A model generated the notes under the pieces. The model was not told where the DNA came from and ran no database searches. It was given only the letters and a program-made list of their open reading frames with translations. The translations under genes were made by a program, and so were the position numbers. Shown here in pieces: positions 1-30,265 of a stretch of DNA of 30,265 bases. Origin of the DNA: a virus; IMG/VR virus record IMGVR_UViG_3300025770_000067, positions 1 to 30,265 of that record. One strand, given 5' to 3'. Each line of letters begins with the position of its first letter. Within the stretch, counting starts at the first letter, position 1.

Positions 1-2
1 AT

Positions 3-1010
3 AACCACCCAACTAGTGGAGCAGTATTCTGGAACAGTCAAGAAGATGACCCAGTAGAGATAGCAGGAGGAGATAGTATATGCAGTGTGATTCCAGACAG
101 CCATATAAGTTGTCTATACTATCCTCAAGTTTATGCTGATAATGTGTACAATCAACAGTGTGACCTTGACCCTTTGTATGATTACGGATGTGATGGTTGG
201 GATGATGCTTACATAGAAGAATATGTAGAGCCAGATGAAGAGGAAGTTTGGGAAGTGGAAGAAGAAGATTATGAAATATTTGTACTTCCAGAACCAGAGC
301 CTTATATAGAGATTGCGATTGAACCTATAGAAGATTATACAATTGTAATGGCTGAGATTGAAATGCAACTACCAGAGATTGAAATGGTAGAGATGACTCA
401 AGAAGAGTTTGAGGCAGAACTACAAGCAGAACTAGAAGAATTTTTTGAACCTCTACCAGAACCTACGGAAGAAATACTGGAAGAGCCTATAGAGGAACTA
501 GATGAGCCAGAGCCAGAAGAAGATACCATTCAAGAAGAACAAACAGAAGAAGAGCAGGAACAAGAGGAAATAATTGAAGAAGAATCAGAAGAGGAAGAGG
601 CTGAAGAAGTTGAGGAAGAAGTTGAAGAGGAACGAGAAGAGCCTGAACCAGAGCCTGAAGTAGAAGCTGTAAAAGAAGAGCCTAAAGTAGTAGAGAAGAA
701 AAAGAAGGCTAGTAAGCGAGATAAGATGAGAGAGATTATTAGTAATAAACTCCAGAGTCTTGCGATAGAAATGGGTGAGGCTGCTTCACTTGAAGAACAA
801 CAGAAACTACAAAGTCTAATACTTGCTCTCTTAAACTTCAATGCTGGGTTCAATAGTTATAATACACAGATGTTAATTGATGGTGAGTTCTATACAGATG
901 AAGGTATCTACTTAGATAAAGACATACCAGACAACCAGAGAGGACTTAGAAATGGATTGGCTAATGAAATATTACATAAAAAATTAGTGGACTTACAATG
1001 GCAGAAGTAG
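3..1010 (+). CDS. Glu-rich phage protein, 3' part of a larger gene (5' end outside window)
   Basis: The frame is open from base 3 with no in-frame stop, so the true start lies left of the window; the GTG at 87 is only an internal candidate. Near the N-terminus of the visible part is a Cys-containing motif, QQCDLDPLYDYGCDGW, resembling a repeat I recall in hypothetical or structural proteins of marine podoviruses. The middle (about residues 40-210 of the part starting at 87) is extremely rich in Glu and Pro and should be disordered. The last 100 residues look folded. The stop overlaps the next gene by 13 nt. It sits at the head of the membrane/lysis-like and tail genes. The function is unknown; a virion-associated role is inferred from context only. 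Confidence 0.75.
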   Translation, partial: NHPTSGAVFWNSQEDDPVEIAGGDSICSVIPDSHISCLYYPQVYADNVYNQQCDLDPLYDYGCDGWDDAYIEEYVEPDEEEVWEVEEEDYEIFVLPEPEPYIEIAIEPIEDYTIVMAEIEMQLPEIEMVEMTQEEFEAELQAELEEFFEPLPEPTEEILEEPIEELDEPEPEEDTIQEEQTEEEQEQEEIIEEESEEEEAEEVEEEVEEEREEPEPEPEVEAVKEEPKVVEKKKKASKRDKMREIISNKLQSLAIEMGEAASLEEQQKLQSLILALLNFNAGFNSYNTQMLIDGEFYTDEGIYLDKDIPDNQRGLRNGLANEILHKKLVDLQWQK

Positions 1011-1486
1011 AATATGGTGGATTAAAGGTAGGTGGAAGTAAACTTCTATTAATAATTCCTCTACTTAGTATGCTTGGTGGTGGTGCTTGGGCTGGATTTG
1101 AATTATATAATGAGTTCAGAGTTCTTAAAGCTACTGTAATGGAATACCAACCACCTGATATAAGTGGTATAGAACAGAATATAGCAGTCATAGAAGAAAC
1201 ATTAGTAAGTGTAAGTGAGTCAGTAGAGCAAGCTAAAGACTATACGAGAACAATTAAGAATGATTTAAAGGATGACTTAGCTAGACAAGAAGCACTTATG
1301 GAAAGATTAGAAGATAGAGTTAATGCTTCACAAGATGAGATAGATGAAACTATTGATGTAGCTGGAGAGAGGTTTGATGCAAGAAGAGATGCTCTATATT
1401 CAGACACAGATAGAAAGATTAAAGAATTAGAAGATAGGCTTGGTGCTAAGTTACAAAGAGCCTTAGATAACCCATTAGCAAATTAA
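998..1486 (+). CDS. Membrane-anchored coiled-coil protein
   Basis: This 162-residue protein starts at the ATG inside the end of the preceding Glu-rich gene. A single hydrophobic segment lies at about residues 14-36, with glycine-rich turns (LGGGAWAGF). It is followed by a charged, heptad-like helix from about residue 55 to 150 and a conserved-looking C-terminal tail, LQRALDNPLAN. Topology suggests an inner-membrane anchor with a long coiled coil, as in spanin-like or holin-accessory proteins, but no family is certain. I recall similar proteins next to the Cys-repeat gene in marine phages, which supports a real conserved pair. Translation is probably coupled to the upstream gene. Confidence 0.8.
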   Translation: MAEVEYGGLKVGGSKLLLIIPLLSMLGGGAWAGFELYNEFRVLKATVMEYQPPDISGIEQNIAVIEETLVSVSESVEQAKDYTRTIKNDLKDDLARQEALMERLEDRVNASQDEIDETIDVAGERFDARRDALYSDTDRKIKELEDRLGAKLQRALDNPLAN

Positions 1487-1493
1487 GGACATT

Positions 1494-1703
1494 ATGGAAG
1501 AGAGAATTATTAGAGTGGAAACAACATTAGACAAACATAGTACACAAATAAACAAACTGTTTAGTCGTATTGAAGATACTAATAAAGCCATTCAAAAAAT
1601 TAATAATAGTATGTTGCAGATTAAATGGAGTGTCTATGGTGCTATTGGTTTCTATATTGTTACTCAGATTGGAATTATTGAAGCATTAAAGGTGGTAGTA
1701 TGA
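1494..1703 (+). CDS. Small coiled-coil/TM protein, haemolysin XhlA-like topology
   Basis: A 69-residue protein: an N-terminal amphipathic coiled coil (residues 1-45, pattern RVETTLDKHSTQINKLFSRI) followed by one C-terminal transmembrane helix (about 46-65). This is the topology of XhlA-type and DUF-type phage accessory proteins that work with holins. The start follows an AAGGAC Shine-Dalgarno, and the stop overlaps the next start as ATGA, so the two are translationally coupled. The lysis-related role is inferred from topology and neighbours. Confidence 0.75.
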   Translation: MEERIIRVETTLDKHSTQINKLFSRIEDTNKAIQKINNSMLQIKWSVYGAIGFYIVTQIGIIEALKVVV

Positions 1704-2131
1704 TAGCATTTTTAACCAATGTAGCACCAATAATGTTAGGATTTATTGGTAAGTTGTTTGCTCTAAAGAGTCAAGCAGCAGCAGAGAATCAAAAGCTAAT
1801 GGTACAATCACTACAAGTTCGTAATGATTCTATTAATATGGCTAGAGATAGGGCAGACAAAGAGAGTCCTATGGCTGCACTTAATAGAAGAGTAATTATA
1901 TTTGTAATATTAGCGTTAGTTATATTTACACAAGTAGCACCTGTATGGTTTGATGTACCTACTGTCATACCTACAGTAATAAAAGGAAGTAGTATATTAG
2001 GCTTCCAGTTAACACCTGATGTGGTAGAATATGTAACTGTAGAAGGGATGTTAAAGTTTGATGAAATATTCAAATGGGCAACAATGATAATCGAATTCTA
2101 CTTTGGAGCACAACTAGCAAAAGGTAGGTAA
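1700..2131 (+). CDS. Holin-like multi-TM membrane protein
   Basis: This 143-residue protein has a hydrophobic segment at the N-terminus (about 3-20), a strong one at about 65-85 (VIIFVILALVIFTQ) and a third aromatic, weakly hydrophobic segment near the C-terminus ending in FYFGAQLAKGR. The layout of an N-terminal helix, a charged linker, a second helix and a C-terminal amphipathic helix resembles three-TM holins of gene-transfer-agent and phage type. It lies after two small membrane proteins in a coupled set (998-2131), as expected for a lysis or membrane module, although the lysozyme is 9 kb downstream. Holin function is a reasonable inference, not proven. Confidence 0.6.
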   Translation: MIAFLTNVAPIMLGFIGKLFALKSQAAAENQKLMVQSLQVRNDSINMARDRADKESPMAALNRRVIIFVILALVIFTQVAPVWFDVPTVIPTVIKGSSILGFQLTPDVVEYVTVEGMLKFDEIFKWATMIIEFYFGAQLAKGR

Positions 2132-2133
2132 AT

Positions 2134-2889
2134 ATGAAGAGGGCGATTGTTATACCCGACCAGCATTTTCCGATACATGATGAATCTGCGGTCAAGGTGG
2201 TACTAAAGGCGATAGAATTTGTTAAACCAGATATTTTTATTAATCTGGGTGATGTTGGAGAATGGGAGTCTGTATCTGCTTGGAAGTATAAAAGAAGAAA
2301 ACGACCACCACTTGAATACCAACTCAAAGAGATGGTTAAGGAAATCAAAGAAGTTAATAAGTGTATTGATAGATTTGATAAAGTTTTAGATAAGATTAAA
2401 TGTAAAGAACGACATATACTAGCTGGTAATCACGATGAATGGTTAGATTCATTTGTAGAAGAGAATCCTTATTTAGATCAATATACATTTAGAAATGCTT
2501 GTAAGTGGGATGAAAGAGGTTATGAGTATAAAATATGGAATGAAGTTCTAAAAATAGGTAAGTTGAATTTTATTCATGGTGCATATACTACAGTTAATCA
2601 TGCTAAAACACATTTAGACAAATATGGTGCAAATATTGTTTATGGTCATGTACACGACATACAACGATATTCACACACTAAATTAGATGATGATGGTATA
2701 GCTGCATGGTCTATGGGTTGTTTAAAAGATATGTCTGCCGAGAAGAATAGATGGCTTAAAGGTAGACTTCATAACTGGAATCACGCTTTTGGAATTATAA
2801 CTTGGTTTGATGATGATTTATTTCAACTTGAAACCATAGAGATTGTAAAGGGTAAATGCTCAGTTTGGGGAAAAATAATTAAAGGATAG
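2134..2889 (+). CDS. Calcineurin-like metallophosphoesterase
   Basis: The metallophosphoesterase metal ligands appear in canonical order: D9-x-H11 in PDQHFP, D40 in NLGDVGE, N99-H100-D101 in AGNHDEW, H148 in FIHGAY and H172-x-H174 in YGHVHD. All expected two-metal ligands are present, so it should be an active phosphoesterase; the substrate (nucleotide, nucleic acid or protein phosphate) cannot be read from sequence. The length of 251 aa fits a single-domain enzyme. It starts 2 nt after the holin-like gene and ends 4 nt before the adaptor gene. An enzyme in the middle of virion and lysis genes is unusual and suggests expression late in infection. Confidence 0.9.
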   Translation: MKRAIVIPDQHFPIHDESAVKVVLKAIEFVKPDIFINLGDVGEWESVSAWKYKRRKRPPLEYQLKEMVKEIKEVNKCIDRFDKVLDKIKCKERHILAGNHDEWLDSFVEENPYLDQYTFRNACKWDERGYEYKIWNEVLKIGKLNFIHGAYTTVNHAKTHLDKYGANIVYGHVHDIQRYSHTKLDDDGIAAWSMGCLKDMSAEKNRWLKGRLHNWNHAFGIITWFDDDLFQLETIEIVKGKCSVWGKIIKG

Positions 2890-2893
2890 GAAT

Positions 2894-3571
2894 ATGACAT
2901 ATAGAGAATTAATTAATCAAGTGCTAATAAGACTAAGAGAAGATACAATTAGTAGTGATTGGTCTGGCAATATTAATGATAGTTCAGTAATATCTGCCTA
3001 TCAAAAAGTAATAGGTTCTTTGGTTAATGATGCTAAACGCAGTATGGAAGAAAGACATGATTGGCTAAACCTTAGAGAAACAGTCGATATATCTACTGTA
3101 AATGGAACAAAAAACTATAATTTAAGTTCTGGTCAAGAGATCAAGATTATAGACTCCATAAACAACGATACAGGGATGCACTTACGACAGGTAAGCAAAG
3201 TGTACATCAACACAGTAAAGTACCCTTCAGACCCTACTGGTGAACCTCTGTACTATGGTTTCAATGGTAGTGATGCATCTAATAATTTAAAAGTAGATTT
3301 ATCACCAGTTCCCACAGAGGCTCATACCATCTCATTTGATATTGTAAAGTATCAAGATGAATTAGCAACTGCTACTACAGTATTAAAAGTTCCATCTAAG
3401 CCAGTTATATTAGGTGCTTGGGCAAGAGCAATAGCAGAAAGAGGTGAAGATGGTGGAACACAATCTAGTATTATGGCTAATGAGGCTAATGAGGCTCTAA
3501 AACAAGCTATTATGCTTGATAGTGGTAACACAAAATATGAAACAGATTGGTTCGTAGAAACAAATGTCTAA
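2894..3571 (+). CDS. Head-tail adaptor protein (gp4/SU10-adaptor-like)
   Basis: A 225-residue protein with an N-terminal helical segment (YRELINQVLIRLRED), a central beta-rich part opening near ETVDISTVNGTKNYNL and a helical C-terminus. This matches the pattern of short-tail adaptor proteins (P22 gp4, SU10 adaptor family) that sit under the portal. It overlaps the next tail-hub gene by 8 nt, as expected for adaptor and hub made together. The family is recognised by pattern, not search. It would act at the base of the capsid vertex. Confidence 0.65.
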   Translation: MTYRELINQVLIRLREDTISSDWSGNINDSSVISAYQKVIGSLVNDAKRSMEERHDWLNLRETVDISTVNGTKNYNLSSGQEIKIIDSINNDTGMHLRQVSKVYINTVKYPSDPTGEPLYYGFNGSDASNNLKVDLSPVPTEAHTISFDIVKYQDELATATTVLKVPSKPVILGAWARAIAERGEDGGTQSSIMANEANEALKQAIMLDSGNTKYETDWFVETNV

Positions 3572-5222
3572 ACAAGTATCATACCAACCTTTAACGGATA
3601 TAGGTCTTAATGGTCTTAATACGCAGAGTAATCCTGCTACCCTAGATCAGTCTTGGTTAACTAAAGCAGAGAATGTAGTTTTAAGAGAGTCTGGTCGTAT
3701 TGCTTTTAGAAAGGGGTTAAAACAAAAAATTGCACCTTCTGGAACAGCTATAGGCTCTATGGTAGAACATAATGACCAGGGTACAAATAAGATATTCGCT
3801 AGTTATGGTACATCTATATATACAGTAGATTTTACTTCACCTGCTAGTGCATTTCCTTCTAGTGGTGCTGATGTTAAACATACTGTAGGAAGTTCGACAG
3901 GTGATTGGCAATTTGTGAATTTTAATAAAAGACTAGATGCTTTTCATGCTAGTATAGTACCACAGAGATATGATGGTTCTTTAGGTTCTGGGTCTAAGTG
4001 GGCAGCTTATGATAATGCACATAGACCATCTAGTGTTACATCAGCACAATTTAAACCTAGTTGTGGAATGGGTTATTATGGTCGTATGTGGGTAGGCGGA
4101 GTTGCAGAAGAGAAGGATGTTGTTTATTATTCTACTCTTTTAGATAGTGATGACTTCAGAACTACCGCAGAGAATGGTGCTTCAAACGGAGGCTATATAG
4201 ATTTAAAGACTGTATGGGGTACTGATGAGGTAGTGGCAATAGCACCTTATTTTGGTAAGTTAGTTATATTTGGTAAAAACAACATAGCAATCTATGATAC
4301 TCCAGATATTATTGCAGACATGGTGCTTAATGAGGTTATAAGGGGTGTTGGTCTGGTTTCAAGAGATACAGTCCAGGCTATTGGTGATGATTTAGTATTT
4401 CTTTCAAATACAGGATTACGCTCTTTAGGAAGAACAACTGAGAAAGATAAACTTCCTTTAACTGATTTATCTTTAAATATTAAAGATACAATTATTAGAA
4501 ATATAGGTCAAAGTTCAAATGTTAAGAGTGCTTATGTAGAGAATGAAGGTATATATATTCTCTCTTTTGTTGATTTAAATATAAATTATGTATTTGATTT
4601 TAAGCACTTCACTCCGAATCAAGCACCAAGAGTAACAGTATGGAGTTTTGATAACGATAGAGAACCTTCAGCTATGATATATACAGTTTTATATAGTGGT
4701 TTATTAGTAGGACAGAAAGATGGTAGTATCGCTGGTTATGAGAAATATTATGATACTGATTTAGCAGGTGCATCTACTTATACAGATAGTTCGTATACAA
4801 GTAATATAGCAACAACTTGGATTAATTTAGGTGAATCTGTAGCAGCATCTCTCTTAAAGAGATTATTTATGGTGTTAGAAGGTGGTTCTGGAGCAACATT
4901 GGGTTTGAAGTGGTACAAGGATTTTAGTCCTAGTCCATCACCCACAACCTCAATTACCTTAAATCCAATTACAACTGGTAGTTCATTTCTATGGGGTGCT
5001 TCTGATGCTTTATATGGAACAACAACAGTAACACATACACACGATGCTACGGTTCATCCATCTAACACTACATATAAACCTGTATTTGGATTACAAGAAT
5101 ATAAAACACCACTAACAGGATCAGCAAAGAACCTGAAACTAGAAATATCAATAGAATCCAATGGATTTGATGCTTCTTTACAAGACTTAACACTTTTACA
5201 TAAACAAGGGAAAATACGATGA
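3564..5222 (+). CDS. Tail hub / stabilisation protein (P22 gp10-like)
   Basis: This 552-residue protein begins with DIGLNGLNTQSNP and AENVVLRESGRIAFRKGL, the N-terminal signature I associate with phage tail hub/stabilisation proteins that list a sequence of reference values and fold as a beta-propeller-like body. The rest is rich in beta-strand and Gly/Ser/Thr, for instance FGKLVIFGKNNIAIYD. It follows the adaptor and precedes the fibre, the order used in short-tailed phages. It overlaps the fibre gene by 4 nt (ATGA). The likely role is closing the portal/adaptor channel and anchoring fibres. Confidence 0.7.
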   Translation: MSKQVSYQPLTDIGLNGLNTQSNPATLDQSWLTKAENVVLRESGRIAFRKGLKQKIAPSGTAIGSMVEHNDQGTNKIFASYGTSIYTVDFTSPASAFPSSGADVKHTVGSSTGDWQFVNFNKRLDAFHASIVPQRYDGSLGSGSKWAAYDNAHRPSSVTSAQFKPSCGMGYYGRMWVGGVAEEKDVVYYSTLLDSDDFRTTAENGASNGGYIDLKTVWGTDEVVAIAPYFGKLVIFGKNNIAIYDTPDIIADMVLNEVIRGVGLVSRDTVQAIGDDLVFLSNTGLRSLGRTTEKDKLPLTDLSLNIKDTIIRNIGQSSNVKSAYVENEGIYILSFVDLNINYVFDFKHFTPNQAPRVTVWSFDNDREPSAMIYTVLYSGLLVGQKDGSIAGYEKYYDTDLAGASTYTDSSYTSNIATTWINLGESVAASLLKRLFMVLEGGSGATLGLKWYKDFSPSPSPTTSITLNPITTGSSFLWGASDALYGTTTVTHTHDATVHPSNTTYKPVFGLQEYKTPLTGSAKNLKLEISIESNGFDASLQDLTLLHKQGKIR

Positions 5223-5842
5223 GTAATTATACGATAGCAGTAGCTTGGTCTGGAAAGGATGCACTAGCTGACTCAGATGCAAACAAGGTAATTTCTGGTG
5301 CAGACTTTAATACAGAGTTTACAGCAGTCCAAACAGCAGTAAACACCAAGGCTGACTTGAATGGTAGTGCCTCAGAAGCATTTAGTTGTACTACAGCAGC
5401 AGCAGGTACAAATACAACACAGGTAGCTACAACTGCTTTTGTAACTGCCCAATACGCTTATCCAATAGGTGCTATTTTTACTACAGTTACAGCTTATGCT
5501 AATTCAGCAGCAGTAGTTAGTGCTATAGGTGGAACAACTTGGGTAGCCTTTGGAGCAGGTAAGGTGCTTGTAGGTTTAGATTCTGGCGATACAGACTTTG
5601 ATACTGTAGAGGAAACTGGTGGTGCTAAAACTGATTCACATACATTAACAACTGCTGAAATACCTGCTCATACGCACACATATGGCAAGTCAACTACATC
5701 TGAGGCTATGAGTATTCACGATATAACTGGACTTAGGGGAGCAGCAGATACTCAAACCAGTTCTACAGGTGGAGGTGGCGCACATACACACGACATCGTA
5801 CAACCATACATAGTAGTATATTTTTGGAAACGAACAGCATAA
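5219..5842 (+). CDS. Short tail fibre / tail tip with gp10-type C-terminal domain
   Basis: A 207-residue fibre. The N-terminal 75 residues are Ala/Thr-rich and probably attach it to the tail. From residue 80 comes YPIGAIFTT, then GTTWVAFGAGKVLVG, two His-rich motifs (HTHT at 151-154 and HTHD at 189-192) and the terminal signature QPYIVVYFWKRTA. This is the C-terminal fold of T4 gp10-like and collar-type fibre tips, where HxH motifs bind metal along the trimer axis. It should recognise the host surface. At 207 aa it is short, so it probably forms a stubby spike. It is coupled to the hub gene by an ATGA overlap. Confidence 0.8.
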   Translation: MSNYTIAVAWSGKDALADSDANKVISGADFNTEFTAVQTAVNTKADLNGSASEAFSCTTAAAGTNTTQVATTAFVTAQYAYPIGAIFTTVTAYANSAAVVSAIGGTTWVAFGAGKVLVGLDSGDTDFDTVEETGGAKTDSHTLTTAEIPAHTHTYGKSTTSEAMSIHDITGLRGAADTQTSSTGGGGAHTHDIVQPYIVVYFWKRTA

Positions 5843-5860
5843 TAATTAGGAGATAGAGAT

Positions 5861-6694
5861 ATGGGAATGGTAGGACAATATGGACTAGGTGGAAATATAG
5901 GTAAGTTTATTACACCAAAACCAAAACCGAAAATAATACCAGGAAACTCCAAAAAGAGTGGTTTCTGGGATAGTGCAGCAGGATTTGCTGAAAATGCATA
6001 CAATCAAAACCTAGCATCTCAGAATGTTGCTGCTAACCAAGGAATGTGGCAGGATCAAATAGCTGCTGCTAGACCTGGGAGTACAACTGGTACAGCGTAT
6101 GGTGATGCTATATATGATGAGGCTACAAATACAATAAAGTATATGCCTAATCAAGCAGCACAAGGGATGTTAGGTTCTTTATACTCTCAACAACAAGGTT
6201 TGATGGATCAGGTATCAAACTTAGACCCTTATTCTTTAGGTCAGCAAATGTATGACCTAAAAAGACCAGCTATGCAACAAGCACAGGATTATCAAACAGC
6301 TCAATTATTAGAGCGTTTAAAAGCAGGGGGTATGCTTAGTACATCCCATGGTGGACAACTACAAGGTGGATTGGCACAAAATCAATATATGGCTAATCAA
6401 CAGGCTTTATCTGAAGATATATTGGCTGCACAAAATATGAAAACTGCAAACTTCCAACAACAACAACTTGGTGGAGGACTGATAGATGCTATAAACACAG
6501 GTCAGCTTAATCAATTTGCTGCAAACACAAATATGGGTGTTGATGCAAAACCACCAGCATCTTTAGGAACTGCTTTTACAAATGAAATGGCAACCAAGCA
6601 AAAACAAGGTAGTGGTTTAGCTGATATATTAGGATTAGCAGGTAACGCATTCTTTCCTGGTGCTGGTGGAATTATTAAGGGTTTATTTAGTTAG
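5861..6694 (+). CDS. Probable internal virion / DNA-ejection protein
   Basis: This 277-residue protein is unusually rich in Gln, Ala, Gly and Met, with long helical Q/A stretches (around residues 110-215) and a hydrophobic glycine-rich C-terminus (LGLAGNAFFPGAGGIIKGLF) that could insert into a membrane. It is preceded by a clear AGGAGA Shine-Dalgarno. The order fibre, then Gln-rich protein, then two large helical proteins, then lysozyme is what internal virion (ejectosome) modules of short-tailed phages look like. The assignment rests on composition and position; no enzymatic motif was seen. Confidence 0.6.
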   Translation: MGMVGQYGLGGNIGKFITPKPKPKIIPGNSKKSGFWDSAAGFAENAYNQNLASQNVAANQGMWQDQIAAARPGSTTGTAYGDAIYDEATNTIKYMPNQAAQGMLGSLYSQQQGLMDQVSNLDPYSLGQQMYDLKRPAMQQAQDYQTAQLLERLKAGGMLSTSHGGQLQGGLAQNQYMANQQALSEDILAAQNMKTANFQQQQLGGGLIDAINTGQLNQFAANTNMGVDAKPPASLGTAFTNEMATKQKQGSGLADILGLAGNAFFPGAGGIIKGLFS

Positions 6695-6703
6695 GAGAAT
6701 TTA

Positions 6704-8413
6704 ATGGGATTATATGACAACATACTAGCACAAGAAAGAGAAAGAGTTGCAATGGCAGCAATAGATGTTCCTGCTGCACAAGCCACACAATATGGTGCTG
6801 CTAGAGGAATGGAGAGAATGAAACAAGGTGTTGAAAGTATGTTAGGCATAGAAAACCCTGCAATCACAGCACACAAGAAACAAGCTGCAAGAAAAGAATT
6901 ACTGGATAGTATCTTAACTCAATTTCCCAATATGGAAACTAGGGCAGACTATATAGGTGCTATAAATAAGTTGTATGCAAGTGGTTTTATAGAAGAAGCT
7001 AATAAGGTGGCTTCAATGCTTAAAGATATACCTGAAGCAACAGACAATAGAACTGATGATACAAAGAAATGGGAATATATGCAGGGTTTAGCTCCAGAAT
7101 TACAACAACAATATCAAGATTTTGTCAATCCTAGTTCAGTTCCTAATACTTGGGCAGAATATATAAGAACTGATGACACTCCTACTGGTGCAGAGTTTGT
7201 AACATACATGGGTAGTGGTAATGTAGAACAAACAAAAGAGTGGAAAAATTATGTAAATACTACTGATACTCCTACTAAAGAAGGTTTTGCTATTTGGATA
7301 GATAGAAATCAATCAATGGATAAATTTGCTTCTGCTAAAATAGCAAGAATATCTTTATTAATGAATGATCCTGAGTTTTTAGTTAAACCTCAAGAAGAAA
7401 GAGATGAAATACTCAACTCTATAGAAAGTGAATATGCAGACATTGATTGGATTACACAAAATGGTGTTGTTTATAACGCAGATACACGAGAGGCAATGAT
7501 TCCAGGTTCTAAAGAAGTTATACCAACTAAAATAGTTGGTGGTAGGATCTATGATGCTAGAACCATGAAACTACTTAACGATGAAGGCGTTGAAAGAAAA
7601 ATGGTTAAAAGGGCAGATGAGAAATGGTATTACGAAGATAATGGTGCGAAAGTCTTTGACAATGATCTTGCTATTAGTGATCCAGAAGCTAAAGCTGCTG
7701 AATTATTCAAACAACATGAGGGTGCTGTAAATAATGAAGAACAGAGAATTGAACTAGCGAAATTATTAGTTCAACAAGGTCTTGCTGGTACAGATGTATT
7801 TAGCGATATTATGTCGCTTATTAGTGAAGATGGTACTAGAGCCATACAATCAGAAAACCTAGTTGTTAAGTCTATAGAAAGACTAGGTGAAAATTATGTT
7901 AAGAGTGGCGTTGGCACAATGGACACAATCCTATCACCTATTGAAGCAGAAATTTCTCGACACATGAAGAAGGAAGTTGTTAATGGGCAAGTTGTTTGGA
8001 CAGGATCATTACCAGGTTGGGCAACTGTTAATAAATATCAGAAATATCTTCGTGGTCAGAAAGGTTATGAGGCTAGAGAGTTTGCAGAAAAAGCCACATC
8101 ATTAATCAATAATATTCTCAAAACTCGCTCTGGTGCTGCGGTAACTGAACCTGAATGGGAAAGATTAGTGGCTGAATATGCTACAGGCTGGACAACATCA
8201 GCAGGATTTGCTGGTTGGGTAGAAAGAATTAGAAATTATACAGAAAAAACTAGAGAAAATGTTTTAGGTGGTTATCAACCCATTGTTGTAAATAGATATA
8301 TGGCAAATCAAGGTTCGTATGAAACCCTTGATGATCCTGATAATCAATTACATACAATACCAATAGGCGGTTATTTTAGAAGTGCTGAAGATGGTAAAAT
8401 TTACCAAAGATAG
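6704..8413 (+). CDS. Large probable internal virion protein
   Basis: A 569-residue, mostly helical, charged protein with a preceding GGAGAA Shine-Dalgarno. Residues about 140-200 contain an imperfect internal repeat: W-x2-Y, then D-T/D-TPT, then an EF or GF and a short hydrophobic end (copies near AEYIRTDDTPTGAEFV and KNYVNTTDTPTKEGFA). No catalytic motif was recognised. Position between two other internal-virion candidates suggests a capsid-internal protein ejected with DNA. The exact family is unknown to me. Confidence 0.6.
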   Translation: MGLYDNILAQERERVAMAAIDVPAAQATQYGAARGMERMKQGVESMLGIENPAITAHKKQAARKELLDSILTQFPNMETRADYIGAINKLYASGFIEEANKVASMLKDIPEATDNRTDDTKKWEYMQGLAPELQQQYQDFVNPSSVPNTWAEYIRTDDTPTGAEFVTYMGSGNVEQTKEWKNYVNTTDTPTKEGFAIWIDRNQSMDKFASAKIARISLLMNDPEFLVKPQEERDEILNSIESEYADIDWITQNGVVYNADTREAMIPGSKEVIPTKIVGGRIYDARTMKLLNDEGVERKMVKRADEKWYYEDNGAKVFDNDLAISDPEAKAAELFKQHEGAVNNEEQRIELAKLLVQQGLAGTDVFSDIMSLISEDGTRAIQSENLVVKSIERLGENYVKSGVGTMDTILSPIEAEISRHMKKEVVNGQVVWTGSLPGWATVNKYQKYLRGQKGYEAREFAEKATSLINNILKTRSGAAVTEPEWERLVAEYATGWTTSAGFAGWVERIRNYTEKTRENVLGGYQPIVVNRYMANQGSYETLDDPDNQLHTIPIGGYFRSAEDGKIYQR

Positions 8414-8421
8414 GAGAGGTT

Positions 8422-10452
8422 ATGGGATGGAGAGATGAAGTTACACTTATAAGTGAAGGTGATTCAAATGATTCACCAGCTAATGTACCAATAAGTACAG
8501 AAACCTATTTTCCTAAATATACTAAAGATAGTGGTGTTATTGAAGCATCAGCAGAATATCCAATTTCTGAGGATATGAATTTTGGTTATAGGAATCAAAT
8601 CGGTGAGGAGATAGGTGGTGCAGCAGCAGCTATATATGGCTTAAAAAAGGGTATAGATATAGCAGCTAAGTATGTTCCAAGTCCTCATACAAGACTTGCT
8701 AAAGCAGCATCTTGGGGGATTCCTTTTGCTACTGGTGTAGTTACATCTTGGGTAGGTGGTGCTGGTGGTGAACTTGTTCAAGGTGTAGCAGCAGGTGAAG
8801 TTAAAAAAGGTGATTGGGCAGTTGCTTTAGATAAGGCTTGGGATTCTGGTAACAGACAGGCTATATATGAGGCTTTAGGTCAGACAGTCTTTGGTATAGC
8901 TGGTAAAGGACTTAAATTAGCTGCTGGTGAGAATTATAAAAACATTGATTGGATTCGACAAAAAATTAAAGCCTCTGGTGGTCAATTAACTGCCTCACAG
9001 GTTGTTGATGGTACTCTATATGATACTGTAGAGGGATTAGCAGAAGCAGCATGGGGTGGTTCTATATTAAGAGAATCTAGGGTGCAAATGGCTAAATCTA
9101 TAGATCATTATGTTAATTCCTATCAAAATACTTTTTTAGAGGCTGCTGATGCAACTTTAAATACTGCTGGACTAGGAAGATTATATCAACAAGCTCATAA
9201 AGTAGCAGATGATACCCACAGAGCAGTAGGTGGTCAGAAGTTTACAGACCTACAGGAGTTATATACAAAGAAATTTAGAAAAGAAAAGTGGACAAAAGTA
9301 GACGAATCACCAATTCTTGATCCTGCTGGTAAGAACTTTGAAACAATTACTAAAGGAGTAAAAAAGGTAGAGATACAACCCATTAAAACAAAGTCTTTAA
9401 AGACATGGGCAAGAAAAGAATTAAAGAAGTTAAAGGGTTCAGGTGGTGCTGGTGCTGCCTCAGATTGGAGATACAAAGAATACGAAAAAATTCTTAAAAT
9501 GGATGATGCTATTGCTTTTGATGTGGCTCAAGAAATGAGAAGTACATGGCTTTCAAAATCAAGGAATTTTCAAAATAAAGTCCATGCTGATTACAACATG
9601 AAAGATGCTGCCTCTGTTAAATTATTATCAAGGCAAATGGATATAGCAATGGATGTAGGTGCTAGAGGTCAGGGTGCTGAATTTTATAAAGAATTTAGAG
9701 CAGCAAATCAATTTTGGAAAACAGGAAAAGAACATCTTGGTAATAGATTTATAGCAAAACTAATTGCTAAAAATCCTGAAGAGATCGGTGAAGCTATATT
9801 TAAAACAGGTAATCAAGCTGAAATACAGAAGGCAAGGATTGCTTTACGATATATGCAGAAGGTTACAAAAGGCACAGATGGAGCAGTAAATTTTAATAAA
9901 GTCTGGCAATCTATGCAAACTGGTTATTTAAAGTCAATTCTAGGTGGAGCAACAGATACTACAGCAACTCAATTAACGGAGATGGGTGTTAAGAAACAGG
10001 TTGGTTCAAATGTTTCAGATGTTGAGGGTAGAGGAATGAATATAAATAAGTTAAAAGACTTGTTCATAGAAAATACACCTACAAATGATACCTTTAAGGC
10101 TGCTTTTACAGAACAACAACGAAATGGAATAAAAAACTTTGTATCTGCACTAGAAGGAGCACAAAGAAAACCAAAAGGTACTGGAACATTTATGGTTACA
10201 GTTGGTCAAGCAGGTATAGTTATAACCACTATGGCTGGTGCTGGGGTAGAAGCTGGTATGGGTGCAATCGCTGCACTTACTATAACACCTGCTATGTTAT
10301 CCTGGGTATTAACTCGCCCTAAGTATGTTGCATTTCTCTCTCAAGGTATGCACACAGGAATAAAATCTAAATCTGCTGGTGGTTTATCTGCTAAATTTGC
10401 AGCAATGATTACAGATATTGGGCAAGAACAATATGGGGAGTTAACAAACTAA
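8422..10452 (+). CDS. Large probable internal virion protein with hydrophobic segments
   Basis: This 676-residue protein is the largest encoded here. Residues about 55-120 hold Gly/Ala-rich hydrophobic stretches (GGAAAAIYGLKKG, ATGVVTSWVGGAGGEL), and a long hydrophobic Gly/Ala region lies near 590-640 (GIVITTMAGAGVEAGM). Between them is a Lys-rich helical body. Membrane-active ends with a soluble core fit an ejection protein that forms a channel in the host envelope. Its stop overlaps the next start as TAATG. The role is inferred from position and hydrophobicity. Confidence 0.6.
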   Translation: MGWRDEVTLISEGDSNDSPANVPISTETYFPKYTKDSGVIEASAEYPISEDMNFGYRNQIGEEIGGAAAAIYGLKKGIDIAAKYVPSPHTRLAKAASWGIPFATGVVTSWVGGAGGELVQGVAAGEVKKGDWAVALDKAWDSGNRQAIYEALGQTVFGIAGKGLKLAAGENYKNIDWIRQKIKASGGQLTASQVVDGTLYDTVEGLAEAAWGGSILRESRVQMAKSIDHYVNSYQNTFLEAADATLNTAGLGRLYQQAHKVADDTHRAVGGQKFTDLQELYTKKFRKEKWTKVDESPILDPAGKNFETITKGVKKVEIQPIKTKSLKTWARKELKKLKGSGGAGAASDWRYKEYEKILKMDDAIAFDVAQEMRSTWLSKSRNFQNKVHADYNMKDAASVKLLSRQMDIAMDVGARGQGAEFYKEFRAANQFWKTGKEHLGNRFIAKLIAKNPEEIGEAIFKTGNQAEIQKARIALRYMQKVTKGTDGAVNFNKVWQSMQTGYLKSILGGATDTTATQLTEMGVKKQVGSNVSDVEGRGMNINKLKDLFIENTPTNDTFKAAFTEQQRNGIKNFVSALEGAQRKPKGTGTFMVTVGQAGIVITTMAGAGVEAGMGAIAALTITPAMLSWVLTRPKYVAFLSQGMHTGIKSKSAGGLSAKFAAMITDIGQEQYGELTN

Positions 10453-11210
10453 TGCACGAAGCAAATTCAGAAAAAAATAAAAACATGATGTCGCAATTTA
10501 TGGATAATTTTCCTCATAGAAGTTTGGTTAAGGCAAATGATGGTTCATGGAACAATGAAATATCTGCTGACCATATAGCAGATTATCAAAGATCACTAGA
10601 TTACTCTGGACACTCTATTGATCCTGTAGAAGTAGAACAATCCATTTACGATCAAGTTTGGTCAGAGGCAGAAATACTAAAAGCTGAAGAAGCAGCAGAA
10701 GCAGGTCAGGCATTTAAAAATGCAGTTTTAGAGTTAATGACAAATCAGGGTGCGTTGGATCAAAAAATTACAGATATGGAAAAAGGGATGTTGACAACAA
10801 ACCTAAAAACAGAGGCAGATAGAAAAGCTAAAGAAGTAGAAGCCAAAGCCAAAGAAGTTGAAGCCAAAAGAATAGCAGATGCAGAAGAAAAGGCAAAGAT
10901 CAGTAAAGATGTAGTCAAAGACTTAGATGAAGATTCTGGTAGAAGAAAACCTGTCAAGAAGATGGAAAACCTAAGAGGTGAGAAGCCAGGATTTGTAATG
11001 GCTGAAGGAACTAACTGGTGGAGTGTAGATGAAAAAGATGACTACTGGCAGACTAAAGAAGGTCATAAAGAAGCTATGAACCTGTATGGTCAGAAACCAG
11101 CATGGGTAAAAGAATCCACTCTTGAATACAATCCTAAAACTGGCAAGTATGACTCTATTAAAAAAGAAGAGTTTGCTGAGATCAAACCTAAGAAAAGGAT
11201 AAGTCTTTAA
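10452..11210 (+). CDS. Charged coiled-coil protein of the internal-virion cluster
   Basis: A 252-residue protein with a strongly charged helix at about residues 115-165 built from near-identical heptads (AKEVEAKAKEVEAKR), and a less charged C-terminal part containing WWSVDEKDDYW. It starts at the TAATG overlap with the large upstream protein and ends 2 nt before the lysozyme. No known family was recognised. It could be a chaperone-like partner or a small internal protein of the same virion complex. Confidence 0.6.
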   Translation: MHEANSEKNKNMMSQFMDNFPHRSLVKANDGSWNNEISADHIADYQRSLDYSGHSIDPVEVEQSIYDQVWSEAEILKAEEAAEAGQAFKNAVLELMTNQGALDQKITDMEKGMLTTNLKTEADRKAKEVEAKAKEVEAKRIADAEEKAKISKDVVKDLDEDSGRRKPVKKMENLRGEKPGFVMAEGTNWWSVDEKDDYWQTKEGHKEAMNLYGQKPAWVKESTLEYNPKTGKYDSIKKEEFAEIKPKKRISL

Positions 11211-11212
11211 TT

Positions 11213-11716
11213 ATGCACGGAATGTTCACTCAAAAAGAGCAACAAGTCTTAGATAATTTAAGGAAGTTAGATTATAGCGAAGATTATATAGCTGCTCTTA
11301 TGGCAAATATTGCTGTTGAAACTGGTTCATTCGACTACACCCAAAAACAAGATAATGGTAGTGGTTATGGTTTACTTCAATTTACAGATTCTCCTGCTGT
11401 CAAACATTTAAGTGATTATTGGGCATGGCTGAAAACAACAGGTCGTACTGATAGTGTGGAAAGCCAACTCCAGTTTTTCACAGACAATAAGAATTATAAG
11501 AAACCAGCCACATCTTCAAGGGATGGGTATGGACATGATATAGGTTGGAGAGCAAGGTCTAAATTAAATACAAGTTTCGACAAGAACCCACACATTGAAG
11601 ATCCTGTTGAGCGTTATACCGAGATAATTCAAAATTACTACCTAAACCCTGGAGTACCTGCCTCACAAAAAAGGCTTGACCAAGCGAAGCATTATAAGGG
11701 AATGTTGAGTCCTTAG
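11213..11716 (+). CDS. Phage tail-type lysozyme
   Basis: A 167-residue protein resembling the phage tail lysozyme family. It opens with an oligomer-like helix (KEQQVLDNLRKLDYSEDYIAA), then IAVETGSFDY with candidate catalytic Glu36, then GYGLLQFTD, the hallmark of lysozyme-like folds, and later WRARSKL. It should cleave the peptidoglycan glycan strand. As no other endolysin was seen, it could serve in DNA entry, in host lysis, or in both. ATG 11213 is used here; M4 at 11222 is an alternative. It is the last gene of the plus-strand run, and its stop is 3 nt from the stop of the convergent minus-strand gene. Confidence 0.8.
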   Translation: MHGMFTQKEQQVLDNLRKLDYSEDYIAALMANIAVETGSFDYTQKQDNGSGYGLLQFTDSPAVKHLSDYWAWLKTTGRTDSVESQLQFFTDNKNYKKPATSSRDGYGHDIGWRARSKLNTSFDKNPHIEDPVERYTEIIQNYYLNPGVPASQKRLDQAKHYKGMLSP

Positions 11717-11719
11717 TTT

Positions 11720-11830
11720 CTAACTAAAAGGTGATATAGGTGCTAAAGGTGGTGGTCGCTTCTTATCTTTCTTTTTCTTCTTCTTACCAAACAATCTGAT
11801 ATATTCAGAGTCCTTTGTAAAGTCTATCAC
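11720..11830 (-). CDS. Very small basic protein (36 aa), GTG start
   Basis: A GTG at 11830-11828 overlaps the TGA of the upstream lipoprotein gene as GTGA and opens a 36-codon frame ending in TAG at 11720. The product has a hydrophilic start (IDFTKDSEYIRLFG), a run of eight Lys/Asp (KKKKKKDKK) and a Pro-rich end (RPPPLAPISPFS). Start/stop overlap, the same strand as its neighbours and a non-random composition support a real gene. The Pro-rich tail after a lipoprotein gene loosely recalls spanin subunits, but there is no signal peptide. No function is claimed. Confidence 0.5.
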   Translation of the reverse strand: MIDFTKDSEYIRLFGKKKKKKDKKRPPPLAPISPFS

Positions 11831-12027
11831 TCTATTAACCACCCATGACAATCTTTCTTATCTGCTGAATCACATATAAGTAGAGATTCGTTTGGTTCAC
11901 ATACAGAGTGGACAGGTGGAACACAACTTAATCCATTCATCTCATCCATCTTGTTTTGCATAACACTACATCCTGTTAGTAGAGTTACCATAACTTGTAA
12001 TACTATTATTAATACTATAGTTTGCAT
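11827..12027 (-). CDS. Small lipoprotein, possible outer-membrane spanin-like
   Basis: A 66-residue protein with a hydrophobic N-terminus ending in a lipobox: MQTIVLIIVLQVMVTLLTGC, with Cys20 as the lipidation site after L-T-G. The mature part has four Cys and a short hydrophilic tail. The n-region lacks Lys/Arg, which is unusual for a signal peptide. A GAGG Shine-Dalgarno sits just upstream, inside the end of the preceding gene (13 nt overlap). Small phage lipoproteins near lysis genes are often Rz1-type outer-membrane spanins; an immunity or exclusion lipoprotein is the alternative. Confidence 0.7.
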   Translation of the reverse strand: MQTIVLIIVLQVMVTLLTGCSVMQNKMDEMNGLSCVPPVHSVCEPNESLLICDSADKKDCHGWLIE

Positions 12028-12269
12028 ACACCATCCTCACAATCATCATCACTTTTCGTGATAATATATTCATCATTTCTATTAGATTTAATGACAGTCG
12101 GAAATTTCTTGACTGTTGAAAAATGTTGTAGTAGATCTTGGAAACTTCTTTTCTGTGTTCGTTCCATATAACTCTCATAAGACTTCTTGTAGTCCATTCC
12201 CCTGTTAGATGCCCTCTGGGCATAGTCCTCTGACAAAAACTCACACATTTCCAATTTCTCTACAGTCAT
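12015..12269 (-). CDS. Hypothetical protein (84 aa)
   Basis: The ATG at 12269 overlaps the RusA stop (ATGA), and the frame ends by overlapping the lipoprotein gene by 13 nt. The product is acidic and helical at the N-terminus and ends in DDDCEDGVCKL, a C-x4-C that could bind metal or form a disulfide. I do not recognise the family. A competing frame at 11966-12244 lacks the coupled start and was not used. Confidence 0.65.
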   Translation of the reverse strand: MTVEKLEMCEFLSEDYAQRASNRGMDYKKSYESYMERTQKRSFQDLLQHFSTVKKFPTVIKSNRNDEYIITKSDDDCEDGVCKL

Positions 12270-12655
12270 TCTAACTCCTTCATTGCGAATTTAATGTTAG
12301 GTTTATCACTATATCGCTTTCTAGCGTAAACCTCTACGACCTGTCGGTCATCCACAAAAAGAACCCCATTTAGGGAATCAAGTATTGCCTTTAGATAGTT
12401 GTCTATATCACAACCATTATCGCAATATTGTCCATTCTTTTCTTTACTTTTCTTCTTAGACCAGGACTTTGGAATCCTGACATTGAACTCTATATCAACA
12501 CTAATGAGTTTTTCAGAGGGAGTCATATCCATCTCACTTGTTAGTGCTTTCATTTCTTTTCGGAACTGAGTGTACTTCTTAGGGTAATAAGTAGACCACC
12601 TGGAAACTCTTGGTCTTGAGGCAGGGCAAGGATCTATATCAAAAACCATCCTCAT
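12266..12655 (-). CDS. rusA: RusA-family Holliday junction resolvase
   Basis: The RusA fold is shown by PCPASRPRVSRW at the N-terminus and the active-site block D83-I-D85-N-x2-K89 followed by LDSLNGVLFVDD (D102/D103), matching the catalytic aspartates and lysine of RusA. It resolves four-way DNA junctions made during recombination and replication, as a dimer in the cytoplasm. The start is taken at ATG 12655 (MRMVFDID), with AGGA 4 nt before it; upstream in-frame ATGs at 12688 and 12667 would add residues with no homology. It partners the ERF, SSB-like and NinB-like genes of the same strand. Confidence 0.85.
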   Translation of the reverse strand: MRMVFDIDPCPASRPRVSRWSTYYPKKYTQFRKEMKALTSEMDMTPSEKLISVDIEFNVRIPKSWSKKKSKEKNGQYCDNGCDIDNYLKAILDSLNGVLFVDDRQVVEVYARKRYSDKPNIKFAMKELE

Positions 12656-12827
12656 AATTTCCTGCATAAAAACCACCTGTAACAACATCGATGGTTTGTA
12701 TTGCTGATTTCAAAAGTGTTCTCATTTCAAGATCCCTCTCACTATCTTCTTCCCTTGCAATTTCCATTACTTCTCTTAGGGTGTCGTTAACATCCTCTAA
12801 TTTCTCTTTATGATTTCTTGTAAACAT
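12639..12827 (-). CDS. Small acidic helical protein (62 aa)
   Basis: The ORF overlaps the end of the NinB-like gene by 20 nt and the start of the RusA gene by 17 nt. The product is highly charged and helical (RNHKEKLEDVNDTLREVMEI), with no recognised domain. Its position between two recombination genes suggests a linked role, but no more can be said. There is no strong Shine-Dalgarno, so translation is probably coupled. Confidence 0.55.
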   Translation of the reverse strand: MFTRNHKEKLEDVNDTLREVMEIAREEDSERDLEMRTLLKSAIQTIDVVTGGFYAGNYEDGF

Positions 12828-13194
12828 TGTACATAGCCAAATTATAATCTTCGTTTCTAGGTAATTTTATTTGATATTCACCACCAAAAAAATCATCAAT
12901 ATTTCTTAGAAATTCTACAAACTCCTCAACTTCTAAGTCTTTAGTTGACACAACATTGAATTTTTTTTTGATTTGTTTTTTGGCTTCTTTCTTAGACTCA
13001 CCTATTTCTTGTGCAATTATATCTCGCCAATAATGAAAAAGCCTACTTTGAGCATCACTCCTCTTAGGTTTATCTTTGGTGATTGATATTGTTGCTACTT
13101 CACAGTTGGGATTTTCTTTCCAAAAGACCTGAACTAAAGATCTAAAGATGTCTGCTTTAGGCTTATCCCTATAGATTATTCTGTTTATAGTCAT
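12808..13194 (-). CDS. ninB: NinB-like recombination protein
   Basis: A 128-residue protein with the NinB (lambda Orf) layout: KPKRSDAQSRLFHYWRDI in the middle, then a Lys-rich helix (KEAKKQIKKKFNV), a segment STKDLEVEEFVEFLRNIDDF and the C-terminal LPRNEDYNLAMYN. Lambda Orf/NinB binds single-stranded DNA and helps load recombinases. The order NinB, small protein, RusA mirrors recombination cassettes in lambdoid and marine phages. Family identity is by pattern, without search. Confidence 0.6.
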   Translation of the reverse strand: MTINRIIYRDKPKADIFRSLVQVFWKENPNCEVATISITKDKPKRSDAQSRLFHYWRDIIAQEIGESKKEAKKQIKKKFNVVSTKDLEVEEFVEFLRNIDDFFGGEYQIKLPRNEDYNLAMYNVYKKS

Positions 13195-13339
13195 TGCACC
13201 ACAATCCCTTTTTTTTACTTTCTTTCTTCTTATTAATAATTACCTTTGGACACCACAACACGCTATGTCTTACTGCGTGTTGCAGTTTGTTCTTAATAGG
13301 ATGTGGTTTGTTATGACTCAGAATTACAGTCCTAGCCAT
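13169..13339 (-). CDS. Small basic protein (56 aa), not strongly supported
   Basis: ATG at 13339, 56 codons to TAG at 13169. It overlaps the end of the upstream TM ORF by 16 nt and the NinB start by 26 nt. The product is very basic (VIINKKKESKKKG) with Cys30 and Cys48 and an N-terminal MARTVILSHNKPHPIKNKL. It fills what would otherwise be a 129 nt gap. There is no clear Shine-Dalgarno, so it would depend on coupling. It could bind nucleic acid. The call rests on overlap and composition only. Confidence 0.45.
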   Translation of the reverse strand: MARTVILSHNKPHPIKNKLQHAVRHSVLWCPKVIINKKKESKKKGLWCNDYKQNNL

Positions 13340-13422
13340 GATGCTATTACAACCACCAAGACTATTCCTACAAAAATAGACATACTACGATTTTTCTTAA
13401 TCATTTGCATGAATGTTTCCAT
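13324..13422 (-). CDS. 32-residue single-TM peptide
   Basis: ATG at 13422 is preceded by a strong AGGAG. The frame of 32 codons ends at TAA 13324. It has a basic N-terminal patch (IKKNRS) followed by a clear transmembrane helix (MSIFVGIVLVVVIASWLGL). Positive inside plus one helix suits a small membrane regulator, such as a holin partner or antiholin. It lies 23 nt after the holin-like gene. Confidence 0.6.
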   Translation of the reverse strand: METFMQMIKKNRSMSIFVGIVLVVVIASWLGL

Positions 13423-13445
13423 AGTTTATTACTCCTAAATTAAAG

Positions 13446-13688
13446 TTACTTAGATAATTCGTTTGTGATGTCTTTATCTAATAATTTGTAGATAATTACG
13501 GCACTTATGATGCCAACCAAACCAGCATTACCAAGTGTCCAAACTATATCTATTATAGAACCAATTACATTCCCAGTTAGAAATGCTACATTATTACCAA
13601 ATATAACTTGCAATACTATAGATAAACTGATTAATTTTATGCCAATATCAATCGAAGCATCAGCACCTTTCATAATTTTCTCTAACAT
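13446..13688 (-). CDS. Two-TM holin-like protein
   Basis: An 80-residue protein with a strong AAAGGAG Shine-Dalgarno. It has two hydrophobic helices at about residues 14-38 (IGIKLISLSIVLQVIFGNNV) and 50-70 (WTLGNAGLVGIISAVIIYKL), and a charged C-terminus LLDKDITNELSK. This is holin topology. I recall related proteins in marine phages. Because a second holin-like protein is encoded at 1700-2131, one may be the holin and the other an antiholin or an unrelated membrane protein. Its leader is structured (13715-13761). Confidence 0.6.
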   Translation of the reverse strand: MLEKIMKGADASIDIGIKLISLSIVLQVIFGNNVAFLTGNVIGSIIDIVWTLGNAGLVGIISAVIIYKLLDKDITNELSK

Positions 13689-13714
13689 ATTTTCTCCTTT
13701 AAAGTAAAAATGGT

Positions 13715-13761
13715 GAGAGGACTACGCTTTACAGCATGGTAGTTTTAGCCTGAAACCTCTC
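13715..13761 (-). promoter_or_regulatory. Structured 5' leader of the holin-like gene
   Basis: On the minus-strand RNA a perfect 6-bp outer stem pairs GAGAGG (13761-13756) with CCTCTC (13720-13715). Stacked directly inside is ACTAC/GTAGT (13743-13739 with 13725-13721), extended by a 2-bp GC/GC step around a TGTAAA loop. The single-stranded arm TTTCAGGCTAAA separates the two helices on one side. AUUUUU follows the outer stem, so a weak terminator or attenuator is possible. It lies 27 nt upstream of the holin-like start codon. The pairing is direct; the role is inferred. Confidence 0.45.
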
Positions 13762-13780
13762 GTAAAAATTTATTTAAAAA

Positions 13781-14086
13781 CTATAGGGGGATTATACCAG
13801 TTTTTGCCATCAACCTTTGAGTATTTATTACTGCTCTTAGCATTTCTAATTCAATAAACTCTCTTTCATAAGGTGGATCGGCTTGTTTCCTACCATCATA
13901 AATATCATGGCAATTCAAACATAGGTACGCACCATGTATAGGAAGTGCTTTCAAACCCATACCAGCACCACTCAAGTGGGCGAATACTACAGTTTCATTA
14001 TCAGGCATACAACCCTCTAATCTCATTTGGCAAGGTTTTCCTTTTGCCGATTTAGTATATTTATTTACTCTTATCAGATAATCCAT
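13781..14086 (-). CDS. DUF1364-type (YbcO-like) phage nuclease
   Basis: A 101-residue protein with a ring of metal-binding residues: C19 and C26 (GKPCQMRLEGC), H37 (FAHLSG), then C56-x2-C59-H60 and D64 with the following R (LCLNCHDIYDGR). This is the DUF1364/YbcO endonuclease pattern, a beta-beta-alpha metal nuclease found in lambdoid recombination regions. The start is taken at ATG 14086 (MDYLIRVNKY), 25 nt inside the helicase end; the longer frame from 14137 adds unrelated residues. It follows the helicase and should act in DNA processing or recombination. Confidence 0.75.
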   Translation of the reverse strand: MDYLIRVNKYTKSAKGKPCQMRLEGCMPDNETVVFAHLSGAGMGLKALPIHGAYLCLNCHDIYDGRKQADPPYEREFIELEMLRAVINTQRLMAKTGIIPL

Positions 14087-15392
14087 ATATATCAATCTCC
14101 ATGTCTTTAAATTTAGAATAATCTCCATGAAACTCACACTTCACAAAACCTATTTGCCCCATTCTATTCTTAGCAACGATCAGTTCTGCTAATCCAATAT
14201 CAGGTGTATCTTTATGATAATATTCATCTCGATAAACAAACATCACTATATCAGCATCTTGTTCGATTTCACCTGAAGAGCGTAGGTCGCTCATATACGG
14301 TCTTTTATTCTCTCGGCTCTCTACCCCCCTACTCAACTGAGATAATAGGAGTATGGGTATCTGAAGCTCCTTAGAAAGGTATTTTAACTCTCTTGTTATG
14401 TTACCTAATTCAGAAATCTCTCTCCCTTTGTCATAACGCATAATTTGTAGATAATCAATCAGGATAACATCAAGTTTTCTATCTGTATTCATTTTCTTAG
14501 CCATTGAAGAAATATCTTTCACGCTTAATCCACCCCTATCAACAATGCTCATATTCTTGTTACCAGCCTGTGCAAGTTTCTCGTAAAAAATCTGTTCTTC
14601 ATTTTCAGATAATTGGTTTCGTTCAATTTTGTGCATGGGTAGGTTTGTTTCACTTGATACCATTTTAAGCATTAACTGTACCTGGCTCATCTCTAATGAG
14701 AAAAAAAGTACATTCTTAGAACTACTTAGGTGGTTTGCTATATTGAGGGCGAGTGTAGATTTACCCATAGATGGTCTACCAGCCAGTACATTTAATGATC
14801 CTGCCCTAAATCCTGAAGTGAGAGCATCTAAAGACTCAAAACCACTCGATAACCCAGTACCATTTACAGTAACATCATCTATATAATCTATTGTTTTAGA
14901 TACAATATTCCTCATAGAGTTTTCATCACTATCTAATAATTCATTTTCTAACTTCTGAATTTCATCAACAGTTTCTTGATAGTTATCATAATCAATGTTG
15001 AACTTACATAATTCAATATCATTAGAAATTCTACAAGTACGGATGTGAGTTGCATAAACCTCAATATTATCTATACCAATACAATCTTCAGTTAAAAAAG
15101 CAAGGTCTTGGAAGTCTACTGCCCACGATATACTTTTAGGTTGTTCCTGGAGGTTGATATAATCTCTTGTAGTAAGTATATCAACAGGCATCTTCTTGTC
15201 TGTCATCTCTATAATACAACAAAATATATAACTTAATTTGTCATTACTAAAGTCATTTGATACCAAGCCAGTACCTAAGACACGATCTAAGCAAGGATCT
15301 ATTAATAGACCACCTACAACAGACCTTTCGGAATCTATAGAATCAAAGGTTTTTTTTAATTCTTTATATATGGTTTTCTTGTTAGTTATCAT
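14061..15392 (-). CDS. dnaB: Replicative DNA helicase, DnaB-like
   Basis: This 443-residue protein has an N-terminal DnaB domain (SERSVVGGLLIDP, residues 21-33) and a RecA-type helicase core. Walker A is GRPSMGKST at 205-213, followed by FFSLEMSQVQL (230-240), Walker B VILIDYLQIM (309-318), SQLSRGVE (351-358), DLRSSGEIEQDAD (369-381) and the late KNRMGQIG (408-415). All core residues are present, so a working hexameric helicase is expected. The start overlaps the previous stop as TAATG. With the winged-helix protein at 16173 as likely loader or initiator, it would open the phage origin for host polymerase, as no phage polymerase is seen. Confidence 0.95.
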   Translation of the reverse strand: MITNKKTIYKELKKTFDSIDSERSVVGGLLIDPCLDRVLGTGLVSNDFSNDKLSYIFCCIIEMTDKKMPVDILTTRDYINLQEQPKSISWAVDFQDLAFLTEDCIGIDNIEVYATHIRTCRISNDIELCKFNIDYDNYQETVDEIQKLENELLDSDENSMRNIVSKTIDYIDDVTVNGTGLSSGFESLDALTSGFRAGSLNVLAGRPSMGKSTLALNIANHLSSSKNVLFFSLEMSQVQLMLKMVSSETNLPMHKIERNQLSENEEQIFYEKLAQAGNKNMSIVDRGGLSVKDISSMAKKMNTDRKLDVILIDYLQIMRYDKGREISELGNITRELKYLSKELQIPILLLSQLSRGVESRENKRPYMSDLRSSGEIEQDADIVMFVYRDEYYHKDTPDIGLAELIVAKNRMGQIGFVKCEFHGDYSKFKDMEIDIYGLSDKSK

Positions 15393-15712
15393 TAGAAGTC
15401 TGAAGTTCTTATTCGCCTATCATCTGCCCAATGCTCTGTTTGTACTTCTTGATCTGATTGTTCTTGAATAGATTTTCCGTAATAACTCATAGGCGTGTCA
15501 CTAAAAACTTCCTCACCATCTCGTTTCCTATTTAGGTGGCGTAAATAGTCTGCTTTTGATAAAAATTCTCCCTCATCAGGTGCTTCACCATTTACCTGTT
15601 CCCAAATCCATAAAGAACTATGACCATATTCCTCTAAGAAATTAGGTAAAGTCATTCCATCAACGGCATCTTCTTGTGCCTGTATAACTATTGCTCCTAT
15701 TTTACTCATCAT
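15392..15712 (-). CDS. Hypothetical protein (106 aa)
   Basis: Starts at 15712 or 15709: two ATGs follow the GGAGAAAG Shine-Dalgarno, and the second has the better spacing. Its stop overlaps the helicase start as TAATG. The product is acidic, with helices and an aromatic patch (SSLWIWEQVNGEAPDEGEF). I do not recognise it. Directly upstream of the helicase gene and translationally coupled to it, it could be a loader or accessory protein. Confidence 0.65.
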   Translation of the reverse strand: MMSKIGAIVIQAQEDAVDGMTLPNFLEEYGHSSLWIWEQVNGEAPDEGEFLSKADYLRHLNRKRDGEEVFSDTPMSYYGKSIQEQSDQEVQTEHWADDRRIRTSDF

Positions 15713-16034
15713 CTTTCTCCATTGGGGTTTTCATACACCATCCATGATCTCTTAGGTGTTCTTTAGTTGTTATTTCATTACCATACTCATCATAACGAAC
15801 AAACCCATCAGGAAGTTTGTATTCTTCACCTACTGACATACCATGAAAAAAAGCATCTCTATTGTTTTCCTGATGAATAAAAAAGTCATTTTCATCTTCT
15901 TCTATTGGTTGGGGAAACCCATATTCTAAAGCACACTTAAAGCCAACATAAAACCATTCAGCAGAAGTCCAATTACCAATAGGGTGTATTTGTCCATTTG
16001 TTAGTTCAATATCTATTTTAGGTTTATTACTCAT
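15702..16034 (-). CDS. Hypothetical protein (110 aa)
   Basis: A GGAGAAAG Shine-Dalgarno within an 18-bp repeat (16031-16048) precedes ATG 16034. The product has an aromatic central part (GNWTSAEWFYVGFKCALEYGF) and two acidic stretches, and ends in GWCMKTPMEKDDE. I recognise no family. It is coupled to neighbours at both ends: an 8 nt overlap with the 16027 gene and an 11 nt overlap with the 15712 gene. Confidence 0.65.
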   Translation of the reverse strand: MSNKPKIDIELTNGQIHPIGNWTSAEWFYVGFKCALEYGFPQPIEEDENDFFIHQENNRDAFFHGMSVGEEYKLPDGFVRYDEYGNEITTKEHLRDHGWCMKTPMEKDDE

Positions 16035-16176
16035 TTCTTTCTCCAGTTTGTCTTTCTTTTTTTCTTTTTATCTCTCTTGTAGATAGTAGTAGTGAATGTT
16101 GAGTATTTGGATGATAAGGGGTAATTTGTCCACGACTAACTCTTTCGATAGATCTATTTCCTCTATTTTTTGTCAT
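16027..16176 (-). CDS. 49-residue basic protein between repeat copies
   Basis: ATG 16176 overlaps the upstream TGA as ATGA and is preceded by GGAGAAAGA. The frame runs 49 codons to TAA at 16027, overlapping the next start. The product is basic (RNRSIERVSRGQITPYHP and STREIKRKKERQTGERNE) and could bind nucleic acid. It fills the gap between two genes and is bounded by the two copies of the 18-bp start/stop repeat, so it looks like an inserted mini-gene. It is real by coding context but unknown in function. Confidence 0.6.
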   Translation of the reverse strand: MTKNRGNRSIERVSRGQITPYHPNTQHSLLLSTREIKRKKERQTGERNE

Positions 16177-16190
16177 TTCTTTCTCCAGTT
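16031..16190 (-). repeat. 18-bp direct repeat bordering the 49-aa gene
   Basis: The 18-mer TCATTTCTTTCTCCAGTT (plus strand) occurs at 16031-16048 and again, identically, at 16173-16190. Read on the minus strand it is AACTGGAGAAAGAAATGA: Shine-Dalgarno plus start codon plus A. Each copy initiates a gene, so it looks like a portable start cassette. Such a perfect repeat is a natural site for recombination that adds or removes the 142-bp unit between them. Confidence 0.8.
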
Positions 16191-16823
16191 AAATTCTTCA
16201 TAAGGTTGGGGTTTTGGTTTTCCTGGTGTCATCATTTCCCATTTCCTTTGATTGATAAAAGTCTGTAAGTGAGGTATATATCTTTTCTCAGTTACATCAA
16301 AATCTAAGTTTACAGTAGAAAGTATTGGTAAAACTGTTTTCCAATCTTTTATTTTTTTAATAAAGTTATTTAACTCTGTATCAAGTCCTCTTTTCTTTCC
16401 ACTATAGCGTTGTCTAAAATCTTCAAACAATTGTCGATCTTCTGTAGAGATACTCTCTTTCTCTTTAGGAATCTCTTTCTCTTTAATATCGGTATGCATT
16501 TCCGTATGTACGGAAAGCCGTAGGTACGAAAAAGGATATATATGGAACTCATTGCTAAAGAACCTATGCTTATCATCTTTTAATCTTACAACACGATATA
16601 AACCTGCCGTTCTTAGACACTTCATTGCTTTAAGATATTTAGATCTGCCCATATCGAAATGAGATCGAACTTGATCCTCTAGGACTATCCAGTTTTGAGG
16701 TTTAGATTGCAGATAACACCATATAGCCAAAGCATCAGGATTATCAATAGCCTGGACAACCTCTCTACTTAGCATGAAATAGTGTATATCTGCTTGGTGA
16801 GTTTCTAACTTATGGATTGGCAT
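16173..16823 (-). CDS. Winged-helix replication initiator / helicase loader-like protein
   Basis: A 216-residue protein. The N-terminal half (about residues 20-110) has a winged-helix arrangement: VVQAIDNPDALAIWCYLQS, then a helix-turn-helix (LEDQVRSHFDMGRSKYLKAM) and a wing. A disordered charged stretch (KEKEIPKEKES) follows, and the C-terminus carries the motif RYIPHLQTFINQRKWE, typical of phage replication initiators. It is the likely origin-binding protein that recruits the helicase. It overlaps the upstream DNA-binding gene by 14 nt. Confidence 0.7.
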   Translation of the reverse strand: MPIHKLETHQADIHYFMLSREVVQAIDNPDALAIWCYLQSKPQNWIVLEDQVRSHFDMGRSKYLKAMKCLRTAGLYRVVRLKDDKHRFFSNEFHIYPFSYLRLSVHTEMHTDIKEKEIPKEKESISTEDRQLFEDFRQRYSGKKRGLDTELNNFIKKIKDWKTVLPILSTVNLDFDVTEKRYIPHLQTFINQRKWEMMTPGKPKPQPYEEFNWRKK

Positions 16824-17121
16824 TGGGAGATTTTAGCATAAGTTTAACTAATGGATCTTTATACCATGTTTTCCCATTAATCCAATTATTTGTATCAACC
16901 CTATCTTCACCCTTGTTTTTAGTTTTTCTAACATTAGCAAAAATCTTTTTAGGATCAGATATTCTTTTAAGCCTTGCTCTAGCAGTAACTGTTGAACAAC
17001 TTATTTTTAGTGATAATTCATTAACAGTTATTTTTTTTCCATTATCTAAAGTATAGAGTTTTACCCAATATCCCGATAATCCTCTGACATATTCTATACC
17101 ATCTTCAATTTTAGTTTCCAT
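16810..17121 (-). CDS. HTH protein, possible transcriptional regulator
   Basis: A 103-residue basic protein. Residues 30-53 (ITVNELSLKISCSTVTARAR) look like a helix-turn-helix with the conserved turn S-T-V-T; the rest is basic and aromatic (NNWINGKTWYKDPL). It starts 2 nt after the SSB-like stop. It could control replication genes or bind the origin. The HTH is inferred from helix spacing, not from a profile. Confidence 0.5.
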   Translation of the reverse strand: METKIEDGIEYVRGLSGYWVKLYTLDNGKKITVNELSLKISCSTVTARARLKRISDPKKIFANVRKTKNKGEDRVDTNNWINGKTWYKDPLVKLMLKSPNANP

Positions 17122-17123
17122 GA

Positions 17124-17444
17124 TTAAAAAGGTATATCATCTTCAGGTTCATCTCTACCTTGATCACCCATTGGTCTTTCATAAGATTCATTATTAGGCT
17201 CACTATTAGGCTTCCACAAATCTACTTCGACTTTGTGAGTTTTACCATGCTCATCTGCACCATCTTTAAGAGGAGTTACTTTAAACTTTAAGTAATTAGA
17301 ACCTTTAAATTCTATTACATGTTCATTTTCTTTTAACCACTCGGCTTCTTGTTTAAGCCTGGTCATGTTGATTGAAAAAGAAAAAGCACCACCATCAAAC
17401 ATATACTTACCTCTTCCTACATAGATTTTTTTCTTATCTTCCAT
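17124..17444 (-). CDS. ssb: Single-strand DNA-binding-like protein
   Basis: A 106-residue protein with a beta-rich N-terminus (IYVGRGKYMFDGGAFSFSI) containing a likely OB-like half, a Lys/Glu-rich middle (KFKVTPLKDGADEHGKTHKV) and the C-terminal acidic tip EPEDDIPF, the hallmark of SSB protein-interaction tails. It is short for an SSB, so it may be a minimal single-domain version. It is likely to coat single-stranded DNA and recruit the ERF protein or host proteins. Its leader (17461-17595) contains an attenuator-like structure. Confidence 0.6.
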   Translation of the reverse strand: MEDKKKIYVGRGKYMFDGGAFSFSINMTRLKQEAEWLKENEHVIEFKGSNYLKFKVTPLKDGADEHGKTHKVEVDLWKPNSEPNNESYERPMGDQGRDEPEDDIPF

Positions 17445-17460
17445 AATTATTCCTATTAAT

Positions 17461-17492
17461 TAAAAAAAGGGGGAATATTATCGTAATTCCCC
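17461..17492 (-). terminator. Intrinsic terminator upstream of the SSB-like gene
   Basis: On the minus strand, GGGGAAT (17492-17486) pairs with ATTCCCC (17476-17470), 7 bp with a 9-nt loop, followed by a run of eight U (17468-17461). It lies 17 nt before the SSB-like start codon, so transcripts from the ERF promoter should partly stop before this gene unless antiterminated. It is a strong intrinsic terminator by structure; the upstream leader may decide read-through. Confidence 0.85.
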
Positions 17493-17530
17493 AAGCCGAC
17501 TAGTCATAATGGCTTACGCACTTAATTATT

Positions 17531-17595
17531 GTGAATGAAAAACCCCTGATAACCTTTAAAAACAGGGTAAAAGCACATTCACTTCTGCTAAGTGA
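17531..17595 (-). promoter_or_regulatory. Attenuator-like structured leader
   Basis: In RNA order: TCACTT (17595-17590), AGCAG loop, AAGTGA (17584-17579) form a 6-bp hairpin. The same second arm also pairs with a distant segment: GTGAATG (17582-17576) with CATTCAC (17537-17531), 7 bp, enclosing a CCCTG/CAGGG hairpin (17567-17563 with 17548-17544). The two pairings cannot coexist. Downstream come an AAGCC/GGCTT hairpin and the strong terminator at 17461-17492. Mutually exclusive stems before a terminator and a start codon are the pattern of an attenuator or riboswitch. The pairings are direct; regulation is inferred. Confidence 0.55.
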
Positions 17596-17606
17596 TAACA
17601 GAACAA

Positions 17607-18209
17607 TCACTTTCCGTTAAATACTTTTTCGTAATAGTCTACCATAGGAATGTACCTAGAAGTTTCTATTAATTTTCCATTATCATTTAGGGTTTTTTCT
17701 TCAAGCCATTCCCAAATTTTAGTGGCTTGTTCAAGATCGCCCTTTTTCTTGGCTTTATCAATTTTAGTTTTAATCTCGTTGATATGTTCGTTCCATGATT
17801 GAGTTGGTGTTTTTGGTTTGGTTTTAACCGCTCTCTCACCATCATCATCTTCAACTTCAAGAGAGAAGATTGAAATGAGAGAATATCTACGATTGTATGT
17901 AATACTCGATCCTAAACTTTGGGAATCTTCCTTAACCATAATTAACCTGACATTAGACTCAATGTATTCTTCAGGATGATCGACCAGGAAAACCCTTGTA
18001 TTTAATAAATCAATTCCATCAACATATTGAATAGTTTGTACATAACCCATTCCTAAATCATATAGAACTGGTTTAATTGTGTCGATTATGTTATTGATAT
18101 TAGCGTAATGATAATTAAGAAATTCATTTTTAGATGTTCTCTCTACTGAATCTACTTGAGAACGAAAATCCATTAATGCTTTATAGATATTTGGTTTTTT
18201 CTTTTCCAT
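17607..18209 (-). CDS. erf: ERF-family single-strand annealing protein
   Basis: A 200-residue protein with ERF signatures: NEFLNYHYANINNI (28-41), then KPVLYDLG (46-53), GSSITYNRRYSL (100-111) and an acidic run DDDGE (121-125). ERF proteins anneal complementary single strands in phage recombination. The start is set at ATG 18209, with AAGGA 7 nt upstream; the longer frame to 18368 runs into the divergent promoter region and was rejected. It is the first gene of the minus-strand operon. Confidence 0.85.
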   Translation of the reverse strand: MEKKKPNIYKALMDFRSQVDSVERTSKNEFLNYHYANINNIIDTIKPVLYDLGMGYVQTIQYVDGIDLLNTRVFLVDHPEEYIESNVRLIMVKEDSQSLGSSITYNRRYSLISIFSLEVEDDDGERAVKTKPKTPTQSWNEHINEIKTKIDKAKKKGDLEQATKIWEWLEEKTLNDNGKLIETSRYIPMVDYYEKVFNGK

Positions 18210-18240
18210 TATTTTGTCCTTTTTTAGAATGTTAGATACA

Positions 18241-18246
18241 ATTATA
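18241..18246 (-). promoter_or_regulatory. Candidate -10 for the minus-strand operon
   Basis: On the minus strand TATAAT (18246-18241) lies 31 nt upstream of the ERF start and is preceded by GGGT. No good -35 hexamer sits at 17 nt. It divides 74 nt of AT-rich sequence with the divergent plus-strand -10 at 18284-18289. It is the only obvious promoter for the replication genes. Confidence 0.4.
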
Positions 18247-18283
18247 ACCCAAAAAATAGTTTTTCTTGCCTCTTTTTTTAATA

Positions 18284-18297
18284 TATAATTAGGTTTC
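18284..18297 (+). promoter_or_regulatory. -10 promoter element with TAGGTTTC start region
   Basis: TATAAT at 18284-18289 is followed by TAGGTTTC, similar to the TTAGGTTCTT seen after four other -10 boxes in this region. No convincing -35 was found. The transcript would start at about 18296 and read the early genes from 18320. Confidence 0.55.
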
Positions 18298-18319
18298 AAA
18301 AACAATAAAAGGAAAGAAA

Positions 18320-18592
18320 ATGAGTGAAACAAAAATAGTTTATAAAAAAAACAAAGTAACCATAACAATGGATAGTGATTATTATAGAAATTTGTTAGAT
18401 GGATTTAACAATCTTAAAGATGCTACAGATATGCTAATGGAGTGTAATGATTTATATATAAGTAATGTTGATAAATTAAAAACACTTGAATTTCGTATGT
18501 ACCAGGCTTTAGGTTTTTGTAAGCCTACTGGTGGTTGCTATGGGTGTGATGCAGTTATGTCAAATGATCCAAATGCAGAGGTGAAAAAATGA
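18320..18592 (+). CDS. Hypothetical protein with Cys cluster (90 aa)
   Basis: An AAGGAAAG Shine-Dalgarno and ATG at 18320 open the first plus-strand early gene. The N-terminal half is helical and charged; the C-terminal part has CKPTGGCYGC (C67, C73, C76) that could bind zinc. It ends by overlapping the next gene (ATGA). It is of unknown function and part of a cluster of small proteins, several with Cys motifs. Confidence 0.65.
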   Translation: MSETKIVYKKNKVTITMDSDYYRNLLDGFNNLKDATDMLMECNDLYISNVDKLKTLEFRMYQALGFCKPTGGCYGCDAVMSNDPNAEVKK

Positions 18593-18873
18593 GTACATTT
18601 AATGCAGATTTTGATGGATCAGATTACAAACCTAAACACGACAAGAATAGATTAAAAGGTCAAATCCTAAGAGTTTTTAATGCAGTTAAGTTTGGGGATT
18701 GGTTTACCTTAGATGAATTACATCATATAACTAATGATCCCCACGCAAGTATATCAGCACAACTTAGACACCTAAGAAAAGAAAAGTTTGGTTCTTATAA
18801 TATAGAAAAAAGACCAAGAGGTGAAAGGTCTACTGGTCTATGGGAATATAGATTGTGGGGTTCTTTAAAATGA
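18589..18873 (+). CDS. Small winged-helix DNA-binding protein
   Basis: A 94-residue protein. Residues 22-88 form a winged helix: ILRVFNAVKFGDWFTLDEL (first helix and strand), then ASISAQLRHLRKEKFG (recognition helix) and a wing with RPRGER and WEYRL. It is likely to bind DNA, perhaps as an early regulator. It starts at an ATGA overlap with the previous gene. The same fold is common among early phage proteins. Confidence 0.7.
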   Translation: MSTFNADFDGSDYKPKHDKNRLKGQILRVFNAVKFGDWFTLDELHHITNDPHASISAQLRHLRKEKFGSYNIEKRPRGERSTGLWEYRLWGSLK

Positions 18874-19106
18874 GCAATCACTTAATAAAACAATTAGATA
18901 GAGAAGTAGACTCTCTAAGAAGTAATATAGGTTTCCAGGTTTCTGTTCGTAATAAAATTGTTGATTGGTTAGAGGGCGAGATAGAACACAACGAACCTGT
19001 TATAAATGGTGATGAAGTATTAACTGATGGTACTCACGATATTCATGTTGGGCGTACTGAATGTGCTGAAAGTTTACTAAGTATGATAAAAAAATGGGAG
19101 GATTAA
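18870..19106 (+). CDS. Hypothetical protein (78 aa)
   Basis: The start is set at ATG 18870 (MSNHLIKQLD), overlapping the previous TGA; the frame extends upstream to 18855, but that start lies inside the preceding gene. The product is helical and charged, with a mid segment HDIHVGRTECAESLL. It ends in KKWED, followed at once by the next start. Family unknown. Confidence 0.6.
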   Translation: MSNHLIKQLDREVDSLRSNIGFQVSVRNKIVDWLEGEIEHNEPVINGDEVLTDGTHDIHVGRTECAESLLSMIKKWED

Positions 19107-19280
19107 ATGAATGAGAAAGATTATAGGAAGTCAACAATTCTTGTAGAGGTTACTGAAAATGATTATTGGGATAATTTCTATAATCTAATACAAAAGGGCA
19201 AACCATTTGAATGGTCTTTCCCGACTTTGGAAGATAAATCACATTATATAACTATTAAATTTATATCTGAGGAGGATTAA
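19107..19280 (+). CDS. Hypothetical protein (57 aa)
   Basis: ATG 19107 directly follows the previous TAA, with GGGAGGATTAA as Shine-Dalgarno and stop in one. It encodes 57 residues, MNEKDYRKSTILVEV at the start and a Phe/Trp-rich middle (WDNFYNLIQKGKPFEWSF), ending in SEED. The RBS/start region is nearly identical to that of the next gene (see the repeat finding). The function is unknown. Confidence 0.65.
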   Translation: MNEKDYRKSTILVEVTENDYWDNFYNLIQKGKPFEWSFPTLEDKSHYITIKFISEED

Positions 19281-19583
19281 ATGAATGATAAAGATTTTGT
19301 AACAAGGCTTAGAGAAATTTTTGATATGGATAAAGATTTGAAATCTATGATAACAACAAACGAAAGTTTCATTGACCTATTCAAATCTCATACTGAATTA
19401 CTTAAAGATATATTGGATTTAAAGATATTACCAAGTGAACCAGTATTAAGTTTACATGATCCATTGAAATTTGAAATCTATGACCAGGAGGGGTTATATA
19501 TGTACACTATTGACACCACTCCACATTACAACCTCAATCAAAAAATCAAAAAAGAATTAAAACTTGATGATTATTACTTATAA
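19281..19583 (+). CDS. Hypothetical acidic protein (100 aa)
   Basis: A GGAGG Shine-Dalgarno and ATG immediately after the previous stop. It has an acidic helix (FVTRLREIFDMDKDLKSMI) and an aromatic C-terminus. No family was recognised. It is the last gene before a 173-nt structured leader and a new promoter. Confidence 0.65.
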   Translation: MNDKDFVTRLREIFDMDKDLKSMITTNESFIDLFKSHTELLKDILDLKILPSEPVLSLHDPLKFEIYDQEGLYMYTIDTTPHYNLNQKIKKELKLDDYYL

Positions 19584-19587
19584 TTTC

Positions 19588-19596
19588 TGATATACT
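19588..19596 (+). promoter_or_regulatory. Extended -10 promoter before the structured leader
   Basis: TGATATACT at 19588-19596 fits TGnTATAnT (extended -10), which reduces the need for a -35. Transcription would begin near 19603, just before the structured RNA at 19608. Confidence 0.55.
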
Positions 19597-19607
19597 GAAA
19601 ACAGAAG

Positions 19608-19694
19608 TTAGGGTTCTTCGTAGTGATAAGTGGTTGTAAAATCAGATTCGGTCTACCACTAGACACCTGATGAACTACATAAAAACCCACCTAA
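19608..19694 (+). ncRNA. Pseudoknotted structured RNA leader, candidate riboswitch-like element
   Basis: Nested pairs visible in sequence: TTAGG (19608-19612) with CCTAA (19690-19694) and GTT with AAC; GTAGT (19620-24) with ACTAC (19674-78); AGTGGT (19629-34) with ACCACT (19655-60). Within the inner loop ATCAG (19641-45) can pair with CTGAT (19667-71) outside that stem, giving a pseudoknot, and AGA/TCT can make a small hairpin as an alternative. It lies just downstream of an extended -10 promoter and about 60 nt upstream of the next gene, with no poly-T in between, so it is probably a 5' leader. No known riboswitch class was recognised. Confidence 0.5.
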
Positions 19695-19756
19695 TATACC
19701 TCCGAGTCCTGAGTAAGACTTAATAAAGGCTCACTAATTTAATATAAGGAAAGCAA

Positions 19757-19981
19757 ATGACAACATATAACTGCGTAGTAAGACTTGAAACATTCCATGA
19801 TATTGATGCTGAAAACCTAAAAGATGCATTTAAAAAGGTTAAAAAGTCATGGAAAGAGATGCATGATATTGAATTGAATGATTTCGATATAACGGCATAT
19901 AAAGATATGGGCGAAAGATTAAGTAAAGGAAATGTGCCTTATAGACAATTTGATGAAATTAAAAGAGAGGAGGAAATATGA
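19757..19981 (+). CDS. Hypothetical protein behind the structured leader (74 aa)
   Basis: AAGGAAAGC Shine-Dalgarno, ATG 19757, 74 residues. It begins with a beta-rich TTYNCVVRLETF, then charged helices. It is the only complete gene between the structured leader and the terminator at 20013, so it is the natural target of leader control. Right after it, GAGGAGG and ATG AAG TAT TGA form a 3-codon reading frame overlapping its stop. The function is unknown. Confidence 0.65.
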   Translation: MTTYNCVVRLETFHDIDAENLKDAFKKVKKSWKEMHDIELNDFDITAYKDMGERLSKGNVPYRQFDEIKREEEI

Positions 19982-20012
19982 AGTATTGACAGGAAAGTTA
20001 TTGCAAACAAAT

Positions 20013-20043
20013 AGGGTGGAATTATTTCTGCCCTTTTTTTTTT
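20013..20043 (+). terminator. Strong intrinsic terminator
   Basis: AGGGTGGAA (20013-20021) pairs with TTCTGCCCT (20026-20034), nine pairs including two G-U, with a TTAT loop, followed by a run of ten T. It ends the unit that began at 19588. Confidence 0.9.
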
Positions 20044-20053
20044 GCTTTTTTTG

Positions 20054-20086
20054 TGTTATACTAAAAACTCATTTAATAAATGGAGG
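20054..20086 (+). promoter_or_regulatory. Extended -10 promoter plus 5' hairpin and SD
   Basis: TGTTATACT at 20054-20062 is an extended -10. Eight nucleotides later a hairpin CATTT (20070-74), AAT loop, AAATG (20078-82) directly abuts GAGG (20083-86), the Shine-Dalgarno of the gene at 20095. The same hairpin-plus-SD plan recurs at 21284 and 22549 with other bases in the stem. Confidence 0.65.
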
Positions 20087-20094
20087 TTTAAAAA

Positions 20095-20499
20095 ATGGAA
20101 TATTCAAAGAAAACTAGAGATAAGATACAAAAAATTTTAAAAGAGGAGGAGGAATACCCCTTTAAAACTCTAAGAAATTTAGATTTTAAAAACTTCCCTA
20201 AAGGTGAAACTGTTTTTCCTCACCAATGTCAGCATTGTGGTTGTGGAATGGGGGAGGGTTATTTTTTAAATGAAGATAATTATGCCTGTTCACAACATTG
20301 TATGATTAGTTTGCTTTACAGTCAAAATGCTTATTACTGGACAACATGGGAAGAACACTCACAACAATATATTAAAGATGGACAACCTGTCTATGATTCA
20401 GAGGGTAACTCTTACTATGCAACTGGGGAGTTTAAAAAGGAAAATGTTTATCTTGGTGAATTATCATTTGAGGGAGGGCATGACTATGAATACTATTAA
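20095..20499 (+). CDS. Small zinc-ribbon-like protein (134 aa)
   Basis: ATG 20095 after GGAGG. Residues 45-69 hold C45-x2-C48-x-C50 and C65-x3-C69 (QCQHCGCGMG, YACSQHC), likely zinc sites. The N-terminus is a charged helix and the C-terminus is Tyr/Glu-rich and acidic. No family was identified. Transcribed from its own promoter, it is the first gene of the unit 20054-21269. Small metal-binding early proteins of phages often bind host enzymes, but that is only a possibility here. Confidence 0.65.
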   Translation: MEYSKKTRDKIQKILKEEEEYPFKTLRNLDFKNFPKGETVFPHQCQHCGCGMGEGYFLNEDNYACSQHCMISLLYSQNAYYWTTWEEHSQQYIKDGQPVYDSEGNSYYATGEFKKENVYLGELSFEGGHDYEYY

Positions 20500-20692
20500 A
20501 GCAAACATAGAAAGCGATATTGAATATAGTGAGCGTATTCAGGAACTTTGTCCAAAATGTCAATCTCATTTAGAACACGATAGAAACTTAGATTGGGAAA
20601 ACGAAATATGGATATGTGCTAATTGTAATACTGAATTTTCAGTCCATATCGAGTTTGTCAGAGATTGGGAAGATATAGAGGAGGTAGAGTAA
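20486..20692 (+). CDS. Zinc-ribbon protein (68 aa)
   Basis: The start is taken at ATG 20486 because the SD GGAGG lies 8 nt upstream; the alternative ATG 20480 is only 2 nt from it. Residues C22-x2-C25 (ELCPKCQS) and C44-x2-C47 (WICANCNTE) form a classic zinc ribbon. The C-terminus is acidic. It overlaps the previous gene by 14 nt and the next by 1 nt. Its function is unknown; zinc ribbons often bind nucleic acid or RNA polymerase. Confidence 0.7.
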   Translation: MNTIKANIESDIEYSERIQELCPKCQSHLEHDRNLDWENEIWICANCNTEFSVHIEFVRDWEDIEEVE

Positions 20693-20859
20693 TGTGGACA
20701 GTATGGGTTGGTGGTACAGAAGTTACAGATAATTATGTAGATAGAGATACTGCTGATAGTATTTTGACAGACTATTTACATCAGGGATATGATGATGTTT
20801 ATATTGAGGAAGTGTCCAAAGAAAGAGATCATAATTTAAAGGAGGTGAAAAATGATTGA
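20692..20859 (+). CDS. Hypothetical protein (55 aa)
   Basis: Start at ATG 20692, overlapping the previous TAA as TAATG, with GAGGAGGT upstream. The product starts MWTVWVGGTEVTDNYV and is acidic in the middle. It overlaps the next ORF start by 8 nt. No family was recognised. Confidence 0.55.
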   Translation: MWTVWVGGTEVTDNYVDRDTADSILTDYLHQGYDDVYIEEVSKERDHNLKEVKND

Positions 20860-20959
20860 CCAGGCTATTAACATAGTATTAGTAATTTTCGTTTTATTAT
20901 CGGCTTTAGGTATATCAATATTAATAACTTTGTTTTGTTATTATTACCTATTCAAATAG
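20852..20959 (+). CDS. 35-residue single-TM peptide
   Basis: ATG 20852 with a near-perfect AAGGAGGT Shine-Dalgarno. It encodes MIDQAINIVLVIFVLL and a Tyr-rich tail, one transmembrane helix of about 24 residues. It is very small but has the best SD in the unit, so it is probably expressed. Membrane targeting and function are unknown. Confidence 0.6.
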   Translation: MIDQAINIVLVIFVLLSALGISILITLFCYYYLFK

Positions 20960-20967
20960 GGGATATT

Positions 20968-21114
20968 ATGCTTAGATGTAATAAATGTCATAAGGCTTTA
21001 CAAGTAGCACATAAAAATAATAATTGTTTTGCTTGTAAATATTACAAGGGTTTTATAAGTAATAAAACTGGTTTTAGATATAAAATTATCCAATATTTTA
21101 TAGGTATATTATGA
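20968..21114 (+). CDS. Zinc-ribbon-like basic protein (48 aa)
   Basis: ATG 20968, ending TGA 21114. Residues C4-x2-C7 (LRCNKCHK) and C20-x2-C23 (NCFACK) give a compact four-Cys zinc site; the C-terminal half is basic and aromatic (GFRYKIIQYF). It probably binds nucleic acid. It overlaps the next gene start as ATGA. Confidence 0.6.
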   Translation: MLRCNKCHKALQVAHKNNNCFACKYYKGFISNKTGFRYKIIQYFIGIL

Positions 21115-21269
21115 GTAAATTTTTCAGGGTAGAAAAACAAAAAAATGGTTCTTATTTAGTATCATATTATTCTACTAAAGGTAAACTTATTCAGGGTATA
21201 TATCGTAACTGTTTATCTTATACTGCTTTAAAGAAATTTAAAAAAGATAAAAAACATCTCTTAAATTGA
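21111..21269 (+). CDS. Basic hypothetical protein (52 aa)
   Basis: ATG 21111 (overlapping the previous TGA), 52 codons, stop at 21269. It is lysine-rich (KKFKKDKKHLLN) with a Tyr-containing middle. It was too short for a standard ORF list. No homology is recognised; its end adjoins the next promoter. Confidence 0.6.
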   Translation: MSKFFRVEKQKNGSYLVSYYSTKGKLIQGIYRNCLSYTALKKFKKDKKHLLN

Positions 21270-21271
21270 TT

Positions 21272-21300
21272 TATAATTAAGGTTCTTTAATAAAGAGAGG
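21272..21300 (+). promoter_or_regulatory. -10 box with TTAAGGTTCTTT leader and hairpin
   Basis: TATAAT at 21272-21277 is followed by GGTTCTTT. The leader makes a hairpin TCTTT (21284-88), AAT, AAAGA (21292-96), abutting GAGG (21297-21300), the SD for the gene at 21309. There is no clear -35. It starts 3 nt after the preceding stop. Confidence 0.6.
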
Positions 21301-21308
21301 TATAAAAA

Positions 21309-21515
21309 ATGAAAATTAAAAAACTCCCTGATGTAGAACCTGAAGAAAAAATATACGGCTTTCAGGTATTCTTAAATAATTGGATAATAGAAATATATTT
21401 ATCTTTAAATACAGGATTAAATTTTTACTGGTCGTATGATAAAATCCTTAAAGATTTGGCAATATCTTTTGCTATTTTAAAGATTGGGTTTATTAACTTA
21501 AATAAAGAGGTATAA
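21309..21515 (+). CDS. Hypothetical protein (68 aa)
   Basis: SD GAGAGG and ATG 21309. A basic, Pro-containing start (KIKKLPDVEPEEKIYG) is followed by two hydrophobic aromatic stretches (FQVFLNNWIIEIYLSL, LKDLAISFAILKIGF), perhaps amphipathic or membrane-associated. No family was identified. Confidence 0.6.
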   Translation: MKIKKLPDVEPEEKIYGFQVFLNNWIIEIYLSLNTGLNFYWSYDKILKDLAISFAILKIGFINLNKEV

Positions 21516-21518
21516 CAA

Positions 21519-21713
21519 ATGGATAATAACAAAAGAAAAAAAGAGGGTTTAAACTGGTTCGATAAAAACCTAAAATCAGTTTTTGAAAATGCTTATAACA
21601 AACACCCCAAAATATTTAATACTGAAAAATATATGTATATGTATTCTAAAGGTGATTGGGATTATTTCAAAAATAAAGATACTAAACATTATGAAACTGT
21701 CAGGAGGGTGTAA
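21519..21713 (+). CDS. Basic hypothetical protein (64 aa)
   Basis: SD AAAGAGG and ATG 21519. The product is basic and aromatic with YMYMYSKGDWDYFKN. Its leader repeats the AATAAAGAGGTATAA unit used by its neighbours. Function is unknown. Confidence 0.6.
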   Translation: MDNNKRKKEGLNWFDKNLKSVFENAYNKHPKIFNTEKYMYMYSKGDWDYFKNKDTKHYETVRRV

Positions 21714-21715
21714 TT

Positions 21716-21967
21716 ATGACATTAGATAAAAATAATATTGTTAAAACCTATAATGCTTTATGTGAAAAATATAGAGCCGTAAATAGTATAGATTTAAACG
21801 ATTTATCCAATAATGAATTAATCATATATATTACAGGTCAAACATTAAAAATGCGACCTTTTAAGGGTTCGTATGATAATGCTTTATATTGGGTTAATGA
21901 AGTTGGGAGGGATAAAGCAATTCAGACATTTATGAAAGCAAAAAAAAATATTGATTTGAATTTTTAA
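21716..21967 (+). CDS. Hypothetical protein (83 aa)
   Basis: SD AGGAGG and ATG 21716. An amphipathic N-terminus (TLDKNNIVKTYNALCEKYRAV), a mid hydrophobic NNELIIYITGQTLKM, and a helical end. No family was recognised. It ends 23 nt before the terminator at 21991. Confidence 0.6.
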   Translation: MTLDKNNIVKTYNALCEKYRAVNSIDLNDLSNNELIIYITGQTLKMRPFKGSYDNALYWVNEVGRDKAIQTFMKAKKNIDLNF

Positions 21968-21990
21968 ACACTAACAAAACCCCAAAACAT

Positions 21991-22014
21991 AACCCCCTTT
22001 ATTGGGGGTTTTTT
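21991..22014 (+). terminator. Intrinsic terminator after the 21716 gene
   Basis: AACCCCC (21991-97) pairs with GGGGGTT (22004-10) around a TTTATT loop, followed by a T run. It is one of three near-identical G/C-rich terminators, each preceded by AACCCCAAAAC-like sequence. Confidence 0.9.
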
Positions 22015-22021
22015 AATTATA

Positions 22022-22061
22022 TTGCCACGATCATAATATATAGTTTATAATTAGGGTTCTT
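22022..22061 (+). promoter_or_regulatory. Promoter with -35 and -10
   Basis: TTGCCA (22022-27), an 18-bp spacer and TATAAT (22046-51), followed by TTAGGGTTCTT, give the best -35/-10 pair here. The leader ends in GGAGG. It drives the single gene at 22089. Confidence 0.7.
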
Positions 22062-22088
22062 AATTAATAACCTATGGAGGTTAAAAAA

Positions 22089-22484
22089 ATGCCAGTACAT
22101 CAAAAAATGATTGATAAAGATATAAACATAGCACTTAAAAAACATGGGGGCTTTTTTGCCTTTGGTAATGACCAATTTAAAAAAGCACATAACCCAAAAT
22201 TAAAATATATTTCTTTAGGTTCTGGTTTATATGCACCTAAAAAAACCTATAAAAACCTAATTATTGATATTGAAAAAGCAATACAAGGTGAAATAGAACT
22301 TGATTTAAGGGTTAACAGTATTAAAGACATTATATGGAGGGAATTAGCAAATTATGAATGTCAAATTGTGGGGAGTGTTTCCGATTGTGTTGACGCTTTA
22401 AAGGGGCATGGGATAACTAAAAAGCAAATTATGAACGAATACCCAGCCTATTTTGATTATTGCATAGAAAATAATTATTTTTAA
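22089..22484 (+). CDS. Hypothetical protein, single-gene unit (131 aa)
   Basis: The start is set at ATG 22089 (MPVHQKMIDK); the first ATG at 22074 lies inside the SD and would make the ribosome site overlap itself. The N-terminal part GGFFAFGNDQFKKA resembles a small phage protein family with FFAF-x3-QF. The C-terminal half is helical, ITKKQIMNEYPAYFDY. The gene has its own promoter and terminator, so it can be expressed independently. The function is unknown. Confidence 0.7.
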   Translation: MPVHQKMIDKDINIALKKHGGFFAFGNDQFKKAHNPKLKYISLGSGLYAPKKTYKNLIIDIEKAIQGEIELDLRVNSIKDIIWRELANYECQIVGSVSDCVDALKGHGITKKQIMNEYPAYFDYCIENNYF

Positions 22485-22507
22485 GGGTTCAATAAACCCC
22501 AAAACCT

Positions 22508-22532
22508 AAACCCCCTTAATTGGGGGTTTTTT
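22508..22532 (+). terminator. Intrinsic terminator
   Basis: AAACCCCC (22508-15), loop TTAATT, GGGGG (22522-26), followed by TTTTTT. The T run extends the stem. It ends the 22022 unit. Confidence 0.9.
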
Positions 22533-22533
22533 A

Positions 22534-22564
22534 TGGTATTATTTAGGTTCTTTAAATAAAGAGG
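22534..22564 (+). promoter_or_regulatory. Extended -10 promoter with leader hairpin
   Basis: TGGTATTAT (22534-42) is an extended -10, then TTAGGTTCTTT. Hairpin TCTTT (22549-53), AAAT, AAAGA (22558-62) overlaps GAGG (22561-64), so the SD is partly in the stem. It drives the gene at 22572. Confidence 0.65.
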
Positions 22565-22571
22565 TGTAAAA

Positions 22572-22781
22572 ATGGATAAAGAACAATTAGAAAATTTTAA
22601 GCAAATGAAAAAATTAATCAAAAATTGTCGTTATGTGTTGGGGTGGGTTCGTACTGGTGAGGGTGATGGGTGTTACTTAGAGATTAAAAAATGTAGTATA
22701 TTGCATAATATGAAAGAAACCCCCCATGAATTTGATATTAATCAATTTCAAATGATTAAGTCAGATTTATATATTAACTAA
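22572..22781 (+). CDS. Hypothetical protein, single-gene unit (69 aa)
   Basis: SD GAGGTG and ATG 22572. A basic N-terminus (NFKQMKKLIKNCRY), a central GWVRTGEGDGCYLEI and an acidic end with PHEFDINQFQMIK. Function is unknown. It has its own promoter and terminator. Confidence 0.65.
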   Translation: MDKEQLENFKQMKKLIKNCRYVLGWVRTGEGDGCYLEIKKCSILHNMKETPHEFDINQFQMIKSDLYIN

Positions 22782-22800
22782 TTAATACACCCTGAAACTA

Positions 22801-22826
22801 AGCCCCCTTAAATGGGGGTTTTTTTT
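22801..22826 (+). terminator. Intrinsic terminator
   Basis: CCCCC (22803-07), TTAAAT loop, GGGGG (22814-18), then TTTTTTTT. It ends the last early unit before the long non-coding region. Confidence 0.9.
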
Positions 22827-22899
22827 GTCCTGTTGAAAGTAGAACCCCCCAAAAGAAGAAACACCAAGTTTAGATATACGATCATTTTTTAAATTCGTT

Positions 22900-22958
22900 T
22901 AGTTTCTTCTGTTTGTTCAAGCTCTAAAACCCTAAAAAGTTATAGTTTCTTCTGTTTG
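22900..22958 (+). repeat. 16-bp direct repeat pair
   Basis: TAGTTTCTTCTGTTTG at 22900-22915 and 22943-22958, identical, 43 bp apart. A reverse-complement half copy, GAAGAAAC, lies at about 22855-22862. Confidence 0.85.
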
Positions 22959-23142
22959 AGTATCTTAAATGGTGATTAATGCCTTTAGACCTCCAAATTT
23001 GCCCTAAATCCAATTAAAAACCTAAACCCTAAACCAACACCAACAGATAAAAACATAAAGCCAAATAGATACAAAGAGTTAAACAACAGATAATAGTTAA
23101 ATACCACAAAGGAACTATAGAACCATAGACAAAGAATAAACC

Positions 23143-23194
23143 AATTCAGGGGATTAATTCAGGGGTTCAAGGTTGGACTAATTCAGGGGTTCAA
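23143..23194 (+). repeat. Iteron-like triple repeat
   Basis: AATTCAGGGG at 23143-23152, then TAATTCAGGGGTTCAA twice, at 23155-23170 and 23179-23194. The AATTC spacings are 13 and 24 bp, close to half and whole multiples of about one turn of DNA, as for initiator or terminase binding sites. Confidence 0.8.
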
Positions 23195-23338
23195 TAATGG
23201 GGTTAATATGGTCTATCCTAAACACATATACTTCTATTCTAAACCCTAAAATAATACCACTCTCATAATTTCACCATATATATACTAAAACCCCTATATC
23301 AAAGGGTTTAAAGGGCATATAAGCACTTCCAAAAACAG

Positions 23339-23459
23339 GATATTATGTTAAGTATGGGGTAGGGAGGCTCATCTCCATCGAAAGCTAATTGTGCACCCTC
23401 CCTAACACAAAAAACGAAGTTTCAAAAAACACTACCAATAATCCGATATTATGTTAAGT
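23339..23459 (+). repeat. 15-bp repeat pair upstream of the terminase promoter
   Basis: GATATTATGTTAAGT at 23339-23353 and 23445-23459. The second copy is only 8 nt upstream of the -10 box at 23467, so it may be an activator or operator site. Confidence 0.8.
23360..23404 (+). other. Inverted repeat with 29-nt loop
   Basis: TAGGGAGG (23360-67) and CCTCCCTA (23397-23404) are perfect inverted repeats around a 29-nt loop that contains alternative GGAG/CTCC pairing. No poly-T follows on the plus strand. It could be a protein-binding site or RNA structure. Confidence 0.7.
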
Positions 23460-23463
23460 TTTA

Positions 23464-23472
23464 TGGTATAAT
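23464..23472 (+). promoter_or_regulatory. Extended -10 promoter of the packaging/late operon
   Basis: TGGTATAAT at 23464-72 is a perfect extended -10 (TG-n-TATAAT). No -35 at 17 bp. The first gene starts at 23500 (GTG). It is probably the main late promoter; the repeat copy at 23445-23459 overlaps the expected activator zone. Confidence 0.65.
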
Positions 23473-23499
23473 ACTTACTATTATTTAAAAGGTTGTATT

Positions 23500-23883
23500 G
23501 TGAGCAAAAAACCCAATAATCCCGCTATGAAGAAGGGAATGGTTTCTCTAAATCCAGCAGGTCGACCAAAAGGTTCGGTTAATAAATTTACCGCCCTCGC
23601 AAGAGAGCTGATGTCGGATAAGAGTCCTGAAATAGTGGAAAAGGTGATTTCAAAGGCTTTAGAAGGCGATGTTCATTGCTTAAAGATGTGTTTGGACAGA
23701 ATACTACCTGTACACAAGGCTGTAGACCCTAATCGTGCTAAAAACGACTCACAGGTGATTATTAATGTATCAAGTATAGAATCAATTCAAAAACAGATTG
23801 GAGATACGCCAAAAGAGAAGTTGGTTAATCCTAAAGAGAGGAATGATGAGGAAACTATAGTAAATGTAGCTAGAAATGTCTGA
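23500..23883 (+). CDS. Terminase small subunit-like protein
   Basis: GTG start at 23500 with AAAGG 8 nt upstream. This 127-residue protein has the N-terminal motif NPAGRPKGS (residues 18-26), seen in proteins next to terL (DUF5681-type small subunits), then helical segments with LMSDKSPEIVEKVISKAL and CLKMCLDRIL. It should bind phage DNA and recruit the large subunit. It overlaps terL by 8 nt. The motif is recognised, but the family is not confirmed by search. Confidence 0.7.
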   Translation: MSKKPNNPAMKKGMVSLNPAGRPKGSVNKFTALARELMSDKSPEIVEKVISKALEGDVHCLKMCLDRILPVHKAVDPNRAKNDSQVIINVSSIESIQKQIGDTPKEKLVNPKERNDEETIVNVARNV

Positions 23884-25126
23884 ATTAAACATTGATCTAC
23901 ACCCAGCACAGTTAGAGATATTCAATTCTGATAAGAGATTTAAGATAGTTGCTGCTGGTAGACGATTTGGAAAGTCTTATTTGTCTGCCTGGTTATTGTT
24001 GATTAATGCTATACAAGCTGAAAGTAAAGATGTATTCTATATTGCTCCTACCTTTCAACAAGCGAAAGATATTATGTGGGGTATGCTGAAGGAATTAGGT
24101 CGAGATTTAATTTCTGCTGCCCATGAGAATACTGCTGTATTGACATTGATAAATGGTCGTAAGATATACCTCAAGGGATCTGACCGACCTGAAACTCTGA
24201 GAGGCGTAGGACTTGCTTATGTCGTGCTCGATGAATATGCTTCTATGAAGCCTGTTGTATGGGAACAGATTATTCGCCCTACTCTTGCTGATGTTCGTGG
24301 TGGTGCTTTGTTTATAGGAACACCTTCTGGAAAGAATCATTTCTTTGATTTATACCAGGATGCCTTTGAAGATGATGATTGGGATGCTTTTCAATATACT
24401 TCTGTTGATAATCCCTTTTTACCTGCTGATGAAGTAGAGGCTGCGAAGAAAACAATGTCCTCTATGTCATTTAGGCAAGAATTTGAGGCTTCGTTTGAAA
24501 CATTCTCTGGTGGAATCTTTAAAGAGGAATGGTTTAAGGTTGATGAAGAACCAGAAGAAGGGAGTTATGTAATTGCTATTGATCCTGCTGGTTTTGAGGA
24601 AATAGAGAAAGAACGGAATTTAAAACGATCACGATTAGACGAAACTGCTATTGCGATTGTTAAAATAGATAGAGATAAGTGGTGGGTGAAGGATATACTC
24701 CACGGCAGATGGAATATTAAAGCAACTGCTAAAAAAATTCTTCAAAGTGCAATAAAAGTAGAGTCTGCTACAGTTGGAATTGAAACAGGTTCTCTAAAAA
24801 ACGCAATTCTTCCTTATTTGGAAGATGAAATGAGAACAGAGGGTAGATGGGTAACTATTGTAGAGTTACGACATGGTGGCAAGAAGAAAACTGAAAGAAT
24901 TACATGGTCGTTACAAGGAAGAATGGAACATGGGCAGATAACCTTCAACCCAGATAGGGATTGGAGGGATTTCAAATCACAACTGCTGGATTTTCCTAAC
25001 CACTTGGCACACGATGATCTTTTAGATGCTCTTAGTTATATTGACCAAGTAAGTGTGGCTGATTTCGCCCACTCAATCGAATTAGATGATGAATGGAGTC
25101 CAATAGACAATGTTGCTGGATATTAA
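23876..25126 (+). CDS. terL: Terminase large subunit
   Basis: A 416-residue protein. ATPase: Walker A AAGRRFGKS (26-34), Walker B VVLDEY (116-121), coupling GTPSG (148-152). Nuclease: D236 in AIDPAG, E303 in GIETG, and D380/D381 with D384 in HDDLLDALSYI. All catalytic elements are present, so an active packaging motor and nuclease is expected. It cuts concatemers and drives DNA into proheads. It is of normal size for a compact terminase and overlaps terS by 8 nt. Confidence 0.95.
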   Translation: MSELNIDLHPAQLEIFNSDKRFKIVAAGRRFGKSYLSAWLLLINAIQAESKDVFYIAPTFQQAKDIMWGMLKELGRDLISAAHENTAVLTLINGRKIYLKGSDRPETLRGVGLAYVVLDEYASMKPVVWEQIIRPTLADVRGGALFIGTPSGKNHFFDLYQDAFEDDDWDAFQYTSVDNPFLPADEVEAAKKTMSSMSFRQEFEASFETFSGGIFKEEWFKVDEEPEEGSYVIAIDPAGFEEIEKERNLKRSRLDETAIAIVKIDRDKWWVKDILHGRWNIKATAKKILQSAIKVESATVGIETGSLKNAILPYLEDEMRTEGRWVTIVELRHGGKKKTERITWSLQGRMEHGQITFNPDRDWRDFKSQLLDFPNHLAHDDLLDALSYIDQVSVADFAHSIELDDEWSPIDNVAGY

Positions 25127-25352
25127 ACAGTTTAATGATCTAACAGAAGAAGAATTTAATAAATTAGTTGAATTTAGTAATAATCAAGATAATTTACAGG
25201 AACGCTATATCGTTGCCTGTCAGATTATATCGAATTTAACAGATGAAATAGATCCAGATTTCGGGGATGATGAATCGGTAGATTTAACGATTTGTAAGTT
25301 ATTAATGGATGGATTAATTGAGGTTGAACCAATAAGTAGGATATTACACTAA
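25110..25352 (+). CDS. Small acidic helical protein between terL and portal (80 aa)
   Basis: ATG 25110 overlaps the terL end by 17 nt; the ORF ends 2 nt before the portal start. The product is acidic (FGDDESVDLTICKLLMDGL), helical, with LVEFSNNQDNLQERYIV. No family was identified. Coupling and conserved position suggest a packaging or capsid accessory. There is no strong SD. Confidence 0.6.
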   Translation: MLLDIKQFNDLTEEEFNKLVEFSNNQDNLQERYIVACQIISNLTDEIDPDFGDDESVDLTICKLLMDGLIEVEPISRILH

Positions 25353-25354
25353 AT

Positions 25355-27310
25355 ATGAATACAGAAAATAAGTATCAAGCATTAGCAAGTTGGTTGAATT
25401 ACAGACTTGAAGGCTGGAGAACCCATAGAAACATCAATTATATTCCCATGTGGGATGAATATTACAGATTATGGCGTGGTATTTGGTCTGCTGAAGATAA
25501 AACTAGGCAATCTGAACGCTCTAGGCTTATTGCTCCAGCTTTACAACAAGCAGTAGAGTCCTCTGTAGCTGAACTAGAAGAAGCAACATTTGGGCGAGGC
25601 AAGTGGTTCGACATCAAAGATGATATGCTTGATGAAGATCCAAGCGATGTTGAGTATGTACGCAATCTCCTACAAGAAGATTTGGAAAAAACTGGTGTAA
25701 AAGACGCTATTTGTGAGGTTTTCCTCAATGGTGCTATCTATGGAACAGGTGTTGGAAAGATTGTAGTCAAACAAACCATTGAAAGAGCACCCTCTGAAGA
25801 ACAAATTGAAGGAACAATGGCTACTACACGCACAATAGTCGAATATCCATCCATAGATGTTCATGTTGAGCCGATTTCACCTAAAGAATTTCTTATTGAT
25901 CCATCTGCGAACTCAATTAATGATGCTCTTGGGGTTGCTCACGAAGTAATTAAGCCTAGATACCATGTAGTTGAGGGTATTCGCTCTGGAATTTACAGAG
26001 ATGTACCTCTTGATGGTGATTATGACACAGTTAAATTTGGATATGATCCAGAAACCAAACAAGCAGACGAATCTGACTCCGTAAAGATTTGTGAATATTG
26101 GGGAAAAGTTCCTAAACGCTTTCTTAAAGCAAATGCTGACAAAGATGACTTTGAATACAGTAAAAAAGACAAAGATGAATTAGTAGAGGCTGTTGTTACA
26201 ATGTGTAATGACGAACATATCCTTAGAGTAGAGGAAAACGCCTTTATGATGGTTGATAGACCCTTTATTTCCTACCAACACGACATTGTACCCAATAAAT
26301 TTTGGGGTAGAGGTGTGTGTGAGAAGGGATATAATCCTCAAAAGGCACTAGATGCTGAAATGAGGGCAAGAATTGACTCTCTGGCTTTAACAACTACACC
26401 TATGATGGCAGCAGATGCCACTAGATTGCCAAGAGGAGTAAAGTTCGAGGTGCGAGCTGGTAAAACTGTCCTGACCAATGGTTCTCCAAGAGAGGCTATC
26501 ATGCCTTTAGACATGGGTACAACAGATCCCAATACATTCAATCAGGTCGCATCTCTCCAAAACATGATTCAGATGGGTACAGGTAGTGCTGACCAGGCTC
26601 AAGCTGGAAGTGAAACAGCTAGTGGTATGTCAATGTTACAAAGTGCAGCAATTAAACGACAAAAGCGTACTTTAATGAATTTTCAAAACACTTTCCTTAT
26701 TCCTTTAATTAATAAAGCTATGTGGAGGAAGATACAGTTCGATGTTGAACGCTATCCTGTGAGTGATTACAAGTTTGTGCCTTATTCGACTATGGGAATT
26801 ATGGCAAAAGAGTTAGAAATGACACAGATGGTGCAGATGCTACAAACCATACCTCAAGATTCACCTGCTTTCAATGTTATTTTGTTGGCAGTATTCCAAA
26901 ATTCAAGTATGCACAACAGAGATCAGATTGTTAATGCTCTTATGCAAGGCAATGAGCCTGACGAACAACAACAACAAATGGAACAGATGTCTGTTGAACT
27001 ACAACTTCAATTAGTACAAGCCGAAATTCAGAAAACATTGGCAGAAGCAGAAGAAGAGAAGGCTAAAGCTGTTAAATGGACTGCTGAAGCACAAGCAGAA
27101 GCTCCAAGTGAAATTAATATCCAGGAGAAGATACTTAAACTTCAAAAAGATCAAATTAGTTTAGAGAAGATTGCAGCCGACATTGAAAACAAACGATCTG
27201 AAACTGCTAGAAACATTCCAGAAGTAGAACATCTGAAGTCAGAAACAATTTTAAACTTAGCGAAAGCCAGAGAAGCTGGAACTAAGTCAGTAATAAATAC
27301 AATACAGTAA
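25355..27310 (+). CDS. Portal protein
   Basis: This 651-residue protein begins with a helical wing (YQALASWLNYRLEGWRTHRN). It continues with EVFLNGAIYGTGVGKIVV in the clip/stem region, FWGRGVCEKGYNPQKAL and a late TMIIS-free helical crown made of Q/E/A-rich heptads (about 540-640; QLQLVQAEIQKTLAEAEEEK). The pattern matches portals of short-tailed phages with a long coiled-coil crown or barrel. It is immediately downstream of terL. It forms the dodecameric DNA channel at the capsid vertex. Confidence 0.85.
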   Translation: MNTENKYQALASWLNYRLEGWRTHRNINYIPMWDEYYRLWRGIWSAEDKTRQSERSRLIAPALQQAVESSVAELEEATFGRGKWFDIKDDMLDEDPSDVEYVRNLLQEDLEKTGVKDAICEVFLNGAIYGTGVGKIVVKQTIERAPSEEQIEGTMATTRTIVEYPSIDVHVEPISPKEFLIDPSANSINDALGVAHEVIKPRYHVVEGIRSGIYRDVPLDGDYDTVKFGYDPETKQADESDSVKICEYWGKVPKRFLKANADKDDFEYSKKDKDELVEAVVTMCNDEHILRVEENAFMMVDRPFISYQHDIVPNKFWGRGVCEKGYNPQKALDAEMRARIDSLALTTTPMMAADATRLPRGVKFEVRAGKTVLTNGSPREAIMPLDMGTTDPNTFNQVASLQNMIQMGTGSADQAQAGSETASGMSMLQSAAIKRQKRTLMNFQNTFLIPLINKAMWRKIQFDVERYPVSDYKFVPYSTMGIMAKELEMTQMVQMLQTIPQDSPAFNVILLAVFQNSSMHNRDQIVNALMQGNEPDEQQQQMEQMSVELQLQLVQAEIQKTLAEAEEEKAKAVKWTAEAQAEAPSEINIQEKILKLQKDQISLEKIAADIENKRSETARNIPEVEHLKSETILNLAKAREAGTKSVINTIQ

Positions 27311-27313
27311 ATT

Positions 27314-27556
27314 ATGCCAAAAACCGATGCACAGTTCCTAGAAGATAGGATTTCCATGACAGGAACAGATGGTTGGTTAGATTTATTGGAAGATATAAAG
27401 AATTTACAGAGTAGTATTGCTAATGTAGAGAATATTAATTCTGAAAAAGACCTTTGGGAAATCAAAGGTCAGTTGCGAGTGATAAACTTTATTTTAAGTT
27501 TAGAAAATGCAACACACCTAGCGTTGGAAGAACTCCAAGACGGAAATTCAACATAA
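27314..27556 (+). CDS. Small conserved head-module protein (80 aa)
   Basis: Starts 3 nt after the portal stop. It begins MPKTDAQFLEDRISMTGTDGW, followed by a coiled-coil-like helix with a mid segment EIKGQLRVINFILSLE. I recall a family of this pattern between portal and scaffold in marine podoviruses. Function is unknown; a portal-assembly or capsid-minor role is likely by position. Confidence 0.65.
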   Translation: MPKTDAQFLEDRISMTGTDGWLDLLEDIKNLQSSIANVENINSEKDLWEIKGQLRVINFILSLENATHLALEELQDGNST

Positions 27557-27591
27557 TATAACTTCATAACCCCAAGTGGGCGGAGAACACA

Positions 27592-28416
27592 ATGAGTGAA
27601 AGTATAGTAGTAGACGAAGCACCCTTACAAGGTGAGCCAATAACAGAAACACAGGAAGAACAAGTAACACAAGAGGCACAGACGGAGGAAACCTCACAAT
27701 CTGAACCTGAGATTCCTGAAAAGTATGCTGGTAAATCCATGCAAGATGTTATTAAGATGCAGCAAGAAGCTGAAAGTTTGATGAGTAAACAAGCTGATGA
27801 ACTAGGGAAGTCTAGGGCATCAGTAAGAGAGAAAGACCAATTACTTACAGCCTTACTTGAGGCACAAAATAAAGCAACTGATACTACTCCACCAGAAGAA
27901 ACTGTTACACAGGAGGATAACTTCTTTACTGATCCAGTTAGTGCTGTGAATCAAGCAATAGAAAACCACCCAGATGTAATAAAGGCAAGGGAAGAAAGAA
28001 TGGGAAATGTGCAGAAGCATAATTTGGAGTCTTTAGAAAAGGCTTATCCAAATTGGCAAGAAACCGTTAAAGATTCTTCTTTTCAAAAATTTATTGGTGA
28101 TAGTGAAACAAGAACTGAAATGTTTCGTAAGGCAGATGCTGAATATAGATCAGATTTGGCTATTGAACTTTTTGATTGGTACTCACAAACAAGAATGTCG
28201 AGTGCAACGCAAGAAGCAGTAGCTGAAGAAAAGTCTAAAGTAGAAAAAGCGATGAAACAAACAAGTTCTGAAAGCAGGTCATCAGGAGATTCTGTAGGTG
28301 GGAAGAAGGTTTACCGTAGAGCTGATTTAATCAATCTACAGGTAACAGATCCTAACCGATATGCCTCATTAGCTGATGAAATTCAGTCAGCGTATGCGGA
28401 GGGTAGGGTTAAATAA
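27592..28416 (+). CDS. Capsid scaffolding protein
   Basis: A 274-residue, Glu/Gln-rich, helical protein with a disordered acidic N-terminus, a coiled-coil centre (AESLMSKQADELGKSR) and a basic C-terminal helix-turn (KKVYRRADLINLQVTD) of the type that binds coat protein. It lies between portal and major capsid genes, as scaffolds usually do. It should guide prohead assembly and be removed before packaging. No protease motif was seen. Confidence 0.8.
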   Translation: MSESIVVDEAPLQGEPITETQEEQVTQEAQTEETSQSEPEIPEKYAGKSMQDVIKMQQEAESLMSKQADELGKSRASVREKDQLLTALLEAQNKATDTTPPEETVTQEDNFFTDPVSAVNQAIENHPDVIKAREERMGNVQKHNLESLEKAYPNWQETVKDSSFQKFIGDSETRTEMFRKADAEYRSDLAIELFDWYSQTRMSSATQEAVAEEKSKVEKAMKQTSSESRSSGDSVGGKKVYRRADLINLQVTDPNRYASLADEIQSAYAEGRVK

Positions 28417-28439
28417 TAATACTATAAAGGAGAAGTAAA

Positions 28440-29372
28440 ATGGCTTTAGGTTCAAACCAAGTAACGACTTCCGTAGCTAATAACTTCATCCCCGAGTTGT
28501 GGAGTGATGAAGTTATAGGTGCGTATAAGTCAAATCTAGTGGTAGCTAATTTAGTTAATAAACTATCACATAAAGGGAAAAAAGGGGATACTATATATAT
28601 CCCTGTACCAGCAAGAGGTGCAGCAAGTGCAAAAGCAGCAAACACACAAGTAACATTGAGTGCTGCTACTAACACGGCTGTCACAGTATCAATCAATAAG
28701 CATTATGAATACTCTAAGCTAATTGAGGATATTGCAGAGGTACAAGCACTAGCAAGTATGCGTAAGTTTTATACTGACGATGCTGGTTATGCTTTAGCAA
28801 AACAAGTAGATACTGACCTAGTTACATTATGGGAAGGTTTTCAAGCTGGAACAGTAGGTGGTTCTACTACAGCAGCTTGGGAGAAGGCATACATCGGTTC
28901 AACTGGTGCATCTTTCTATACAGGTAACTCATCTAACGCAGCAGACATTACGGATGCTGGAATCAGAGCATTGATTCTTAAACTAGATGATGCGGATGTT
29001 CCTATGGACAATCGTGCAATGGTTGTACCACCAATTGCAGCAAATGATATGCTTGGAATCAACAGATTCACAGAGCAACAGTATATTGGTTCTGGCGATG
29101 CTATTAAAACTGGCAAGATTGGTATGATTTATGGTTGTGATGTTTACATCTCATCTAACTGTCCTACTACTACTACAGCATCTACTGCAACTGACAGAGT
29201 TGGTTGCTTATTCCACAAGGATGCTTTATGCCTTGCGGAACAGGTTGGTGTTCGTAGTCAAACACAGTACAAGCAAGAGTATTTAGGTGATTTGTTCACT
29301 TCAGATACTATTTACGGAGTTGCAGAACTACGTGATGATGCTGGTGTTGCGTTTGTAGTTCCAGGAACTTAA
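28440..29372 (+). CDS. Major capsid protein
   Basis: This 310-residue protein starts after AAGGAGAAG. The N-terminus MALGSNQVTTSVANNFIPE leads to VGA-free helices with ELWSDEVIGAYKSN, then YIPVPARGAASAKAANTQV and a long helix LVTLWEGFQAG. The layout (N-arm, extended loop, spine helix, beta-rich A-domain, C-terminal FVVPGT) fits HK97-fold coat proteins of the size used by T7- and marine-podovirus-like phages. It follows the scaffold gene. It is the most abundant virion protein. Confidence 0.85.
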   Translation: MALGSNQVTTSVANNFIPELWSDEVIGAYKSNLVVANLVNKLSHKGKKGDTIYIPVPARGAASAKAANTQVTLSAATNTAVTVSINKHYEYSKLIEDIAEVQALASMRKFYTDDAGYALAKQVDTDLVTLWEGFQAGTVGGSTTAAWEKAYIGSTGASFYTGNSSNAADITDAGIRALILKLDDADVPMDNRAMVVPPIAANDMLGINRFTEQQYIGSGDAIKTGKIGMIYGCDVYISSNCPTTTTASTATDRVGCLFHKDALCLAEQVGVRSQTQYKQEYLGDLFTSDTIYGVAELRDDAGVAFVVPGT

Positions 29373-29391
29373 TAGTTAGTTAGTTAAGTTG

Positions 29392-29417
29392 TAACCCCTT
29401 CTAATCTGAGGGGGTTA
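29392..29417 (+). terminator. Hairpin after the capsid gene
   Basis: TAACCCC (29392-98) pairs with GGGGTTA (29411-17), a perfect 7-bp stem with a 12-nt loop. Only a short T-rich tail (TTCTG) follows, so it is a weak terminator or an mRNA stabiliser just downstream of the capsid gene. Confidence 0.6.
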
Positions 29418-29440
29418 TTCTGAATTAATTAGGAGTAATC

Positions 29441-29686
29441 ATGCCTTTTTATGATTATGAATGTAAACATGGTCATGTCTTTGAAGAGATGTGTTCTATG
29501 TCAGATAGAAATCGAAAGAAAGAATGTCCAGAATGTGGCTCAATGGGTGATGTAATATTGTCAATCAATCAAAATCGCCCTCACTTTGGAAATCAAGATA
29601 CTCTTTGGAATATGAGAGAACGCAAACGCATAAGCGAAACTGATAAGCACGGCAAATATAAGGATAAATTTAGTGGACATATTTAA
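29441..29686 (+). CDS. FmdB-like zinc-ribbon protein (81 aa)
   Basis: MPFYDYECKHGHVFEEM opens with C8 and two His (H10, H12) of a zinc ribbon, and the second pair is C29-x2-C32 (KECPECGS). This matches the FmdB/CxxC-CxxC regulatory family except that His replaces one Cys of the first pair. A basic C-terminus (MRERKRISETDKHGKYK) follows. The role in a phage is unknown; it overlaps the next gene by 14 nt. Confidence 0.7.
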   Translation: MPFYDYECKHGHVFEEMCSMSDRNRKKECPECGSMGDVILSINQNRPHFGNQDTLWNMRERKRISETDKHGKYKDKFSGHI

Positions 29687-30248
29687 AGATACCTGTGAAG
29701 AACATACTGGCACAAGTTTAGAGTTAGAACGCTTTAAAGCCAAGATAAGAGAAATCTGGTCAAGGATGCTCGTGGAAACTTATAAATTGAATTATGATTC
29801 AGAAGATGAAGATAGTATGTCAGAAGAGGAATACATCGAACATAATGCTCTTAAATTTGCAGATGAACCAGAAGAAGAAACAGAACTAGATTCTCTTATG
29901 GATATGCTTGATGGTCTATTAGACCCTAAAGAAGAATTGGATAGTGTTCAATCCGAAGGCAAAGCACCTACCTATAGTGGTGGTGGACTTAAATCAAATA
30001 ACGAAAAAGGAAAAATAGAGGCAACAGTTTATGAAGTTAATCACAAATCTACAAAAACTCCAAGCGATTCTCGTTCTGGAGTTAAAGGTGGCTCGTATGA
30101 GGGTACGCCTAGCGGTAAGATTTCTAAGAAAAAAGATGACCCAGTTATCACAAAGTATTCGCCACTCTTAGAGGAAATTAAAGATGAGCTTAAAGCTTTA
30201 GCGGATAGACAAAGAATTGGTAGAAGAAAAATGAGGTTCAGACTCTAA
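29673..30248 (+). CDS. Acidic hypothetical protein (191 aa), GTG start
   Basis: GTG at 29673 with AAGGA upstream. Acidic helices in the N-terminal half (EDEDSMSEEEYIEH; EEETELDSLMDMLDGLL) are followed by a Ser/Gly/Lys-rich low-complexity middle and a charged C-terminus (EEIKDELKALADRQRIGRRK). No family was identified. It overlaps the next partial gene by 1 nt (TAATG). Its position after the capsid gene suggests a virion assembly role. Confidence 0.6.
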   Translation: MDIFKDTCEEHTGTSLELERFKAKIREIWSRMLVETYKLNYDSEDEDSMSEEEYIEHNALKFADEPEEETELDSLMDMLDGLLDPKEELDSVQSEGKAPTYSGGGLKSNNEKGKIEATVYEVNHKSTKTPSDSRSGVKGGSYEGTPSGKISKKKDDPVITKYSPLLEEIKDELKALADRQRIGRRKMRFRL

Positions 30249-30265
30249 TGTCACCAACAAGATTG
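30248..30265 (+). CDS. Start of next gene, cut by right edge
   Basis: ATG at 30248 overlaps the preceding TAA as TAATG and reads MSPTRL before the window ends. Only the start of a coupled gene can be seen. The rest lies outside. Confidence 0.5.

Follow-up and report, generated by a model that had tools for sequence, protein, structure and literature searches.

Several riboswitches that control translation, such as SAM-II and preQ1-II/III, carry an H-type pseudoknot 5' of the Shine-Dalgarno sequence. Among phage mRNAs, we know of few leaders with a covariation-supported pseudoknot outside the T4 group. In phage T4, the gene 32 operator comprises a leader pseudoknot of ~28 nt with UUAAA/UAAA elements and the ribosome-binding site on its 3' side; the operator acts autogenously on the SSB gene, and its sequence differs between relatives such as T4 and RB69 (PMC535899). 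Phage HK022 uses another kind of leader RNA, the ~70-nt putRNA, which folds into two stem-loops and mediates antitermination (PMC9378689).

Here, we analyzed a window of 30,265 bases, the linear IMG/VR record of an uncultured phage, in which a sequence-only reading had proposed a non-coding, pseudoknotted RNA leader with its own promoter in front of a small gene at 19757. By analogy, we regard the T4 gene 32 translational operator as the nearest functional parallel to this leader, and the HK022 putRNA as the nearest gene-independent phage leader RNA. As in the T4/RB69 operator, the predicted pseudoknot lies 5' of the Shine-Dalgarno sequence, and the two are separated by an A/U-rich stretch of lower structure that contains UAAA-type elements. 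Unlike in T4, however, the leader is ~154 to 400 nt long, its pseudoknot is nested in further stems and it accepts plug-in modules, while the genes that follow are small and unrelated, none of them being recognised as SSB. Assignment to a gene 32-type family thus fails, because the gene that follows varies from phage to phage and is no recognised SSB.

A leader with its own predicted promoter heads a transcription unit

When compared with sequenced phages, the terminase and portal of the window gave distant relatives only; the best portal matches (~25% identity) included marine phage HMO-2011 and Roseobacter and Pelagibacter phages. Within IMG/VR, the terminase has hundreds of close relatives. 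The leader is located in an accessory region (18320-23000), with replication genes on one side and the terminase on the other. On the + strand of this region we observed many small ORFs of no known kind, with strong terminator-like hairpins between them (20013, 21991, 22508 and 22800).

Direct reading of the sequence recovered the elements originally listed for the leader, namely the extended -10, the three nested stems, the crossing pair and the lack of a terminator before the gene at 19757 (Table 1). On the + strand, no terminator-like site lies between the promoter and this gene, the first one being that at 20013-20034. The promoter has no good -35 element, and TG-N-TATACT is found at the same place in the homologous loci L008, L009 and L007, that is, in every variant. 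Judged from the position of the -10, transcription would start at 19602-19604. The other leaders of this genome had been put at 20-60 nt, which is roughly right (for example, the leader behind the promoter at 20054 has 32 nt), although other consensus matches are in some cases more distant from a start. We rejected a leader peptide (ATG at 19671, 17 codons), whose start codon is lost in L008 and L009 and whose frame meets a one-base insertion in L009.

The 74-aa product encoded downstream belongs to no recognised family and has no SSB match, and its structure prediction was poor (pLDDT 56) and unusable. Taken together, the promoter, leader, small gene and terminator would resemble a moron-type accessory cassette.

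A separate observation concerns a three-codon mini-ORF with a strong Shine-Dalgarno sequence, which occurs in six distinct contexts, directly 5' of an intrinsic terminator each time and with differing genes upstream. It consists of ATG AAR, then CAT, TAT, TAC or CAA, then TGA, and encodes MKH, MKY or MKQ, which is reminiscent of the lambda bar minigenes. Among the three-codon ORFs with a strong Shine-Dalgarno sequence in all fetched loci, a T-run follows in these six only.

Table 1 Features of the leader and its transcription unit (window positions unless a locus is named)
Feature	Position	Strand	Remarks
Extended -10 promoter, TGATATACT	19588..19596	+	TG 19588-89, TATACT 19591-96; read directly
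RNA leader, ~154 nt	19603..19756	+	Start placed from the -10; covariance model R1 matches 19604-19750
GAAG-TTAGGGTT-CTTC	19604..19619	+	Invariant; possible small hairpin, loop complementary to 19684-19694
Outer stem, 5' strand	19608..19615	+	TTAGG 19608-12 and GTT 19613-15; invariant
Second stem, 5' strand, GTAGT	19620..19624	+	Invariant
Pseudoknot stem S1, 5' strand, AGTGGT	19629..19634	+	3 of 6 pairs doubly changed, every cell paired
Pseudoknot stem S2, 5' strand, ATCAG	19641..19645	+	3 of 5 pairs doubly changed, every cell paired; register unique
Pseudoknot stem S1, 3' strand, ACCACT	19655..19660	+	Partner of 19629-34
Pseudoknot stem S2, 3' strand, CTGAT	19667..19671	+	Crossing partner of 19641-45
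Second stem, 3' strand, ACTAC	19674..19678	+	Invariant
Outer stem, 3' strand, AACCCACCTAA	19684..19694	+	AAC 19684-86, CCTAA 19690-94
Near-invariant 3' block	19695..19750	+	Predicted hairpin GAGuCCU 19704-10/AGGCUC 19727-32; ends at Shine-Dalgarno AAGGA 19746-50
74-aa ORF	19757..19981	+	3' of leader, Shine-Dalgarno present; homologues in L007, L008, L009
Intrinsic-terminator-like hairpin	20013..20034	+	3' of 74-aa gene; closes the transcription unit
Three-codon mini-ORF sites	19979-19990; L003 976; L005 3234; L044 2227; L059 1267; L075 387		

Compensatory changes in relatives support the pseudoknot

Taken on its own, the window has an unremarkable fold, and its pseudoknot exceeds chance weakly. 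The MFE z-scores (+0.69 and -0.16) were no better than shuffles, and a nearest-neighbour program favours other pairings for this leader. At least one local Watson-Crick crossing was present in 16% of shuffles, and 2% of them reached the observed number.

Homologues were reached in four IMG/VR contigs through the 74-aa ORF and a pattern of the 3' block. These were one that is identical (L002/L014), together with L008, L009 and L007, which gives three distinct variants (window, L008 and L009/L007). All variants have in common the blocks GAAGTTAGGGTTCTTC, GTAGTGATA, TG[TA]AAA and GAACTACATAAAAACCC-ACCTA, as well as the 56-nt 3' block that extends to the Shine-Dalgarno sequence. Between invariant anchors, stem S1 reads AGTGGT/ACCACT, GATGAT/ATCATC and GGTGTT/AACACC in the three variants, and stem S2 reads ATCAG/CTGAT, AGCAG/TTGCT and GGCGA/TTGCC. 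Counted on excised, anchored segments of our own choosing, with the S2 strands set by fixed flanks and ungapped, 100% of the cells of both stems are paired in the three variants, 6 of the 11 pairs are doubly compensated and none is broken; we used excised segments because MAFFT misplaced the L009 pseudoknot. When the partners were slid by 1-3 columns, pairing fell to 29-52%; the covariation score, which is 0.58 in the original register, was then 0.08-0.21. With the letters of the variable segments shuffled, the probability of obtaining both stems by chance was 1.5e-5 for L008 and 3.5e-5 for L009.

A covariation check in homologues had been suggested for the leader, and both pseudoknot stems do show compensatory changes. 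Together with the extended -10 present in every variant, they uphold the original description of a non-coding pseudoknotted leader with its own promoter. Of the outcomes that the sequence-only reading had named as contrary to it, none was encountered in these comparisons. On these comparisons the predicted pseudoknot is well supported, and its support comes from the relatives. The two outer stems, GTAGT/ACTAC and TTAGG(GTT)/(AAC)..CCTAA, are invariant, and covariation therefore neither supports nor refutes them; we consider both plausible. An alternative arrangement of the 5' end is possible, in which a small GAAG/CTTC hairpin would expose the loop TTAGGGTT for pairing with AACCCACCTAA; the stretch GAAG-TTAGGGTT-CTTC is invariant in all variants. 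Another candidate pairing, GATTCGG 19645-51/CCGAGTC 19702-08, was discarded, as it is absent from L008 and L009.

A near-invariant core carries exchangeable modules

Among the variants, ~110 bases of the core are nearly unchanged; these include the 56 nt that lead to the Shine-Dalgarno sequence. The 3' block is 98-100% identical, compared with 66-92% for the neighbouring genes, and the core is therefore constrained and not merely copied recently. The unpaired GATA, TGWAAA, GA and ACATAAAAACCC are invariant or nearly so, while the peripheral helices are replaced. L008, L009 and L007 have an added 5' domain of ~90 nt, which starts near the predicted transcription start and is closed by TAGTAG..CTACT and GTAAC..GTTAC. 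L009 and L007 also contain two more hairpin domains, one after CTTCG and another between two CACCTA direct repeats. Across the variants, the loop between the S1 and S2 3' strands measures 6 nt at its shortest and nearly 40 nt at its longest. Such a combination of invariant core and exchanged periphery would be the pattern of an RNA whose core is recognised.

One could also propose that a compact fold at the 5' end slows the decay of a short accessory transcript and senses nothing. The first helix does lie near the predicted start in the short form (window) and in the long form (L008/L009), and the peripheral helices are replaceable, as this idea would allow. Mere protection, however, would not need ~110 near-unchanged bases, unpaired ones included, and we consider a simple stability element improbable.

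Two further observations concern the modules. The CACCTA-flanked hairpin (L009 9560-9625 and L007 1105-1170, both on the - strand) looks as if it had been inserted with target duplication or by slippage. The upstream domain of L008/L009 resembled a methyltransferase-C-terminus-like gene in L057 (78% of 37 nt), but this match was not significant (E 0.59).

The leader precedes different genes within one phage lineage

In the window, L008 and L009, the leader precedes the 74-aa ORF. The leader of L007 is 99% identical to that of L009, but its first gene, an 83-aa ORF, is unrelated, and the 74-aa homologue comes second. Since the same RNA is found before different first genes, autoregulation by the 74-aa protein is disfavoured. 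The promoter and the RNA move together and behave as the portable head of a transcription unit, and this portability favours a controlling factor that these infections have in common.

A portable RNA whose core is kept independently of the first gene might also act in trans, as a decoy, sponge or antisense RNA whose transcription in front of the 74-aa gene is incidental. Yet neither a terminator nor a conserved end is present before the gene, and conservation passes the Shine-Dalgarno sequence to stop a few bases short of the ATG, so that we give a trans-acting phage RNA little credence.

Searching 87 loci and 14 whole records with the covariance model of the core, R1, returned these copies only. 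No further copies were found among 80 terminase relatives, and blastn of the window and L009 leaders turned up no genuine match in 50,697 phage records. Among the matches listed, pattern scans of viral and genome contigs produced chance matches only beyond the known variants. The RNA is missing at this place in the relatives L044, L069, L059, L067 and L075. As the copies are confined to these variants, the RNA is, in these collections, an accessory element of one phage lineage.

Several candidates for additional copies were rejected. The pattern GAACTACATAAAAACCC matched four extra loci (L010-L013) in a protein-coding-like context with none of the other leader blocks, which we read as chance, and an 18-mer match in Parcubacteria (L106) lacked the rest of the RNA. 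The pattern AGTGATANNNGNTTGWAAA matched at least 119 stretches; among the matches listed, both stems and a convincing flanking stem occurred in the known variants only, and one match (L116) is a tandem-repeat look-alike.

We also noticed other leaders in these genomes. At the same genomic place, the leader of L019 (590-765) is a different one, structured-looking and followed by a DUF2958 gene; the TTCTCC at the leader's 5' end is complementary to GGAGAA, the Shine-Dalgarno sequence of that gene, and the predicted fold pairs the two. In L009 (9915-10100, - strand), a second promoter and leader lie directly 5' of the first, the promoter sequence being duplicated. By eye, an H-type pseudoknot can be drawn in this second leader, in which AATGT/ACATT crosses TGCAG/CTGCA; a stable hairpin, GTGTCAGTT/AACTGGCAC, is present as well.

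The leader differs from described RNA classes

No Rfam 15 family matched the window at the gathering threshold, in agreement with the earlier statement that no known class was recognised. At E<=10, the window and L009 leaders gave chance snoRNA-like matches, far below gathering scores. The sequence-only reading had offered a riboswitch, a protein-binding RNA or a ribozyme-like element; a protein- or ligand-binding cis regulator fits best. No ribozyme family was matched, and sequence does not itself decide among the three.

In outline, the pseudoknot, invariant core and variable peripheral modules recall large ribozymes, and a self-cleaving ribozyme or intron-like RNA could be imagined. The Rfam ribozyme and intron families, however, were unmatched at E<=10 in two variants and, to our knowledge, the stem order and loop lengths of the leader do not fit the HDV-like, pistol, twister or group I layouts. 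We consider this possibility very remote.

With riboswitches the leader shares a covarying conserved fold within an mRNA 5' UTR. Pairing of the Shine-Dalgarno sequence with CCTAATAT, as a candidate mutually exclusive platform, is predicted in the window only, of the three variants. As in SAM-II and preQ1-II/III, an H-type pseudoknot lies upstream of the Shine-Dalgarno sequence. Unlike in these riboswitches, it sits inside outer stems ~75 nt 5' of the Shine-Dalgarno sequence, which S2 excludes; there is no Rfam match, and the downstream genes suggest no metabolite.

Like the HK022 putRNA, the leader is a structured RNA close to a phage promoter for which the downstream gene is irrelevant. The nascent leader might therefore bind RNA polymerase and let it pass the terminators at 20013, 21991, 22508 and 22800 toward the late genes. 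Its position at the transcript start, with several strong terminators downstream, and its independence of the gene that follows would suit this function, and putRNA is able to act just 3' of an early promoter (PMC9378689). The architecture differs, however: putRNA is described as ~70 nt with two stem-loops, no pseudoknot being mentioned (PMC9378689), and two adjacent stem-loops of ~70 nt are not found here. Moreover, putRNA has no link to a Shine-Dalgarno sequence, and put function does not require the conservation that reaches it in this leader. Relatives with a similar terminator layout are without the RNA, and a new promoter-like site (20054) follows the first terminator. A put-like antitermination RNA thus seems unlikely to us.

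A model for translational control of accessory genes

We propose that the leader is a cis-acting, portable and structured 5' element at the head of an accessory unit, which most likely controls translation through a bound protein or ligand, although we see the case for this as evenly balanced. Our model places control at translation because conservation reaches the Shine-Dalgarno sequence and the leader has no terminator. Host RNA polymerase would start at the extended -10, and the core would fold into an H-type pseudoknot (S1 of 6 bp, an A-rich L1 and S2 of 5 bp) capped on GTAGT/ACTAC and held by TTAGG/CCTAA. The invariant 3' block would join this core without a gap and lead into the Shine-Dalgarno sequence. 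We hypothesize that the unpaired bases of the fold, whose invariance suggests a putative binding site, are bound by a small ligand or by a protein of the phage or its host. Binding would then decide ribosome access to the Shine-Dalgarno sequence and, consequently, the translation of whichever accessory gene follows.

A possible switch involves CCTAATAT (19690-97), which is also complementary, with one mismatch, to ATATAAGG at the Shine-Dalgarno sequence and might pair either with the 5' TTAGG or with ATATAAGG. In the window, the CCT of the outer stem is predicted to engage the Shine-Dalgarno G's with a probability of ~0.56; this occlusion is predicted in the window variant only and not clearly in L008 or L009, and we regard the switch as a weak candidate.

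More tentatively, and with doubts that outweigh our confidence, the leader might represent a class of phage regulatory RNA that is both new and modular, with a near-invariant pseudoknotted core, swappable helices and optional domains of 60-90 nt. Such an RNA would move with its promoter as the head of a cassette, before different accessory genes, and, by sensing a phage or host factor, would set the time at which these genes are translated. If a ligand or protein were found, uncultured marine phages would have provided a new class of switch. With its core kept, its arms replaced and its accessory genes interchangeable, the leader may illustrate how phages equip recently gained genes with control RNAs that already exist in finished form.
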